Shown piece after piece: positions 1 through 64,000 of a stretch of 64,000 nucleotides of DNA. The stretch spans positions 1-64,000 of the forward strand of contig BPDI01000012.1 of NCBI GenBank assembly GCA_019654215.1, given 5' to 3'. Position 1 is the first letter of the stretch. Each line of letters starts with the position of its first letter. This DNA comes from Gammaproteobacteria bacterium. GTDB taxonomy: Bacteria; Pseudomonadota; Gammaproteobacteria; Pseudomonadales; Pseudohongiellaceae. Below the pieces are notes generated by a model. The model had not been told where the DNA came from, made no database searches, and saw nothing but the letters and a program-made list of their open reading frames with translations. The translations under genes and the position numbers were made by a program.

Positions 1-298
1 TACTTTCTCCGGAGACGTTCCTGCAGCTTTTCAAACGAAATGGATTTTAGACCACCTGGGTAGCCAGAATGCGAGTGATATATTTTGTCTGTGGCTTTGT
101 TTCCTGTCACCTTCACTTTTTCGGCATTGATGACAACCACATAGTCTCCGGTGTCCACATGAGGCGTATATTCGGCTTTGTGTTTGCCGCGTAAACGAGT
201 CGCAATCCCAGACGCCATGCGGCCTAAAGTCTGGCCGTCGGCGTCAACAAGTAACCAGTTTTGCTCTACCTCATGAGGCTTGGCATTTAAGTCTTCAT
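1..298 (-). CDS. rplM: 50S ribosomal protein L13 (C-terminus beyond window edge)
   Basis: L13 is a component of the large ribosomal subunit. The reverse-strand translation gives the family core: KTLGR-like start of the conserved region, [38 protein letters not shown] and [14 protein letters not shown]. The end of the gene lies outside the window. The ATG at 298 is followed by MKT and then [10 protein letters not shown] as in other L13 proteins, but one T is missing near 285-290 (TTAAA where TTTAAA restores the frame), so the raw frame stops after three codons. An essential gene cannot be broken there, so this is almost certainly a sequence error. The usual partner rpsI would lie further left. 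Confidence 0.93.
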
Positions 299-367
299 GG
301 TACTTAAAATAGGCATTCGTTTAAGGAGCGCGAATACTACCGGAGAGACTGTTAATATTCAAGAAAA

Positions 368-454
368 TTACCGCTGCAAACCCAGCTTTTTAGCCTCTTC
401 CACCCATTTTTCAGCTGACTGAAAAATCGCCAGTTTAGGCCAGTAATTAACCAT
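368..454 (-). CDS. possible 28-aa small protein between zapE and rplM
   Basis: An ATG two bases after the zapE stop opens a 28-codon frame rich in Lys, Glu and Trp, ending in KKLGLQR. I do not recognise it. The tight spacing to zapE and the amphipathic lysine/glutamate pattern are compatible with a small translated ORF, but length alone gives little support, and it could equally be untranslated leader of rplM. Confidence 0.22.
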   Translation of the reverse strand: MVNYWPKLAIFQSAEKWVEEAKKLGLQR

Positions 455-456
455 CC

Positions 457-1567
457 TCAAGCAAGGTGTCCACTGCTGAGATAATCGTAGGATTGCATCT
501 CCAAAAGACGCGACGCGGTTCGCTTAAATTCGAAGCTAAGACTTTCTCCCTGATAAAGATCTGTAATTTCCGCTCCGGCTGAAATTATTAATTTCACACG
601 AGGGTCATAAAGTTCATCCACCAGATTAACAAAGCGACGAGCCTTATCATTCATGGCTTCGTCGAACTTAGGAACACCACTAACTATTAATGCATGGAAG
701 ATTTTGGCGATTTCAACATAGTCAAAAGCGCTGCGTGGTCCATCGCAGATGGCATCGAAATCGAACCAGGCCACATCTTCGGCGTGGCAACGGGTTTCTA
801 TATCCCGATCTAAAATAGTAATACTTCCTGAGGTTTCAATATCTGACCGATTCGGAACCAGTTCGTGAAAACTCTTTAGCAAAGCCACCTCAGAAGAAGC
901 ATCCGCTGGACAATGATAAAGCGTCGCCTGACTTAAACTGCGTAACCTATAGTCGACTTCACCTTCTAGTTGACAACTTCTGTGTTTTGCTTTATCAGCC
1001 CGATGGCTGGAAGAAATTTTTCTCTTTGTAGCCCTTTTTTATAGAGCCCATTGGGATGAATGTTTGAGGTTGCAACCAATATAACTCCATTCTTAAAAAG
1101 AGCCTCCATTAAACCCGCGAGGATCATCGCATCCCCAATATCCAAAACAAAAAGCTCATCAAAACAGAGAACGCGAGTTCGATTCGCTATATCGGCTGCA
1201 ACAGTTTCAAAGGGGGTTTTTCTGTCGTTTCGGGTTACTTAGATCTTTGTGCACCGATTGCATGAATCGGTAGAAATGGGTTCGCTCCTTTTGATCAATA
1301 GGAAGGCATTCAAAGAACAGATCCATCAAATAGGTTTTGCCTCGACCAACGCCACCCCAAAGATAGATGCCTTTGACTTTATCTTCTTTTGATCTGGATC
1401 TATTTAAATAACAGAGTTAATTTTTGCACTATTGAGGGAGTATCGTCATTTGATTTTTTTATGTTCCGATACAATTTATCAAATAACTTAATTACCCTTT
1501 TTTGGTTTGGGTCAGAAGCAATGACTCTATCGGCCAGGTCTTGTTGATATCTTTCTGAAGGTATCAT
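457..1567 (-). CDS. zapE: cell division protein ZapE (AFG1-family ATPase), frameshifted
   Basis: ZapE is an AFG1/YhcM P-loop ATPase that acts at the Z-ring during division. Reconstructed across frames it gives about 370 residues, the normal family length. It starts at ATG 1567 (MIPSERYQQDLADRV). The Walker A GGVGRGKT is at about 1330-1356, followed by LMDLFFECLP, HFYRFMQSVH, RVLCFDELFVLDIGDA (Walker B) and VATSNIHPNGLYKKG. The clean C-terminal part is 457-888, with the family signature CDGPRSAFDYVEIA. Frame breaks lie near 1400, 1213 and 970; the one at 1213 is a C-run one base short. The neighbouring zapG (divergent) and rplM match the usual gammaproteobacterial neighbourhood. Confidence 0.9.
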
Positions 1568-1761
1568 CGTGATAACGGGTGACTGAATTGCATTTGGATT
1601 TTAGGGGTGTTTGCTTAGATAAACCACCATCTTATTCAGGTTCAATGGATTAAGAGAATCCTAATCTGAACTAATTACGGAGATACAGCAGATTTGGGGT
1701 ATACTTAAGCCCCTGCTCTCGAATTGAGCAGTATCTTCTTCAATTAGAGGCATCATTGAAA

Positions 1762-2231
1762 ATGTCGCTATGGTTATTAGCAATAGGTTGTTTGGCAATC
1801 GGAGTAGTAATCGGCGTTGTATTCGCAAATCATTTGAAAACCAGCCCGTCTCGTGTGCAAGAACTCGAAAACCAAATAAGAAGTTTGAAAGAGTCTCATG
1901 GTGAATATCGGATAGCGTTAGCGACCATTTCTCAATGACCGCCGAACTCGTTCAGCACATGACCGAAAGCTATAAAGAGGTCTACCAGCATTTAGCCAGT
2001 GGTGCCCAAGACTTATGTAGCACAGAAGTTGCCAGGAAATTACTACCCACGGAATCAGACGCTGTGTTTGAAGCCACTAGCCACGAAGAGGACGCGGCAG
2101 GACTTATCCCACCAAAAGATTATGTTGTTAAACAATCACCCGATCAGATTGGAGCTCTGTCTGAAGACTTTGGTATTGAGAAATCCAAATCTGTTGCTGA
2201 TGAAGAAATTCCAATCCAGCCAGCAAAGTAA
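1762..2231 (+). CDS. zapG: Z-ring associated protein ZapG (YhcB, DUF1043), frameshifted
   Basis: ZapG/YhcB is a small inner-membrane protein with one N-terminal transmembrane helix and a cytoplasmic coiled coil, linked to cell division and envelope growth. Seen here: hydrophobic segment LWLLAIGCLAIGVVIGVVF at residues 4-22, then a coiled region VQELENQIRSLKESHGEYR. After a break near 1910, where one G is missing (GGG read as GG), the frame continues as DSVSDHFSMTAELVQHM and YKEVYQHLASGAQDLC, which is the DUF1043 signature. The acidic tail is variable in the family. I chose ATG 1762 with GAGG upstream; the TTG at 1756 is in frame but too close to that site. It is divergent from zapE. Confidence 0.85.
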
Positions 2232-2299
2232 ATTATCCGCAAAGTAATCCATAATCTATCAAGTCACGTTACTGAGCAACTGCAATAGAGCATCGAAGC

Positions 2300-3210
2300 A
2301 TGGCAGAGTACAACCTTACTCATTTGAAACAACTCGAAGCTGAAAGCATTCATATTATCCGGGAGGTCGCTGCCGAGTTTGATAAGCCAGTCATGCTCTA
2401 CTCTATCGGAAAAGATTCCTCGGTTATGTTACACCTGGCTCTTAAAGCATTTTACCCAGGCAGACCTCCTTTCCCCTTAATGCATGTTGATACGACCTGG
2501 AAATTCAAAGAGATGATTGAGTTTCGTGATCAACAAATTAAAAAACTAGATCTAGATATGATCGTACACATCAATGAGGAAGGTGTAGCTGCAGGCGTAA
2601 GGGCCCCTTTACCCATGGCAGCGAAAAGCATACGGATATAATGAAAACTCAGGCTTTGAAAAAAGCCTTGGACAAATACCAGTTTGATGCTGCTTTTGGA
2701 GGCGCTCGAAGAGACGAAGAAAAATCCCGAGCAAAAGAACGAGTATTTTCTTTTCGGGACAAGAATCATGTATGGGATCCTAAAACCCAGCGCCCTGAGT
2801 TGTGGAATATTTTTAATGGCAAAGTTAAAAAAGGCGAGAGTATTCGTGTATTCCCACTTTCAAATTGGACCGAATTGGATATCTGGCAATACATTTATCT
2901 GAACAATATCGATATCGTTCCTTTGTACTTTGCCAAGCCTAGACCGATTGTGCATCTCGATGGCGTTGATATTCTTGTCGATGATGATCGCATTCCAATC
3001 GAAAAAGAGCAGAAAATAGAAACAAAAACTGTGCGCTTTCGAACTCTCGGTTGCTATCCCTTGACTGGCGCAGTCGAATCAACTGCCACTACGCTGCCAG
3101 AAATCATTCAGGAAATGTTGCTGACTACTAGCAGCGAAAGACAAGGCAGGTTAATTGACACGGACCGGACAGGCTCCATGGAAGAAAAGAAACGCAAGGG
3201 ATATTTCTAG
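2300..3210 (+). CDS. cysD: sulfate adenylyltransferase subunit 2, frameshifted
   Basis: CysD is the catalytic ATP-sulfurylase subunit, making adenylyl sulfate from ATP and sulfate together with the GTPase CysN. Residues 1-105 contain the PP-loop type ATP site ([14 protein letters not shown]) and [14 protein letters not shown]. After a break between about 2601 and 2612, at a G/C run, the frame resumes as [50 protein letters not shown] and the C-terminal [10 protein letters not shown] that is nearly invariant in CysD. Total length of about 302 residues is normal. It lies 6 bp before cysNC, forming the sulfate-activation operon. Confidence 0.93.
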
Positions 3211-3216
3211 CTAATC

Positions 3217-5115
3217 ATGTCTCATCAATCCGAATTAATCAGCACCGATATTAACGCTTACTTGGCACAACACGAGCGCAAAGAGTTATTACGTCTACTT
3301 ACCTGTGGCAGTGTTGACGATGGCAAGAGCACTCTGATCGGACGTTTGTTGCACGATTCAAAAATGATTTATGAAGATCAGCTCGCCGCCATCGAAGCAG
3401 ACAGCGTTAAATCTGGCACCACAGGCGGACTCGATTTAGCTTTACTCGTCGATGGATTACAAGCAGAACGGGAGCAAGGTATTACTATCGATGTAGCTTA
3501 CCGTTATTTCTCAACTGCGAAGAGAAAATTCATAATCGCCGATACGCCAGGTCATGAACAATACACGCGCAATATGGCCACCGGCGCATCAACCTGCGAC
3601 CTGGCCATCATATTGATCGATGCCCGCAATGGTGTTCAAACCCAGACTCGCCGACATAGCTTTATCGCTTCATTATTAGGCATAAAACACATTATTGTCG
3701 CTATTAATAAGATGGACCTAGTGGGCTACGAAGAATCGATATATGAAAAAATAAAGGCCGACTATTTGGAATTTTCTCAAAAACTGGCGCCTGCCAATTT
3801 TCATTTCATTCCATTGTCTGCATTGAATGGCGACAACGTCGTTAATGTCAGTAAAAACATGCCTTGGTATGAAGCTGGCGCTTTAATGCCAATTCTCGAA
3901 ACTATAGAAATTTCAGCTGACCGCAATTACACAGATTTCCGTTTTCCGGTGCAATATGTGAATCGACCTAATTTGAATTTCCGCGGTTTCTGCGGAACCG
4001 TCGCTTCCGGTGTAATTCGCAAAGGTGATGAGATTACTGTTTTGCCATCTAATAAGACCAGTCGAATAAAATCAATCGTCACTTTCGACGAAGAATTGGA
4101 ATTAGCTCATGCGGAAATGGCTATTACTCTCACTCTAGAAGACGAGATAGATGTAAGTAGAGGTGATGTAATAGCTCACTCCAATAATTTACCCACCAAT
4201 CATAATAACTTTGAAGCCACTTTAGTGTGGATGACCGATAGCCCTCTCCTTTCAGGTAAGGATTACGAGTTGAAAATAGGGACAACCACAGTAAACGGTC
4301 AGATAAAAACTCTTCGTCACAAGATTGACGTCAATTCTCTCGAAGAATTAAAGGTACCGTCATTGGAGCTCAACGAAATTGGCTTGATTGAAATAACATT
4401 AGACAAGAAAGTGAGTTTCGATGCTTACAAAGAAAATCGGGCGACGGGAAGTTTCATATTCATCGATCCATTAACCAATGTGACTATTGGTGCAGGGATG
4501 ATCGAGGGCGAACAACAAAAACGCGAAGCGCAGGCCGAAACTCACAATATTCACGTTACTAAAGAAGAAAGAGCGGCTCGTTATGGCCAAAAACCTGCAA
4601 CAATAATGTTTATTGGTGTGTCCGGATCAGGAAAATCTACACTCGCACATGGATTGGAAAGACGTCTATTTGATAAAGGTCGAGTAAGCACCGTTCTTGA
4701 TGGTAAGACCATGCGATTGGGCATTAGTAAAGACCTACCTCATGATGCAGAAGGTCGTGCTGAAAACCTTCGCCGTTCGGCACATATTGCGAAATTTCTG
4801 AACGACTCTGGGGTAATCTGCTGTGCTTCATTCGTCGCCCCCAATGCCGATTCCAGAGAGCATGCACTGAGTGTGATCGGCAAAGACAACTGTTATCTGG
4901 TTTTCTGTAATCCCCCGATTGAGGTTTGCATGCAAAGAGATCCATCGGGTCTATACGCAGCTGCGGAAGGAAGTGATTCAACAAATATCCCTGGATTGTC
5001 ATTCCCTTATACTCCCCCTGAATCAATTCATTTGGAATTAGACACGGACGCTCTTTCCATTGAAGAATGTTTGGATAAAGTAGTTATGTTGATCAATCAT
5101 AAGAAAATAATTTAA
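3217..5115 (+). CDS. cysNC: bifunctional sulfate adenylyltransferase subunit 1 / APS kinase
   Basis: This is a fused CysN-CysC protein of 632 residues. The N-terminal half is a translation-factor-like GTPase that drives ATP sulfurylase: G1 GSVDDGKS (about residues 31-38), G3 DTPGHEQ and G4 NKMD, followed by beta-barrel domains. From about residue 465 comes an APS kinase domain with P-loop [20 protein letters not shown] and the [10 protein letters not shown] region. It converts APS to PAPS, so CysDNC together performs both steps of sulfate activation. The ORF is intact. It overlaps the end of the convergent Nif3 gene by 4 bp. The same fusion occurs in Pseudomonas. Confidence 0.96.
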
Positions 5116-5870
5116 GCAGGATTATCTATATCGATAAACTCGTGCTCTAAAGAGAATTTCTCTGCCAGATAATTTCCTACAGCTTGCACACCATAGCGTT
5201 CCGTTGCGTGATGCCCGGCTGAAAAAAAGTGCAGCCCAGATTCCCGCGCTATATGTACAGTTTGTTCAGAAATTTCACCAGTAAGGTAAGCATCTACACC
5301 GGCTTCCACAGCTAGCTCGATAAATCCCTGCGCAGCTCCAGTGCACCAGGCAATTGTTTCTATACTTTCTTTCTTGCCCTTAACTCCCAATGGTTCTCTT
5401 TCAAGCTTATTCGCTACATGAGAGCTCAGTTCTTCAAAATTCATTGCTTGCTTAAGGCGACCCGAGAAAACTATAGGATTATTGGAATCATCCAAAGACG
5501 TTCCGATTTCAAAATCTAATACCTTTGCCAGTTGCGCATTGTTACCAAGCTCGATGTGGGCATCCAAAGGCAAATGAAAAGCGGCAAGACTAATGTTGCT
5601 ATTCAGAAGAGATTCGATACGCGCTTTCTTTAAGCCTGTAATGGTCTGATCTTCGCCACGCCAAAAGTAACCATGATGCACTAGAATTAAGTGAGCCTTC
5701 ACTGAAACTGCCGCATCTATTAATGCCTTACACGCAGTTACGCCAGAAACAATTTTTCCAACACTTTCAACTCCTTCAACTTGCAAACCATTTGGGCAAT
5801 AGTCACTAAACTGCTCAGGTTTAAGCAGATTTTTAAGCTCGATATCCAATTTTTTCAGACTAACTGGCAT
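5112..5870 (-). CDS. Nif3-like dinuclear metal-centre protein (YbgI family)
   Basis: NIF3/YbgI family protein, a toroidal hexamer with a dinuclear metal centre. It is often annotated as a GTP cyclohydrolase 1 type 2 homolog, but its cellular role is not settled. Seen: [11 protein letters not shown] near the N-terminus, the metal-ligand motif [32 protein letters not shown], and the C-terminal ligand motif [16 protein letters not shown] 5870 is preferred because AGAGG lies about 9 bases upstream; the in-frame TTG at 5879 would leave no spacing. Length is 252 residues, normal for the bacterial short form. In Pseudomonas the same gene sits between the cys genes and algW. Confidence 0.9.
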
Positions 5871-5949
5871 TGGAAACAACCTCTAGGCACTGTATATTGC
5901 AAGTAGTGGTCATCATAGCATATTGAGAACTTCACCTGCGGACTGGACC

Positions 5950-7089
5950 ATGGAACGAGTAGTAAAAATAATTCAATTTATTAGCTGGCCAGTTGTGAGC
6001 GGAATTCTGCTTGCAATTGTTTATCTGCAGTATCAACAGTTGGATCAACTAAGTCAGCAGGTTGAGTTAGCCAATCAGCATTTATCCATTGAAGAATCTA
6101 ATAACTCATTTTCTGAGGCTATCCACAAAGCGTCACCATCTGTCGTAGGAATAACGGCCACTAGATTTGATGTCGAATCCGTAGAACTCCTTTCAGAAGA
6201 TCAAGTCACTTTCAATTTAGAAGAACAGAACAGCTTGGGTTCCGGGGTTATTGTTAGCGAAAATGGATTCATCCTGACAAATCTGCATGTAGTAGATAAC
6301 TTGCTTGATTTTTTTGAAACTGAAGTTACCTTAAATGACGATCGACGCACTCCAGCAACGGTTGTAGCCTGGGATCGAGTTAATGATCTTGCCGTTCTTC
6401 ATATTAATATGGATAACCTGACCCCAATTGAAACGGGTGATGTGCAGGAGCTACAAGTTGGGGATATTGTTTTCGCCATTGGCTATCCGCGAAATATCGG
6501 TCAGTCAGTAACTCAAGGGATTGTTAGCGCTATTAATCACAATCCCGATGAAACTGTTTCATTTATTCAAACCGATGCGGCTATCAATCCTGGTAATTCG
6601 GGTGGTGCATTGATCGATTCTGAAGGAAATCTGATTGGCATCAATTCCTCTATTTTTTCAGAGTCTGGAAACTTCGAAGGCATAGGATTTGCTACCCCTG
6701 CAAGCATTGCATTTAACTCGATGGAAGATCTAGTAGCACAGGCCATCGAAGGTAACTCTGGTTACTTAGGCGTATTAACTGGCGAAGCCCTGGATTCTCA
6801 ATCTAGCCAGCTGTTTTTTGGAGTTGACCATATTCGCGGCATGCTGGTGGAGAGCGTTGATGATGGTGGCGCCGCCGAACAGGCTGGAATCAGACCCGGC
6901 GATGTAATTACTCGAGTTGAGAATACGCAAGTTGTAGATGCTGAAAACATCTTAATGGAAGTGAGAAACAAGAAACCTGGGGATACAGTTAATATTCAGG
7001 TTTATAGAAATGGACAGACATTTAACCTGCCAACTACGCTAGGGTTTGGTGAAGCACGGATTATTGAACCCCAAGCCCGAATTAACTAG
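5950..7089 (+). CDS. algW: periplasmic serine protease of the AlgW/DegS type
   Basis: This is a trypsin-like protease with one C-terminal PDZ domain, anchored by an N-terminal transmembrane helix (ISWPVVSGILLAIVYLQY). The family cleaves the anti-sigma factor (MucA/RseA) when the PDZ binds misfolded outer-membrane protein tails. The catalytic triad is visible: His in LTNLHVVD, Asp in NDLAVLHI, Ser in GNSGGALID. The PDZ domain follows from about residue 270 (GMLVESVDDGGAAEQAGIRPGDVIT). A single PDZ and the membrane anchor favour AlgW/DegS over DegP. ATG 5950 gives 379 residues; an in-frame TTG at 5923 is possible. In Pseudomonas, algW is the neighbour of the his-murA cluster, which supports the symbol. 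Confidence 0.92.
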   Translation: MERVVKIIQFISWPVVSGILLAIVYLQYQQLDQLSQQVELANQHLSIEESNNSFSEAIHKASPSVVGITATRFDVESVELLSEDQVTFNLEEQNSLGSGVIVSENGFILTNLHVVDNLLDFFETEVTLNDDRRTPATVVAWDRVNDLAVLHINMDNLTPIETGDVQELQVGDIVFAIGYPRNIGQSVTQGIVSAINHNPDETVSFIQTDAAINPGNSGGALIDSEGNLIGINSSIFSESGNFEGIGFATPASIAFNSMEDLVAQAIEGNSGYLGVLTGEALDSQSSQLFFGVDHIRGMLVESVDDGGAAEQAGIRPGDVITRVENTQVVDAENILMEVRNKKPGDTVNIQVYRNGQTFNLPTTLGFGEARIIEPQARIN

Positions 7090-7090
7090 T

Positions 7091-8403
7091 CTAAATCTTT
7101 GTCTAATCGATACTCTGCCGATAAGGCATGAGCCTGAAGATGCTCATTCGTGCTAGCTCTGCTGCAGTACTTGCTAGCTTATGAGCTCCTTGAGGGGAGC
7201 AGTTAATTATGGAACTTCGTTTCTGAAAATCATAAACACCTAATGCAGAGAAAAATCTAGCGGTCCCAGAAGTTGGTAAGACATGACTTGGACCAGCACA
7301 ATAATCCCTAAGATTCTGCACTGTATCTCCCTAAAAATATCGCACCTGCATTGTTAATCTCATTGACCAGGCTTTCCGGATCGGCTACAAAAATTTTCCC
7401 AGATGCTCTGGTGCAATCAAATTACTCACCATAGCAGCGTCAGATAAATCTTTAGCACAAAAAAATCCCTCTAGTGTTAAGTGAAATCTCAATAATTTCT
7501 TTACGCTCCATCTCGGCAGTAATTTTTCGATGCTAGACTGCACTGCATCGATAAACTGTCCATCGGTTGCAATCAAAATTGATTGTGCCTGTTCATCATG
7601 TTCAGCCTGAGAAAACAAATCCATGGCGATCCAATCAGGATTCGTATCACCATCACAGATAATTGTTAGCTCAGATGGACCAGCAACCATGTCTATTCCA
7701 ACTTCACCAAACACCATTTTCTTAGCAACGGTCACATAAAATTGCCAGGACCGGTAATCTTATCCACTCTCGGGATAGTCTCTGTTCCGTAAGCTAGCGC
7801 GCCAATAGCCTGTGCTCCGCCAATAGTATAGAGCCGACTAACTCCTGCTAATGCAGCTGCAGCAAAGACTAAGTTACCATCTTCACCATATGGTGTTGGA
7901 ACCGTAGCGATAATTTCCTCAACTCCAGCTACCTGAGCAGGAATCGCCAACATTAATACTGATGAAGGATAGTTGGCCTTTCCTCCTGGCACATAGACTC
8001 CAACCTTTTCCAAAGGACTGATTTTCTGTCCATAAACAGATCCGTCTGCTTCTTCATAGTGCCAGGAACCTTGTTTTTGTTTTTCATGATAATTGCGAAT
8101 GCGTTCAGCCGCATGGGTTAAGGCTTGTTGTTGTTCTGTTGGTAATCTTTCTAGCGCCGTATTTAATTGCTCTGAAGTGATGACCAAGTCACTAATAGAC
8201 TGCACTTTAAATCCATCAAAGTGATTGGTATAGTCGATAATCGCTTGATCTCCATGCAGTTTTACCTGTTGCAGAATTTCAGAAACTGCAGAAGTTATTT
8301 CAGCAGCAACAAGCATTTCACGCTGCAAACATTCTTCTAACTGCTGCCGGAAATCCGGAGAACTAGTTGAAAGTCTGGTAACTTGAATACTTTGTTTGGT
8401 CAT
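7091..8403 (-). CDS. hisD: histidinol dehydrogenase, frameshifted
   Basis: HisD performs the last two steps of histidine synthesis, NAD-dependent oxidation of L-histidinol to histidine. Across the frames I read a full-length protein of about 437 residues: [76 protein letters not shown] (metal-binding region), [23 protein letters not shown] and a normal C-terminus ending YRLDKDLD. Frame breaks lie near 7733, 7390, 7322 and 7140; several are single missing bases. ATG 8403 gives [11 protein letters not shown]. It follows hisG by 15 bp. The hisC gene found next in Pseudomonas is absent; algW comes directly after, convergently. Confidence 0.9.
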
Positions 8404-8418
8404 GCTGCTTTTCAAGAA

Positions 8419-9057
8419 TTATTTAGCTTTAACTGCGGTACTGAGCTTACTTAAGATATCCCTGATAATGGCGTTCTTAATCTTCATGGACGCCTTGTTC
8501 ACAATTACTCGGGAAGAAATATCAGCGATTAAATCCTTTGGCTCTAGCCCATTTGCTTTTAATGTTTTTCCAGTATCAACAATGTCGACAATGGAATCCG
8601 CAAGGCCGAGAGAAGGAGCCAGTTCTAACGCACCATTAAGCTTGATTAGTTCGACCTGCCTGCCCTGTTCGGCAAAGTAGTGTTTGGCGATATTGGTGAA
8701 TTTGGTTGCCACTTTAAGTACATCCGAATCTGTTTGATCTGTCACAGGCACTGCAGTCATTAATCTGCATTTCGCGATTTGTAAATCCAGAGGTTCATAA
8801 AAGCCATCACTACCATGTTCGAGTATTAAGTCCTTGCCGGCTACTCCCATGTCAGCACTGCCAAATTCAACGTATGTAGGAACATCAGAGCCACGAATTA
8901 CCATTAGCTTTACGGTTTCTACATTCGTATCAAAAAGCAGTTTTCGACTCTTAGTAATGTCTTCCGTAGGCACAATATCAGCGGCGGCAAATAAAGGAAG
9001 TGTTTCCTCCAGAATACGTCCCTTGGTAAGTGCAATGACCAAATTAGCGGATTTCAT
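8419..9057 (-). CDS. hisG: ATP phosphoribosyltransferase, short form
   Basis: HisG catalyses the first committed step of histidine synthesis, joining ATP and PRPP. The frame is intact at 212 residues, starts [17 protein letters not shown], and contains [24 protein letters not shown] and the PRPP-binding region [20 protein letters not shown]. This length is the short form without the C-terminal ACT-like regulatory domain; such enzymes work as a complex with the HisRS-like regulatory subunit HisZ, which is not in the window. It lies in an operon with murA upstream and hisD downstream, as in Pseudomonas. Confidence 0.95.
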
Positions 9058-9083
9058 AGTGTTTATGTATGACTAAGTTAATA

Positions 9084-10348
<1,265 letters not shown>

Positions 10349-10367
10349 CTATGTCGGAAGATGTCAA

Positions 10368-10621
10368 TTATGATGAAGAACTTTCTGCGGGAGTTTGCAA
10401 TTTTATCGACACCGCATGAATTGCACCACTGGAAATATGCTCATTAAGGATTTTGTAGATCGTTTGCTGGCGCTTAACAGCATTTAGTCCTTCGAATACA
10501 TTTCCTGTCGCCGAAAAATAGATATTTACCCTCTCCACCCTCGACAGCTATTTCGCATTCAGGAACGCAGCTGCTAAAAATTGTTCAATTTCCTCGTCTG
10601 CAACAATCGACTCCGATTCAT
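10368..10621 (-). CDS. ibaG: BolA-family protein IbaG, frameshifted
   Basis: IbaG/YrbA is a small BolA-like protein that works with monothiol glutaredoxins in iron-sulfur handling and acid stress. It is readable as EEIEQFLAAAFPECEIAVEGGEG, KYLFFGDR and EGLNAVKRQQTIYKILNEHI, ending SIKLQTPAESSS. The VKRQQ and NEHISSGAIHA segments are typical of the family. Two breaks: a missing C in the FPEC codon run near 10565 and one near the start (about 10615). The ATG at 10621 overlaps the mlaC stop (ATGA). Position between mla genes and murA is conserved in Pseudomonas and Escherichia. Confidence 0.85.
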
Positions 10622-11221
10622 TGCCAGTTATCAAGAACCAGATCGATGTCGTTTTTGTGCTGAGTCATTAGCGCTGAAAATTGAGTGAAGTATTGGCGCC
10701 CTAAATTAATTCCTGCGAGGCTTAGGTTTTTTAGCTTCCATTCATCGTTTTCCCTTTAAAAACATCTGATATTGCAAGCGAAGATTGCTATCGGATCCTC
10801 TAAGCTCCATTCCTACAACGGTATCTGTCCGAGATTCTGCATCCTCGTTATTCGATGGCAGAAAGACCAGCTCTTCACCATTGTAATTAACTAACGAGGC
10901 TCCATAAAAACGAGTTAACGTATTTCTTAAAATGCCAGCAAAGCGCTGCTTCTGCTCGACTGTCGCATCGACGGCATAGCGATTCATAACGACGTTTGCT
11001 ACTTCATTGAAATCCACAAAAGTATTCAAAACGTTTTCCACTTCTGTAAAGTAGCGCTCTCGATCAGAGAGGAAGAAATCCCTGGAAGCGACTACAGTCT
11101 CTAAAAGCGTTTCCACACCTAGCTCAGCAGTCTCAATCGCCGTTAGCTGCTGAGCGCTGACCATTCCTGGCAACCCTTAGAAAAAACTCCAGAGTACTAT
11201 GAATTTATTCAATAATTTCAA
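10618..11221 (-). CDS. mlaC: phospholipid-binding periplasmic protein MlaC, frameshifted
   Basis: MlaC (Ttg2D family) shuttles phospholipids across the periplasm between the outer-membrane MlaA complex and the inner-membrane MlaFEDB ABC transporter. Seen: TTG start at 11221 with AGGAG upstream, a signal peptide (LNKFIVLWSFFL...GMVSAQQ), then DRERYFTEVENVLNTFVDFNEVANVVMN, QKQRFAGILRNTLTRFYGASLV, and the C-terminal WKLKNLSLAGINLGRQYFTQF. Breaks occur in a T-run near 11190 and an A-run near 10748. Remarkably, mlaF, mlaE, mlaD and mlaB, which normally flank it in one operon, are all missing here. Confidence 0.87.
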
Positions 11222-11452
11222 TTGCTTATCTCCTAGTTAAGCCTTGGGAACCAGAATTGGCATCGATCAGGAAATAATTACATTCCGCTGTTACTTAGAT
11301 AATGCGCATTAAGACCTTAATGCTGACTGGACTCGGAAAGCAAGCCTGGAGTGTACATAAATTTGGGCCACTTCAATAAATTATTACTTACAAACCACCG
11401 CAAAGAACCTTCTTATTGTGCGGTTTGTTGAAAGCACTATAATTCACTATAT

Positions 11453-12409
11453 ATGTTCCTCGATACGATCATTATAGTTCTCGGGTTTATTGGATTAATC
11501 TGGGGAGCGGATAAGTTTGTGTATGGCGCCTCAGCGCTGGGTCGAAACTTAGGGGTTTCCCCTTAATGATTGGTCTCACCATTGTCGCATTCGGACATCT
11601 GCCCCTGAAATTTTTTCCTCAGCAGTTGCAGCATTAGAAGACAAACCAGAATTAGCAATAGGCAATGCTCTAGGTTCCAACCTATTTAATGTTGGTGTTG
11701 CGCTAGGTCTCGCCGCTGTAATCAGTCCGATAAAACCACCCGAATCTTTAATCAACAAAGAATTGCCCGCGTTATTACTCGTAACGTCGTTACTGGCGCG
11801 CTGTTATTCGACAAAAGTTTGGGAATATTCGATGCCCTGGTGCTAATCAGTATTACTGGATTCTTTGGTTATAAAATTTTCCAGAAACGAATTAAGTCAA
11901 TTTTAGTTCCTGAAATTGAAGAATCAAAAGTCGCAGGAATAAATAGTATCCAAGCCATCCTCTACCTTATCCTTGGCCTTGCACTCTTAATATTAAGCGC
12001 ACAAGTATTAGTAGGAGCTGCGTCATCAATCGCTGAGCAACTAGGTGTGTCTACCGCTATTATCGGTTTAACTATAGTGGCCTTAGGTACCAGCCTGCCA
12101 GAACTCGCAGCTTCGATTACCTGTGTATTAAAAGGGCATCACGATTTAGCCATTGGCAACATCGTTGGATCTAATCTATTAAACCTGCTAGCCGTACTTC
12201 CCTTCCCCGGTTTATTAAGCGCTGGCCCTTTCGATCCCTCCCTACTCTATAGAGACTATTTTGGAGTCTTGATTCTCACTCTTCTCCTTGCCTTCTTCTG
12301 TCACAGAGCAATAAAGAAGAATAAAATGATAGGCCGAATTAACGGAATGATTTTCTTGTCAATTTACGGGGGCTGGTTTACGTTAATGCTCATCCAAGTT
12401 CAGAGTTAA
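11453..12409 (+). CDS. calcium/sodium antiporter, CaCA family (YrbG-like), frameshifted
   Basis: This is a K+-independent cation/Ca2+ exchanger of the YrbG type with two inverted repeats of about five transmembrane helices. The paired signature motifs are visible: in repeat 1, LTIVAFGTSAPEIFSS and AIGNALGSNLFNVG after repairing breaks near 11562 and 11598; in repeat 2, LTIVALGTSLPELAASI and AIGNIVGSNLLNLLAV. A further break lies near 11808. About 318 residues, normal length. ATG 11453 is the first start. It precedes kdsD in the same direction, the arrangement known from E. coli yrbG-kdsD. Confidence 0.87.
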
Positions 12410-12427
12410 TATAAATCCCAAGAGAAC

Positions 12428-13413
12428 ATGTCAGCTGATAACTCCAAAAATAATTTAGTTATAGAAAGCGCCTTAAGGGCTATCGAAATCGAGGGTGCTG
12501 CAATCAGTGCCTTGAAAGATCGAATCGGCTCTGAATTTGAACAGGCGTGCTCCATTATTCTTAATTGTCCCGGTAGGGTAGTAGTAACTGGCATGGGCAA
12601 GTCGGGGCATATCGGCAAAAAGATCGCGGCTACTCTTGCCAGTACAGGTACTCCTGCAATGTATTTACATCCGGGCGAAGCAAGCCATGGAGATATCGGA
12701 ATGATTACTGATTCCGATGTAGTACTCGCACTTTCAAATTCTGGGAAAACTGAAGAAATCACTTCACTGCTTCCGGTACTGAAAAGAAAAGACATCCCCT
12801 TGATCAGTATTACCGGTGATAAAAATTCTGCATTGGCGGAGGCTGCATCAGCCAATATAGATGGTAAAGTCGAGGAAGAAGCTTGTCCTTTAGGCTTAGC
12901 ACCAACTTCCAGCACTACGGCTGCCTTAGTATTAGGTGACGCTCTAGCAATGGCATTACTTGAAGCCCGAGGATTTACTAGAGAGGATTTTGCAGTTTCT
13001 CATCCTGGCGGCAATCTCGGCAGAAAACTACTAGTTAAGGTTAAAGATGTAATGCATAGCGGATCTGAGATTCCGAAAGTTACAGATTCAACACCATTGG
13101 CGAGTGCTTTGCTGGAAATGAGTAAAAAGGGGTTTGGCCTTACTACCATTATTAACGAAGGCGGATATATTCAAGGTGTATTTACGGACGGAGATCTAAG
13201 ACGCGCACTTGACTCCGGCACCGATATTCAAAACACTCCTATAAAAGATGTTATGTCATCGGACTACAAGTACATTTCGGGGAATGCGTTGGCAGCTGAA
13301 GCCGTGAATCTTATGCAAAAATCGAATATCTATGTACTATAGTTACTCAAGAAGATAAATATTTAGAAGGTATTATAAAAATGCATGACTTGCTCGATGC
13401 CAACGTTGTCTAG
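12428..13413 (+). CDS. kdsD: D-arabinose 5-phosphate isomerase, late frameshift
   Basis: KdsD interconverts ribulose 5-phosphate and arabinose 5-phosphate for Kdo synthesis. It has an N-terminal SIS sugar isomerase domain (VVVTGMGKSGHIGKKIAATLASTGTPA, HPGEASHGDIGMI, ALSNSGKTEEI) and a C-terminal CBS pair (VKDVMHSG, GVFTDGDLRRAL, DVMSSDYKYI). The raw frame ends at 13342, but the next frame continues IVTQEDKYLEGIIKMHDLLDANVV to a stop at 13411-13413, so one base is missing near 13337. Full length about 328 residues, as in the family. It is followed 7 bp later by kdsC. Confidence 0.94.
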
Positions 13414-13420
13414 GTAATTC

Positions 13421-13936
13421 ATGCAATATAACCAAGAACAGATCGCTGTTACTAATGCCGCTCAAAAAATCGAATTATTGCTACTGGACGTAGATGGAGT
13501 ATTAACCGATGGGCGCCTTTACTTTTCGAAAGCCGGGGAAGAGTTAAAAGCTTTTCACACCTTGGATGGCCACGGCATCAAAATGCTAAAGAATGCCAGC
13601 GTGGAAGTCGGGATAATAACCGGGCGAATCTCAAAGATTGTTGAACATCGCGCAGAAAATTTAGGAATCGATCTACTTCTTCAAGGACGCGAAGATAAAC
13701 TTGAAGCCACAATGGAGTTTTTTTTTGATAAGAGCTTAACCCTTGAGCAGGTAGCCTATGTTGGTGACGACTTACCAGATCTGCCAGCGATCCAGCAAGT
13801 TGGCTTAGGGTTTTCTGTTCCCAACGGACATGAAGATATACAAAAAGCCGCAGCTGCTATTACAGAAAATAGCGGTGGCCATGGGGCTGTTAGAGAAATC
13901 ACCGATTTCATTCTTAAAAGCCAGAATAAATACTGA
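13421..13936 (+). CDS. kdsC: 3-deoxy-D-manno-octulosonate 8-phosphate phosphatase
   Basis: KdsC removes the phosphate from Kdo-8-P. It is an intact 171-residue HAD-superfamily C0 member without a cap domain. The nucleophile motif LLLDVDGVLTDG is at about residues 21-32, GIITGR carries motif II, a Lys lies in REDKLEA, and motif IV is VGDDLPDLP. The ORF starts at ATG 13421 just after the kdsD stop. The order kdsD-kdsC-lptC-lptA-lptB is the standard LPS assembly cluster. Confidence 0.95.
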   Translation: MQYNQEQIAVTNAAQKIELLLLDVDGVLTDGRLYFSKAGEELKAFHTLDGHGIKMLKNASVEVGIITGRISKIVEHRAENLGIDLLLQGREDKLEATMEFFFDKSLTLEQVAYVGDDLPDLPAIQQVGLGFSVPNGHEDIQKAAAAITENSGGHGAVREITDFILKSQNKY

Positions 13937-14059
13937 GCAGTCTCCTGCCTTAACTTACTCTATTTGCTGATTATTCCCAAGATCTAGGCCTGCCAGACTC
14001 CTCTATTTCCGGACATTCTGATAAGCTTTGTGTGAAGCGACAAGCAGTTAGTGCAGACT

Positions 14060-14643
14060 ATGCAAAAATCAGATCCTTTTAATCCCTGGTGTAATCGCTA
14101 TTGCCATCTTTATTGCAATATCTGCCTACGATAATGTCAGCCAAAATCCTGAAGTTTCCCCCAAACCCTGAAAGTACTAGATTACAACGCCTATTCAGAA
14201 AAAATTAATACCGTTCTGTACGACTCGAATGGTGTGATTAATTACACACTTCGCGCAGAAAGCCAAACTCACTTTATTGACGACAGTACGAACTTGAAAA
14301 GCCATTTTCAGGTATTTCAAGAAGGCGAATCTCGCTGGAACATCTTGCTAACAGCGGTCAAATTTTTGGCCGACTTAAATGAGGATAATTTAGAAAACAG
14401 AATGATTGAGCTAACTGGTGAGTTGAAGTCTTTAGCCTGGATGAGTTTGGAAATCGAACAATTATGTCTACTGATTTTTTAGAAATAGACCCACAAAATG
14501 AAACTTTGCAAACCAATCGACCGGTTACTCTTGTAACATCCAACCTACAACAATCCTCTATTGGAATGTTCGCAGACTTAAAAATCGATGAATTTGTTTT
14601 TCATCGCGACATACGAGGGCATTATGAACAGGCAACTAACTAG
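14060..14643 (+). CDS. lptC: LPS export protein LptC, frameshifted
   Basis: LptC is the bitopic inner-membrane protein that passes LPS from LptBFG to the periplasmic LptA bridge. Reconstructed reading: ATG 14060, a single transmembrane helix (SFLIPGVIAIAIFIAISAYD), then LKVLDYNAYSEKINTVLYDSNG, INYTLRAESQTHF, and LEIDPQNETLQTNRPVTLVT with TNRPV typical of LptC. It ends HYEQATN at 14643. Breaks near 14068, 14083, 14175, 14320-14350 and 14435. About 193 residues. Its 3' end overlaps the lptA start by 20 bp. The 123-bp gap after kdsC is unusual for this operon and may hide a promoter. Confidence 0.82.
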
Positions 14644-15135
14644 CATCTTAAAACTAGCTGCATGCCTGGGGATTATTCTTCCCCCTTCAATTTCTGGGCT
14701 TGAATCCGACAAGGATCAGCAAGTGCTTTGGAGTTCGGACGGTGATTCCACAATGACCATTCAAGGCAAATACGAGTTCTAGAAATGAGCGCAATGTGCG
14801 CGTGACTCAAGGCACATTAGAAATACTCGGCGATGAAGCTATCTTTGAGTATGATGCCAATTCTAATGAATTGACAAAAGTTACTGTGCATGGAACTCCA
14901 GTTCGCTTCCAACAACAGTTGGATGAAATGGCGCATTGGTTATTGGCACAAGTATACGCTTCTTTTTTATTCCGATGAATTAGATGAAACAAAATTGGAG
15001 CTAGTAGGAAACGCCAATATTGAATCACCAGATTCAACGATGCGCTGTGAGGCGATTATTTATATTTCTGATCGCGATTTGATTCGAGAAGCGGCCGGAC
15101 CTTGCCAAGGAATGCTGAGCTCGCAGCCCAATTAA
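14624..15135 (+). CDS. lptA: LPS transport periplasmic protein LptA, frameshifted
   Basis: LptA forms the periplasmic beta-jellyroll bridge that carries LPS to LptD. Seen: ATG 14624 with a signal-peptide-like N-terminus (ILKLAACLGIILPPSIS), then NVRVTQGTLEILGDEAIFEYD, TKVTVHGTPVRFQQQ, LVGNANIESPDSTMRCEAIIY and DLIREAAGP. The repeating tqGtl/GnA-i pattern is the OstA/LptA fold. Breaks lie near 14778 and 14925-14975. About 170 residues after repair, normal. It sits between lptC and lptB. Confidence 0.83.
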
Positions 15136-15154
15136 GCAACCTTAGAATAATTAA

Positions 15155-15874
15155 ATGCTAAAAGCCGTAAATCTTGCTAAGAGTTACAAAGGACGCGAAG
15201 TAGTAAGAGGTGTTTCTCTTAGCATTGAGCAAGGCGAAATTGTCGGGTTACTTGGACCAAACGGCGCCGGCAAAACCACATGCTTCTATATGATAGTTGG
15301 TTTAATAAGTGCTGATTCCGGTGATGTTTCAATCAACGAAAATTCTCTTGCTTCGTTACCTATTCACAAGAGAGCCAGTTTCGGTCTTTCATACTTACCT
15401 CAAGATTCTTCAATTTTTCGGACTTTGAGTGTGGAAAACAATATTCTTGCGATTCTTGAAACTCGTCATGATTTAAGTGGCGCCGCAAAACAAAGAAAGC
15501 TAGAAGCACTTCTGGATGAATTTAATATCCAGCATATTCGCCACAATAAAGGCTTGAGTTTATCTGGCGGTGAACGACGCAGAACTGAAATTGCACGGAC
15601 ATTGGCAACGGATCCTAAATTTATTCTGTTAGATGAACCCTTCGCTGGCGTAGATCCAATTTCAGTCAACGATATCAAGGAAATCATTCAACATTTAAAG
15701 GCGCGAGAAATAGGTATTTTATTAACCGACCACAACGTTAGAGAAACCTTGGATATTTGCGAGAAAGCTTACATCGTGAGTGAAGGGCAAATTATCGCCA
15801 AGGGAACTGCCGATGACATTCTAAACAACGAAAAGGTTCGGGAAGTCTACTTAGGAGACCAATTTCAAATCTAA
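15155..15874 (+). CDS. lptB: LPS export ABC transporter ATPase LptB
   Basis: LptB powers LPS extraction by the LptB2FG complex. Intact, 239 residues. Walker [10 protein letters not shown] at about residues 37-45, Q-loop YLPQDSS, ABC signature LSGGERRR, Walker [11 protein letters not shown] and H-loop LLTDHN. The [14 protein letters not shown] segment after Walker B is characteristic of LptB. It starts at ATG 15155, 19 bp after lptA, and is followed by rpoN as in Pseudomonas and E. coli. Confidence 0.96.
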
Positions 15875-15997
15875 TCGCATCCGGAAGTACTATGCAATCC
15901 AGGCATGGTTTTTGCTATACTTTAGCCTTATTAAGTTACACACATAGACTAATAATTGTCGCAGTAAAATCATTCATTCTTTCAAGTAGCTCAATCC

Positions 15998-17500
15998 ATG
16001 AAACTTTCGCTACAGCTAAAGCTCGGTCAGCAGCTGACAATGACACCACAGCTGCAGCAAGCGATTCGACTCTGCAACTTTCAACTTTGGATCTTCAACA
16101 AGAAATTCATCAGGCTTTGGAAAAAAATCCAATGCTGGAGCTGATTGAGGGCAGCGACGAAGAAGAGTCTACTCTGAACGAAGAAGATAATACCCGAGCT
16201 CTAGAAAAAGAAATCTCGCAACCGTCTCAAGTATCTAGAACGAACAAGTATTGAATGGAGACGATGGTAGCTGGCAGGAACAGATTCCTGGTGATCTAGC
16301 TGTGGATACCAATTGGGATGATATTTATCCCAATACTTATTCATCTGCGAATTCTTATAATGTCGATTCACTGGATTACGAATCCAGAAATACGGCAGTC
16401 GATACATTGCAGGATCACCTGCTCTGGCAATTAAATCTGACTCCTATGTCCGAAAAAGATAAGAGCATCGGATTTACGATTATCGATGCTATTGATGCTA
16501 ATGGAATGCTAACTGTCGATATCGATTTGATACACGCCGGCTTTGAAACCGAATTTGAAGTAGAGTTGGATGAAGTATTGGCGGTGCTTCACCGTATCCA
16601 GCAATTCGATCCTATCGGAGTAGGTTACCGCAATCTTTCGGAGTGTTTACTCATTCAGCTAAATCAATTTGAAAATCCGAAAGAATTAAAGCTAATTAGT
16701 AATGCCAAGCTTATAGTTAAAGAGTACATAAGCTTATTGGGTAACCGAGACTATGCGCAATTAATGCGCAAGGCCAAACTCAAGGAAGCAGAACTTAGAG
16801 AGACAATACAGGTTATTGAAAGCCTGGATCCTCGGCCAGGTGCAAAAATCTCTCCACCCTCCACCACGTACATTGTCCCCGATGTAATAGTCACCAAACA
16901 GGTCGAGCCTGGTAAGTGGAAGGTGGAATTGAATCCAGATACCGCACCAAAAATTCGAATCAATAACGATTATGCATCATTAGTAAAACGAGCGGACCCA
17001 AGCGAAGAAAACAACTATCTGCGTGATAATTTGCAAGAGGCCCGCTGGTTTATAAAAAGCCTACAGAGTCGTAATGAAACTCTGATGAAAGTAGCAACAA
17101 GAATTGTCGAACATCAAAAGGGTTTCTTGAATATGGTGAAGAGTCCATGAAGCCTTTGGTGCTGCACGACATAGCTGAAGCAGTAAAAATGCATGAATCC
17201 ACTATTTCCCGGGTAACAACGCAGAAGTACATGCACACACCGAGAGGTATTTTCGAACTCAAATATTTCTTCTCAAGCCATGTTTCTACCAAAGGCGGCG
17301 GTGAATGTTCTTCCACCGCTATTCGAGCAATTATTAAGAAATTAGTTGCAGCAGAGAATGCAAGAAAACCATTGAGCGACAGCAAGATCACTCAATTGCT
17401 CGAAGAAAAAGGAATAAATGTAGCAAGACGAACTATCGCCAAGTATCGAGAATCTCTTTCCATTCCTCCGTCGAATGAACGCAAGCGACTCGTAGAATAG
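15998..17500 (+). CDS. rpoN: RNA polymerase sigma-54 factor, frameshifted
   Basis: Sigma-54 directs transcription from -24/-12 promoters and needs NtrC-type activators such as CbrB, encoded in this window. ATG 15998 gives [20 protein letters not shown], the conserved region I. The core-binding and DNA-binding regions follow ([38 protein letters not shown]), and the C-terminus has the RpoN box [12 protein letters not shown]. Breaks: a missing C near 16070, one near 16247 and one near 17147. Length about 500 residues, normal. In most relatives hpf follows directly; here ptsN does. Confidence 0.94.
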
Positions 17501-17559
17501 CGCCCAAATATCGCGGAAGAACCCCTACTGTTTAAGTCATACAGTTAAAGAGACCATCA

Positions 17560-18024
17560 ATGCAATTGGAAGATATCCTTACATCAGAGCGCTGCTATTG
17601 TCACCTTGAGGGAGTGAGCAAGAAACGAATCCTAATGAATATCAGTGAAAAGCTGGGACAACAGTTCGTCACACTCGACGAAAGTGAAGTATTTAATTCG
17701 ATCATGGCTCGAGAACAACTAGGTAGTACTGGATTGGGTAATGGCATTGCAATCCCGCACTGTAGGGTTCCCCATTGCCAGGGCATTATCGGTGCCTTGA
17801 TCACTCTAAAGAACCCAATCGATTTCGATGCTATCGATGGCAAACCCGTGGATTTACTTTTTGTACTAATCGTGCCAGAAGAAAAAACTGATGAGCACGT
17901 AAAAATTCTGGCTGGTCTTGCGGGGCTGTTCAACAATCCTGATTTTTGCTACACATTAAGACAAACTCAGAACAGCGAAGATCTCTATAATATCGCTATA
18001 ACTTTCGAAACTGGTATAGATTAG
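17560..18024 (+). CDS. ptsN: PTS EIIA-Ntr regulatory protein
   Basis: EIIA-Ntr is the phosphoryl acceptor of the nitrogen-branch PTS (PtsP-PtsO-PtsN), which controls potassium uptake and carbon/nitrogen balance rather than sugar import. Intact at 154 residues. The phosphorylated His lies in GIAIPHCR at about residue 67, preceded by REQLGSTGLGNG, and the family motif DGKPVDLLFVLIVPEE follows. The gene starts 60 bp after rpoN. No hpf gene is found in between. Confidence 0.96.
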   Translation: MQLEDILTSERCYCHLEGVSKKRILMNISEKLGQQFVTLDESEVFNSIMAREQLGSTGLGNGIAIPHCRVPHCQGIIGALITLKNPIDFDAIDGKPVDLLFVLIVPEEKTDEHVKILAGLAGLFNNPDFCYTLRQTQNSEDLYNIAITFETGID

Positions 18025-18052
18025 GAATTTCAAGAGATAAGAGTCACAAAAG

Positions 18053-18909
18053 ATGAAACTGACCATTATCAGTGGTAGATCTGGCTCAGGTAAAAGTACC
18101 GTTCTTCACATTTTGGAAGATCGTGGTTATTACTGTATTGATAATCTCCCTGCCAGCCTGCTTCATTCTCTTGCCAATCGTGTGTTTACCGATGAAACAA
18201 CCATTCCCAATGTTGCTGTAAGTATCGATGCCAGAAACATTTCGGCAGATCTGGAGCAAGTGCCAAATATCCTCAATGACTTAAAAGAAAAGAAACTCCC
18301 GATAGAAATTATTTTTCTGGATGCCAATAGTCAAACACTTCTCAAACGATTTAGCGAAAGCAGGCGTAAACATCCTTTGTCGGATGAAAATATAGGCTTG
18401 AAAGAGGCAATCGACAAAGAATCTGAATTGCTGAACCCATTTCGGTAATGTCTAGTTTGTCTATCGACACTAGCAATATGTCATTGCATCATCTGCGCGA
18501 TTCCATCAAAAATCGCATAGTTGAAAACAAAGAAACCGGTATCGCACTGTTATTTCAATCATTTGGTTACAAGAACGGAGTTCCGGTTGATGCGGATGTT
18601 ATCTATGATGTTCGCTGTTTACCAAATCCATATTGGGATAACTCACTGCGCTCACTTACGGGATTGGACGAGCCGGTAATAAAGTTTCTAGATGCTCAGC
18701 AAGAAGTTCAAGAAATGTATGCAGACATCAAAACATACCTAAAAAAATGGCTACCTCACTTTGAAGGCAATAATAGAAGTTATATCACAGTTGCTCTGGG
18801 TTGCACGGGTGGCCAGCATCGATCAGTATATCTTTGTGAAAGACTTGGGAGGTCATTTGTCGAAAATATTCGCAATGTACAGATCCGACACCGAGAATTA
18901 CGACAATAA
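18053..18909 (+). CDS. rapZ: RNase adapter protein RapZ, one frameshift
   Basis: RapZ is a nucleotide-binding RNA adapter that in enterobacteria delivers the GlmZ sRNA to RNase E; in other gammaproteobacteria the partner RNA is unknown. The N-terminal P-loop is GRSGSGKST, with ALEDRGYYCIDNLP-like ILEDRGYYCIDNLPASLL and DARN. The C-terminal domain has FQSFGYKNGVPVDADVIYDVRCLPNPYW and GCTGGQHRSVYL. A single missing C near 18438 joins the two frames (ELLNPISVMSSLSIDTS). About 285 residues. It lies between ptsN and ptsO as in relatives. Confidence 0.94.
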
Positions 18910-18922
18910 ATCCATAGCTACA

Positions 18923-19189
18923 ATGCAAAAAGCAAAAGTGGAAGTAATAAATAATGCAGGGCTCCACGCACGAGCAGCGTCAAAACTCGTGGAACTCACC
19001 TCAACCTATTCCTCCGATATTCAAATCGGCCACGACAAGATGGTGGATGGGAAGAGCATTCTCTCACTCATGATGTTGGCCGCTGTAAAAGGAACTGAAC
19101 TCAATGTCGAAGTTGACGGTGGCGATGAAAAGCACGCAATTACTTCTATCATAGCCTTGATAAACGATAAATTTGGTGAAGACGAATAA
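18923..19189 (+). CDS. ptsO: phosphocarrier protein NPr (HPr family)
   Basis: NPr passes phosphate from PtsP to EIIA-Ntr. The ATG at 18923 starts a protein of 88 residues, MQKAKVEVINNAGLHARAAS, with the phosphorylated His in NNAGLHARAA at about residue 16, followed by GKSILSLMMLAAVKGTEL, the HPr Ser-loop region. A longer in-frame upstream extension only reads through the end of rapZ and is not used. It is 13 bp after rapZ and closes the rpoN-ptsN-rapZ-ptsO operon. Confidence 0.95.
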   Translation: MQKAKVEVINNAGLHARAASKLVELTSTYSSDIQIGHDKMVDGKSILSLMMLAAVKGTELNVEVDGGDEKHAITSIIALINDKFGEDE

Positions 19190-19254
19190 CCCTCACTCCT
19201 ACTATAACTTTCGTTTGTCTTTGAATTAGCGGTAAAATGCGCCACCCAGTTCGG

Positions 19255-19315
19255 CAGGGATCCTACAGATTCCCTGATATTACGATTCTGCAATACTCGT
19301 ATTGATATTCGAGTA
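19255..19315 (+). promoter_or_regulatory. two hairpins in the mgtE leader
   Basis: CAGGGA at 19255-19260 pairs with TCCCTG at 19271-19276. TACTCG at 19294-19299 pairs with CGAGTA at 19310-19315. The second stem ends directly before the AGAGGTG ribosome-binding region of mgtE. Mg2+-transporter genes are often controlled through leader RNAs, but I recognise no known class here, so the regulatory role is inference. Confidence 0.35.
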
Positions 19316-19332
19316 GAGGTGTGAGAATAGCC

Positions 19333-20691
19333 ATGTCTCAAATAAAAGAATCACAATTTCAAAAAGATCGCGTACTGGAATTAAGCCAGGCAATCGATAG
19401 TGGCTCTTTGTATCAGGTCAGGCAGATGATCAAAACTCTGCCCACTGCTGGCATTGCCCATTTACTCGAATCTTCTCCTCCTAAAACTCGAACCGTTCTA
19501 TGGCAACTAATAGATAAAGATTTCAAAGGTGAGGTGATACAGTACCTCAATGAAGATCTACAGAATGAATTTCTTAGCGATCTCAATGCTGAGCAGGTTG
19601 TTGAGTTAACAGAAGGTCTAGAAACCGACGATTTGGCAGATATTCTGCAACAGCTGCCCCAACAAATTGCCTCAGAAGTATTGCAGGCAATGGACCAACA
19701 AGATCGTCAGCGTGTTGAATCAATTCTTTCTCATGATGAAGACACCGCCGGCGGACTTATGAACACAGACACTATTACCGTTCGACGGAATCATACGGTT
19801 GAGCTGGTTCTTCGTTATTTACGGCGTCATGAAAGCATTCCGGAAATGACTGATAACATATTGGTGGTCAGTCGAAATGACCTATTTCTGGGAATCCTTC
19901 CCCTAAGGAAAGTGTTGGTCTCTGATCCAAACACTTCAGTACGAGAAGTTATGCGGGAAGATATTGAAGCGATTCCCGTAGATATGGAAGCGACTCAAGT
20001 AGCCCAACTCTTCGAGCAACACGACTGGGTTTCGGCCCCGGTAGTAGATGATGAAGGAAAACTTCTAGGACGAATTACGATTGACGACGTTGTTGATGTG
20101 ATTCGAGATAGCACCGAGCACTCATTAATGAGTATGGCTGGCCTCGACGAAGAAGATGACACCTTCGCGCCAGTAGTAAAAACCGTCCGGCGAAGAGCAC
20201 TCTGGTTAGGCGTTAATTTAATGACGGCAGTACTCGCCTCGTTGGTGATTTATTTATTCCAGGATATTTTAGATCAGGTGGTATACCTAGCAGTCCTTAT
20301 GCCAATTGTCGCAAATATGGGCGGAGTTGCAGGCACTCAAACCCTAACTCTAGTTATTCGCAGTATGGCACTGGGACATATAAGTCCATCTAATAGTAGG
20401 TGGTTATTAATTCGGGAATTGAGTGTTGCAGGAGTTAACGGTGTCTTATGGGCTCTTGTTATCTCGATTATCGCTTTTTTCTGGTATGGCGATTTGCAGC
20501 TGAGTTACATCATTGCAGCAGCAATGATGATTAATCTGGTTACCGCGGCCTTAGTAGGTGCCTATCTACCTCTGTTTCTTAAAAAAATAAATATCGACCC
20601 CGCTCTGGCCGGTACTGTCGCATTAACAACTGTGACAGATTCTATCGGTTTCTTTGCTTTTCTTGGCTTAGCCCAGGTCTTCTATCTTTAA
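19333..20691 (+). CDS. mgtE: magnesium transporter MgtE
   Basis: MgtE is a dimeric, Mg2+-gated magnesium channel. Intact. Domains in order: N-terminal alpha-helical MgtE N domain (LTEGLETDDLADILQQLP), tandem CBS domains (residues about 135-260, TAGGLMNTDTITV and VREVMREDIEAIPV), the plug helix, and five C-terminal transmembrane helices including VVYLAVLMPIVANMGGVAGTQTL, the conserved pore region with GNQT/GTQT-like motif. ATG 19333 has GAGGTG about 11 bases upstream; the in-frame GTG at 19321 overlaps that site. Confidence 0.94.
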   Translation: MSQIKESQFQKDRVLELSQAIDSGSLYQVRQMIKTLPTAGIAHLLESSPPKTRTVLWQLIDKDFKGEVIQYLNEDLQNEFLSDLNAEQVVELTEGLETDDLADILQQLPQQIASEVLQAMDQQDRQRVESILSHDEDTAGGLMNTDTITVRRNHTVELVLRYLRRHESIPEMTDNILVVSRNDLFLGILPLRKVLVSDPNTSVREVMREDIEAIPVDMEATQVAQLFEQHDWVSAPVVDDEGKLLGRITIDDVVDVIRDSTEHSLMSMAGLDEEDDTFAPVVKTVRRRALWLGVNLMTAVLASLVIYLFQDILDQVVYLAVLMPIVANMGGVAGTQTLTLVIRSMALGHISPSNSRWLLIRELSVAGVNGVLWALVISIIAFFWYGDLQLSYIIAAAMMINLVTAALVGAYLPLFLKKINIDPALAGTVALTTVTDSIGFFAFLGLAQVFYL

Positions 20692-20709
20692 ATAGGTATA
20701 CAGCTGAAT

Positions 20710-21204
20710 ATGGAAGAAGATCAGTTTGACGAATCAGAGCCATCCAAAACTCAACTGAAGAAACTAGCTACTGAACTTCAGGGCCTTGGACAACAACTCA
20801 CTGCATTTAGAACTTCGGACTTAGACCGGCTACCACTTTCTGATCGGTTACGTTCCGCAGTTGTGGAGTTTAAACGCCTACCTAACTCGCATGGCGCCAG
20901 ACGGAGACAGCTGCAATTTATTGGCAAGCTAATGCGAGAAAGCGATAAAGAAAAAATAGAGAGCGCAATTGCTAAACTTAATTCTTCTACCATTCAGGTA
21001 AATCAAACTGAACAGTTAATTCTGGAGTTAGCAGAACAGGTTATAGACAAAGGAGATACGGCAATTAACGAATTAGTTGCTTATCATTCTAATCTGAAGA
21101 GACAGAAGCTAAGACAACTGTATCGAGAAATTCATAGAGCCAGTGGAAAAGACCGGGTGAAGTTTGAGAAAAAGTTACAGACCTATCTCCAATCTTTGAT
21201 CTAA
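20710..21204 (+). CDS. darP: ribosome maturation factor DarP (YjgA, DUF615)
   Basis: DarP binds late 50S assembly intermediates near the peptidyl-transferase centre and aids maturation. Intact at 164 residues. Family marks: PSKTQLKKLATELQGLGQQL near the N-terminus, the basic HGARRRQLQFIGKLMR, and the C-terminal RQKLRQLYREI. Strongly basic and helical as expected for an rRNA-binding protein. It starts 18 bp after mgtE. Confidence 0.93.
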   Translation: MEEDQFDESEPSKTQLKKLATELQGLGQQLTAFRTSDLDRLPLSDRLRSAVVEFKRLPNSHGARRRQLQFIGKLMRESDKEKIESAIAKLNSSTIQVNQTEQLILELAEQVIDKGDTAINELVAYHSNLKRQKLRQLYREIHRASGKDRVKFEKKLQTYLQSLI

Positions 21205-21208
21205 TTGT

Positions 21209-21230
21209 TTACTAATTCCTCGATTAGTAA
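21209..21230. repeat. perfect 8-bp inverted repeat after darP
   Basis: TTACTAAT at 21209-21216 and ATTAGTAA at 21223-21230 form a stem with a 6-nt loop just after the darP stop. There is no T-run, so it is a poor intrinsic terminator and may instead protect the mRNA 3' end. The rest of the gap to 21449 shows no gene; the reverse-strand open frame there has no recognisable features. Confidence 0.45.
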
Positions 21231-21449
21231 CGGGCACTAGCTGAAAGGGATTGACTAAATTTAGTTCAAGAAAGGGATCCAACAAACCAGCTTAGATCGG
21301 CAAAAACTAAACTGCTGTAGCCCTCGAATCTAGGCAGGTGTACGGTTTCTGCATTAAGTGATACCATCCCAGCGCGTAAAAATGGCGGATTAATTACGTC
21401 GAAAATCCTATGTAGGTCTTTTTTTCGGCCTCCTAAGGAGCAGTAAGAA

Positions 21450-21467
21450 AGCAATAATAAAAGGGGG
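21450..21467 (+). promoter_or_regulatory. A-rich AANAANAA motif abutting the symporter ribosome binding site
   Basis: AGCAATAATAAAA at 21450-21462 runs straight into GGGGG, the only plausible ribosome binding site for the gene at 21473. In Pseudomonas, Hfq with Crc binds AANAANAA motifs next to the start codons of catabolic and transport genes and blocks translation. The same 13 bases occur at 42282-42294 inside the CrcZ-like RNA. Function is inferred from motif and position. Confidence 0.55.
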
Positions 21468-21472
21468 TCGCA

Positions 21473-21787
21473 ATGTCTGATAATAGCGCTCAATCCTACT
21501 GGAAATCTAACATTCGCATCGTTCTTTCTCTCTTAGCCGTTTGGTTTTTCATATCATTCGGTTGCGGCATATTATTAGTCGATGTCTTAGATAATTTTCG
21601 AATTGGTGGATTTAAGTTAGGCTTTTGGATCGCTCAGCAAGGTTCCATTTTTGTCTTTGTTGTTCTCATCTTCGTTTATATACATCTCATGGACAAACTC
21701 GATGATAGATACAACTTAGAAACCTCTAATAATGATCAGACACCATCACCGGAGATTGAAACAAGTTCAGAGGAGGACGCAAAATGA
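21473..21787 (+). CDS. DUF4212 small subunit of a sodium:solute symporter
   Basis: DUF4212 proteins are small two-helix membrane proteins encoded immediately before a sodium:solute symporter of the acetate permease type. Intact, 104 residues: SYWKSNIRIVLSLLAVWFFISFGCG (helix 1 with the conserved YW..N), GFWIAQQGSIFVFVVLIFVYIHLMD (helix 2), and an acidic tail. It overlaps the large subunit by 4 bp (ATGA), implying coupled translation. Likely substrates are short organic acids such as acetate; I cannot tell which. Confidence 0.92.
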   Translation: MSDNSAQSYWKSNIRIVLSLLAVWFFISFGCGILLVDVLDNFRIGGFKLGFWIAQQGSIFVFVVLIFVYIHLMDKLDDRYNLETSNNDQTPSPEIETSSEEDAK

Positions 21788-23476
21788 GTGTTCAAATCTG
21801 GACGTTTATTTTTGTCTTCCTAACTTTTGGACTTTATGTGGGGATCGCTATCTGGTCCCGTGCCGGCTCTACAAGTGACTTTTATGTAGCTGGAAGTGGC
21901 GTACCGCCATTAGCTAATGGTATGGCCACGGCTGCAGACTGGATGTCTGCCGCCTCCTTTATTTCTATGGCTGGGTTAATTTCCTTCCTGGGTAGAGACG
22001 GCACTTTCTATTTAATGGGCTGGACTGGTGGATACGTACTGCTCGCTCTGCTACTGGCACCCTATTTAAGAAAATTTGGAAAATTTACCGTTCCGGATTT
22101 TATTGGGGACCGTTACTACTCGAAGACAGCTCGATTGATTGCAGTCTTCTGTGCGATTTCTATTTCATTTGTTTATGTATGCGGTCAGATGCAAGGAGCC
22201 GGAATCGTATTTTCTCGATTTTTGGAAGTAGACATTACTACTGGTGTCATCATTGGTATGGCTATCGTTTTCTTCTATGCGGTAATGGGAGGAATGAAAG
22301 GTATTACCTATACCCAGGTGGCGCAATATTGTGTATTGATATTTGCATTTATGGTCCCTGCCATCTTTATTTCCATCCTAATGACAGGAATTCCAATTCC
22401 ACAGATTGGATTTGGAGCACAGCTTACCGAAGCATTTGGCAATGGGTATTTACTAGATCGATTGGATGGTATGAGTGAAGAATTGGGCTTTGCCACTTAC
22501 ACCGAAGGTCAGCGCAGCACCCAGGATGTATTCTTTATTACTGCCGCATTAATGTTTGGTACTGCCGGCCTGCCTCACGTGATTATTCGCTTCTTCACGG
22601 TGCCGAATGTCAGGGACGCCCGCCGTTCTGCTGGTTACGCACTTGTTTTTATAGCCATCCTCTATACGACCGCACCAGCAGTTGCAGCATTCGCTCGCAC
22701 CAACCTAATAAACACCGTCAAAACATCGAGTATTCGGCAGTACCGGAATGGTTTCCCAAAATGGGAATCTACCAACCTAATTGTCTTCGATGAAAAAATG
22801 ATGATGGCCGCATCCAATATGTCGGCAAACCCCGAGGACAATGAGTTAGAAGTTAATCGGGACATCATGGTTCTTGCAAATCCTGAGATTGCGGGGGTTT
22901 CCTAATTGGGTAGTAGCACTAGTTGCAGCCGGTGCTTTGGCAGCAGCTCTATCAACTGCTGCAGGGTTGTTGTTGGTTATTTCTACGCGGTCGCCCATGA
23001 TTTAATGAAAAGCAGTTTTATGCCAAACATAACGGAGAAGCAGGAATTGACCTACGCCCGCATCGCAATCTTTATCGCAGTCTAATTGCAGGTTATGTAG
23101 GAATTAATCCCCCTGCCTATGTGGCGCAGGTGGTGGCTTATGCTTTCGGGCTCGCGGCTGCGTCATTTTTCCCCGGGAATTGTTTTAGGAATTTTCCAGA
23201 AACGGATGAATAGTCACGGTGCAATCGCCGGGATGATTGCAGGTTTCTTGTTTACTGCTTTTTATATTATCTACTTTAAGACTCTAAACCCTGCTATGGA
23301 TAATGCCGATGGCTGGTTATTGGGTATTTCACCGGGAAAGGGAAATTTGGGGCCTTTGGACACTGGTCAACTTGTTAGTTGCATGGGGTGTATCTCAGTT
23401 TACGCCCGAACCTCCGGAAGAAGTTCAGAGGATCGTTGAAGACATTCGTCTACCAGGTGGCGCAGTAGCACCCTAA
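21784..23476 (+). CDS. sodium:solute symporter (acetate permease-like, VC_2705 type), frameshifted
   Basis: Large subunit of the DUF4212-linked symporter, SSS family with LeuT fold. Reconstructed length about 564 residues, all membrane helices: [34 protein letters not shown] (sodium-site helix), [62 protein letters not shown] and, after breaks, [22 protein letters not shown] and [20 protein letters not shown]. Breaks lie near 22728, 22800, 22893, 22975, 23083 and 23335. It ends RLPGGAVAP at 23476. Probably imports acetate or another small carboxylate; its leader carries the A-rich repression-type motif. Confidence 0.88.
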
Positions 23477-23487
23477 CTTTTCAATTC

Positions 23488-23524
23488 AAAACATGGCTCT
23501 TAATCCAATTGAGCGCCATGTTTT
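23488..23524. terminator. bidirectional terminator between convergent symporter genes
   Basis: AAAACATGGC at 23488-23497 pairs perfectly with GCCATGTTTT at 23515-23524. It is flanked by A and T runs, so it can work in both directions. The left arm lies just past the agcS stop and the right arm is inside the last agcS codons. Confidence 0.75.
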
Positions 23525-25174
23525 TCATGTTCAATTCTTTCCCAATAATCTTAACGTCGCCTTCATTTCTCTGCGCATTAACAAAATGCCCACTAGATTC
23601 GGTACGGTCATTAATACGATTGTTATTAGAGATAGGTTCCAAATAATTGTTGTATCAGCTAATGCGGCATAGAAAAAACCTAGAAAATAAGCAATACGAT
23701 AAGGCAAGACAGACCTAGGCCCAAACAAATAGGTCATGGCCCGGTCCCCATAATAAGACCAGGCAATTGCTGTCGAAAAAGCGAATAGCATTAACCCCAG
23801 AGAAACAATGTATTGACCGTAATCACCAAAGAAACCCCGAGTAAACGCCTGAGTCGTCAAAGGTACGGAATGCAATAAGGAGTCACCAGTAACAACGATA
23901 CTGGTTTATCCAAAGCACCATCGGTGACGACAACCGATCCCGTTATTGTGCCTTGCTCATTACTGTAAATAATATTCTCAGCAAAGAGCGAGCATTTAAC
24001 AAAGTAAAATCGTTTGTGTTTTGGCTTTACCGTTTACCAGGTTTATGTTTCCAGTGTAGCTGGTAACACTGGATTCATCACCATTCAAAAACGAGAATAA
24101 TTGTTGAAGATCTTCAGTTTCTGACTCACTGAATGTTCCAGTTACAAAATTCATGTCTGCACGTTGAAATTCGTTCTCGAATTTCTCCATCCAGACACCA
24201 GAAGAAAGAATCACTAAGCCTGTAATTGTGCAGATAACGATAGTGTCAATAAATGGTTCGAGAATCGACACCATGCCTTCGTCTGCCGGTTCATCGGTTT
24301 TTGCAGCTGCGTGGGCGATTGGTGCCGAACCCTGACCAGCCTCATTTGAATAAAGACCTCGATTCACACCTCTATCAAAAGCATAAGCAAAGGTTGCTCC
24401 TAAAAATCCACCTACTGCAGCAGAACCAGTAAATGCGTCAGCGAATATAGAAAGAAAAAAAGGGGCGATATTAGCGATATTGGGAATAATTACTGCGAAG
24501 GCTCCAATCAAATAGAAAATTGCCATTGTTGGAACAATCGCTGCCGCCACTTTCGCGATTCGTGTAATGCCGCCAATAATTACCAATGCCAATAACACCG
24601 ACAATACACTTGCGGTTATCAGTGGGTCTAAATTGAAAGTGCTTTCCAAACCAGAAGCGATACTATTAATTTGTGGAAGATTTCCAGTTCCAAAGGAACT
24701 CAATACAGTGGCGATTGCGAAAATAACTGCCAACCACTTCATGTTGAGTCCCTTCTCCATGTAATACATGGGACCACCTGCCATGGTTCCATCTTCGGTT
24801 TGGTTTCGATATTTATGGGAAAGAGTTACCTCGACGAACTTACTAGTCATGCCGAAGAATGCAGTCATCCACATCCAAAACAGTGCAGCTGGACCACCGA
24901 GATGAAGTGCTAAAGCAACACCACCAATGTTTCCGGTACCTACAGTACCGGATAAGGCAGTAGATAAAGCTTGGAAATGAGTGGTATCACCTTTCGCACC
25001 GTCTTTATCGAATTTCCCCGTGGTTACCCCTATTGCATGTTTGAAGTAGCGAATCTGAGGAAAACCCAAATAAAGAGTAAAGAAAATACCTGTCAAAAGA
25101 AGAAATGTTGGAAACCAGAGAGCTGAACCTAAATAGCCATCCAGAAAAATTAAAAAATCATTTACTGCGTCCAA
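23500..25174 (-). CDS. sodium:alanine symporter family protein (AgcS), frameshifted
   Basis: Member of the alanine/glycine:cation symporter family. TTG start at 25174 with GGGGAGAG upstream. Family signature [35 protein letters not shown], the highly conserved [21 protein letters not shown], and [20 protein letters not shown] after breaks near 23995 and 23880. The C-terminus reads [10 protein letters not shown]. Length about 558 residues is longer than typical members because of a soluble insertion of roughly 100 residues after the LVILSSGVW helix. Probably takes up alanine, glycine or serine with Na+. Confidence 0.88.
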
Positions 25175-25219
25175 TCTCTCTCCCCTTTCAACGTTTTATT
25201 CTTATCTAGTTCGACTACT

Positions 25220-26065
25220 CTAATCTTCACTTACTGTGATCGTAGGTCCGCTTTGTGCGGATTCTCCAAACTCCTCTATCTTCCGCTCCACATTCTTTGC
25301 CAGCTGGAAGTACGCCTGTGCCGGCGGCTCATCAGGAGTTGATGCTACCACAGGATTTCCCGCATCGGTTTTTTCCCTAATATCCAGGTCCAAGGGTAGT
25401 CGCCCAATTACCTCCACCCCATATTCGGCCGCAAGTCGGTCTCCGCCGCCGCTGCCAAAAATGGCTTCTTCGTGCCCGCAACTGGAGCAAATGTGGGTAC
25501 TCATATTCTCCACGATCCCCAGAATAGGAACCCCAACTTTACGAAACATTTCAATTCCTTTTCGAGCGTCTAGTAAGGCGACGTCCTGAGGAGTAGTGAC
25601 GATTACTGCCCCAGATACTTTTACAGATTGAGCAAGGCTTAGCTGGATATCTCCCGTTCCAGGTGGCATATCTACCACTAGATAATCCCGCTCATTCCAC
25701 GCGGTATCATTAAGAATTTGATTAAAGGCAGAAATGATCATTGGGGCCCGCCAGACCATCGCCGTATTTTGATCAACTAGAAATCCCATTGAGTTGCATT
25801 CAATTCCATGAGCCTGAATAGGTACTATGTATTTTTGTTGCTGAATTTCTGGTCGAGTACCGGGCTCAACTCCCATCATCAGAGGAATACTCGGCCCATA
25901 GATATCTGCATCCAGCAAACCAACTTGTTTATTGGCAGCTAATGCCAACGCCAAATTTACAGCTGTGGTAGATTTACCAACCCCACCTTTTCCTGAAGCG
26001 ATACAAATAAGATGTTTGAATTTGTCAGATTGATTCAATTTTTTACCTATATAAGGGAATAACAC
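25220..26065 (-). CDS. apbC: Mrp/ApbC-type iron-sulfur carrier ATPase
   Basis: ApbC/Mrp proteins are deviant Walker A ATPases that carry [4Fe-4S] clusters to apoproteins. Intact, 281 residues. GKGGVGKSTTAVNLA is the deviant Walker A, DADIYGPSIPLMMG, VVDMPPGTGDIQLS, and the cluster-binding CxxC in HICSSCGHEE. The start is GTG 26065. It lacks the N-terminal MIP18/DUF59 domain of longer Mrp proteins, unless that was lost by an upstream error. Confidence 0.93.
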   Translation of the reverse strand: MLFPYIGKKLNQSDKFKHLICIASGKGGVGKSTTAVNLALALAANKQVGLLDADIYGPSIPLMMGVEPGTRPEIQQQKYIVPIQAHGIECNSMGFLVDQNTAMVWRAPMIISAFNQILNDTAWNERDYLVVDMPPGTGDIQLSLAQSVKVSGAVIVTTPQDVALLDARKGIEMFRKVGVPILGIVENMSTHICSSCGHEEAIFGSGGGDRLAAEYGVEVIGRLPLDLDIREKTDAGNPVVASTPDEPPAQAYFQLAKNVERKIEEFGESAQSGPTITVSED

Positions 26066-26158
26066 TCCGGTTCATTGACTAGTCGAGGATTATCTTGCAT
26101 CCATTTGGAAAAGAAAATAGGCATGACAGCAGGACAGCAAGCCCGCTAGAATTATTGT

Positions 26159-26717
26159 ATGACAGCAGAAAGTAGTAAAATTTCTTGGAGTTTCAGTTTA
26201 GCATTGCTTTGCTTCGCTCTTCATTACTCAGCATTAAGCGACGCCGCAGAGTTACAAGAGATAACGGATATAAAATTTGCTTTTTACTCTTCTCAATGGG
26301 GAGCTCCCACTGACGATGGCATGAGACTAATAGTCTTTAATCAAACGGAAGGGGGCTCAGATTGGAATCTATTGATTTTTTAAAAAGGATGAACAACAGG
26401 CAGAGCCAATCCCCATTGCAATTAATCTCTCTATTCCTCCCATGGGATATGCAGAAGAAGAATTCGAATATATCGACTTGCTCCGAGGTGATGAGTGCAT
26501 CGACAGAACTCTCGAGGAAAACTGGCGACTCGCCGAGGTTTCTAATTACACTCTGAACCCCTCTGTGCGCAATCTTATAATCGAAAATACAGAATCGTTT
26601 AGGATTTATCAATGTGTGGAAAACGTAAAGACCACCTGGACCAACATTACCACTAACAATCAATTCGAAGTGACTGAATGGGTGTTATTTCATTTCGAAA
26701 CTCGACGCGAGAATTAA
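26159..26717 (+). CDS. uncharacterised secreted protein, frameshifted
   Basis: Not recognised. ATG 26159 opens a protein with a signal-peptide-like start (FSLALLCFALHYSALSDAAE). Breaks near 26365 and 26383 join it to a second part with EEEFEYIDLLRGDECIDRTLEENWRLAE and CVENVKTTWTNITTNNQFEVTEW, ending at 26717. Roughly 185 residues, no transmembrane segment after the signal, two or three cysteines. It stands alone, divergent from apbC and ending in a strong terminator, so it is probably a real monocistronic periplasmic protein. Confidence 0.6.
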
Positions 26718-26763
26718 TACGATTGAAAAAAAAGGGCCATTTGGCCCTTTTTTCAATCGTATT
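26716..26763. terminator. long bidirectional intrinsic terminator
   Basis: AATACGATTG at 26716-26725, an A-run and AAGGGCCA pair with TGGCCCTT, a T-run and CAATCGTATT ending at 26763. The stem is over 20 bp, with complementary A and T runs, and it serves both the secreted-protein gene and the convergent pyrophosphatase gene. Confidence 0.9.
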
Positions 26764-26841
26764 GACTATCAAGACTATAAAAAGATACCACCGTTCTGAA
26801 CAAAGAATGGTGCGAATACCAAGCTTAGAATAGCAGATAGT

Positions 26842-28898
26842 TTAATCAAGATATTTAGAGATGGCCCGGAAGTGTCCTTCAAAGGGGGCACCCACAGTAT
26901 CGCCTACTACAGCAGCTTTGTGTTCTTCAGAGCCTTTACCGCCGTGATTTCCAGCCTCTATGTACTTCTTGGCGTTATCCCAGGCACCACCACTATTCGA
27001 TGACGCGATTGCAAGTACGCCACCTGCTACCAAGGATCCTGCGAGAATTCCGGCAACTGCTTGAACGCCAAACATGTATCCAGCAAGCAGTGGTGTACCC
27101 ATGATAAGAACACCCGGGGCTATCATTTCTCTCAGTGCGGCCTTAGTTGAAATTTCAACACACTGCGCATAGTCGGGCTGACCTGTACCTTCCATGATGC
27201 CAGGTATTTCCTTAAATTGGCGTCGCACTTCTTCGATCATATCGAAAGCAGCTTTACCAACTGATTTCATAGTCATCGCAGTAAATAAGAAAGGAAGCAC
27301 CGCGCCAAAGAATAAGCTGGTATATACCAACGGATTCAATAAGCTCATATCGATTGGCTCACCTGCTAAAGCTTCTGCTGCAGTAATAAATGCAGCAAAT
27401 AAAGCAAGCGAAGTAAGAATTGCGGCACCGATTGCAAAGCCTTTACCAATTGCAGCAGTTGTATTTCCAGCAGAATCTAATATATCGGTTCGACGACGAA
27501 CTTCTTTGTCCAGCCCTACCATCTCAGCAATACCGCCAGCATTATCAGCAACTGGGCCATAGGCATCGATCATTAGTGCAATAACCAATGTACCCAACAT
27601 ACCAAGTGAAGCTATAGCGACACCGTACATACCGGCAAGCCCCCAAGAAAGGAAAATACTGAAAGCAATGGCTAGATAAGGCAGCACAGTGGGCTTATAG
27701 CCAAGCGCTAGACCATAAATGATGTTTGTTGCTACACCAGTTTCACAGGACTTGGATAATTCTTTAACCGGTCGTAGTTTTCTGATGTGTAGTAACCAGT
27801 TAGCAATCCTACTGCCAGTCCTGCAATCAATCCTGAAAGGAAGCACCAATAAACGCCCAGGCTGTTATTGCTCACCATTAAGTTCGAAAAATTTCCCGGT
27901 ATCAACGCCATGGTAAAAAAGAACATGACCGCAGCCATAAAACCCCGAAGAGACTATAAGCAGTTTCATTAGCGCTGGAGCAACATCCTCTTCCGTTTTC
28001 ACACTAACAGCAGTTTCGTAACTAAGCTGATGGGAATACCAACGGCACTAATAAGAATTGGATAAAGTAAGGCGTTTGGATCAGCAGCGAATACCACGGC
28101 ACTAATGACCATTGCCGCACAAGTACTCTCTGCACAGGAACCGAATAAGTCAGCACCCATTCCTGCTACTCACCGACATTATCACCAACGTTGTCCGCAA
28201 TTACCGCCGGATTTCGGGGATCATCTTCAGGTATTCCTTGTTCAACTTTCCCCACCAGGTCTGCGCCAACGTCTGCGGCCTTAGTGAAAATACCGCCACC
28301 AACTCGGGCAAACAGTGCAATAGTCGATCCACCCCAAACCGAAGCCGGCAATCACTTCCATTAATATGTGATTATTCCCTGGGCCCAAGTCCGCTAACAA
28401 CGCGCTCATTACCACATAGATAATGACTAGCCCAAGACATGCTAACCCCACCAGTGCAAGCCCATTACTGCACCAGAATTAATGGCGACATCAAAAGCGC
28501 TAGAAATGTCTTTCTTGGCAGATACAGTGGTCCGAGCGTTTCCCTGAGTAGCAACCGTCATACCGATATAACCGGAAGCGATGGAGATAGCCCCACCAAA
28601 GAGGAATGCGAGAGCGTATAAATCCCTTCACGAGTATCGGGAGTATGAGAATCGTCAATTAAAATCATGATTATGGCAGCGAATACCACCATAAAAATTG
28701 TTAGGAATTTATATTCCTGTTTCAAAAAGGCCATGGCGCCATTAGCGATCGCTCCATGAATAAACTTCAAACGTTCTCCTCTTTTTGCTCAAGACCCATG
28801 TCTATCGGTATGCTGGTCACTCGCTTCATGTAGAAGAAAGCGATCCCCAACCCCCTCAGCGATAAGATCGTAGTGACTGTAATTGTTATCCCCGACAT
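26842..28898 (-). CDS. hppA: membrane-bound ion-translocating pyrophosphatase, K+-dependent type, frameshifted
   Basis: HppA hydrolyses pyrophosphate and pumps H+ or Na+ across the inner membrane. ATG 28898 gives a membrane N-terminus, then [21 protein letters not shown], the catalytic-site regions around [12 protein letters not shown] (fragmented, about 28130-28170) and DNVGDNVG (28166-28200), [30 protein letters not shown], and the C-terminal [16 protein letters not shown]. The segment [12 protein letters not shown] has Ala where K+-independent pyrophosphatases have Lys, so the enzyme is predicted K+-dependent. That class includes both H+ and Na+ pumps. Five or more breaks between 27750 and 28780; total about 685 residues, normal. 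Preceded by no other gene on its strand. Confidence 0.9.
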
Positions 28899-29062
28899 CT
28901 AAGTGTGTCTCCCGAAATGGTTAGTTGATTTCAAAGGCGCGCACTTTACCACAACAGGCCCTACAAACAAAGGAGTGAGAGTGGCTGGGGGCCAGTATTT
29001 TTGTGGTTTCAAGGGATTCTTTGAATGATCGGAAAACGACCAGAAACAGGCCGATTTTTCTG

Positions 29063-29230
29063 CTATTTTTTCTTGGAGTTGCTGTGTTTTTTGCCCTTTC
29101 CTCGGGGAGAATTAGGATTCGGTTCTTCCCTAGCTTGGCGGAAGGCTGAACGCAAGGCTTCTACCTTTGCTTCCTTCTTTTTGAAGACGTGTTCTTGTCG
29201 CTTCGATTCGAAATCTACGATCTTAGTCAT
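29063..29230 (-). CDS. small lysine-rich protein (55 aa)
   Basis: Not recognised. An intact 55-codon frame from ATG 29230 to TAG 29063. It begins MTKIVDFESKRQEHVFKKKE, has a helical middle (AKVEALRSAFRQAREE) and ends in a basic tail with PRGKGKK and SKKK. The strong codon-level lysine/arginine bias and the absence of breaks argue for a real gene. The basic tail suggests RNA or ribosome association (inference). It lies upstream of hppA and downstream of the lipoprotein gene, same strand. Confidence 0.55.
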   Translation of the reverse strand: MTKIVDFESKRQEHVFKKKEAKVEALRSAFRQAREEPNPNSPRGKGKKHSNSKKK

Positions 29231-29270
29231 CTTGAATTCACTGCAATCGAAAAAATCTTAAAGCCCTGAA

Positions 29271-29913
29271 TTACTGTGACTGAGCCTGTCTGACCAAGTT
29301 ATCTTTTCTTGCCTCGAGTTCTGCGATCAAGTCTTTTGAAAGAGGCTCAACCGTGTTTCCTTGATCATCAGTATTTTCATACTTAGCCTGTTCGGCAGTA
29401 AGAACTTCTAGTAATTCTTCCGCAACCAAGATCGCTTCCTGCAAGATAGCCATGGATGCTTCATCCTGAACGGTATCCGCTTCGATAGCGGCGATCTGCT
29501 GTTCTAAAGTCTCGATACGCTCGACTTTTTCCAGCCTCTCTGCTTCTGCAGCGGCAACTGCTGCGAGCCGTTCCTGTTCGCGGCGCTCTTCCTCTTCGCG
29601 TCGCAGGCGCTCGGCCTCTGCGCGCGCGCGCGCTTCTTCATCCCGGCGCTGTTGTTCGGCAGCAATTCGAGCTCTTTCCGTAGCTTCCGCTTCTCGTCTA
29701 CGCTGCTCTTCTATTGCTCTTAGGCGTTCTTCTTCTTGAATAATTCGCGCAGCTTCCTGCTCCACCGCAACTCGTTTTGGCTTCGATTACGGCCAGTTCA
29801 GCCTCTCTAGCAGCCTGGGATGTGCACGCCCCCAAAGCGAGAATCAAGGCCAGCATGACGAACGGACGTGCTAACCGAGGAAATGCTTCTTTTGTACCTG
29901 GGCTTAATTTCAC
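29271..29913 (-). CDS. lipoprotein with long charged coiled coil, one frameshift
   Basis: GTG start at 29913 with GGAGAG upstream. The signal peptide ends in the lipobox LALGAC, so the protein should be lipidated. After a one-base break near 29775 it continues as a coiled coil of roughly 100 residues made of Glu, Arg and Ala (REAEATERARIAAEQQRRDE-type repeats), followed by a second helical part LEQQIAAIEADTVQDEASMA and EELLEVLTAEQAKYE. It resembles TolA-like or DUF4398-like periplasmic spacer proteins but I cannot assign a family. About 213 residues. The DNA has a (GC)n run near 29620-29634. Confidence 0.7.
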
Positions 29914-30160
29914 GACCCTCTCCTTGATGGGATTTCCCCCTATAAGAGCATAGATTCCAGATATTATCTCCAAGCTCTTGATAATTAGCATTTTATTTAT
30001 CTTTAAGAACAAATTATGCTATTTATCATACTTTATAGCGATAAAGTGACTATTTGTCAGTAAAATCAACATTCAAACTCGATCTGCCTAAGTATCGGCA
30101 ACATCGATTTAGAGTTCATTTTCTGCAATATCTGGCTAACAAAACGAAGATCCTTTGGGC

Positions 30161-31475
30161 ATGCCCATATCTAGAATACTGCGACTACTTTTGCGCCCAT
30201 TAATAGTTTTGGCCGCAAGCACACCTATCATAATGCTGCTGCTTTCGACTTTAAACCGGACCCATAGTTAATTCAGCAGATTCACTTACCGCTGAGGAAA
30301 TTACACGAATCGAGCAACTGCTAATTGAGTCGGCTCCCAGTTCCCCAGGCACACCTGGACGGCAATCAATAGATCTCAATGTTGATGAGCTAAACCTATT
30401 TTTGGACTATGGGCTTAATTTGCTCGATCTTTCCCGAGCATGGGCAACGCAACTTTCTTTGGAAGAAGGTTTACTTCAATCCGAAGTCAGCATAGAAATT
30501 CTTTCGATTGGATTCCCTCTACCTCAATATCAATAGCGAATTTGTTCAAGTAGAAAACCGATTGCAATTAGAAAAAGTGACAGTGGTAAATTGCAGATTC
30601 CAGATCGACGGGTTGGCATAGGTCTAGCAGACTCAGAAATAATCTAACCCGAGCGACCCCCGTTTTTGAAACATAAATCAATTAATCGCAAACGTAGAAA
30701 AAATAGATATTTCGAGCTCACAAATGCAAGTTCAAATTTATTGGGACCCTGAGCTAATTGGAAAAATTAGCGACGAGCGCAGCAACTTTTCATTACAGAT
30801 GACGATCGCATTCGTATCATCGAGTACTACGAATCAATTAATGCAATAGCTACTACCATTCCCACTGATATTCGTGCGATTTCACTCAATGCACTTCTAG
30901 TTCCATTATTTAGGAAGCGCAGGAAAGATCTGATAATGGTAATGATCCGATAGATGAAAATAGGAGTTTACTTCAAGCACTCGCCATCTATGTAAGCAAT
31001 GAAGACTTGAGTCAACTGGTCGGTGAAACTATGGCGGCGGAAGTACCCCGAGCGAAATTTATAGAAGTTCGACTCAGAGACGGCAAGACTTGGCTCAACA
31101 CTTTTCATCTATAGCAGCAATCTCTGCTTTGGCAGGCGCAGAACTTGCAAAATTCTTATCCACAACCAAAGAAGCCTAGATGCGCGCTATCGATCTGGTT
31201 TTAGTTTTTCCGATCTAACAGCAAATACAGTCGGGGTAACCCTTGCTAACTACTTAACAGCAAATAGTGCCTCAGCCATCGAAATGCAAAGGCGTCTATC
31301 AAAAATTCTAATTGAATCGGATTATATGCCTGAAGTTGGCAACAATCGTGACGGTATTTCCGAAACTGATTTCAACGCCATCTACATCGATCGTAACAGT
31401 ACAGAATATAATCAACGCCTGGAAGAGATTCAGTCACTCATTGACGCTCGACCACTCTTTCAAGGCTTACAATAA
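30161..31475 (+). CDS. conserved-looking membrane-anchored protein of unknown function, heavily frameshifted
   Basis: Not assigned to a named family. ATG 30161 gives an N-terminal hydrophobic anchor (ILRLLLRPLIVLAASTPIIML). Reconstructed downstream: LTAEEITRIEQLLIESAPSSP, GRQSIDLNVDELNLFLDYGL, LDLSRAWATQLSLEEG, SLNALLVPLF, EDLSQLVGETMAAEVPRAKF, then YRSGFSFSDLTANTVGVTLA and MPEVGNNRDGISETDF. The C-terminal part with SGFSFSDL and the four-residue-spaced Gly pattern looks conserved. Roughly 438 residues. At least five breaks between 30250 and 31180. Likely periplasmic domain after the anchor. It precedes the DksA-like gene by 24 bp and may form an operon with it. Confidence 0.6.
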
Positions 31476-31498
31476 TTAACCCGCGATAACGTTATAAA

Positions 31499-31859
31499 GT
31501 GGATCCGCTCAATTTCAAGCAACTGAAACAACTGCAGCAGGCCCTTACTGATTCTAAGATAAAGCTGGAAGAGCAGCTGCTTATTAACAAAGATTCTGCC
31601 AGTGTAGTGGAACTAGATCAGACTTTAGTGGGACGGGTGTCGAGAATGGACGCAATACAACAACAGAGTATGGCAGTTTCAATGCGACAAAAAGCGCAAC
31701 TAAAATTGAAGAAAGTACAAGCTGCTTTGGATACAATGGCAACCGATGATTATGGTTATTGCAGGCAATGTGAGAACCCATCGGATTCCGCGCTTAACCG
31801 CCCAGCCCGAAGCCAATCTTTGCTTGCTGTGTCAGGATAAAGCAGACCAACAGTGCTAA
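31499..31859 (+). CDS. DksA/TraR-family C4 zinc-finger protein, frameshifted near the C-terminus
   Basis: DksA-like proteins enter the RNA polymerase secondary channel. This short member (about 119 residues) starts at GTG 31499 and has a coiled coil (FKQLKQLQQALTDSKIKLEEQL ... QKAQLKLKKVQAALDTM). A C4 zinc finger follows: DYGYCRQCE, then PIGF and RLTAQPEANLCLLCQDKAD. Two breaks near 31776 and 31798 disrupt the finger in the raw sequence; repaired, all four cysteines are present. The acidic coiled-coil tip typical of active DksA (DxxDxA) is not evident, so it may act differently from the true DksA at 35843. Confidence 0.82.
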
Positions 31860-32010
31860 TCAGGCTATACTAATGGCTAACTATCTCTTCCTGTTGGCAC
31901 AATGTCTGTAGAAAGATTTTTCCAACTTTCAAAATCCGCGGGCCTAGTGTATAACACCGCCTGCATCAAATAAGCTCATTCTGGCTGCCAACTTCCGTTA
32001 GATAAAACTC

Positions 32011-33244
32011 ATGGGCAAGAAAGGCTTTAATACAACGAATTTGCATTCAGACCGAAAAGACAATCCGGAACATGGAGTTTTACATAAACCTGTGCATCCG
32101 TCGGTTGCCTATGGTTATGAAGATGCACGCCATCTCGCTGAAGTCTTTCAGGGCAAACGACCTGGCTACAACTATGGGAGGCAGCTAAACCCAACGGTTA
32201 CCGCTTTACAAAAACGTATTACTCAGATGGAAGAAGGAATTGCCTCTGTTGCATTTAGTACGGGAATGGCTGCAATTTCTTCCCTACCTTGCTTTCACTT
32301 TTGAAAGAAGACGACCACATCATTTCTAGTGCTTTCCTTTTTGGAAACACCAACAGCTTCTTTGGCACCCTACAAAAATTAGGAATCGAAGTTACCTTTG
32401 TTGATGCGACAGAAGCTCGGTTTGTTGAAAATGCAATTCAAAAAAATACCAAGCTTGTTTTCGTTGAGACTATCGCAAATCCAGTTACGCAAGTTGCAGA
32501 CCTCAAAGCAATCGGACAATTGTGTAAGACAAAAAATCTAATCTATTGTGTTGATAACACCATGACTTCGCCTTGCTTGTTCTTACCTAAATCAGTTGGA
32601 GCAAGTTTGATTGTAAACTCTCTAACTAAATACATTGGCGGACATGGCAACGCTCTTGGCGGGGCCATAACCGATACTGGCCTTTATAATTGGTCTAGTT
32701 TTGAAAATATTTACGACACCTATCGCAATGAGGAGCCAGAACTTTGGGGAATTACTCAAATTAAAAAGAAAGGGTTGCGCGATATGGGAGCGTCTTTGGG
32801 CCCAGAAGCGGCCCATCATTTAGCGATAGGATCTGAAACACTATCTCTTCGTATTAAAAAAGCTTGTAAAAATGCATTAGCACTTGCGGAGTTTTGTCAG
32901 AAACATTCTAAGATCAAGCAAACTTACTATCCTGGCTTTTTCAGATCACCCACAACACGAGCGGGCGCAACAACTTTTTTAAACAATTTGGATCAATTTT
33001 TAGCGTTGATCTGGCAGATGACCTGGACTGCTTCGAATTTCTCAATGCAATGGATAACATTGTTTCTTCCAGCAATCTCGGCGACAACAGAACTCTCGCG
33101 ATTCCTGTTGCTCACACTATTTATTACGAAATGGGTCCGGAGCGCAGAGCCTCAATGGGTATCTCTGATTCAATGATTAGATTTAGTGTAGGCATCGAAG
33201 AGATCGAGGACCTAATGGAAGATTTTGAAAAAGCCCTAGCTTAA
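32011..33244 (+). CDS. PLP-dependent trans-sulfuration enzyme (cystathionine gamma-synthase family), frameshifted
   Basis: Cys/Met-metabolism PLP enzyme. ATG 32011, HKPVHPSVAYGYEDARHLAEVFQG, GYNYGRQLNPTVTALQKRI and the PLP-phosphate motif AFSTGMAAI. Then VFVETIANPVTQVADLKAI, CVDNTMTSPCLFLP and the Schiff-base Lys in NSLTKYIGGHGNALGG. Breaks near 32285 and 32985-33045. It ends RFSVGIEEIEDLMEDFEKAL as family members do; about 411 residues. The exact reaction (cystathionine gamma-synthase, O-acetylhomoserine sulfhydrylase or methionine gamma-lyase) cannot be decided by eye, so no symbol is given. The stop overlaps the start of the Rieske gene. Confidence 0.88.
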
Positions 33245-33588
33245 TGATTAGTCTAATTGCTGCAGACGATATAGAAGAAGGCACATCGAAAGGAATCGAC
33301 ATCGATAACTTTTACATGTTTGTCGTTAAGAAAGATGATCAAATACATTTGTATTGGAATCGTTGCCCCCACCTTGGCACGCCCCTTGAATGGCAGGAAG
33401 ATAGATTCCTGGATGCGGACGGCGCCCTAATCCAGTGCTCAACTCACGGTGCACTGTTTCGAATTAAAGACGGTCATTGTCTGGCAGGGCCCTGCAAAGG
33501 CATGAACCTAAAAAAAGTAGCTTTTGTAATCGACAATGGGATGCTTAAAGTATCAGAAGATCAACTGAAGCACCCTCCGCAGTATTAA
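33244..33588 (+). CDS. Rieske-type [2Fe-2S] protein
   Basis: Small soluble Rieske protein, 114 residues, intact. The two ligand motifs are CPHLGTPLEW (Cys-x-His) and CSTHGALF (Cys-x2-His), the bacterial ferredoxin-like pattern rather than the cytochrome bc1 type. The ATG overlaps the stop of the PLP enzyme gene (TAATG), so the two are probably co-translated. Partner oxygenase or reductase genes are not adjacent, so its electron-transfer partner is unknown. Confidence 0.9.
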   Translation: MISLIAADDIEEGTSKGIDIDNFYMFVVKKDDQIHLYWNRCPHLGTPLEWQEDRFLDADGALIQCSTHGALFRIKDGHCLAGPCKGMNLKKVAFVIDNGMLKVSEDQLKHPPQY

Positions 33589-33592
33589 AGAT

Positions 33593-34303
33593 TCAAACAA
33601 CTACTGGAATTTGATTCTTCAATTCCACTATAGAATTTTTAGTATCTATATCTGTCCCATAAGCTATAGATTCTACACCTTCTGCCATCGCCTTTCTTAA
33701 GAGCGTGCTGTATTTCGGATCAATATCGTCGGCAGGACTGACTTTTTCGATACCAGTATGTTGAACACAAAAGAATAGAATGGCTCTAGCTCCAGATTTT
33801 TTAATCAACATTAATTCTTCCAAATGCTTCTGGCCTCTCGTGGTGACAGCATCGGGAAACAATCCCAAGCCAGCCTCCATGCCCAGACTGACATTCTTGA
33901 CTTCTACGTAGCACTCCTCATGTTTATTGCTAAGTAGAATATCGATACGACTCTTCTGAGCTCCATAAGGCACTTCAGTTTTTAGTTGCTCGTAATTTTG
34001 CAGCTCACGCACAGCACCGTTTTGAATTGCCTCCACCACCAATTTGTTAGAAAGCCCGGTATTAATTCCCACAAGATGATTCTTATTTACTTCAACAAAT
34101 TGCCAAGTATGAGGATATTTTCTTTTTTTGTTTTCAGAGATTGAGAACCAAACTCTACTGCCTGGTTCTTTGCAGTTTTTCATCGAGCCGGTATTGGGGC
34201 AGTGAATGGTTATGATTTGATCAGAATCTAACTTCACATCAGCCAAAAATCGTTTATAACGCTTTAAAAGTATTCCCGATTGAAGTGGCGCTTCAAAATT
34301 CAT
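33593..34303 (-). CDS. sfsA: SfsA family DNA/RNA nuclease
   Basis: SfsA was named for stimulation of sugar fermentation and belongs to a PD-(D/E)xK-like fold with an N-terminal OB-like part. Intact, 236 residues: KRYKRFLADVKLD, HCPNTGSMKNC, SRIDILL, CYVEVKNVSLG (catalytic E-x-K type motif) and FPDAVTTRGQKHLEELM. The C-terminus is slightly longer than in E. coli. It follows the aminotransferase gene by 23 bp, the order found in Pseudomonas. Confidence 0.94.
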   Translation of the reverse strand: MNFEAPLQSGILLKRYKRFLADVKLDSDQIITIHCPNTGSMKNCKEPGSRVWFSISENKKRKYPHTWQFVEVNKNHLVGINTGLSNKLVVEAIQNGAVRELQNYEQLKTEVPYGAQKSRIDILLSNKHEECYVEVKNVSLGMEAGLGLFPDAVTTRGQKHLEELMLIKKSGARAILFFCVQHTGIEKVSPADDIDPKYSTLLRKAMAEGVESIAYGTDIDTKNSIVELKNQIPVVV

Positions 34304-34326
34304 AGGACTATTCCTTGCTGATTTCT

Positions 34327-35496
34327 CTACGCCAAAGCGGCCTTCATTCTTTCAACACCTAACTGCAAATCTTGCATACTTGTTGTGAAAGCAATGCGTA
34401 CGTATTCTCTGGCCTTATAATCTCCGAAGTCTGTTCCTGGAGTAATCGCTACGTAATGGTCATCGAGAAGATCTCGGCAAAAATTCTCGGAATCATCCGA
34501 AAGCTGGGAAATATTAGCGTAGAAATAGAATGCTCCTTGGATATTGTCTGAAATTTTGAATCCCAGTTTAGTCAATTCATTACCAAGATAGGACTTTCGA
34601 TCAGCAAAAGCTTTTCTTCTTTCTTCGAATATTGCTTCCGCCTCATCAGTAAATGCTGCGAGAGCTGCGTACTGAGCAATAGAAGGTGCAGATATAAATA
34701 AATTTTGCGTTAATATCGTTGCTGTCTCCACAAAATCTTCCGGCACGACTATCCAGCCCAAACGCCAGCCTGTCATACCGAAGTATTTGGAAAAACTGCT
34801 CACCACAAAGGCAGTATCATCAACTTCCAGGACACTGGGTAAATCTTCTACATATTGCAACCCATGGTATATCTCATCTACTAATAAATGAGCTCCGTTT
34901 TCCTTCGCCCAGTCACTAGCAGCATTTAGTCGAAGTTTTTCTAATATCGTTCCGGTTGGATTACTTGGAGATGCTAACCATAGACCAACGGTTTTGTCAG
35001 TCTTGTATTGATTCAGTTGCTCCAGGGTTGGTTGAAAATTTTGCTCCATTGAAACAGGAATCAATTGCGGGTCGGCTGACAGCATATAGATAAAATTTCG
35101 TAAACAGGGATAGGCGGGATCTGTTAACAAAACACCATCCCCAGGTGCGACTAACATGTTGGCTAGCAATGTTAATCCACCACTTGCCCCAGGGGTAATC
35201 AGGATGCGATCAGGTGAAACCCTTACACCATGTTTTTCTTGATACCTATTAGCTATCGCTTCTCTTAACTCATAAATTCCTGATGCAGATGTGTATTGGG
35301 TTAATCCTTTATCTAAAGCGTTCTTTGCTTCATTGACTATAGGTAAGGCGGTTGGAAAGTCGGGTTCTCCAACTTCCATATGCACTACCTTGTGACCCTG
35401 CCGTTCAATTTCGGCGGCACGATTCATTACCGTCATTACACGAAACGGATTTACATACTCCATTTGTGGAGAAAGCATCGTTTGTTGATCAGGCAT
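34327..35496 (-). CDS. class I/II pyridoxal-phosphate aminotransferase
   Basis: Fold-type I aminotransferase, intact, 389 residues. HMEVGEPDFPTA, ITPGASGGLTLLAN, DPAYPCLRNF, SPSNPTGTIL, LLVDEIYHGLQY, the PLP lysine in SSFSKYFGMTGWRLGW and the C-terminal EYVRIAFTTS with the substrate-carboxylate Arg. ATG 35496 with AAGGAAG upstream. In Pseudomonas the orthologous gene also lies between sfsA and dksA. Substrate unknown; AlaA- or AspC-like activity is plausible. Confidence 0.92.
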   Translation of the reverse strand: MPDQQTMLSPQMEYVNPFRVMTVMNRAAEIERQGHKVVHMEVGEPDFPTALPIVNEAKNALDKGLTQYTSASGIYELREAIANRYQEKHGVRVSPDRILITPGASGGLTLLANMLVAPGDGVLLTDPAYPCLRNFIYMLSADPQLIPVSMEQNFQPTLEQLNQYKTDKTVGLWLASPSNPTGTILEKLRLNAASDWAKENGAHLLVDEIYHGLQYVEDLPSVLEVDDTAFVVSSFSKYFGMTGWRLGWIVVPEDFVETATILTQNLFISAPSIAQYAALAAFTDEAEAIFEERRKAFADRKSYLGNELTKLGFKISDNIQGAFYFYANISQLSDDSENFCRDLLDDHYVAITPGTDFGDYKAREYVRIAFTTSMQDLQLGVERMKAALA

Positions 35497-35667
35497 TTAA
35501 AGCTTCCTTATTAGAAGTACTGAGTCAAACTGAATACTATTATAGAGGATGGTTTTTAAGAAAAGGTAGCACCGAAAGTGTGCATTTTTATATAGGAATT
35601 CGGTTATAAAATTGATGATAATTTTTATGGCATCCGGATTAAGAATCTGGTAGTTTACACCGCTTTC

Positions 35668-35742
35668 TAAAAATCGTGGGTAACTAAGCACCAGAGTTTT
35701 ACTGTAAATCTCGATTTTTATTGAATTAATTACTTAGTTACC
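35668..35742. repeat. two interleaved perfect inverted repeats (possible pseudoknot)
   Basis: TAAAAATCG at 35668-35676 is complementary to CGATTTTTA at 35712-35720. GGTAACTAAG at 35679-35688 is complementary to CTTAGTTACC at 35733-35742. The order is A-B-A'-B', so both helices can form together only as an H-type pseudoknot; otherwise they are alternatives. The element lies in the 346-bp gap between the divergent aminotransferase and dksA genes, which otherwise has no gene. Confidence 0.5.
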
Positions 35743-35769
35743 AAGGTCAATTATTAATTTGAAAGCAAT

Positions 35770-35816
35770 GTTCTACGAAGCTTGCTTGAACTAAAGTAAG
35801 CGCTTCATCGCAGAAC
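35770..35816 (+). promoter_or_regulatory. long hairpin in the dksA leader
   Basis: GTTCT (35770-35774) pairs with AGAAC (35812-35816). GAAGC pairs with GCTTC and GCTT with AAGC inside it, leaving a loop around GAACTAAAGT. It ends 9 nt before the AAAGAGG ribosome binding site of dksA. A role in dksA expression is inference. Confidence 0.45.
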
Positions 35817-35842
35817 GTTCGTCTAAAGAGGCATTAGCGATT

Positions 35843-36286
35843 ATGTCCAGTTCAGTTAGCTCTGATTCTCAACCAGTTCTGAAGAACTTCGTCCCTTACA
35901 AACCAAAGAAGGGCGAAGAATACATGAATGAGAAGCAGCGAGACCATTTCAAAGAGATCTTGCTAGCTTGGCGGCAGCAATTGATGCAAGAAGTTGATCG
36001 AACTGTGCATCATATGCAGGATGACGCGGCCAACTATCCTGATCCAGCAGATCGTGCAACCCAAGAAGAAGAATTCAGTCTTGAACTTCGTACACGTGAC
36101 CGTGAACGAAAACTTATTAAAAAGATTGATAGCACTATCGAAGCAATCGCCCAAGACGATTACGGTTTTTGTGAATCCTGCGGTATTGAAATTGGAATTC
36201 GCCGCCTAGAAGCGCGCCCTACTGCGGACAAATGCATCGATTGCAAAACTCTCGACGAAATTAAAGAAAAGCAATTAGGTAGCTAA
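35843..36286 (+). CDS. dksA: RNA polymerase-binding transcription factor DksA
   Basis: DksA binds RNA polymerase with ppGpp and resets transcription in the stringent response. Intact, 147 residues. N-terminal region, coiled coil with tip [25 protein letters not shown] (the functional D-x-x-D-x-A tip is DPADRA), and C4 zinc finger CESCGIEIG ... CIDC. ATG 35843 with AAAGAGG upstream. It is followed by gluQ, as in Pseudomonas and E. coli. Confidence 0.96.
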
Positions 36287-36290
36287 CAAT

Positions 36291-36331
36291 GTTCAGCTCA
36301 TGCTGAGCTGAACTTCATGAGTCTATTTTTT
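36291..36331 (+). terminator. intrinsic terminator after dksA
   Basis: GTTCAGCTCA (36291-36300) and TGAGCTGAAC (36304-36313) form a perfect 10-bp stem with a 3-nt loop. A T-run follows at 36326-36331, about 12 nt further than ideal. Confidence 0.65.
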
Positions 36332-36360
36332 ACTCTCTCCTCAACTCACAGCACCACTAG

Positions 36361-37281
36361 TTGGCAGTGAATTCTCAAACCAGAAATCATTCTTCAAAAT
36401 ATACAGGCAGATTTGCCCCTTCTCCTACTGGGCCATTACATTTTGGTTCGCTTATCACTGCCATTGCCAGCTATCTCGATGCAAAAGCGAATAATGGTGT
36501 CTGGTTGGTTCGCATGGAAGACCTGGATCCACCGCGAGAAACTGAAGGAGCAGCCGAACAAATTCTCAATCAACTAATTGCACTAGATTTGCGATGGGAT
36601 GAAGAGGTCTTGTTCCAGAGCTCTCGACTAGACAACTATGAGGATGCCCTAAAAAAATTGACTGCCAAAAACTACTGTTTCCAGTGTGATTGCACGCGCC
36701 TACAAATAAAGGCTATGGGTTCAGTTTACAATGGACGCTGCCGTGATCGACCCGCCCCACCAAAAGAAAAATTTGCCATTCGTGTTCGCACAGAGGATAT
36801 AAGTATCGATTTTGATGACCTAGTACAGGGAAATTATCAACAGAGCTTGGGAAAAGAAGTAGGGGATTTTGTAATTCTACGCAAAGATAAATTATTTGCT
36901 TACCAACTTGCTGTAATTGTGGATGACGCATTTCAAGATGTTACTCATATTATTCGCGGTTATGACTTAATCGATTCCACGCCGAGACAAATTTATCTTC
37001 AACAACTTTTGGGGTATCACACTCCGATCTACGGTCACATTCCTGTTATCGTAAATGGTCAAGGTCAGAAACTAAGCAAACAACATTTTGCCGATCCCAT
37101 CGACCCTAATAACGGCATGAAACTTATCCATCAGTCACTACAGTTTTTAAATCTTAATCCGCCAGAAATAAATAGCTCTGCTTCCTGTTTGGAGCAATTA
37201 GCCTGGGGAATTGAAAACTGGGATGTACAGGCTGTGCCTAAGTTAGCTAATATCCCTGAGAATCTGCTGGAAATAGAGTGA
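36361..37281 (+). CDS. gluQ: glutamyl-Q tRNA(Asp) synthetase
   Basis: GluQ attaches glutamate to queuosine in the anticodon of tRNA-Asp. It is a truncated GluRS without anticodon-binding domain; 306 residues fits. HIGH-type motif in FAPSPTGPLHFGSL, zinc site CFQCDCTRL with GRCRDRP, and KLSKQ in place of KMSKS. The TTG at 36361 or GTG at 36367 may be the start; neither has a good ribosome binding site. Its stop is followed 5 bp later by cbrX. Confidence 0.93.
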   Translation: MAVNSQTRNHSSKYTGRFAPSPTGPLHFGSLITAIASYLDAKANNGVWLVRMEDLDPPRETEGAAEQILNQLIALDLRWDEEVLFQSSRLDNYEDALKKLTAKNYCFQCDCTRLQIKAMGSVYNGRCRDRPAPPKEKFAIRVRTEDISIDFDDLVQGNYQQSLGKEVGDFVILRKDKLFAYQLAVIVDDAFQDVTHIIRGYDLIDSTPRQIYLQQLLGYHTPIYGHIPVIVNGQGQKLSKQHFADPIDPNNGMKLIHQSLQFLNLNPPEINSSASCLEQLAWGIENWDVQAVPKLANIPENLLEIE

Positions 37282-37285
37282 TTCT

Positions 37286-37462
37286 GTGTATATTCCACGT
37301 TCCATCCTAGTTTTATTAGTCATCATCTATTTGCTTTTCCTAGCAAGCGTTGACTGGATTAATCAAGCTGAGGGCACTTGGTATCGACCTTTCTTAGTAG
37401 GATTTCTCATAGTCGTGATAGCCAGCTGGGCGCACCGGGAGCAAGATTCCGATGAGCTATGA
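37286..37462 (+). CDS. cbrX: small two-helix membrane protein CbrX
   Basis: A GTG-started 58-residue ORF fills the gap between gluQ and cbrA. It has two hydrophobic segments (SILVLLVIIYLLFLASVDW and FLVGFLIVVIASWA) around a conserved-looking EGTWYRPF loop, and ends HREQDSDEL. In Pseudomonas a small membrane protein, CbrX, is encoded at the same place and is co-transcribed with cbrA and cbrB. Overlap with the cbrA start (11 bp) indicates translational coupling. Its biochemical role is unknown. Confidence 0.8.
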   Translation: MYIPRSILVLLVIIYLLFLASVDWINQAEGTWYRPFLVGFLIVVIASWAHREQDSDEL

Positions 37463-40429
37463 GTTATCAACTCTATTGTTTCTAGGTAGTGGCTATTTAG
37501 GATTGCTTTTCGGTGTTGCCTTTATCACCGACAAAGGATGGATTCCGCAACGCTTTGTAAGACACCCAGTAGTCTACGTATTTTCTCTCGGCGTTTTCGC
37601 CAGTATTTGGGCTTACTACACCTCTGTAGGCAATGCATTAAGAGATGGCTATGGTTACCTTGCTCACTCAATTGGTATTTCCTTAGCGTTTCTATTTTCT
37701 CCCCTGCTACTAAAACCACTATTGGAACTAACTCGCACCTATCAACTTAGTTCCCTAGCAGATTTAATGGCCTTTCGTTATCGGTCTCCCTGGGCAGGTA
37801 CGATTACCACCTTAGTAATACTAGTTGGAGTTACCCCTCTAATCGCATTACAAATTCGCGCGGTTGCAGATACTGCTGACATTATTTCAGCAGAATCAGC
37901 GCAGGGGTCAGTGGCAGTTGGCTTCTGCATGCTTATTACGCTGTTCTCAATATTGTTTGGAACATCAAGACGTGCTGGCAGAACACGACATGATGGCTTA
38001 GTAATGGCAATCGCGTTCGAGTCGTGCGTAAAGTTACTTGCATTCCTTGGTGTTGGTGCCTTCGCTGTCTACGGAGCCTTTGGTGGATTTGGAGGGCTCA
38101 ACGATTGGCTCGGAGAGCAACCGGAGATGTTGCTGAACCTGGTGGATACCGATTACTTCAGTTCTTTCCATGTGATGGCATTGCTTTTCTTTACTGCATC
38201 CGTGGCAATGCCTCACATGTTCTACGTGATCTTTAACGAATCTAACGGACAACGTTCTTTATCTTTTGCTAGCTGGGCCCTCCCTCTCTACTTCTTATTA
38301 ATAAGTTTGCCGGTACTTCCAATTCTTTGGGCAGGTCTTCAAGCAGGTGCTCTAGTGCAAGTTGAATATCTACCAGTAGCAATTGGTGCTGCCTACGATG
38401 TGCCTTTTATAACTTTGATTGGCTATGTGGGTGGATTAAGCGCAGCTAGCGGTTTGATTATCGTAATTACACTAGCGCTGTCAAATATGTGCTTGAACCA
38501 CATCATTCTTCCTATTTATCAGCCAAGCGCAAAACAAGATATATATAGATGGTTGCTCTGGCATCGAAGAATTTTAATCACTGCGCTAATCTGGTCTGGT
38601 TTTTTGTTTCATTATCTTCCGGACGATCGCATCAGTATTCAGGTAATTGGAACGGTGACGTTTACTGCCTGTCTGCAATTTCTGCCGGGAATTGTCGCCA
38701 TCCTTTATTGGCCCCAAGGCAATAAGAAAGGCTTCTTGGCTGGCCTTAGCGCCGCCTTTGTAATCTGGTTTTTATTCCTAATGCTGCCTCTGTTTTTAGA
38801 ATTGGACGCAACACCACTCTCTCTTGTTTCTATTAATTGGCGAGAAGTTTCTGCGATTTCTCTAATCGTAAATAGCTTTTTATTTGTATTGGTTTCTCTT
38901 TACAGTACAACAAGCGATGAAGAAAAAAGTTCGGCCGACATTTGCGCGCTAGACACCATTCAAAGGCGCAAGCGCAGCGGTTTAGTTGCCAAATCCCCCG
39001 GAGAATTCATTCGCAGCCTAAGCAAACCATTAGGTAACAAAACTGCTACACGTGAAGTCAATCAAGCACTACAAGATTTAAATCTAAGCATCGACGATCG
39101 CCGTCCCTATTCCATGCGATTATTACGAGGAAAATTAGAAGCAAACCTCTCAGGATTGTTAGGGCCATCAATTGCACGCGAGCTAATTGATGGATATCTG
39201 CCTTACAGCAATGTATCTGAACACGGCAGTTCCGATTTGAACGTTATTGAAAACCGAATTGAATCCTATCGATCAAATCTGTCTGGTATGGCGGCGGACC
39301 TAGACAGTCTGCGTCGCTATCATAGGCAAATGCTTTTAGATTTACCTTTGGGAGTTTGTTCACTCTCATATGATAACGAAATCGTAATGTGGAATAACGC
39401 GCTGGAAGAATTTACTGGAACATCCGCCGGCGATGTTGTTGGATCGCAGTTGATTGACCTGCCAGAACCTTGGTTATCGCTGTTGAGAGATTTTATTAAC
39501 GAAGATGCAAACCATTCTTTCAAACACAATTTTCAACTTCATGGGCAGAAAAAGTCAGTAAATCTGCACAAAGCCTTGATTGAAGAATCAGGAGAGCATG
39601 ACACCAACCATGAAGGAATAATTATATTAATAGAAGACATTACGGAAACCGAACTTTTAGAAGCAGGTCTCACCCACAGCGAACGTCTAGCTTCAATCGG
39701 TCGATTGGCAGCAGGCGTCGCTCACGAAATTGGTAATCCAATAACAGGAATTGCCTGCCTTTGGGTCAAACTATACGCGATGAATATAAAAGCGATGAAT
39801 TAAACAATCTTGCAGAACAAATCATCGAACAAACCAATCGTACCTCAAAAATTTTACAATCTCTCGTTAACTTCGCTCATGCCGGTACCAGTCAGACTCA
39901 AGATGAGAAAGAAGTGATTTCAATCAAAGAGTGCATGGAAGAAGCTAATACTCTTATTTCTCTAGATAAGAAGCAGAAAAACATAGTCTATGAAATCGAA
40001 TGTGACCCGAGAGCTAAGGTATTTGGAGATTCTCAACGGTTATTGCAGGTGTTGGTGAATCTAATTAACAACTCAAGAGATGCCAGCCAACCGAATAGCA
40101 AAATTCTACTTATCGGAAGCATCGAAGAAGACTATGTGCAAATCGTGATTACCGACCAAGGAGTTGGTATCCCCGCCGCTATTAGAGACCGTATTTTTGA
40201 TCCATTCTTCACTACCAAGGAGGCTGGAGAAGGCACCGGGCTTGGATTATCGCTAGGGTTTTTAGCATTGTGAGGGATTTAAACGGGGATATTGATATAA
40301 TTAGTCCTGTCGGGTACAGAAAAAGGAACAGGTACCAGAGTTGTAATTCGCTTCCCTAAATTTCAAGGCGAAGCAGTAGCGAATAATAACGAATTAGAAG
40401 AAGACGCTAAGTTGCAGCAATCTGTCTAA
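37452..40429 (+). CDS. cbrA: sensor histidine kinase CbrA with SSS transporter domain, frameshifted
   Basis: CbrA couples a sodium:solute symporter-like membrane domain to a histidine kinase and controls carbon and nitrogen use through CbrB. Residues 1-490 form about 13 helices of SSS type ([37 protein letters not shown]). A linker and PAS domain follow ([21 protein letters not shown]). The phosphoacceptor His is in [14 protein letters not shown] (about 758), and after a break near 39765 come the N box [28 protein letters not shown] and [10 protein letters not shown]. Further breaks near 40258 and 40312. About 990 residues, as in Pseudomonas. It is encoded in an operon with cbrX and cbrB. Confidence 0.93.
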
Positions 40430-40436
40430 GAAGTTT

Positions 40437-41811
40437 ATGAGCTCAATGAATCAAGTATTAGTAGTTGAAGACGAAGAAATAATTCGCAATGCGTTAAAAC
40501 GTTTGCTGGAACGCCACGACTATGAAGTTTTCGAAGCAGGCACCGTAAAAGGGAAACCTTAGAAATGTATGACATGGATAACTTCGATGTCATCATCAGT
40601 GATTTGCGCCTTCCTGGCGCTCCCGGTACAGACTTAATTAAAGCAACTAAGACTCCGGTCTTGATAATGACCAGCTATTCCAGCATTCGGTCTGCTATCG
40701 ATTCTATGAAGATGGGTGCAGTTGATTACATAGCAAAGCCCTTTGAGCATAACGAAATTATAGAAACCGTCGCGAAAATAATTCGTGAGCACGACCGCGA
40801 AGAAAAGCCTGCTTCTAATGGTGAAGGTCATGAATCTCCGGTTTACGGAATGATCGGTAGTTGTCCGCAAATGATGGAGTTATTCCGACGGATCAGAAAA
40901 GTCGCACAAACAAATTCCACAGTTCTAATTAATGGTGAATCAGGAACTGGTAAAGAATTAGTTGCCAGAGCGATCCAAATCTGAGCACCGCCAGAACCAG
41001 GAAATGATCTCGGTAAACTGCGCAGCTATTCCAGAAAATTTAATCGAATCGGAATTGTTTGGGCATGAAAAAGGTGCGTTTACCGGAGCAACCGCGACAC
41101 GCACTGGCTTGGTAGAGGCAGCAAATGGCAGCACCTTGTTCCTCGACGAAATTGGCGAATTGCCATTAGAGGCACAAGCGCGATTACTTCGCGTCCTGCA
41201 AGAAAACGAAATTCGCAAAGTTGGTTCTGTTCAATCCAAGAAAGTTGATGTGCGACTAGTTGCCCCGACCCATCGAGATTTAAAACAACTAGTAGTAGAC
41301 GGAAATTTTCGCGAAGATCTTTACTATCGCATCAATGTTATGACCTTAGTTATCCCACCATTGAGGGATAGAGGTAACGACATCCTTGAATTAGCCGATG
41401 CAATTCTACATCGAACCTATACTCGTTTGAAAACTCCAATAATGCAATTTAGTGATGTGGCAGGTCGCGCCATCGCCAATTACACCTGGCCGGGAAATGT
41501 ACGGGAATTAGAAAATGCCATTGAACGAGCCGTAGTGTTGGCGGAAGGAAATGAAATCGGTGAGGAGTTATTGGCCATTGGCAACGAACCCGGTGAAACC
41601 GCCCTAGAATCAGCTCAGCCTAGCCAACCAGTAACCAACGAACTAATCGAAGAACTCTCCCTTGAAGATTATTTCCAACGATTTGTTCTAGAGCATCAGG
41701 ACATGATGAATGAAACTCAGCTGGCTAAAAAGCTGGGTATCTCTCGAAAGTGTTTATGGGAAAAAAGGGCAGCGATTTGGTATTCCTCGTAAGAAAAAAC
41801 AAGCAGTTTAA
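40437..41811 (+). CDS. cbrB: NtrC-family sigma-54 response regulator CbrB, frameshifted
   Basis: CbrB is the response regulator of CbrA and activates sigma-54 promoters, notably those of Crc-antagonist RNAs in Pseudomonas. Receiver domain: [18 protein letters not shown], phospho-Asp in [10 protein letters not shown], Lys in [11 protein letters not shown]+ domain: [14 protein letters not shown] (Walker A), [16 protein letters not shown] (GAFTGA sigma-54 loop), FLDEIGELP (Walker B), [17 protein letters not shown] and [16 protein letters not shown]-terminal Fis-type helix-turn-helix: [16 protein letters not shown] then RFGIPRKK. Breaks near 40553, 40983 and 41765. About 458 residues. Confidence 0.93.
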
Positions 41812-41919
41812 TTCCTCAGCACAAATGCACTCACACTTGAATGAATCTGATAGATAACTCAATAACCGAAAGTCCCTAGATTCAGGCATCTGCAACAATC
41901 ATTAACGATTGGAGATATT

Positions 41920-41965
41920 TGTTACCGCTACCCTTCTACACATTTTTCGGTGACATTTAGTAACA
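41920..41965. promoter_or_regulatory. candidate CbrB upstream activating site
   Basis: TGTTAC (41920-41925) and GTAACA (41960-41965) are inverted half-sites 34 bp apart, with a near-match GTGACA at 41950-41955. TGTTAC/GTAACA half-sites are what I recall for CbrB binding in Pseudomonas putida; I cannot check the spacing rule. The element lies 75-120 bp upstream of the sigma-54-like promoter, the usual distance for enhancer binding. Confidence 0.5.
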
Positions 41966-42039
41966 GATTTTAGGGATTGAGGGTTTATTTGCTAGCTCTT
42001 AAAAGTACAAGTTATTGTTTTTAATAGGGTTTAATAACT

Positions 42040-42054
42040 TGGCACAGTTAATCC
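42040..42054 (+). promoter_or_regulatory. sigma-54-like promoter of the CrcZ-like RNA
   Basis: TGGCAC at 42040-42045 is a perfect -24 element. The -12 position reads ATCC instead of TTGC, so the match is incomplete; a base error or a weak promoter are both possible. Transcription would begin about 12 bp later, near 42066, just before the first A-rich cluster. Confidence 0.5.
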
Positions 42055-42065
42055 CCTTTACTAAT

Positions 42066-42336
42066 TCCGATAATAACAATAAACAATAATAATAAGTCTT
42101 AATAAAAACAAAAATAGCATTACTGGGTTATACAACTAAGGTTAGTGCACTAAATAATAATAAGGCTGGGTTTGTGGTCTGAGAGTGACGACTTGTTACG
42201 AAGCCCCAAAATAACCGCCTCTTGCTTATGTGGCGCCGCGTTTGGCACCCAATTAACAATAATAAAAAGTAATAAACCAATAGCAATAATAAAAACTGTT
42301 GCGACTCTAAGGGGGTGAATTTCACCCCCTTTTTAT
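42066..42336 (+). ncRNA. CrcZ-like regulatory RNA with five A-rich Hfq/Crc-type motif clusters
   Basis: In Pseudomonas, CrcZ lies between cbrB and pcnB, is transcribed from a CbrB-activated sigma-54 promoter, and titrates Hfq and Crc through repeated AANAANAA motifs. The same position here holds about 270 nt with no plausible ORF and clusters of such motifs at about 42070-42096, 42100-42116, 42151-42163, 42255-42276 and 42282-42295 (for example AACAATAATAATAAG, AAATAATAATAAG, AACAATAATAAAAAG, AGCAATAATAAAA). Between clusters lie GC-richer stretches able to fold (GGCGCCGCGTTTGGC region). It ends at a strong terminator. Upstream boundary is inferred from the promoter. Sequence identity to CrcZ outside the motifs was not assessed. 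Confidence 0.72.
42311..42334 (+). terminator. intrinsic terminator of the CrcZ-like RNA
   Basis: GGGGGTGAA (42311-42319) and TTCACCCCC (42321-42329) form a near-perfect GC-rich stem, directly followed by TTTTT. It is one of the strongest terminators in the window and defines the RNA 3' end. Confidence 0.9.
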
Positions 42337-42480
42337 TGTCTGCGATAAAAGTATTCCTAATCGTCTTTGCTAACAGTATTATCCTCCACTTGGCGTTGTG
42401 TCATTTGTCTTCTTCTTAAAACTCACTATATATAAATCTATGGGATTGGAACCCATGGCAAGCATAAATAATCAGGATTA

Positions 42481-43835
42481 ATGAATTCAAAAATCGATCT
42501 ACCGGGCTTGGAAAGAGCCACTTTATTCCACGCGATGGCCATAACATTTCCCGCAATCAGATTGCACCGAATGCACTCAAAGTTTTGTATCGACTACTAG
42601 GTGCTGATTTCCATGCCTACATAGTAGGCGGTGGTGTAAGGGATATGCTTTTAGGTAACGAGCCCAAAGATTTCGACATTGCTACCAACGCTAAGCCAGA
42701 AGAAGTTAAAAAACTATTCAAAAATGCACGAGTTATAGGTCGGCGATTCAAAATAGTTCACATTCGATTTGGTCGAGAGATTATCGAGGTCACTACATTT
42801 AGAGCCAATCATAATCCACAGAATCAAATTGCGGACCATGTTCCCCTCCGTCAAATTAGAGGTTTAGATTCTGCCCATTCAAAGTCTGGCATGATATTGC
42901 GTGACAATGTCTATGGCGACATCGATGAGGATGCGATGCGCAGGGACTTCACCGTTAATGCCCTTTACTATACGACTCGAAATTTCGAGTTGCTCGACTT
43001 TGCAGAAGGACTAACAGATCTAAATAATAAGCAAATTCGAATTATTGGAGATGCAGAGGACCGCTATAAAGAAGATCCTGTTCGTATGCTCAGAGCAATC
43101 AGATTTGCGGCAAAACTGAATTTTGAAATCGAAGAAAAAACCAACAAACCAATTAACGATCTCGCTTATTTGCTGGACTCTGTTTCATCGGCACGTTTGT
43201 TCGACGAGACATTAAAACTATTAATCGGAGGCTCTGCCCAACGTACTTTCAATTTACTGCGTAAATACCAGCTTGGAAGTTATCTACTCGCTCCTACCAT
43301 AGAAGCATTCGAACAGGGTGATGTTATCTCAACCAACCTAGTAGAACTAGCTCTGCGTAACACAGACCAACGCCTGGCCCAGGGCAAGTCAGTCACACCT
43401 GCTTTTTTATTTGCAGCACTATTGTGGCCTGTACTTAAACTGAAACTGGCTGCATCTAAAAACCAGAATTTACATCCTCAACAAGCTTTTCAGCAAGCGG
43501 CTCAAGCGGCACTCATGGAACAACTTGACTATACCGCAATTCCTAAACGATTTACTGTAGCCAGTCGGGAAATTTGGGAATTACAAAATCGTCTGCAAAG
43601 ACGCAACAAGCAAAGTGTTGAATCTGTATTCAATCACCCTCGATTTCGAGCTGCCTATGATTTTTTATTATTGAGAGAAGAAGCCGGAGAGGAATTGAAT
43701 GGGTTAGGTCAATGGTGGACGAATTTCCAAAACGGTGATACAAAGTTACGAATGGAACTGATCGCTGCGGTGTCTAAGTCAAAGAAGCGTCGCGGACGTC
43801 GAAGAAAACGCAATCCATCAGGTGTGAGTGAGTGA
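42481..43835 (+). CDS. pcnB: poly(A) polymerase I
   Basis: PcnB adds 3' poly(A) tails that promote RNA decay. ATG 42481 starts MNSKIDLPGLERATL; a break near 42530 leads into IPRDGHNISRNQIAPNALKVLYRLL. The nucleotidyltransferase motif is YIVGGGVRDMLLGNEPKDFDIATNA, then FTVNALYY, EDPVRMLRAIRFAAKL, and the family's basic C-terminal tail (KSKKRRGRRRKRNPSG). About 451 residues. Its last codons overlap the next start (GTGA). A small inverted repeat (ATGGG/CCCAT, 42440-42456) lies in the leader. Confidence 0.94.
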
Positions 43836-44500
43836 CGCAACAAACCGGACTATCTAAATACATTCCCCGGTATATCGCAGTAGAAGGTCCCATAGGAGTT
43901 GGGAAAACTAGCCTTACCAAGCGACTTGCGGAAACCTTTAATTACGAAACTCTTCTCGAAAAAAGTGATGAGAATCCCTTTCTTGACCGTTTTTACGAAA
44001 ATCCCCGACAACACGCGCTCTCAACACAACTATTCTTTCTTTTTCAGCGGGCACAGCAAATCCAAGATCTGCGTCAAGAAGATTTATTCGAGCCGGTACG
44101 GGTAGCAGATTTTTTAATTGAGAAAGATCAGTTGTTCGCGCAACAGAATTTGGATGCCGATGAATACGAGCTATACCTCAAGGTATATAAGCACTTAATA
44201 GTCGACTCGCCTATTCCCGATATGGTTATTTACTTACAAGCTCCTACTGTCACTTTGCTTGATAGAATTAAAAAAAGGGGAATTAAAGCGGAGCAATTTA
44301 TTGAATTGGGCTATTTGGAAAACTTAAATCATGCCTACACAGAATTTTTTCATTATTACAATAGCTCTCCATTACTAATCGTAAATAGCGCTGAAATCGA
44401 CTTGGTAAATAATGATGAAGACTACCAATTACTAGTGGATTATATTCTTTCCCACCCCACCGGAACCAATTACTTTAATCCCGGTCCATCTTTGCTTTAA
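43832..44500 (+). CDS. deoxynucleoside kinase
   Basis: Deoxyribonucleoside kinase family (deoxyguanosine/deoxyadenosine kinase-like), which phosphorylates salvaged deoxynucleosides. Intact, 222 residues, GTG start coupled to the pcnB stop. P-loop VEGPIGVGKTSLTKRL, LEKSDENPFLDRFY, ALSTQLFFLFQRAQQ, VADFLIEKD (the DRS-like position) and IYLQAPTVTLLDRIKKRG. In Pseudomonas folK is at this place; here only the kinase is found, so folK must be elsewhere or lost. The precise base preference cannot be read from the sequence. Confidence 0.88.
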   Translation: MTQQTGLSKYIPRYIAVEGPIGVGKTSLTKRLAETFNYETLLEKSDENPFLDRFYENPRQHALSTQLFFLFQRAQQIQDLRQEDLFEPVRVADFLIEKDQLFAQQNLDADEYELYLKVYKHLIVDSPIPDMVIYLQAPTVTLLDRIKKRGIKAEQFIELGYLENLNHAYTEFFHYYNSSPLLIVNSAEIDLVNNDEDYQLLVDYILSHPTGTNYFNPGPSLL

Positions 44501-44588
44501 AGCTTCAACATTCGTTCTGTACAGTTCGAATAAACATTAATGAATTCTTGTTTCCTCCCTCTAAAAATTCCATTAGACTTCGCCACCC

Positions 44589-45401
44589 ATGAGCTCACAC
44601 AAGACCTCTAGAAACGTTAGCCTAGCTACCCTGCAGAATATAAAGCAGCGGGGAGAGAAGTTTGCCTGCTTAACGGCATATGACGCATGCTTTGCCTCCA
44701 TTCTTAGCGAGACTGGAGTGGAAGTACTGCTAGTGGGTGATTCGCTGGGCATGGTACTGCAGGGCCATGACAGTACCTTACCAGTAACCATGGATGACAT
44801 GATCTACCATACGCAATGTGTTAAGCGAGGCAATAAAGGCGCGTTGTTGATGGCGGATTTACCTTTCATGAGTTATGCCTCGGAGACTCAAACTCTGGAA
44901 AACGCCGCCGCTTTAATGCGTGTTGGCGCTCATATGGTGAAACTAGAAGGTGGAGCGTGGATTTCCAATACAACTAAGCTATTAGCAGAGAGAGGTATTC
45001 CTGTCTGTGCCCATATGGGCCTGACGCCGCAGAGTGTCAACCGCATCGGTGGTTTTCATGTGCAGGGGCGTGATACCGGCCAGGCTCAATTGATTATTGA
45101 AGAGGCTCAGCTGCTACAGGAATCTGGAGCAAATATTTTGCTGTTGGAATGTGTTCCACGAAAGCTGGCAAAAACTATTACTGAGTTATTGGAAATTCCA
45201 GTTATTGGAATTGGCGCGGGTCCGGACACTACTGCGCAAATTATGGTTCTACATGACGTTCTCGGCGTATCCCCTATCACACCGAAATTTGTAAAGAATT
45301 TTCTAAATGATTCAGATAATGGGATACCTGGCGCTATTAAAGCTTATGTTAAAGCTGTCAAAGAACAGACTTTTCCCGCCGAAGAACATTGTTTCAGATA
45401 G
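44589..45401 (+). CDS. panB: 3-methyl-2-oxobutanoate hydroxymethyltransferase
   Basis: PanB adds a hydroxymethyl group from methylene-THF to alpha-ketoisovalerate, the first step of pantothenate synthesis. Intact, 270 residues. [77 protein letters not shown] and [17 protein letters not shown] are all family signatures. It is followed 21 bp later by panC. Confidence 0.97.
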
Positions 45402-45422
45402 TATTCGCTAAATAAACCTTCT

Positions 45423-46265
45423 ATGAAAATTTTTAACTCCACCGCTGAATTACGCTTGGAATTGGATTCTCAGCGCCGAAATGGGCTATGTATTGGTTTA
45501 GTCCCTACCATGGGGAATTTACATGCAGGACATCTGCGTCTAGTTGAAGAAGCTTTGCGGAATTGTGATTTCGTGGTTAGCACGATTTTTGTAAATCCAC
45601 TTCAATTTAGCCCCGATGAAGATCTGCAGGCATATCCTCGGACACTGAAAGAAGATCAATCAAAGCTCATTTCAGCGGGTTGCCATTGCGTATTAGAACC
45701 AAGTGTAGATGAATTATTTGGATCAAACCTAGAGTCTCAAACAACCCTTCACATACCTTCAATATCAAACATGCACTGTGGTAAGCGTCGATCAGGACAT
45801 TTTGATGGGGTTGCAACAGTTGTCTGCAAACTATTTAACATTGTAAATCCAAGTAGAGCGTTCTTTGGCCTCAAGGACTACCAACAGTTTTTAATAATTC
45901 AGAAACTTGTAGCTGACCTGGCATTTGAAATCGATCTAGTAGGAGTAGAAACAGTCCGTGAGGAAAACGGACTGCGCTGAGTTCCCGTAATAGTTACTTG
46001 TAAAAAAAAGAAAGCCGACAGGCTGCGACAATTTTCAAAAATTTAAATGAAGTGCAATAAAAATTCAACAGGGACAAAAGTTTTTCAAGATCTAGAACAC
46101 AAGCAATAATAAATATCACCGAAGCAGGATTGCGGTCTGACTACTTTTCCATTTGTCACGCACAGACTTAAACCCCGCCACAAACTTAGATTCAGACATA
46201 GTGATTCTCGCTGCCGCCTATTTCGAACGACTCGGTTAATCGACAACATCAGAATTAGCCTTTAG
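45423..46265 (+). CDS. panC: pantothenate synthetase, C-terminal third frameshifted
   Basis: PanC joins pantoate and beta-alanine with ATP. The first 185 residues are clean: GLVPTMGNLHAGHLRLVEEA (HIGH-type), STIFVNPLQFSPDEDLQAYPRT, HFDGVATVVCKLFNIVNPSRAFFGLKDYQQ and VREENGL. Beyond 45978 the frame is broken several times, but LSSRNSYL, RDYFS-like GLRSDYFSICHAQTL, DSDIVILAAAYF and TRLIDNI can be read up to TAG 46265. The full extent is 281 codons, the normal size, so only sequence errors need be assumed. Confidence 0.9.
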
Positions 46266-46277
46266 GACCCACTACCC

Positions 46278-46304
46278 GGGCTACTTCTCGATTGAGTAGC
46301 CCTT
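46278..46304 (+). terminator. intrinsic terminator after panC
   Basis: GGGCTACT (46278-46285) and AGTAGCCC (46295-46302) form a perfect 8-bp stem with a 9-nt loop, followed by a short T stretch. It separates the pan genes from acs. Confidence 0.75.
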
Positions 46305-46348
46305 TGGGTTTAAGGCATACTCCTGAGTCCTTTAAACACTTCGTCTAA

Positions 46349-46367
46349 TTTAAAGAAAGTCTTTAAA
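46349..46367 (+). promoter_or_regulatory. inverted repeat in the acs leader
   Basis: TTTAAAGA (46349-46356) and TCTTTAAA (46360-46367) are perfectly complementary with a 3-nt spacer, four bases before the AGGA ribosome binding site of acs. It could be an operator or an RNA hairpin that limits ribosome access; the sequence does not say which. Confidence 0.4.
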
Positions 46368-46378
46368 AACAGGAATTT

Positions 46379-48302
46379 ATGATGTCTGAGGCAAGATATA
46401 TCCAGTCAGCGAAGCAGCCGCTGAGCGAGCCATTTAAGCAAGGAAAGATTCGAAGAGTTATACCACAATCGATCGAATCACCGAAAGAATTTTGGGCGGA
46501 ACAGGCTGGTGAATTATTACACTGGCATGAACCCTGGAAACAGTCATGCATAGGAATTTAAAAAAGCTGAAACCAGTTGGTTTCCCGAAGGAAAACTCAA
46601 TGTTTCTTTTAACTGCATAGATAGCATCTAGATAAGAAAAGGAGCAAACAGCAATCATTTGGGAAGGGGACGAACCCACAGATGAAAACACATAAGCTAT
46701 CGAGAATTGCACAAACAGGTTTGTAAATTATCTAATGCATTAAAAGATAGAGGTGTTAAAAAAGGCAATCGAGTCTGATTTATATGCCGATGGTACCCGA
46801 AGCAGCCTATGCGATGTTGGCCTGTGCTCGCATTGGTGCGATCCACTCCGTTGTGTTTGGAGGCTTTTCACCGGAATCGTTAAAAGATCGCATATTAGAT
46901 TCAGATTGCCAAACTGTAATCACTGCAGACGAAGGGTGCGAGGTGGCCGTCTAATTCCCCTAAAAGCGAATGTGGATGCTGCGCTAAAAGAATGCCCTAA
47001 CGTACATACGGTCTTAGTTGTTCGCAGAACCAATGCTGAAGTCGGCTGGAACGATAAACGTGATGTCTGTTACTACAAAGTTACTGAGGAGCTAGCGATC
47101 AGTGTGAACCCGAGTTAATGGATGCAGAGGATCCTCTTTTTATTTTGTACACCTCGGGATCAACCGGAAAACCAAAAGGCGTGTTACATACAACTGCTGG
47201 ATATTTGTTAGGCCCCAGCATTACCCACAAATATGTATTCGATTATCAGATGGAGATTTTATTGGTGCACTGCCGAGTAGGTTGGGTACCGGTCACTCAT
47301 ATATTGTTTATGGTCCTTTAGCAAACGGAGCAATTACTTAATGTTTGAAGGCGTTCCTACGTATCCAAATGCTTCCCGTTTCTGGCAAGTAGTAGACAAA
47401 CATCAAGTAAACATATTCTATACCGCTCCAACCGCAATTAGAGCTCTCATGTCCGCTGGTGATGATCCAGTCACTAGCACCTCGAGAAGTTCTCTAAGAT
47501 TATTAGGCAGTGTTGGTGAGCCAATAAATCCGGAAGCGTGGGAATGGTATTATACATTGTGGGTGATGGTCGCTGCCCCATAGTTGATACCTGGTGGCAG
47601 AGGGAAAACCCGGCCCCATCATGATTCCCCCAAATTTCCTGGCGTTACCGATTTAAAACCAGGTTCTGCGACTAAACCATTTTTCGGTGTCAAGCCCGCA
47701 TTATGGAGCTGATGGCTGTGAAAATTTAAGGAGCAGCTACTGGCAATCTAGTAATTACGCAAAGCTGGCCCAGCCAAATTCGTTCTGTTTATGGTGACCA
47801 CCAACGTTGCATTGATACTTACTTTGCTACTTACCCTGGATATTATTTTACCGGAGACAGCTCCCGCCGGGACGAAGATGGTTTCTATGGGTAACCGGGA
47901 GAGTTGATGATGTTATTAATGTCTCAGGCCATCGACTTGGTACTGCAGAAATCGAAAGTGCCTTGGTTTTGCATAACAGCGTTGCTGAGGCAGCCGTAGT
48001 AGGATATCCCCATGACATTAAAGGTCAGGGAATATAGCATATGTGACTCTTATGCAGGCTTGAAAGCTTCTGAAGAACTGCGCACAGAACTTATTCTATT
48101 CGTCGGAAAAGAGATTGGTGCTTTTGCCAAGCCAGAGATTATTCAGTTCGCACCAGGGTTGCCTAAAACCCGCTCCGGAAAAATCATGCGCCGTATATTA
48201 AGAAAGATTGCTGCCAATGAGCTTGAAAATTTAGGTGATACGACAACTCTCGCCGACCCTGCTGTGGGAGAACAACTTATCGAAAACCGGGCTAATAATT
48301 AA
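46379..48302 (+). CDS. acs: acetyl-CoA synthetase, heavily frameshifted
   Basis: Acs activates acetate to acetyl-CoA with ATP. ATG 46379 and AGGA upstream. Readable in order: [89 protein letters not shown] (AMP-binding P-loop), [57 protein letters not shown], and the acetylated Lys in [17 protein letters not shown]. Length about 641 residues fits the family. Around ten breaks, the densest in the window; all key motifs persist, which favours errors over a pseudogene. In Pseudomonas acs also follows the panBC region. Confidence 0.88.
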
Positions 48303-48327
48303 TTCTTTATTCAATACTTGAAGCGCC

Positions 48328-48545
48328 ATGTCTAACTATAAAAAAACATTAAATTAAAACTAGGGACACAGATTTTTTGCAGAACAAATATTTGCTGAGT
48401 ATGAATGGCTTTTGATGGAGGCGCTATTATCCCTACTCCGATTGCTGTCCAAATTCCCATTGTCCTGGTCGACCGAAGATAACATCGACCCAGAAAATTT
48501 TTTATCGCTAACTCTATACTTAAGGGCGTAAAAGAAAGCCTATAA
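48328..48545 (+). CDS. possible small protein of about 72 aa, frameshifted
   Basis: Not recognised. ATG 48328 opens MSNYKK; repairing single-base breaks near 48370, 48413 and 48478 gives FFAEQIFAEYEWLFDGGAII, PTPIAVQIPIVLVD, DNIDPENF and a plausible C-terminus ANSILKGVKESL. Because three repairs are needed for about 72 codons, the reading is tentative. It lies between acs and the DUF58 gene. Confidence 0.3.
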
Positions 48546-49891
48546 AACTGTTCACTGAAATTTTCAAATCGTCATAAATCGCAACAATCAGTATTTCATC
48601 GATCTTAAGCACTCTGCTTGTATCGAAGATAAAAATAGGCCTCAGCTTATTCCCTCTAACCTTGCAGGGTCTCATCTTGCTTATCGTTACTGCCCTCTGT
48701 CTAAGCGTTTTCGGGTATGGATCTATGGATTTGGTTGTATTTGCACTTGCAATTTGTGCATTGGCAATACTTATTTTTTGCCTTTTTTGCTCAGTGATCT
48801 CTGGTGTTTTTGTGCAACAGAAAATTCAGAAACAAGTAAAAAAATCTGAACGATACTGTGAATCGATTAAAGTTGAAGCGGATTTCCAAATGAAACTGGA
48901 TTTTCCATACCTACTGTTAATCTTTTGCCCCTAGTTAAACTCAGTTGGAAGATAACCTTTCCAGATCATATCGAAACCAGGACTCGAGTGGACGTAAATA
49001 ATTATTTAGTTGAAGAGATCATTCCAGGGAAACGCTGTCTAACCAATCATATTAATCGTCAATTACAGTTTCTGACGTACTCGGCTTTTGTCGTTATTCC
49101 TGGCTACAGAAACAAGACATTAGTTGCATGGCGCTACCACAAACTAATTCGGTTAAAGCATTACCACTGTTAAATCCCTGACAGCGGAAGATGGCATACC
49201 AAATCCGTCGGGAGATCCGGAAGGTGACCGCATGGAAATTCGGCCTTATGCGCCTGGAGACTCAGTCCGCAATATCATGTGGAAGGTCTACGCTCGAAAT
49301 CGGCAACTTAACGTTCGTTTAGCTGAAAAAAGGTATTTCAAGTAAGCGAACTGTGGCATATCTCCTAGCAGCGAAAAAGATGAAGCGGCCTCGGAAATTG
49401 CCAGAATGGCATTGGAAACCGGCGCATTGGGAGAAGATTGGGCATTTGCTGCCGATGGTACAGAGGAGCTTTGTAAAAACTTACCAGGTGCCTTGAAAGC
49501 AGTGGCGCGATCACGTGCTTTAGAAAGGCTTTTCTTACGGCTTAGACAAATTTTTTTAAAAGGGCCCGTTGGGCAGTCTGGAGCTCATTGCATAGTTTTC
49601 GCTGCAGCAGAGATTGCACCATGGCTAACACACTTAAAGAAACAATTGGCCGTTATTCTGGTAAATTTTCGCTAGTATTAGCCACCGATGGATTTCAAGA
49701 AGAAGCGAGTCAACAGCTGTGGCGGAAGCTATTATTTCAGGAAGCCACCGAACCCGGATGGACAGGAAACCGGTAGCTCCAGAAGCAAAATGCTCCAATT
49801 ATTGACCGAATTGGGTCAACTAGTAGAATCGCCCTTGGTTGTAGATAAAAAAACTGGATTTAGCTTCGATAAAAGCCTAAGAAAGGTATAA
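48546..49891 (+). CDS. DUF58 domain protein, heavily frameshifted, start unresolved
   Basis: DUF58 proteins (vWA-like fold after two N-terminal helices) are encoded with MoxR ATPases and transglutaminase-like proteins. Readable: KLFTEIFKSS near 48546, a membrane hairpin (LFPLTLQGLILLIVTALCLSVFG and LVVFALAICALAILIFCLFC), FSIPTVNLLPLVKLSWKITFP, and the DUF58 signature IRPYAPGDSVRNIMWKVYARNRQLNVRLAEK near 49230-49330, plus EIARMALETGALGEDWAFAADG. Breaks at about 48570, 48890, 49070, 49150, 49335, 49360 and 49520-49790. No convincing start codon remains, so the left boundary is approximate. Confidence 0.75.
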
Positions 49892-49918
49892 GCAACTGTA
49901 ATTTCGATAGATAATTAT

Positions 49919-52065
49919 ATGACCATTAGAGCCGATCATTCTTCTCACCATTTTCTCCCAACGAGTTTGCGAGCCGCAATCATTGCCAGCAGTTTATGGG
50001 TTTCAAGTCTGTCCATGACAGTAGTTACTGGTTCTATCGCAGCATTTTTCCCGGGTGTCTTTTCTCTTGCTACGCAGTTGATCTGTATTTACACAAAAAC
50101 CCATTGAATACACTGAGAACCTCTACGGGAATTGGACTATGTGTTTTCATCTGGTTTATAGCTCTGCTTATTTCCAGTTTTTCCGTAAATTCTGCGCTAG
50201 TCGCAAATATTTTCTCACCTATTAATGCATTTAACATAAGTGAATTTATAAAGTGGTTCGGCATAAGTGCCAGCATTACTTTCAGTTTGCGCACACTTTC
50301 TCACCGAGCCCGTTATGGTGCGGTAGTTGAAATTTTGTTCGTGGCGTCTGCTTTCGTCATAAATTTGGCTGCCCATCGCAATGGCATGATCCATAGACCA
50401 TTTTTTATTGGTGACTTCGCCTTAACTCGAGGCATCGATCCATCATCCATATTAATGGCTTTTGGTTGCGCTGCTGTACTCTCACTTTCTGCGTTATTAA
50501 TGATGGAAAACAATCAGAAGCGTCTGCCCTATCATTTCACGGTTTTAGGCTTGTTATGTTTTTCGCTACTTATCTATGTTCGGCTTTTTGGTTTACCAAC
50601 ACCTCAGTTAACCGATGGCATAGGATTAACTGGACAGGCGCAAAACGGTAACAGTGGCCAACGCGACAATCCTTTCCGAGATGGTGAAAACGAGAACAAC
50701 GATAAAGAAGCACCCGTTGCGGTAGTGGTTTTTCGAGACGATTACGAACCTTTAAATGGTTCCTACTATTTTAGAGAATCCGCATATTCCCAATTCGATG
50801 GCGCCATGTTGAACTATACTACGCGCGATGATATGGACCGCGATCTCATCAAACATTTCACCAATAGCAGAGCTGAAACTGATCTACTTCCTGGCGCAGG
50901 TGATGAACGCAAATTAGTGCGAACAACCATTGGTATGCTGGTGCCTCATCGCAACCCTTTTGGCCTGGAAAGTCCAATTGCTTATGAAAACAAAGCCAAC
51001 CCAAGCAACTTGAGATTTAAGCGCACCTACGACGCCTACTCCCTCGCACCAGAATATGACTTTGAATATTTAATTGGACAAGAAACCGGCCGAGATGAGT
51101 GGACCGATGAATTACTACAGGAATATTTATCTATCCCAGACGATAACCGCTACCAAGCTCTAGCCGAACAGCTTATTGGAAATTTACGCCCCGAATACAT
51201 TGACGATCCTTTCGCCAAGGCTTGGGCCATAAAGTCTTACTTAGACGAGAACGGTATCTACAGCCTTAAAAACCAACACGCCTATGAACCTGATCCAGCA
51301 GCTTCGTTCCTGTTTGGTGATCTAACAGGCTATTGCATGCATTTTTCATTCGCTGCCACTTATTTGTTTCGCAGCATAGGCATTCCTACAAGGGTCGGAA
51401 TCGGTTATTCAGTGCCAGCAGCAAACAGAGCTGGAGGATCAGCATTGTTGGTGCAGGCAATACACGGTCATGCCTGGCCAGAAGTTTATTTCAAAGACAT
51501 AGGCTGGGTAATTATCGACCCCGCGCCACAGCAAACCCTAGTAGATATGACTACTGATCCACAAAATGATTTACAGCAACTATTAGGGGATATGTTACGT
51601 GACGATGCTTCTTTCGAAGATTTCTTGGAATCTCAACAGACATCTTTTATTCAATTAGAAACGCTTCTGAATATTCTCTATGCTATTGTCGCTCTGGCTC
51701 TCCTCGTCGCCTATCTGATTAAAGCTTATAGGCTCTGGATCCCATCCTTTGCAAGGAACGAATCTCAATATCGCTTGTGTTATCGAGCAATGCTCGATCG
51801 CTTGTCTGCAGTGGGGCTTTATCGCAACTTTGGAGAGAGCCGCGAAAAATTCGCTGAAAGGGTAAACACTACAATACCTTCCCTTAAACCAATGACAAAT
51901 ACACATCTTTCCTTAGCGCTCGGTGGCAATGTACCGAACATAGCGCAACAGCAAAAATGGAATGAACTAGATCGCGCGGTGCGTAAGGAAGTTAGTGCGA
52001 GCACTGTTACCTGGCGTAAAGTTATTGCGTTTTTTAATCCATTCTCCTGGCTGCTAACCAAGTAG
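49919..52065 (+). CDS. transmembrane transglutaminase-like protein (DUF3488/TgpA type), one frameshift
   Basis: TgpA-like membrane protein. ATG 49919 then about five helices (SSLWVSSLSMTVVTGSIAAFFP, GIGLCVFIWFIALLISSF, VLGLLCFSLLIYVRLFG), a large periplasmic part, and a transglutaminase core with Cys in LTGYCMHFSFAATYLFRSIGIPTR, His in GHAWPEVYF and Asp in VIIDPAPQ. A final helix (LLNILYAIVALALLVAYLI) precedes a cytoplasmic tail, as in the family. One missing base near 50095 shifts the frame; about 715 residues. Pseudomonas TgpA is essential, but its substrate is not known. It is next to DUF58 and MoxR genes. Confidence 0.9.
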
Positions 52066-52103
52066 CTTTTCTATCGAATCTAATTTTTAGTTCGGAGTAT
52101 TAA

Positions 52104-53144
52104 ATGAACTCAGACAATGTTGCCGAAGTAGAAGAATTGCCAACTGCGATGTCTGATGAACCTAATGGTGCGCTGCAAGAAGCACTGGAAGTTCTCTCTA
52201 CGCTGCAAGCCACAATAAAAAAACAAGTGCTGGGCAGAGATGATGTCATTGAATTAGCAATTATTGCTCTTATCGCCGATGGGCATATTTTATTGGAAGA
52301 TTTTCCTGGTTCAGGTAAAACAACTCTTGCTAAAGCACTGGGAGAAGCTATCGACAACGGCTTCAGTAATGACGAGTCCATCGTTCCATTTAGAAGAATT
52401 CAGTTCACTCCAGATTTACTGCCTTCCGATGTCACAGGTGTGCCGGTATTCGATAGCAATAGCAATGCCTTTCATTTTCGTCACGGCCCATTGTTTGCCC
52501 ATGTTGTATTAGCAGACGAAATAAATCGAACATCTCCTAAAGTGCAGTCAGCTATGCTTGAAGCCATGGGTGAGAAGCAAGTAACGGTAGACAATGTGAC
52601 TTATGCTCTAGACGATTTATTTTTTGTTATAGCGACTCAGAATCCATTGGATCTAGTTGGTACCTACCCCCTTCCAACACCTCAACTGGATCGTTTCCTA
52701 TTTAAGATAACCATGAACCACATTGATCGTGAATCTGAACTAGACGTATTAGATACATATAAAGAAAGAAGAGAATTAACCGGTCAGTTGCAAACAGTGA
52801 CGAGAGACCAGGTGCTTCGAGCAAGAAAGAACATCGATGCCGAAATTGCTATTAGCCCAGCAATAAAAACTGCACTGGTGGATATTTCTCGAAATCTAAG
52901 AGAAGACGACAGAGTTTTACAGGGCAATTCAACTAGAAGCATGGTATTACTTCTACCTGCCCTACAGGTGTCTGCCGCATTGCGAGGCAGAGACTATGTG
53001 TCCGCTGAAGATATTGAATTACTGCTTTTGCGAGTATTGGGTCATCGAATTGAACTGGCTCCCGGCGTATCTAATATTGAAAAAGTTTTATTAGACAATA
53101 TGCGCACTCCTATGGACCAACTGGCAAAGGGCACTATTACTTAA
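52104..53144 (+). CDS. MoxR-family AAA+ ATPase
   Basis: MoxR ATPases act as chaperones that activate or assemble partner proteins, often vWA/DUF58 proteins. Intact, 346 residues. Walker A LLEDFPGSGKTTLAKAL, RIQFTPDLLPSDVTGVPVFD, Walker B HVVLADEINRTSPKVQSAMLEAMGEKQVTVD, sensor 1 FVIATQNPLDLVGTYPLPTPQLDRFLFKI, and a sensor 2 region STRSMVLLLPALQVSAALRGRDYV. The stop overlaps the start of the TPR gene by one base (TAATG). It follows the transglutaminase gene, completing the usual trio. Confidence 0.94.
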   Translation: MNSDNVAEVEELPTAMSDEPNGALQEALEVLSTLQATIKKQVLGRDDVIELAIIALIADGHILLEDFPGSGKTTLAKALGEAIDNGFSNDESIVPFRRIQFTPDLLPSDVTGVPVFDSNSNAFHFRHGPLFAHVVLADEINRTSPKVQSAMLEAMGEKQVTVDNVTYALDDLFFVIATQNPLDLVGTYPLPTPQLDRFLFKITMNHIDRESELDVLDTYKERRELTGQLQTVTRDQVLRARKNIDAEIAISPAIKTALVDISRNLREDDRVLQGNSTRSMVLLLPALQVSAALRGRDYVSAEDIELLLLRVLGHRIELAPGVSNIEKVLLDNMRTPMDQLAKGTIT

Positions 53145-55203
53145 TGCAGGCATTTACACCGCAATCTTGTTCCTATCACAAGCCATTAGCGGCTTTATTG
53201 TTGCTGCTTGCGCCATTGTATTTAAGTGCTCAGGATGACTCGCTGCTTGGCATAGATGCAGTTGAGATTCCAGAAGCAAGACTCCCTCTCTGTTTCGGAT
53301 TCAGTGATGTAACTAATTCCAATGCATTAGCAATATGCGACGCATTGGACTTAGATGAGAACGTAAAAGCCCGCGAACTTAGCGAGCAATGGATAAGACA
53401 AGAACCAAAGTCCCCTGCTGCACAATTTGCATTTGCAGAGGTTCTTTTTAATGTAGAAGGCAATATGCCCCGCGCACTTTTTCACTTGAATCAAGCAGAA
53501 GAACTAACTAACTATAACACTCTGGAAGAAGCTTTTAATTCCGGAAACGTCCAGTGGCATTATTTAACACTAAGCCAGTTATCTTACGTTCATCAGTTAA
53601 TGGGAGATCAATTAAAGTCTCTGAACTATCTGGATAAGATTTCTCAAATCTATGGTCAGGACATGGAATCCTTTCGTGGTTGGCCGCTGATAAAACTTAA
53701 GCAATACGATGCTGCACGTGCGTCTGCCAATCGAGTATTGGAAAATAGTGAGAATGAGCGTGAGCGAGCGCGAGCCTGGAATACACTCTGTGCCGTCGAA
53801 CTGGCCAGTTTCGCACCTATTGAGTCTACTTCTGCCTGTGACCGCGCCATTGATGAAGATGAAAACATAGCGGACAGTGCAAACGATTACGACACGGTTT
53901 ATCTAACTAATGCTTCTGAAGTATCCCTGAGTCTTTTAAAGATGGATGAGGCAGAAGAATTTCTCGATCGAGCAACACGTTATCTGAACCCACAGAGTGT
54001 CGCCGATCCTTGGATCTACAAACTATTTATAACCTTAAATCAAGGGCGTTTTGATGATGCCCGATCGGCGTTGGATCGCATGCTTATCTGGCGCGAGCAA
54101 CAAGAGCCCATAGTAAGTGTAATGAATAGAGCCGAACATTTTCTGGCAAGCGCAAGCTTTTTAATGTTGGCGGGTTATGCAGAGGATTCAGTAAAACTTA
54201 CTCAAACCGCACTTAATCAACCGGATCGAAATGGCTCTTACAGTGCAGACGACAAACAGAAAGACTCCTTTGCGGCATTGTTAAATATGATGGCCAATCG
54301 AACTGAATACCAGATCCAATTGGAACATCTCTCTACTTTAGATTTTTTTGAATCTCTCTCGGCTCGTATGCAGGCAAATCGCTCACGCTTGGATGCCTGG
54401 CGTGCTGAACGTCGAGCTGCTTCACTCTTCGCTGACTTCGATGTATTGCAAAATCGATTGCGACCTTATGCACCTCTCGATGTACATATTCCTGAATGGA
54501 TTGAGCCAGAAATCATTCAGCTACTTGGCTCCGGCGTGATGAAAAATATATTGAATCAGGCTCGCAGTAAGGCGCCTTTCAATTGAACGAAGGGTATTAC
54601 TTTTCCTACTTAACTGAAATTGCTGCGAATGAGAATGATGATGAAACAGTGATCGAGGCAGGACAATTAGCGCTTGCTCAATTACCGCAACAAGAAGTGT
54701 TACTGCGTGCCCGCGTTAGCGCTAGAATGGCGGATGTCTTTTGGAGCCTGGACAACTACAGTGATGCAATTGAGTTTTATACAAATAGTTATCATCAGGA
54801 CCCAAGCATCTTTCGCAGACTTGATTTAGAAATTCCCGTAACTATAAGTGAAGATGGAACCAGTTTTTCCCGTCTAGTAAGTGACTACCTTGCTCACTCA
54901 CCTCGCTTTACTGAGCATGTTAATGGCTTAGTTCTCGAAGTTCAGTCTATCCCAGACCTCTCCGCTTGCCTGAAATCAAGAACAGGCGCGGTCTTGTCGT
55001 GCTACACTACGGTCGCCGCCGAAAACCAAAGCAGTAAATGGAATGCTCAAGAGTTTACTCGCTTATTTCATACCAATACCTTCGGTCTAGGATACGACAT
55101 AAGCAAAGCTCAACGCTCCATACTGTTAGGTTCCAGCGTCATTTTTAGCTCTCAAACCAATAGTAATTTGCGTAACTCACGTGATGCATTCATGGTTCGC
55201 TAA
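53144..55203 (+). CDS. periplasmic TPR-type helical repeat protein, one frameshift
   Basis: No named family recognised. A signal peptide (PLAALLLLLAPLYLSAQ) is followed by about 660 residues of helix pairs that read like TPR units: AAQFAFAEVLFNVEGNMPRA, LTLSQLSYVHQLMGDQLKSLN, YDAARASANRVLENSENERERARAWN, GRFDDARSALDRM, and in the second part QALAQLPQQEVLLRARVSARM, VFWSLDNYSDAIEFY. The break at 54583 joins PFQLNEGYYFSYL. The start overlaps the MoxR stop, so it is the last gene of the DUF58-TgpA-MoxR operon. A scaffold for envelope proteins is possible (inference). Confidence 0.75.
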
Positions 55204-55255
55204 GCCTTAGTGGCTATCCGCCACCAATAATAAAGTTAATAAGTCAGGACAAATT

Positions 55256-56466
55256 TTGTCGAAGATTGATTCGCTATCTAAACAGTTGATAGTGCTGTTA
55301 GCTGCCACTTCAGCATTGGGACCGGCAGGTATGCAAATCCTACTGCCTGCCCTGCCAGTTATTCAGGATGACTTTTCAGTCAGCAACGACGTGGCCCAGT
55401 TAACCTGAGCCTGTCAATGTTTTCTATCGCTATCGGTACTCTGGTGTATGGTCCGATGTCAGATAAATATGGTCGCAAGCCTACAATGCTGCTTGGGATT
55501 TTTATCGCCATCTTTGGATCTATTTTCTGCTATTTAGCAGATTCAATAGGTTGGTTAATCGCAGGACGAATCATTCAAGCCTTTGGTGGGCCGTGGGTCT
55601 GGTTTTGGCAAGAGCAATAGTCAGAGATGTTTATGGTGCTGAAGAATCAGCAAGAGTAATCGCAACACTGGTCATGGTGATGGTTATCGCTCCTATGATG
55701 TCCCCCGCTTTTGGGCGGAGAGATGATGAATCGCTTTGGTTGGGAATCGGTGTTTCTAGTTATGGCCGGCGCCAGCGTAATTATTTTCGTTTTCTTAATT
55801 CTTCGCCAACCAGAAACTTTAGTGACTCCTGTTCAATTCGAGGGAATAGGATCCATGCTGCGAACTTTTGATGGTCTGCTCAAATCGCGCCCTTTCTGCG
55901 GCTATGCATTTTGTGTGACGTTTGTGTCTGTTGTGTTTTTCAGTTTTATCTCAGCAGCACCTGAGATAATGGTATCTGTTCTAAATCGCCCACCGACTGA
56001 ATATGGATATTATTTTGTCATGATTCCAATTGGATTCATGATTGGAAACAGTAACACGTCACTTTGGTCGATCCATTTCTATGATTCCATGATCGTGCTG
56101 GGTAGCACCATCGCTATTGGGGGAATAGTGTTAGCAATAGTTCTAAATCTAGTAGGACTTAGTCATCCTCTAGCCCTTTTCCTCCCAGTTTCAATCGCTG
56201 TGTTTGGCAAGGCATTACCTTACCTAATGCACAGGCAGCCGGGAATTAACGAATTTCCTCAATATGCCGGGAGCGCTTCCGGGTTAACTGGATTCTTGCA
56301 GATGTCGGTATCGGCAGTAGCTGCGCAGTTTGTGGCATTTATTTTCAACGAAACAGCCTATCCGCTGCTTATCATGATGCTATTAGCTTCAGTGATTTTC
56401 GTTGTTCTTTTTAGGTGGGGTGTTCCTGTTAGAAAATGCAGCTTCTTAATTATTAAGCAAATTTAG
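55256..56466 (+). CDS. MFS multidrug transporter, Bcr/CflA type, frameshifted
   Basis: Drug:H+ antiporter of the DHA1 (Bcr/CflA) group. TTG start at 55256 with AGGAC upstream. IVLLAATSALGPAGMQILLPALPVIQ (helix 1), IGTLVYGPMSDKYGRKPTMLLG (the MFS motif A loop), AIVRDVYGAEESARVIATLVMVM, MMSPAFGG and FGWESVFLVMAGASVIIFV. The second half has six more helices, with NEFPQYAGSASGLTGFLQM typical of Bcr. Breaks near 55405, 55588 and 55712, with possible further ones after 56050. About 403 residues. Its stop overlaps the convergent selA end by 14 bp. Confidence 0.87.
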
Positions 56467-57891
56467 CTGATTCCCGGAGTTCAATCTCATCCCGCAAGCA
56501 GCGAGATCAAATATCAAACTGCCATCATGAATCGGCCAATGGCAGGCTTTGGTAATTTTCGAAAATCAGTAGCAAGCTTTTGTAGTTCAGCATCGGTTTT
56601 CCCTTTCTCAGCGATTGGCTTCATCACTATAGCTTTACTCGCCAACAAATCTAAAGGCAGCGCACCACTGCCGATCTGACTTTTACAATCTTCAATGCTT
56701 ACTTCAGCTCGATTTTTAAGTTTTTCTTCAAATACCGGTAAGAGTCGATTTGCCAAATTCTATAATTTCTTGCACAGGCTTGGCTAAATCAGATAAAAGA
56801 GGCACCCGTTGAGTTAATCGCTGAGGATCTCGATATAAATTTACAACGGAAGACAACGCTGCCATTGTAATTTTGTCCACCCGTAATGCCCGCTTCAGTG
56901 GATTTTTCTTAATCGCCGCGATCAATTCTCTCTTCCCGACGATGATTCCTGCCTGAGGACCCCCTAAGAGTTTATCTCCACTGAAAGTCACGACTTCGGC
57001 GCCTTTTTCCAATGTCTCCGTTACAGTGGGCTCATGTGGCAATCCGAACTTATTCAAATCCACTAAGGTGCCACTACCCAAATCGGAAACAAAAGTTACT
57101 CCCGTTTCTTGTGCCAGCTGACTAATCTCTTCTTCAGAAACTGAATTAGTAAATCCACGAATCTCATAATTACTAGTGTGAACTTTCATCAACATCCCAG
57201 TATTGGAATTGATTGCTGCTTCATAGTCTCTCAGATGAGTTCGATTAGTAGTGCCGATTTCTACTAGAGTAAAACCCCGCACTTTTCATAACATCCGGTA
57301 TACGAAATGCTCCTCCTATTTCAACTAGCTCCCCCCTCGAAATTACAACATCTTTTCTAAAAGCTAGTGTATTTAGAACCAATAAAACAGCAGCCGCATT
57401 ATTATTGACAACGGTCGCTGCTTCAGCCCGGTGATCTGACAAATACTTTCGTCGATGTGTGAGTCTCTGTCTCCCCGCTTACCAGTTTCAAGATCGAATT
57501 CTAGATTGGTTGCTTGTGTGGCAACTTTTGTCATTGCTGCGATAGCTTCTTCCGGAAGCCGAGCACGGCCTAAGTTTGTATGAACAACAGTGCCGGTGAG
57601 ATTGATAACGGGGACCAATGAACTGGAAACAGATGCCCGCACATAAATTTGCAACTTCGCAACAAAATTCATTAAGGTAAGAGTCAGAAGTTATAGCCTG
57701 GAGTAACGTTTTTTCACCCTTGGCAATCAGATTACGAGCCTCTTCAAGCTTTAGTCTAACCACTTCTTTCACAGCTTCTGGCCTATATCGTCTACCAACG
57801 GACGAAGAACGTCCGATTGCAGCGCCCGATCTACGCTAGGTAGCGCCTTAAATGCATCACTTTGAGAATTCACGATAGGTCCATAGCTCAC
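56453..57891 (-). CDS. selA: L-seryl-tRNA(Sec) selenium transferase, frameshifted
   Basis: SelA converts seryl-tRNA(Sec) to selenocysteyl-tRNA with selenophosphate and PLP. Readable: [131 protein letters not shown], the PLP lysine in [17 protein letters not shown], and [12 protein letters not shown]. Breaks near 57785, 57610, 57430, 57280, 56760 and 56515-56480. GTG 57891 gives about 479 residues; an upstream ATG 57949 needs an extra repair. The presence of selB at the right edge shows a selenocysteine system. Confidence 0.91.
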
Positions 57892-58012
57892 GGCTATTTT
57901 AGGAAAGCTTTTGAATAAGCTCTTGCAATTTACGGAATTTTGCAGCCATGATCAACTGGGAATTGCCCAAGCAAAGAAGGAATAACGCGCAATTTGCCTA
58001 AAAATCTCTGAT

Positions 58013-58210
58013 ATGAACATGCACTTGCAAGAAATTGTGGAAACGAATTGCCCCTACTGCGGTGAAGCAATTCAATTATTAGTAGATTGCTCAGTTCCGT
58101 ATCAGGAATATATAGAGGACTGTCAGGTCTGCTGCAAGCCAATAGAAATTCGGGCCAACGCCGGTAGAGAAGGAATTCCGGATTTATCTGTTAGGAGTGA
58201 AAACGACTAG
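58013..58210 (+). CDS. CPXCG-motif cysteine-rich small protein
   Basis: A 65-residue zinc-ribbon-like protein of the family annotated as CPXCG motif-containing. CPYCGEAIQLLVDCS, then YIEDCQVCCKPIEI: two CxxC pairs. Intact, short, and widespread in gammaproteobacteria, function unknown. It is divergent from selA and stands alone before a 340-bp gap. Confidence 0.87.
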   Translation: MNMHLQEIVETNCPYCGEAIQLLVDCSVPYQEYIEDCQVCCKPIEIRANAGREGIPDLSVRSEND

Positions 58211-58551
58211 ATCTTGATTGCTCAAGTTTCAATTTCTAATAGTTAAATTTTCAACTAGCTTACTAAAACAACTACTCAAAAGGTACTAACAACTGCACAG
58301 CGGCAAGAATCCTAGGTAGTTTGAGGTATCCAGCTCTATCTGTATCTAGATTTTGCCCGGCAGGTGCTTTATTCTCGAAAAGTGCCGGGTGCGATTCAAT
58401 CGCTCAGTTTTTGAACAAATTCGGCTCATTGCGCTGGCAATGTGAGTCTGATTTTGGCACTTGTGATTTCCTATTCACAATCCGGTATGATCGTCGACGC
58501 TCATGATTTTCCATGACATCGCTGGACTGAAATAGGTACAAAAAAAGCTCT
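58211..58551. other. intergenic region with one GC-rich hairpin
   Basis: No convincing gene. CCCGGCA (58356-58362) is complementary to TGCCGGG (58383-58389), with a smaller inner CTTT/AAAG stem. Directly after it GCGATT-C-AATCGC (58391-58403) is a second palindrome, followed at 58407-58411 by a T-run. The two could be a terminator or attenuator in the ppdK leader. I looked for tRNA-Sec here because of selA and found no TCA anticodon arm. Confidence 0.4.
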
Positions 58552-61305
58552 ATGAGTAGAACTCAAGCGAAAAGATCTTCCTCTTCAAAAAAGAAAATCG
58601 CTAGAAAACCCAAGAGATACGTATACGCATTCGGCACTAAGACTGACGGCAATGCCACCATGCGTGAATTGCTAGGCGGTAAGGGTGCAAATCTTGCAGA
58701 AATGGCTTCAATAGGGCTACCTGTTCCGCCAGGATTCACCATCAGCACTGAAATCTGCACCTATTATTACGATCATGAAAAACGCTACCCGACTGCACTT
58801 AAGAAAGACGTTGCAGCGGCTACACGTAGTATCGAGTCTCAGCTAGGTAAGAAATTCGGGGCTAGGAATAATCCATTACTAGTCTCGGTTCGTTCTGGCG
58901 CTAGAGATTCCATGCCAGGCATGATGGATACCATCTTAAACTTGGGCCTCAATGACGAAACAGTAGAAGGCCTGGCTGAGGTCTCCAAGAACCCAAGATT
59001 TGCCTGGGACTGCTATCGCCGTTTTATTCAAATGTATGGCGATGTGGTGATGGGGGTGCAGGCCCGCACTGAAGAAGAGGAAGAGCCTTTTCACGAAGTA
59101 TTGGAAAACCTTAAGCGCAGTGTCGGCGCTGTCTCAGATACGGATCTGACAACTGAACAACTCCAAGAATTAGTATCCTCCTATAAAGCGCTGATTAAGA
59201 AGCGAACTCGTTCCGCTTTTCCTCAAGATGTGATGGCTCAGCTTTGGGGAGCAATAGGCGCTGTGTTTAGCTCATGGAAAAACAAGCGAGCAATTCTCTA
59301 TCGGCAGCAATATGGAATTCCCGCCGAATGGGGTACTGCCGTAAATGTGCAGGCCATGGTGTTTGGCAATGCCGGCGATGACAGTGGCACCGGCGTAGCT
59401 TTTACGCGCGATCCTGCCAATGGCGAGAAAGTTTTCTACGGCGAGTACCTGGTTAATGCCCAGGGAGAGGACGTTGTAGCGGGAGTAAGAACTCCCCAGC
59501 CTATCCAGGAAATGGCCATGACCATGCCGAAGAGCTTCAAAGATCTTGAGAAGGTCAGACGCAAACTAGAGCGCCACTTCCGGGACATGCAGGATTTCGA
59601 ATTCACCATCGAAAATGGTCGGCTCTTCATTTTGCAAACCCGCAATGGTAAGCGCACAGGATTAGCGGCTGTTCGCATTGCAGTTGAAATGCATCGTGAA
59701 AAGTTAATGAATCAGAAAGCTGCATTGTTGAAAATCCCAGCAGAATCTATCGATTCACTCCTTGTTCCAGTATTCGATCCTAAGGCTCTGAAGGCTGCAA
59801 ATTTGATCGGTCAAGGCCTACCAGCCGGACCTGGAGCCGCTACAGGCCGAATTGTCTTTACTGCAGCAAGCGCTGAAATAGAAACCCGCAAAGGTAATAA
59901 AGTGGTTCTCTGCAGAACCGAAACTTCGCCGGACGATTTAAAAGGAATGCTTTTATCACAGGGAGTGCTTACTTCCCGTGGCGGTGTTTCTTCCCATGCG
60001 GCTCTCGTCGCTCGCCAACTTGGTAAAGTTTGCGTATGCGGCGCCAGCGATATCATGATCAATTATGAAAAACGCACTCTTGCCGCGGGTAAGGTTGTCC
60101 TCAATGAAGGTGATTATATCTCCATTGATGGCACCACCGGTGAAATTTACGAAGGAATGATCGAAAGCGCAGACTCGGAAGTAAAACGAGTTCTTGAAGG
60201 GGGCCTCAAATCTGCCGGTAGCTATACCTTTGACCTATTTCAGACTGTTATGAAATGGGCAGATAAACATCGAACGCTGAATATACGAACCAATGCTGAT
60301 ACACCAACAATGGCAGAACAAGCAGTTTCCTTTGGCGCTGAAGGAATTGGATTGTGCCGAACAGAACATATGTTTTTCGATGGTAATCGCATCGATTACA
60401 TGCGCCAAATGATTTTGGCGGTGGATGAAGTTCAACGCAGAGCAGCACTAAAGAAACTGCTACCGTTTCAAAAGAAAGACTTTGTTGGCTTATTTAAGGC
60501 TATGAATGGTCGACCGGTAACTATTCGTTTGCTCGATCCTCCACTGCATGAGTTCCTGCCTCACGATGATGTTGTAAGACGCCAACTCGCAGAGAAGCTT
60601 GATGTTCCTTTCGACTTTGTAATTGAAAGAATTAAAGCTCTCCACGAAGAAAATCCAATGTTGGGTTGTCGCGGATGTCGCCTGGGCATTCTCTATCCTG
60701 AAATTACAGAAATGCAGACTCGGGCTATTTTCGAAGCTGCCGCTCAAATACTTAAGAGCAAGAAGAAGATTAAAGTAAATCCAGAGATCATGATTCCATT
60801 GGTAGGATTTAGAGAAGAGCTCGCTGACCAACTTCGCACGGTTCACCGAGTAGCGAAAGAAGTTATGAAGGGCCGTAAGGTCCGTATTAGTTATATTGTC
60901 GGCACCATGGTGGAAGTGCCTCGCGCAGCAATAACCGCCGATGAAATTGCCCATGAAGCAGATTTTTTTAGCTTCGGAACAAACGATTTGACTCAGACTA
61001 CGCTAGGCCTGAGTCGAGACGATATGGGTCTTTTCTATGACGAGTATCAGCGCAAGGAGATATATAACCAGAACCCATTCGCCAGCCTAGACCAGACTGG
61101 CGTCGGCAAACTGGTTAATTATGCCGCGCACAAAGGAAGAGAAGCTAAACCAGAATTAAAACTGGGCATCTGTGGCGAACATGCGGGAGATCCTTCTTCA
61201 ATTGATTTCTGCCATCGCGCAGGGCTGAATTACGTTAGTTGTTCACCACCGCGAGTTCCGGTTGCGCGCCTAGCAGCAGCCCAAGCTAAACTGCGAAACG
61301 GATAA
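58552..61305 (+). CDS. ppdK: pyruvate, phosphate dikinase
   Basis: PPDK interconverts pyruvate, ATP and phosphate with PEP, AMP and pyrophosphate; in bacteria it can run in either direction. Intact, 917 residues, the longest clean ORF. A basic N-terminal extension (about 20 residues) precedes the nucleotide-binding domain ([46 protein letters not shown]). The swivelling His is in [15 protein letters not shown], and the PEP domain has [15 protein letters not shown] and the catalytic Cys in [12 protein letters not shown]. Both H+-pyrophosphatase (26.8 kb) and lactate permease (next gene) connect to its substrates. Confidence 0.97.
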
Positions 61306-61308
61306 TCT

Positions 61309-61341
61309 AACTAGTCGCTCAATAGTAGCGTTAGTTTTTTT
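61309..61341 (+). terminator. intrinsic terminator after ppdK
   Basis: AACTA (61309-61313) with TAGTT, and CGCT (61316-61319) with AGCG (61327-61330), form a stem directly followed by a run of seven T. Confidence 0.8.
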
Positions 61342-61381
61342 GTAGACCTATTATCTGCTAAGCTCGGCAAGCTCGCTCTAA

Positions 61382-61389
61382 AACAATAA
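61382..61389 (+). promoter_or_regulatory. AACAATAA motif in the lactate permease leader
   Basis: An exact AANAANAA motif lies 22 nt before the lldP start, in an A-rich leader that also has AAAGAATAAC. It is a candidate Hfq/Crc site by analogy with Pseudomonas targets; A-rich leaders produce such motifs by chance more often than average, so support is modest. Confidence 0.35.
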
Positions 61390-61410
61390 CCAAACTAAAG
61401 AATAACTATT

Positions 61411-63195
61411 ATGAGCATTGGAATTCTCGCGTTACTTTCCCTCCTCCCCATTATTTCAGTCGCCATTTTTTTAGTAATCCTTCGCTGGCCAGCCAGTCGA
61501 GCTATGCCCATCGCCTACGTCGTTGCGGCAGCCTTGGCGCTGTTTGTTTGGCAAGTATCATTATCTAAAGTACTTGCCGCATCGGTTAATGGACTAATTG
61601 TCGCCGGTACGCTGATATATATTATTTTTGGCGCGATCCTACTCTTAAATACTTTGCAGCAGAGCGGTGCAATAAACACCATAAGGCAGGGATTTTCTGA
61701 TATCACGCCAGATCGACGCATTCAGGTGATTATCATCGCCTGGTTGTTCGGCACCTTCATAGAAGGATCTGCGGGTTTTGGCACACCAGCAGCGGTTGCT
61801 GTACCACTGATGGTGGGATTGGGATTCCCAGCCATGGCAGCGGTAGTGGCGGGGATGATTATTCAAAGCACTCCGGTGTCTTTTGGTGCAATGGGCACAC
61901 CGATCTTAGTAGGAGTGAACACAGGCCTTTCAGCCGATCCAGAAATGGTTAGTTATGCCTTAGAGCGAGGTTATTCTGACTGGGAGGAATTTCTAGCATT
62001 CATCGGTACTAAGGTAGCGATTATTCATGCCATTGCTGGCACATTTATACCGCTGCTTGTAACCGCCATTATGACCCGGTTTTTTGGCGCCAAGCGCTCC
62101 TTCGCTGATGGTTTCAAAGTCTGGAAGTTTGCGATTTTCGCAGCATTGGCTATGACTATCCCTTACTTGCTCGTAGCGACTTATCTGGGTCCAGAATTTC
62201 CTTCAATGTTTGGCGGCATGATAGGGTTAGCAATTGTTGTCATGGCGGCTAGAGCAGGTTTCTTAATGCCAACAGGCGAGCCCTGGGATTTTGATGATAA
62301 GAAGAACTGGGACGCAGAATGGACTGGCACAATGCAGCAAGAAGATGCCGCAATCAATGATAAGCCTGCAATGAGCTTACTGCGCGCCTGGTCGCCATAC
62401 CTTTTTGTGGCCGGCTTATTAGTACTTACCCGATTACGCGCAATTAATATGGAGGCATTTCTCCGTAGCGATCATTGGTTAATTACTTGGTCATGGCCAG
62501 AGATTTTCGGCAGCGATATCGGCGCATCGTTTCAGCCGCTTTGGTCACCGGGAACAATATTTATTGTGGTTTCACTAATAACTATTCTTTTGCACGGGTT
62601 AAAGGTTTCAGAATATAAAGTTGCCTTTAGTAGCTCACTCAAAACGCTCGTGCCTGCCTCTATGGCATTAGTATTCACAGTACCAATGGTACAAGTTTTC
62701 ATTAACTCTAGCGGCGGTGCTGCAGGTTATGAGCAGATGCCAATTGCCCTGGCTGAAGGCGTAGCAAACGTTGCTGGTAATGCCTGGCCATTCTTCTCCA
62801 CTTTCATCGGCGGTCTTGGTGCTTTCGTTGCGGGAAGTAATACTGTCAGTAACATGATGTTCTCATTGTTCCAGTTTGGCGTTGGAGAGAGAATCTTGGT
62901 AGATCCAACCTGGATCGTTGCATTACAGGCTGTGGGCGGAGCTTCTGGAAACATCATCTGTGTACACAATGTTGTCGCAGCTTCCGCAGTAGCTGGTTTG
63001 GTAGGCAAAGAAGGCGCGGTAATTCGTAAAACATTACTGCCTTTTTGCTACTATGCGCTAATGACTGGATCTATAGGATACGGGATCGTAAATCTCAGTG
63101 ACGGAGTCTTTAATGCTGGATTTATTGTGGCAGCCATGATCGTGGCAATGATGGTGTACTTTATTATTAAATACAATCGAAGCACCGTACCTTAA
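61411..63195 (+). CDS. lldP: L-lactate permease family transporter
   Basis: LctP/LldP family, which takes up lactate (and in some cases glycolate) with protons. Intact, 594 residues, about 13-14 helices. Family signature [35 protein letters not shown] near residues 105-140, [18 protein letters not shown], and [24 protein letters not shown] with [22 protein letters not shown] near the C-terminus. It is monocistronic between two terminators. Symbol is given for the family; glycolate or another 2-hydroxy acid could be the real substrate. Confidence 0.93.
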
Positions 63196-63198
63196 TAT

Positions 63199-63246
63199 AA
63201 ACTCAACTAATGGTGAGTAAAACTCATCATTAGTTCTGGAGTTTTT
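63199..63246 (+). terminator. intrinsic terminator after lldP
   Basis: AAACTC (63199-63204) pairs with GAGTTT (63239-63244), and inside it AACTAATG plus TGAGT pair with ACTCA plus CATTAGTT. The outer stem ends in a T-run up to 63246. Confidence 0.75.
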
Positions 63247-63288
63247 CTTTAACCGTTGCAGCTTTGAAGTTCTTCAACGAGTTACAAC

Positions 63289-64000
63289 ATGCAATCTAAG
63301 TCTCTCATCGTCGCAACTGCGGGTCATGTCGACCATGGCAAGACTTCGCTGGTCAATTTCATCACCGGAACTGATACCGATACCTTAGCGGAAGAAAAGC
63401 ACCGCGGTTTAACTATCAACCTCGGTTTTGCCTACCATCAATTTGTACAATCAATCGACAACGAGACCTATAAATGCACATTGGGTTTTGTCGATGTACC
63501 CGGCCATATAGATTTCATTAGCAATATGCTTGCAGGTGTTGGTAGTGTCGACTTCGTACTTCTGGTGGTTGCTGCAGATGACGGCATAATGCCGCAGACT
63601 CGTGAACACTTGGCAATAATCAAGCTGCTGGGAATCAAACAAGGTGCGGTTGCTCTAACAAAGGTTGACAGAGTTGAATCGGATCGAGTTGGAAAGCTAA
63701 AAACCGAAATTGAAATATTGCTCTCAGGGTCAGGTCTACAATCCTCACCCCTATTTCCTCTTTCAAATCAATCAGGCGAAGGAATAAAAGATCTCGTTTC
63801 CCATTTGAAACATGAGCTCAAAAACAAAAATATTGACGAGCATAATATTGCCAACAAAAAATTTCGCTTCCTGATAGATCGCACTTTCTCAGTAAAAGGT
63901 GTCGGCACAGTAGCTACTGGGAGTACATGGGTTGGTCAAGCATCAAAAGACTCGAAAACTCTGTGTACCGGCGATGGTCAAGCCGCAAGGATTCGTGGGT
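63289..64000 (+). CDS. selB: selenocysteine-specific elongation factor SelB (N-terminal part)
   Basis: SelB delivers selenocysteyl-tRNA to UGA codons marked by a SECIS hairpin. The first 237 residues are present and intact: G1 [15 protein letters not shown], switch [14 protein letters not shown]3 [27 protein letters not shown]4 LTKVD, then the start of domain 2 ([21 protein letters not shown]). KHRGLTI and [11 protein letters not shown] separate SelB from EF-Tu and CysN. The C-terminal winged-helix repeats that read the SECIS lie beyond the window. ATG 63289 begins the frame. Confidence 0.93.

Follow-up and report, generated by a model that had tools for sequence, protein, structure and literature searches.

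A predicted CrcZ-type Hfq decoy RNA between cbrB and pcnB in a family of Pseudomonadales without a recognizable Crc

The interval between cbrB and pcnB is, in Pseudomonas and Azotobacter, the place of the RNA CrcZ (RF01675), which lies on the same strand as both genes, and the question raised by the locus described here is whether the same interval in a member of the Pseudohongiellaceae holds an RNA of the same kind, and through which proteins it would act. The available text of a 2022 review (PMC8871633) calls CbrAB with crcZ unique to the Pseudomonadaceae and describes the order cbrA-cbrB-crcZ only there, a structural paper terms Crc Pseudomonad-specific in its accessible part (PMC9890229), and the accessible portions of PMC6890931 and PMC8312277 contain no extension of the range of CrcZ; within the available parts of the open-access literature we met no report of such an RNA outside the Pseudomonadaceae. 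The DNA analyzed, referred to below as the window, is a stretch of 64,000 nucleotides on contig 12 of a 2.96-Mb genome in 71 contigs, with a completeness rating of 72.9%. We consider it highly probable that its cbrB-pcnB gap encodes a CrcZ-type RNA, a CbrAB/sigma-54-driven Hfq decoy that here would act without Crc. The RNA is real by sequence and conservation; its transcription, its control by CbrB, its binding to Hfq, and its role in carbon use we infer by close analogy.

The genes in the window run in the order cbrA-cbrB-gap-pcnB (Table 1). The gap measures 669 bp from the last matched codon of cbrB to the ATG of pcnB, which was placed by eye from the start seen in relatives, the listed open reading frame (ORF) starting at 42585; within it the ORF list of the window has no ORF of at least 80 aa, so that both the length and the lack of a credible gene given in the preliminary description hold. 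Searched by tblastn with the proteins of an intact relative, cbrA is recovered in two frames at 92.7% and 78.5% identity and cbrB in four pieces at 82-100%. Pfam finds PAS and HATPase_c in the window's cbrA (HisKA, PAS, and HATPase_c in the intact relative) and did not detect there the SLC5 domain expected for CbrA; positions 42585-43835 match PolyA_pol, PolyA_pol_RNAbd, and PolyA_pol_arg_C. Overall, identity to intact relatives spans 78-100% across the two pieces of cbrA and the four of cbrB, whose frames change, and single bases of this assembly are therefore to be treated with caution; the short-range frame splits in cbrA, cbrB, and rpoN resemble indels of the assembly more than decay of the genes.

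Table 1. Features of the window; positions of helices 1-3 were worked out by hand from alignment columns
Feature	Positions	Strand	Remarks
rpoN (sigma-54), DNA-binding domain	17013..17488	+	Two overlapping frames; PF04552, 190.3 and 40.6 bits
cbrA, histidine kinase	37452..40429	+	PAS, HATPase, long N-terminal part; frame broken in assembly
cbrB, response regulator and sigma-54 activator	40437..41808	+	Pfam Response_reg, Sigma54_activat; frame broken in assembly
CbrB-type subsite F, TGTTAC	41920..41925	+	Same as published F1 (PMC6296734, available text); aligned in same-genus loci
CbrB-type subsite R, GTAACA	41960..41965	+	40 bp past F
Sigma-54-type promoter	42039..42054	+	TTGGCAC at 42039; -24 perfect, -12 TCC not TGC
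Predicted CrcZ-type decoy RNA, about 270 nt	42066..42336	+	Motifs against shuffles, layout in relatives, model R1
(ARN)n>=4 runs one to three, predicted Hfq distal-face sites, 5' end	42072..42118	+	42072-42083, 42085-42096, 42101-42118
Helix 1, hairpin GCAUUA...UAGUGC	42117..42148	+	98.6% of cells paired; no double changes
(ARN)n>=4 run four	42153..42164	+	
Helix 2, hairpin GTGAC/GTTAC	42185..42199	+	Both-side changes at 5/5 pairs
Helix 3, hairpin	42232..42249	+	Both-side changes at 4/5 pairs
(ARN)n>=4 runs five and six	42255..42296	+	42255-42269, 42279-42296
Intrinsic terminator	42309..42336	+	10-pair stem 42309-42331, then TTTATTG
pcnB, poly(A) polymerase	42481..43835	+	Start near 42481 by relatives, in another frame than the ORF from 42585

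The motif content of the predicted RNA sets it apart from its surroundings. It contains 15 matches to AANAANAA and six (ARN)n>=4 runs, compared with means of 1.75 and 0.47 in 2000 dinucleotide shuffles, none of which reaches either observed value; when the window was scanned on both strands in 270-nt stretches at 10-nt steps, this proved the densest, with 15 matches vs 4 in the next stretch on the plus strand and 5 in the best on the minus strand. Its GC fraction is 0.35 (0.43 window-wide). Motif enrichment is also seen in the relatives, where in 43 of 52 gaps at most one of 500 shuffles reaches the observed AANAANAA count and a strand bias is seen. The preliminary description was thus right about a motif-rich stretch of about 270 nt and about its strong terminator, which consists of a 10-pair stem and a T-rich tail, and by the (ARN)n>=4 rule was short by one in counting five clusters. 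Two of three f21 loci likewise have six runs and the third has five. According to the available part of PMC4063720, six is also the number of such runs in CrcZ of strain PAO1, which at 407 nt is longer than the window RNA.

Signals of the CbrB and sigma-54 type lie upstream of the RNA, including a promoter that the preliminary description, in naming these regulators, had left undescribed. As in Pseudomonas and Azotobacter, TGTTAC and GTAACA elements precede a sigma-54-type promoter, ARN repeats open the RNA, and a terminator closes it. In the available text of PMC6296734 the centers of the CbrB subsites, F1 (TGTTAC) and R1/R2 (GTAACA/GTAACg), are spaced by 20-25 bp; same-genus loci retain the F and far R subsites, mostly 40-41 bp apart, whereas the middle subsite is unrecognizable at its usual place in the window and in the same-genus loci, which leaves two of the three published subsites recognizable. 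Against the sigma-54 consensus GG-N10-GC, the window has a perfect -24 and a -12 that reads CC instead of GC. Among the same-genus loci L001-L027, of which the window is L001, 23 of 27 show a -24 that can be read and that precedes A-rich sequence, and 22 of these 23 carry a perfect TGGCAY-N6-TGC, the window with its TCC being the sole exception; with its -12 off consensus, the window copy may be weakly driven or misread in the assembly. Transcription from sigma-54 promoters starts about 12 nt past the -12 element, and the start predicted in this way coincides with 42066. A scan of 41500-42700 for sigma-70 promoters returned 3 sites vs 3.5 in shuffles and thus lends a promoter of that type no support.

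Conservation was followed in 58 genomes of relatives, 57 of which were matched by a PcnB query, a few via weak paralogues only. Where same-genus loci have the RNA, the F site, R site, promoter, A-rich blocks, hairpins, and terminator all align; conservation in relatives is among the points of the preliminary description that find support, and apparent losses within the genus also occur. Alignment A1 comprises 18 of the 27 same-genus loci, and the RNA model R1 accordingly leans to typical members, nine loci (L006, L009, L010, L014, L015, L016, L019, L021, and L024) having been left out as partial, divergent, or with a terminator unfound in the scan. Paired cells in A1 amount to 91.5%, compared with 84.9% after shuffling and 38-52% after sliding, and both-side changes occur at 13 of 25 pairs, the structure itself being derived from the same alignment; the terminator, which is helix 4 of the alignment, has them at 4 of 7 pairs, and helix 1, which hardly varies, is little evidence by itself because it has no double changes. 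Model R1 matches 33 of the 58 relatives, 33 of 244 genomes of the order, and 45 of 69 genomes of the window's family (f1), and the predicted RNA, itself in the training set, is its only match in the window's own genome. The scores are 277.7 bits for the window and, in two close records, 270.8 for L053 and 264.8 for L054, the training set including the sequences of the window and L054 and not that of L053, compared with at most 16.9 bits at 34 loci of distant organisms that served as a negative control; in L054 (WLWQ01000002.1, matching contig G012:C3 in length and place) the counterpart occupies 1072716-1072996 on the minus strand. Five same-genus genomes (L028-L032) keep cbrB in front of a gap of 121-164 bp with no A-rich RNA, and R1 found no match in those genomes; these look like natural losses of the RNA, the two-component system being retained. 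A separate pattern concerns genera g113, g114, and g118 of family f1, where in all 22 searched genomes R1 has no match and the Crc profile described below gave none in the size range of the nuclease clade.

The link of the RNA to CrcZ itself does not hang on one model. The Rfam CrcZ model, applied to 811 nt of the locus, gave 23.6 bits (E 3.4e-4, with a bias correction of 6.7 bits) against a gathering cut-off of 95, and the covariance-model check that had been proposed for CrcZ thus came out below the cut-off; a scan of the window with Rfam at gathering cut-offs returned no match. Rfam matches to RmaA, SraG, and BtsR1 were set aside as chance, having E values of 0.085 to 1.6, lying far under their cut-offs, and falling mostly on the terminator hairpin. 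Searching the whole of the window's genome with the CrcZ model yielded nothing at E<=0.001, and since no control genome matched either, this null does not show absence. Across the order, the CrcZ model matches 50 of 244 genomes and passes its cut-off in 11, eight in f21 and three in f2, which lies outside f21; a cut-off passed by 11 of 244 order genomes misses many RNAs of this kind. We take f21 by inference to be the Pseudomonadaceae, as proteins of f21 surround the solved P. aeruginosa Crc in the tree. Used as a deep homology probe, R1 found no match in f21 under stricter filters, and the link to CrcZ therefore rests on synteny, layout, and the double matches in f2 and f1/g23, both of which are matched by the Rfam CrcZ model and by R1. 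With the place of pcnB unlisted for 8 Rfam CrcZ matches and 5 R1 matches, 42 of 49 matches of the former and 24 of 28 of the latter with a listed place lie just upstream of pcnB. The off-locus matches include three second copies in f21, as expected for CrcY/CrcX; weak off-locus matches to either model outside f21 (G049, G043, G081, G260, and G059) could be due to CrcY-like second copies, to contig breaks, or to chance.

We call the RNA a positional and, by analogy, functional counterpart of CrcZ and keep it out of RF01675 because it falls below the Rfam cut-off. The earlier identification of a CrcZ-like RNA with CrcZ-type motifs at the CrcZ locus is borne out by its place between cbrB and pcnB, its strand, and its six runs. 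Two other groups of RNAs differ from it, CrcY and CrcX of Pseudomonas in lying at loci other than that of crcZ, which the window RNA occupies, and the decoys RsmY/RsmZ and CsrB in presenting GGA motifs to CsrA/RsmA, not ARN runs to Hfq. The likeness lies, for CrcY and CrcX, in being related RNAs that also antagonize Crc/Hfq, CrcY being driven by CbrB and sigma-54 in P. putida (PMC8871633, in its available text), and, for RsmY/RsmZ and CsrB, in being RNAs that titrate a protein, a comparison drawn in the accessible part of PMC4063720.

The reach of this arrangement was surveyed in 112 regions upstream of pcnB, namely 52 from the relatives and 60 further ones, which were mostly one per genus among the listed pcnB places together with extra members of f1, f16, and f20; where cbrB was not found, the sequence before pcnB, to a length of at most 1 kb, was taken as the gap. 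The joint layout was scored strictly, requiring TGGCAY-N6-TGC, a motif 8-60 nt further along, and no fewer than 4 motifs in 400 nt; it is present in 82 of the 112 gaps, 80 of which also have a CbrB-type half site upstream, compared with none of 112 antisense and none in each of 20 shuffle rounds, and it persists across gaps of very different length. At least one gap has it in 30 of the 38 sampled families; the preliminary description, which had placed such an RNA in a lineage outside Pseudomonas proper, underestimated the range of the layout. All sampled members of f5, f9, f18, f19, f43, f44, f45, and f46, most of them one to three genomes, lack the strict layout, A-rich clusters without the strict promoter being present in f5 (L048) and f44. 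So do 10 of 32 same-genus gaps: the window, because its -12 reads TCC; L009, L010, L014, and L015, which have no readable promoter; and L028-L032. Some genomes of f30, f47, f6, f38, and f12 have two sigma-54-type promoters in one pcnB-upstream gap with A-rich clusters after each (L210, L225, L236, L256, L229, L214, L040, and L043), which suggests tandem CrcZ-like RNAs.

Absence of hfq, which the preliminary description had held to be damaging, is not what was found: hfq, recovered in part only, and rpoN, whose product would be the sigma factor that the promoter needs, are both present in the window's genome, and in the set of 58 relatives they were found in 54 and 51 genomes, respectively. The Hfq distal-face residues are kept in all 17 proteins read; Y25, G29, I30, K31, Q33, and Q52, which we take to have roles in the distal face, are unchanged in all 11 same-genus proteins. 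At residue 28, in the distal-face loop, the same 11 proteins (L296-L306) have S and six from other families have N.

Crc is another matter. The window's genome, at 72.9% completeness, yielded one Crc/exonuclease-III-like protein; among solved structures it scores highest with Neisseria NApe, at 288 bits, and P. aeruginosa Crc, at 274 bits, the E. coli-type exonuclease III (1ako) reaching 79 bits. NCBIfam, tried with four proteins, offered no model separating Crc from exonuclease III, for which reason the separation was made with a tree and two profiles; an open-access literature search on Crc and exonucleases found nothing. In a motif table and tree of 74 rows from the order, rooted at the midpoint and with a bootstrap not fully settled, 36 rows form a Crc clade (support 100/99) that includes P. 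aeruginosa Crc and has degenerate catalytic motifs; a tally of the tree rows places its proteins in 28 families. The nuclease-type proteins keep QE, DWN, and SDH, and the window's own protein is among them, outside the Crc clade. The two profiles divide the clade from the nuclease type without overlap (-157 to -20 vs +65 to +168 bits), most of the sequences scored having also trained both profiles.

The Crc-clade profile, on which known Crc-clade proteins score 280-445 bits, found matches in 66 of the 69 family genomes; the 30 best loci (L160 among them) are all of the nuclease type, and for matches under 302 bits the verdict mostly came from the score, L168, L167, and L169 having been read. 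L168 is of the nuclease type. L167 (G080) and L169 (G145), both of genus g23, represent a third exonuclease-III-like type with active-looking motifs (QETK, DLNVCH, GSDHCP). No protein recognizable as a true Crc was thus seen in the 69 family genomes, the 30 best loci having been read and the rest mostly judged by score; a divergent Crc may stand among the eight family matches of 295-301 bits, which were judged by score and two of which are in genomes without an R1 match (G312 is one), or one still more divergent may exist. The Crc half of the Hfq/Crc circuit supposed in the preliminary description is therefore not sustained, and since absence of crc had been named there as evidence against the proposal, the Hfq/Crc version is in trouble, whereas the version with an Hfq decoy stands. 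That no Crc-clade protein was found in the window's family is also, next to the unrecognizable middle CbrB subsite, a difference from the Pseudomonas system.

With these pieces the switch that we favor can be outlined. When preferred carbon is short, CbrA would activate CbrB, which on its TGTTAC/GTAACA sites would drive the sigma-54 promoter; an RNA of about 270 nt would begin near 42066 and run to the terminator. Several Hfq hexamers would be taken up, by their distal faces, on its six ARN runs and so be drawn away from A-rich ribosome-binding sites, releasing translation of catabolic genes. Because no Crc co-repressor was found, the decoy would in the window's family act through Hfq alone. 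The available part of PMC4063720 reports that CrcZ binds the distal face of Hfq and that Hfq is the principal repressor, with Crc ancillary, which makes an Hfq-only decoy plausible.

The most serious competitor, unlikely in our judgment, keeps the Hfq/Crc decoy in its strict form and lets the lineage's intact Crc/NApe-like nuclease double as co-repressor, titrated along with Hfq. The RNA-facing residues of Crc include 77, 135, 139, 140, and 141 (PMC9890229, in its available part), and these positions are basic in all 36 Crc-clade rows; most of this basic patch recurs in the window's own protein (K S K K R R at 77, 135, 138, 139, 140, and 141) and likewise in those of G012 and G172. Within f1, moreover, the RNA is present in 37 of 39 genomes with a match of nuclease-clade size vs 8 of 30 without, an association confounded by kinship. 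The candidate nevertheless lies outside the well-supported Crc clade with its QE, DWN, and SDH kept, position 140 is basic in just 11 of 36 f1 rows, or 7 of 31 genomes after merging repeats, the window's own protein included, and the eight RNA-bearing genomes without such a match have to be accounted for. G025, a single-contig genome, is instructive here: its protein lacks the patch, reading SGDDSR, yet its RNA scores 269 bits.

The remaining readings differ over whether a free Hfq decoy exists at all. An A-rich spacer recruiting Hfq in cis to the cbrB or pcnB mRNA would suit an RNA flanked by two same-strand genes, and read-through from the cbrB promoter into crcZ is reported for Pseudomonas in the available text of PMC8871633; we think this very improbable, as within the genus the RNA has a promoter-type signal of its own on one side and a strong terminator on the other, the motif clusters are spread through the RNA instead of sitting at the start of pcnB, and the layout is kept despite the varying gap length. 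Equally slim is the chance that the RNA is A-rich by accident and serves as a sponge for CsrA/RsmA or another protein, or as a base-pairing sRNA. Helix 1, being nearly invariant, could serve another binder or pairing, and Pseudomonas CrcZ is reportedly bound by RsmA and RsmN (PMC8871633, same text), but the feature common to families is the ARN-type runs, the hairpin sequences being aligned within the genus only. That the gap is a functionless low-complexity A-rich spacer is scarcely credible: it is A+T-rich, its Rfam match is compositionally biased, and its single-sequence fold is weak (z -1.81), and against this stand the 2000 shuffles without one equal, the strand bias in relatives, the covariation, and a promoter locked in position in 82 of 112 gaps.

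What is new beside the Hfq decoy reading is the breadth of the RNA layout across the order and its separation from Crc. In a family with the RNA and no recognizable Crc the two halves of the circuit come apart, and a standing question becomes testable, that of what Crc contributes to Hfq in carbon repression. A broader proposal, to which we give about even chances, is that the ARN decoy RNA driven by CbrAB and sigma-54 is an order-wide and probably ancestral Hfq switch, that Crc is a dispensable add-on, catalytically degenerate and related to an enzyme of the AP-endonuclease type, and that the window's family is Hfq-only. Two genomes from other families, G057 (f22) and G094 (f17), have the RNA layout and one Crc-like match each, of the nuclease type, and in the little seen of them these families look like that of the window in having the RNA without Crc.
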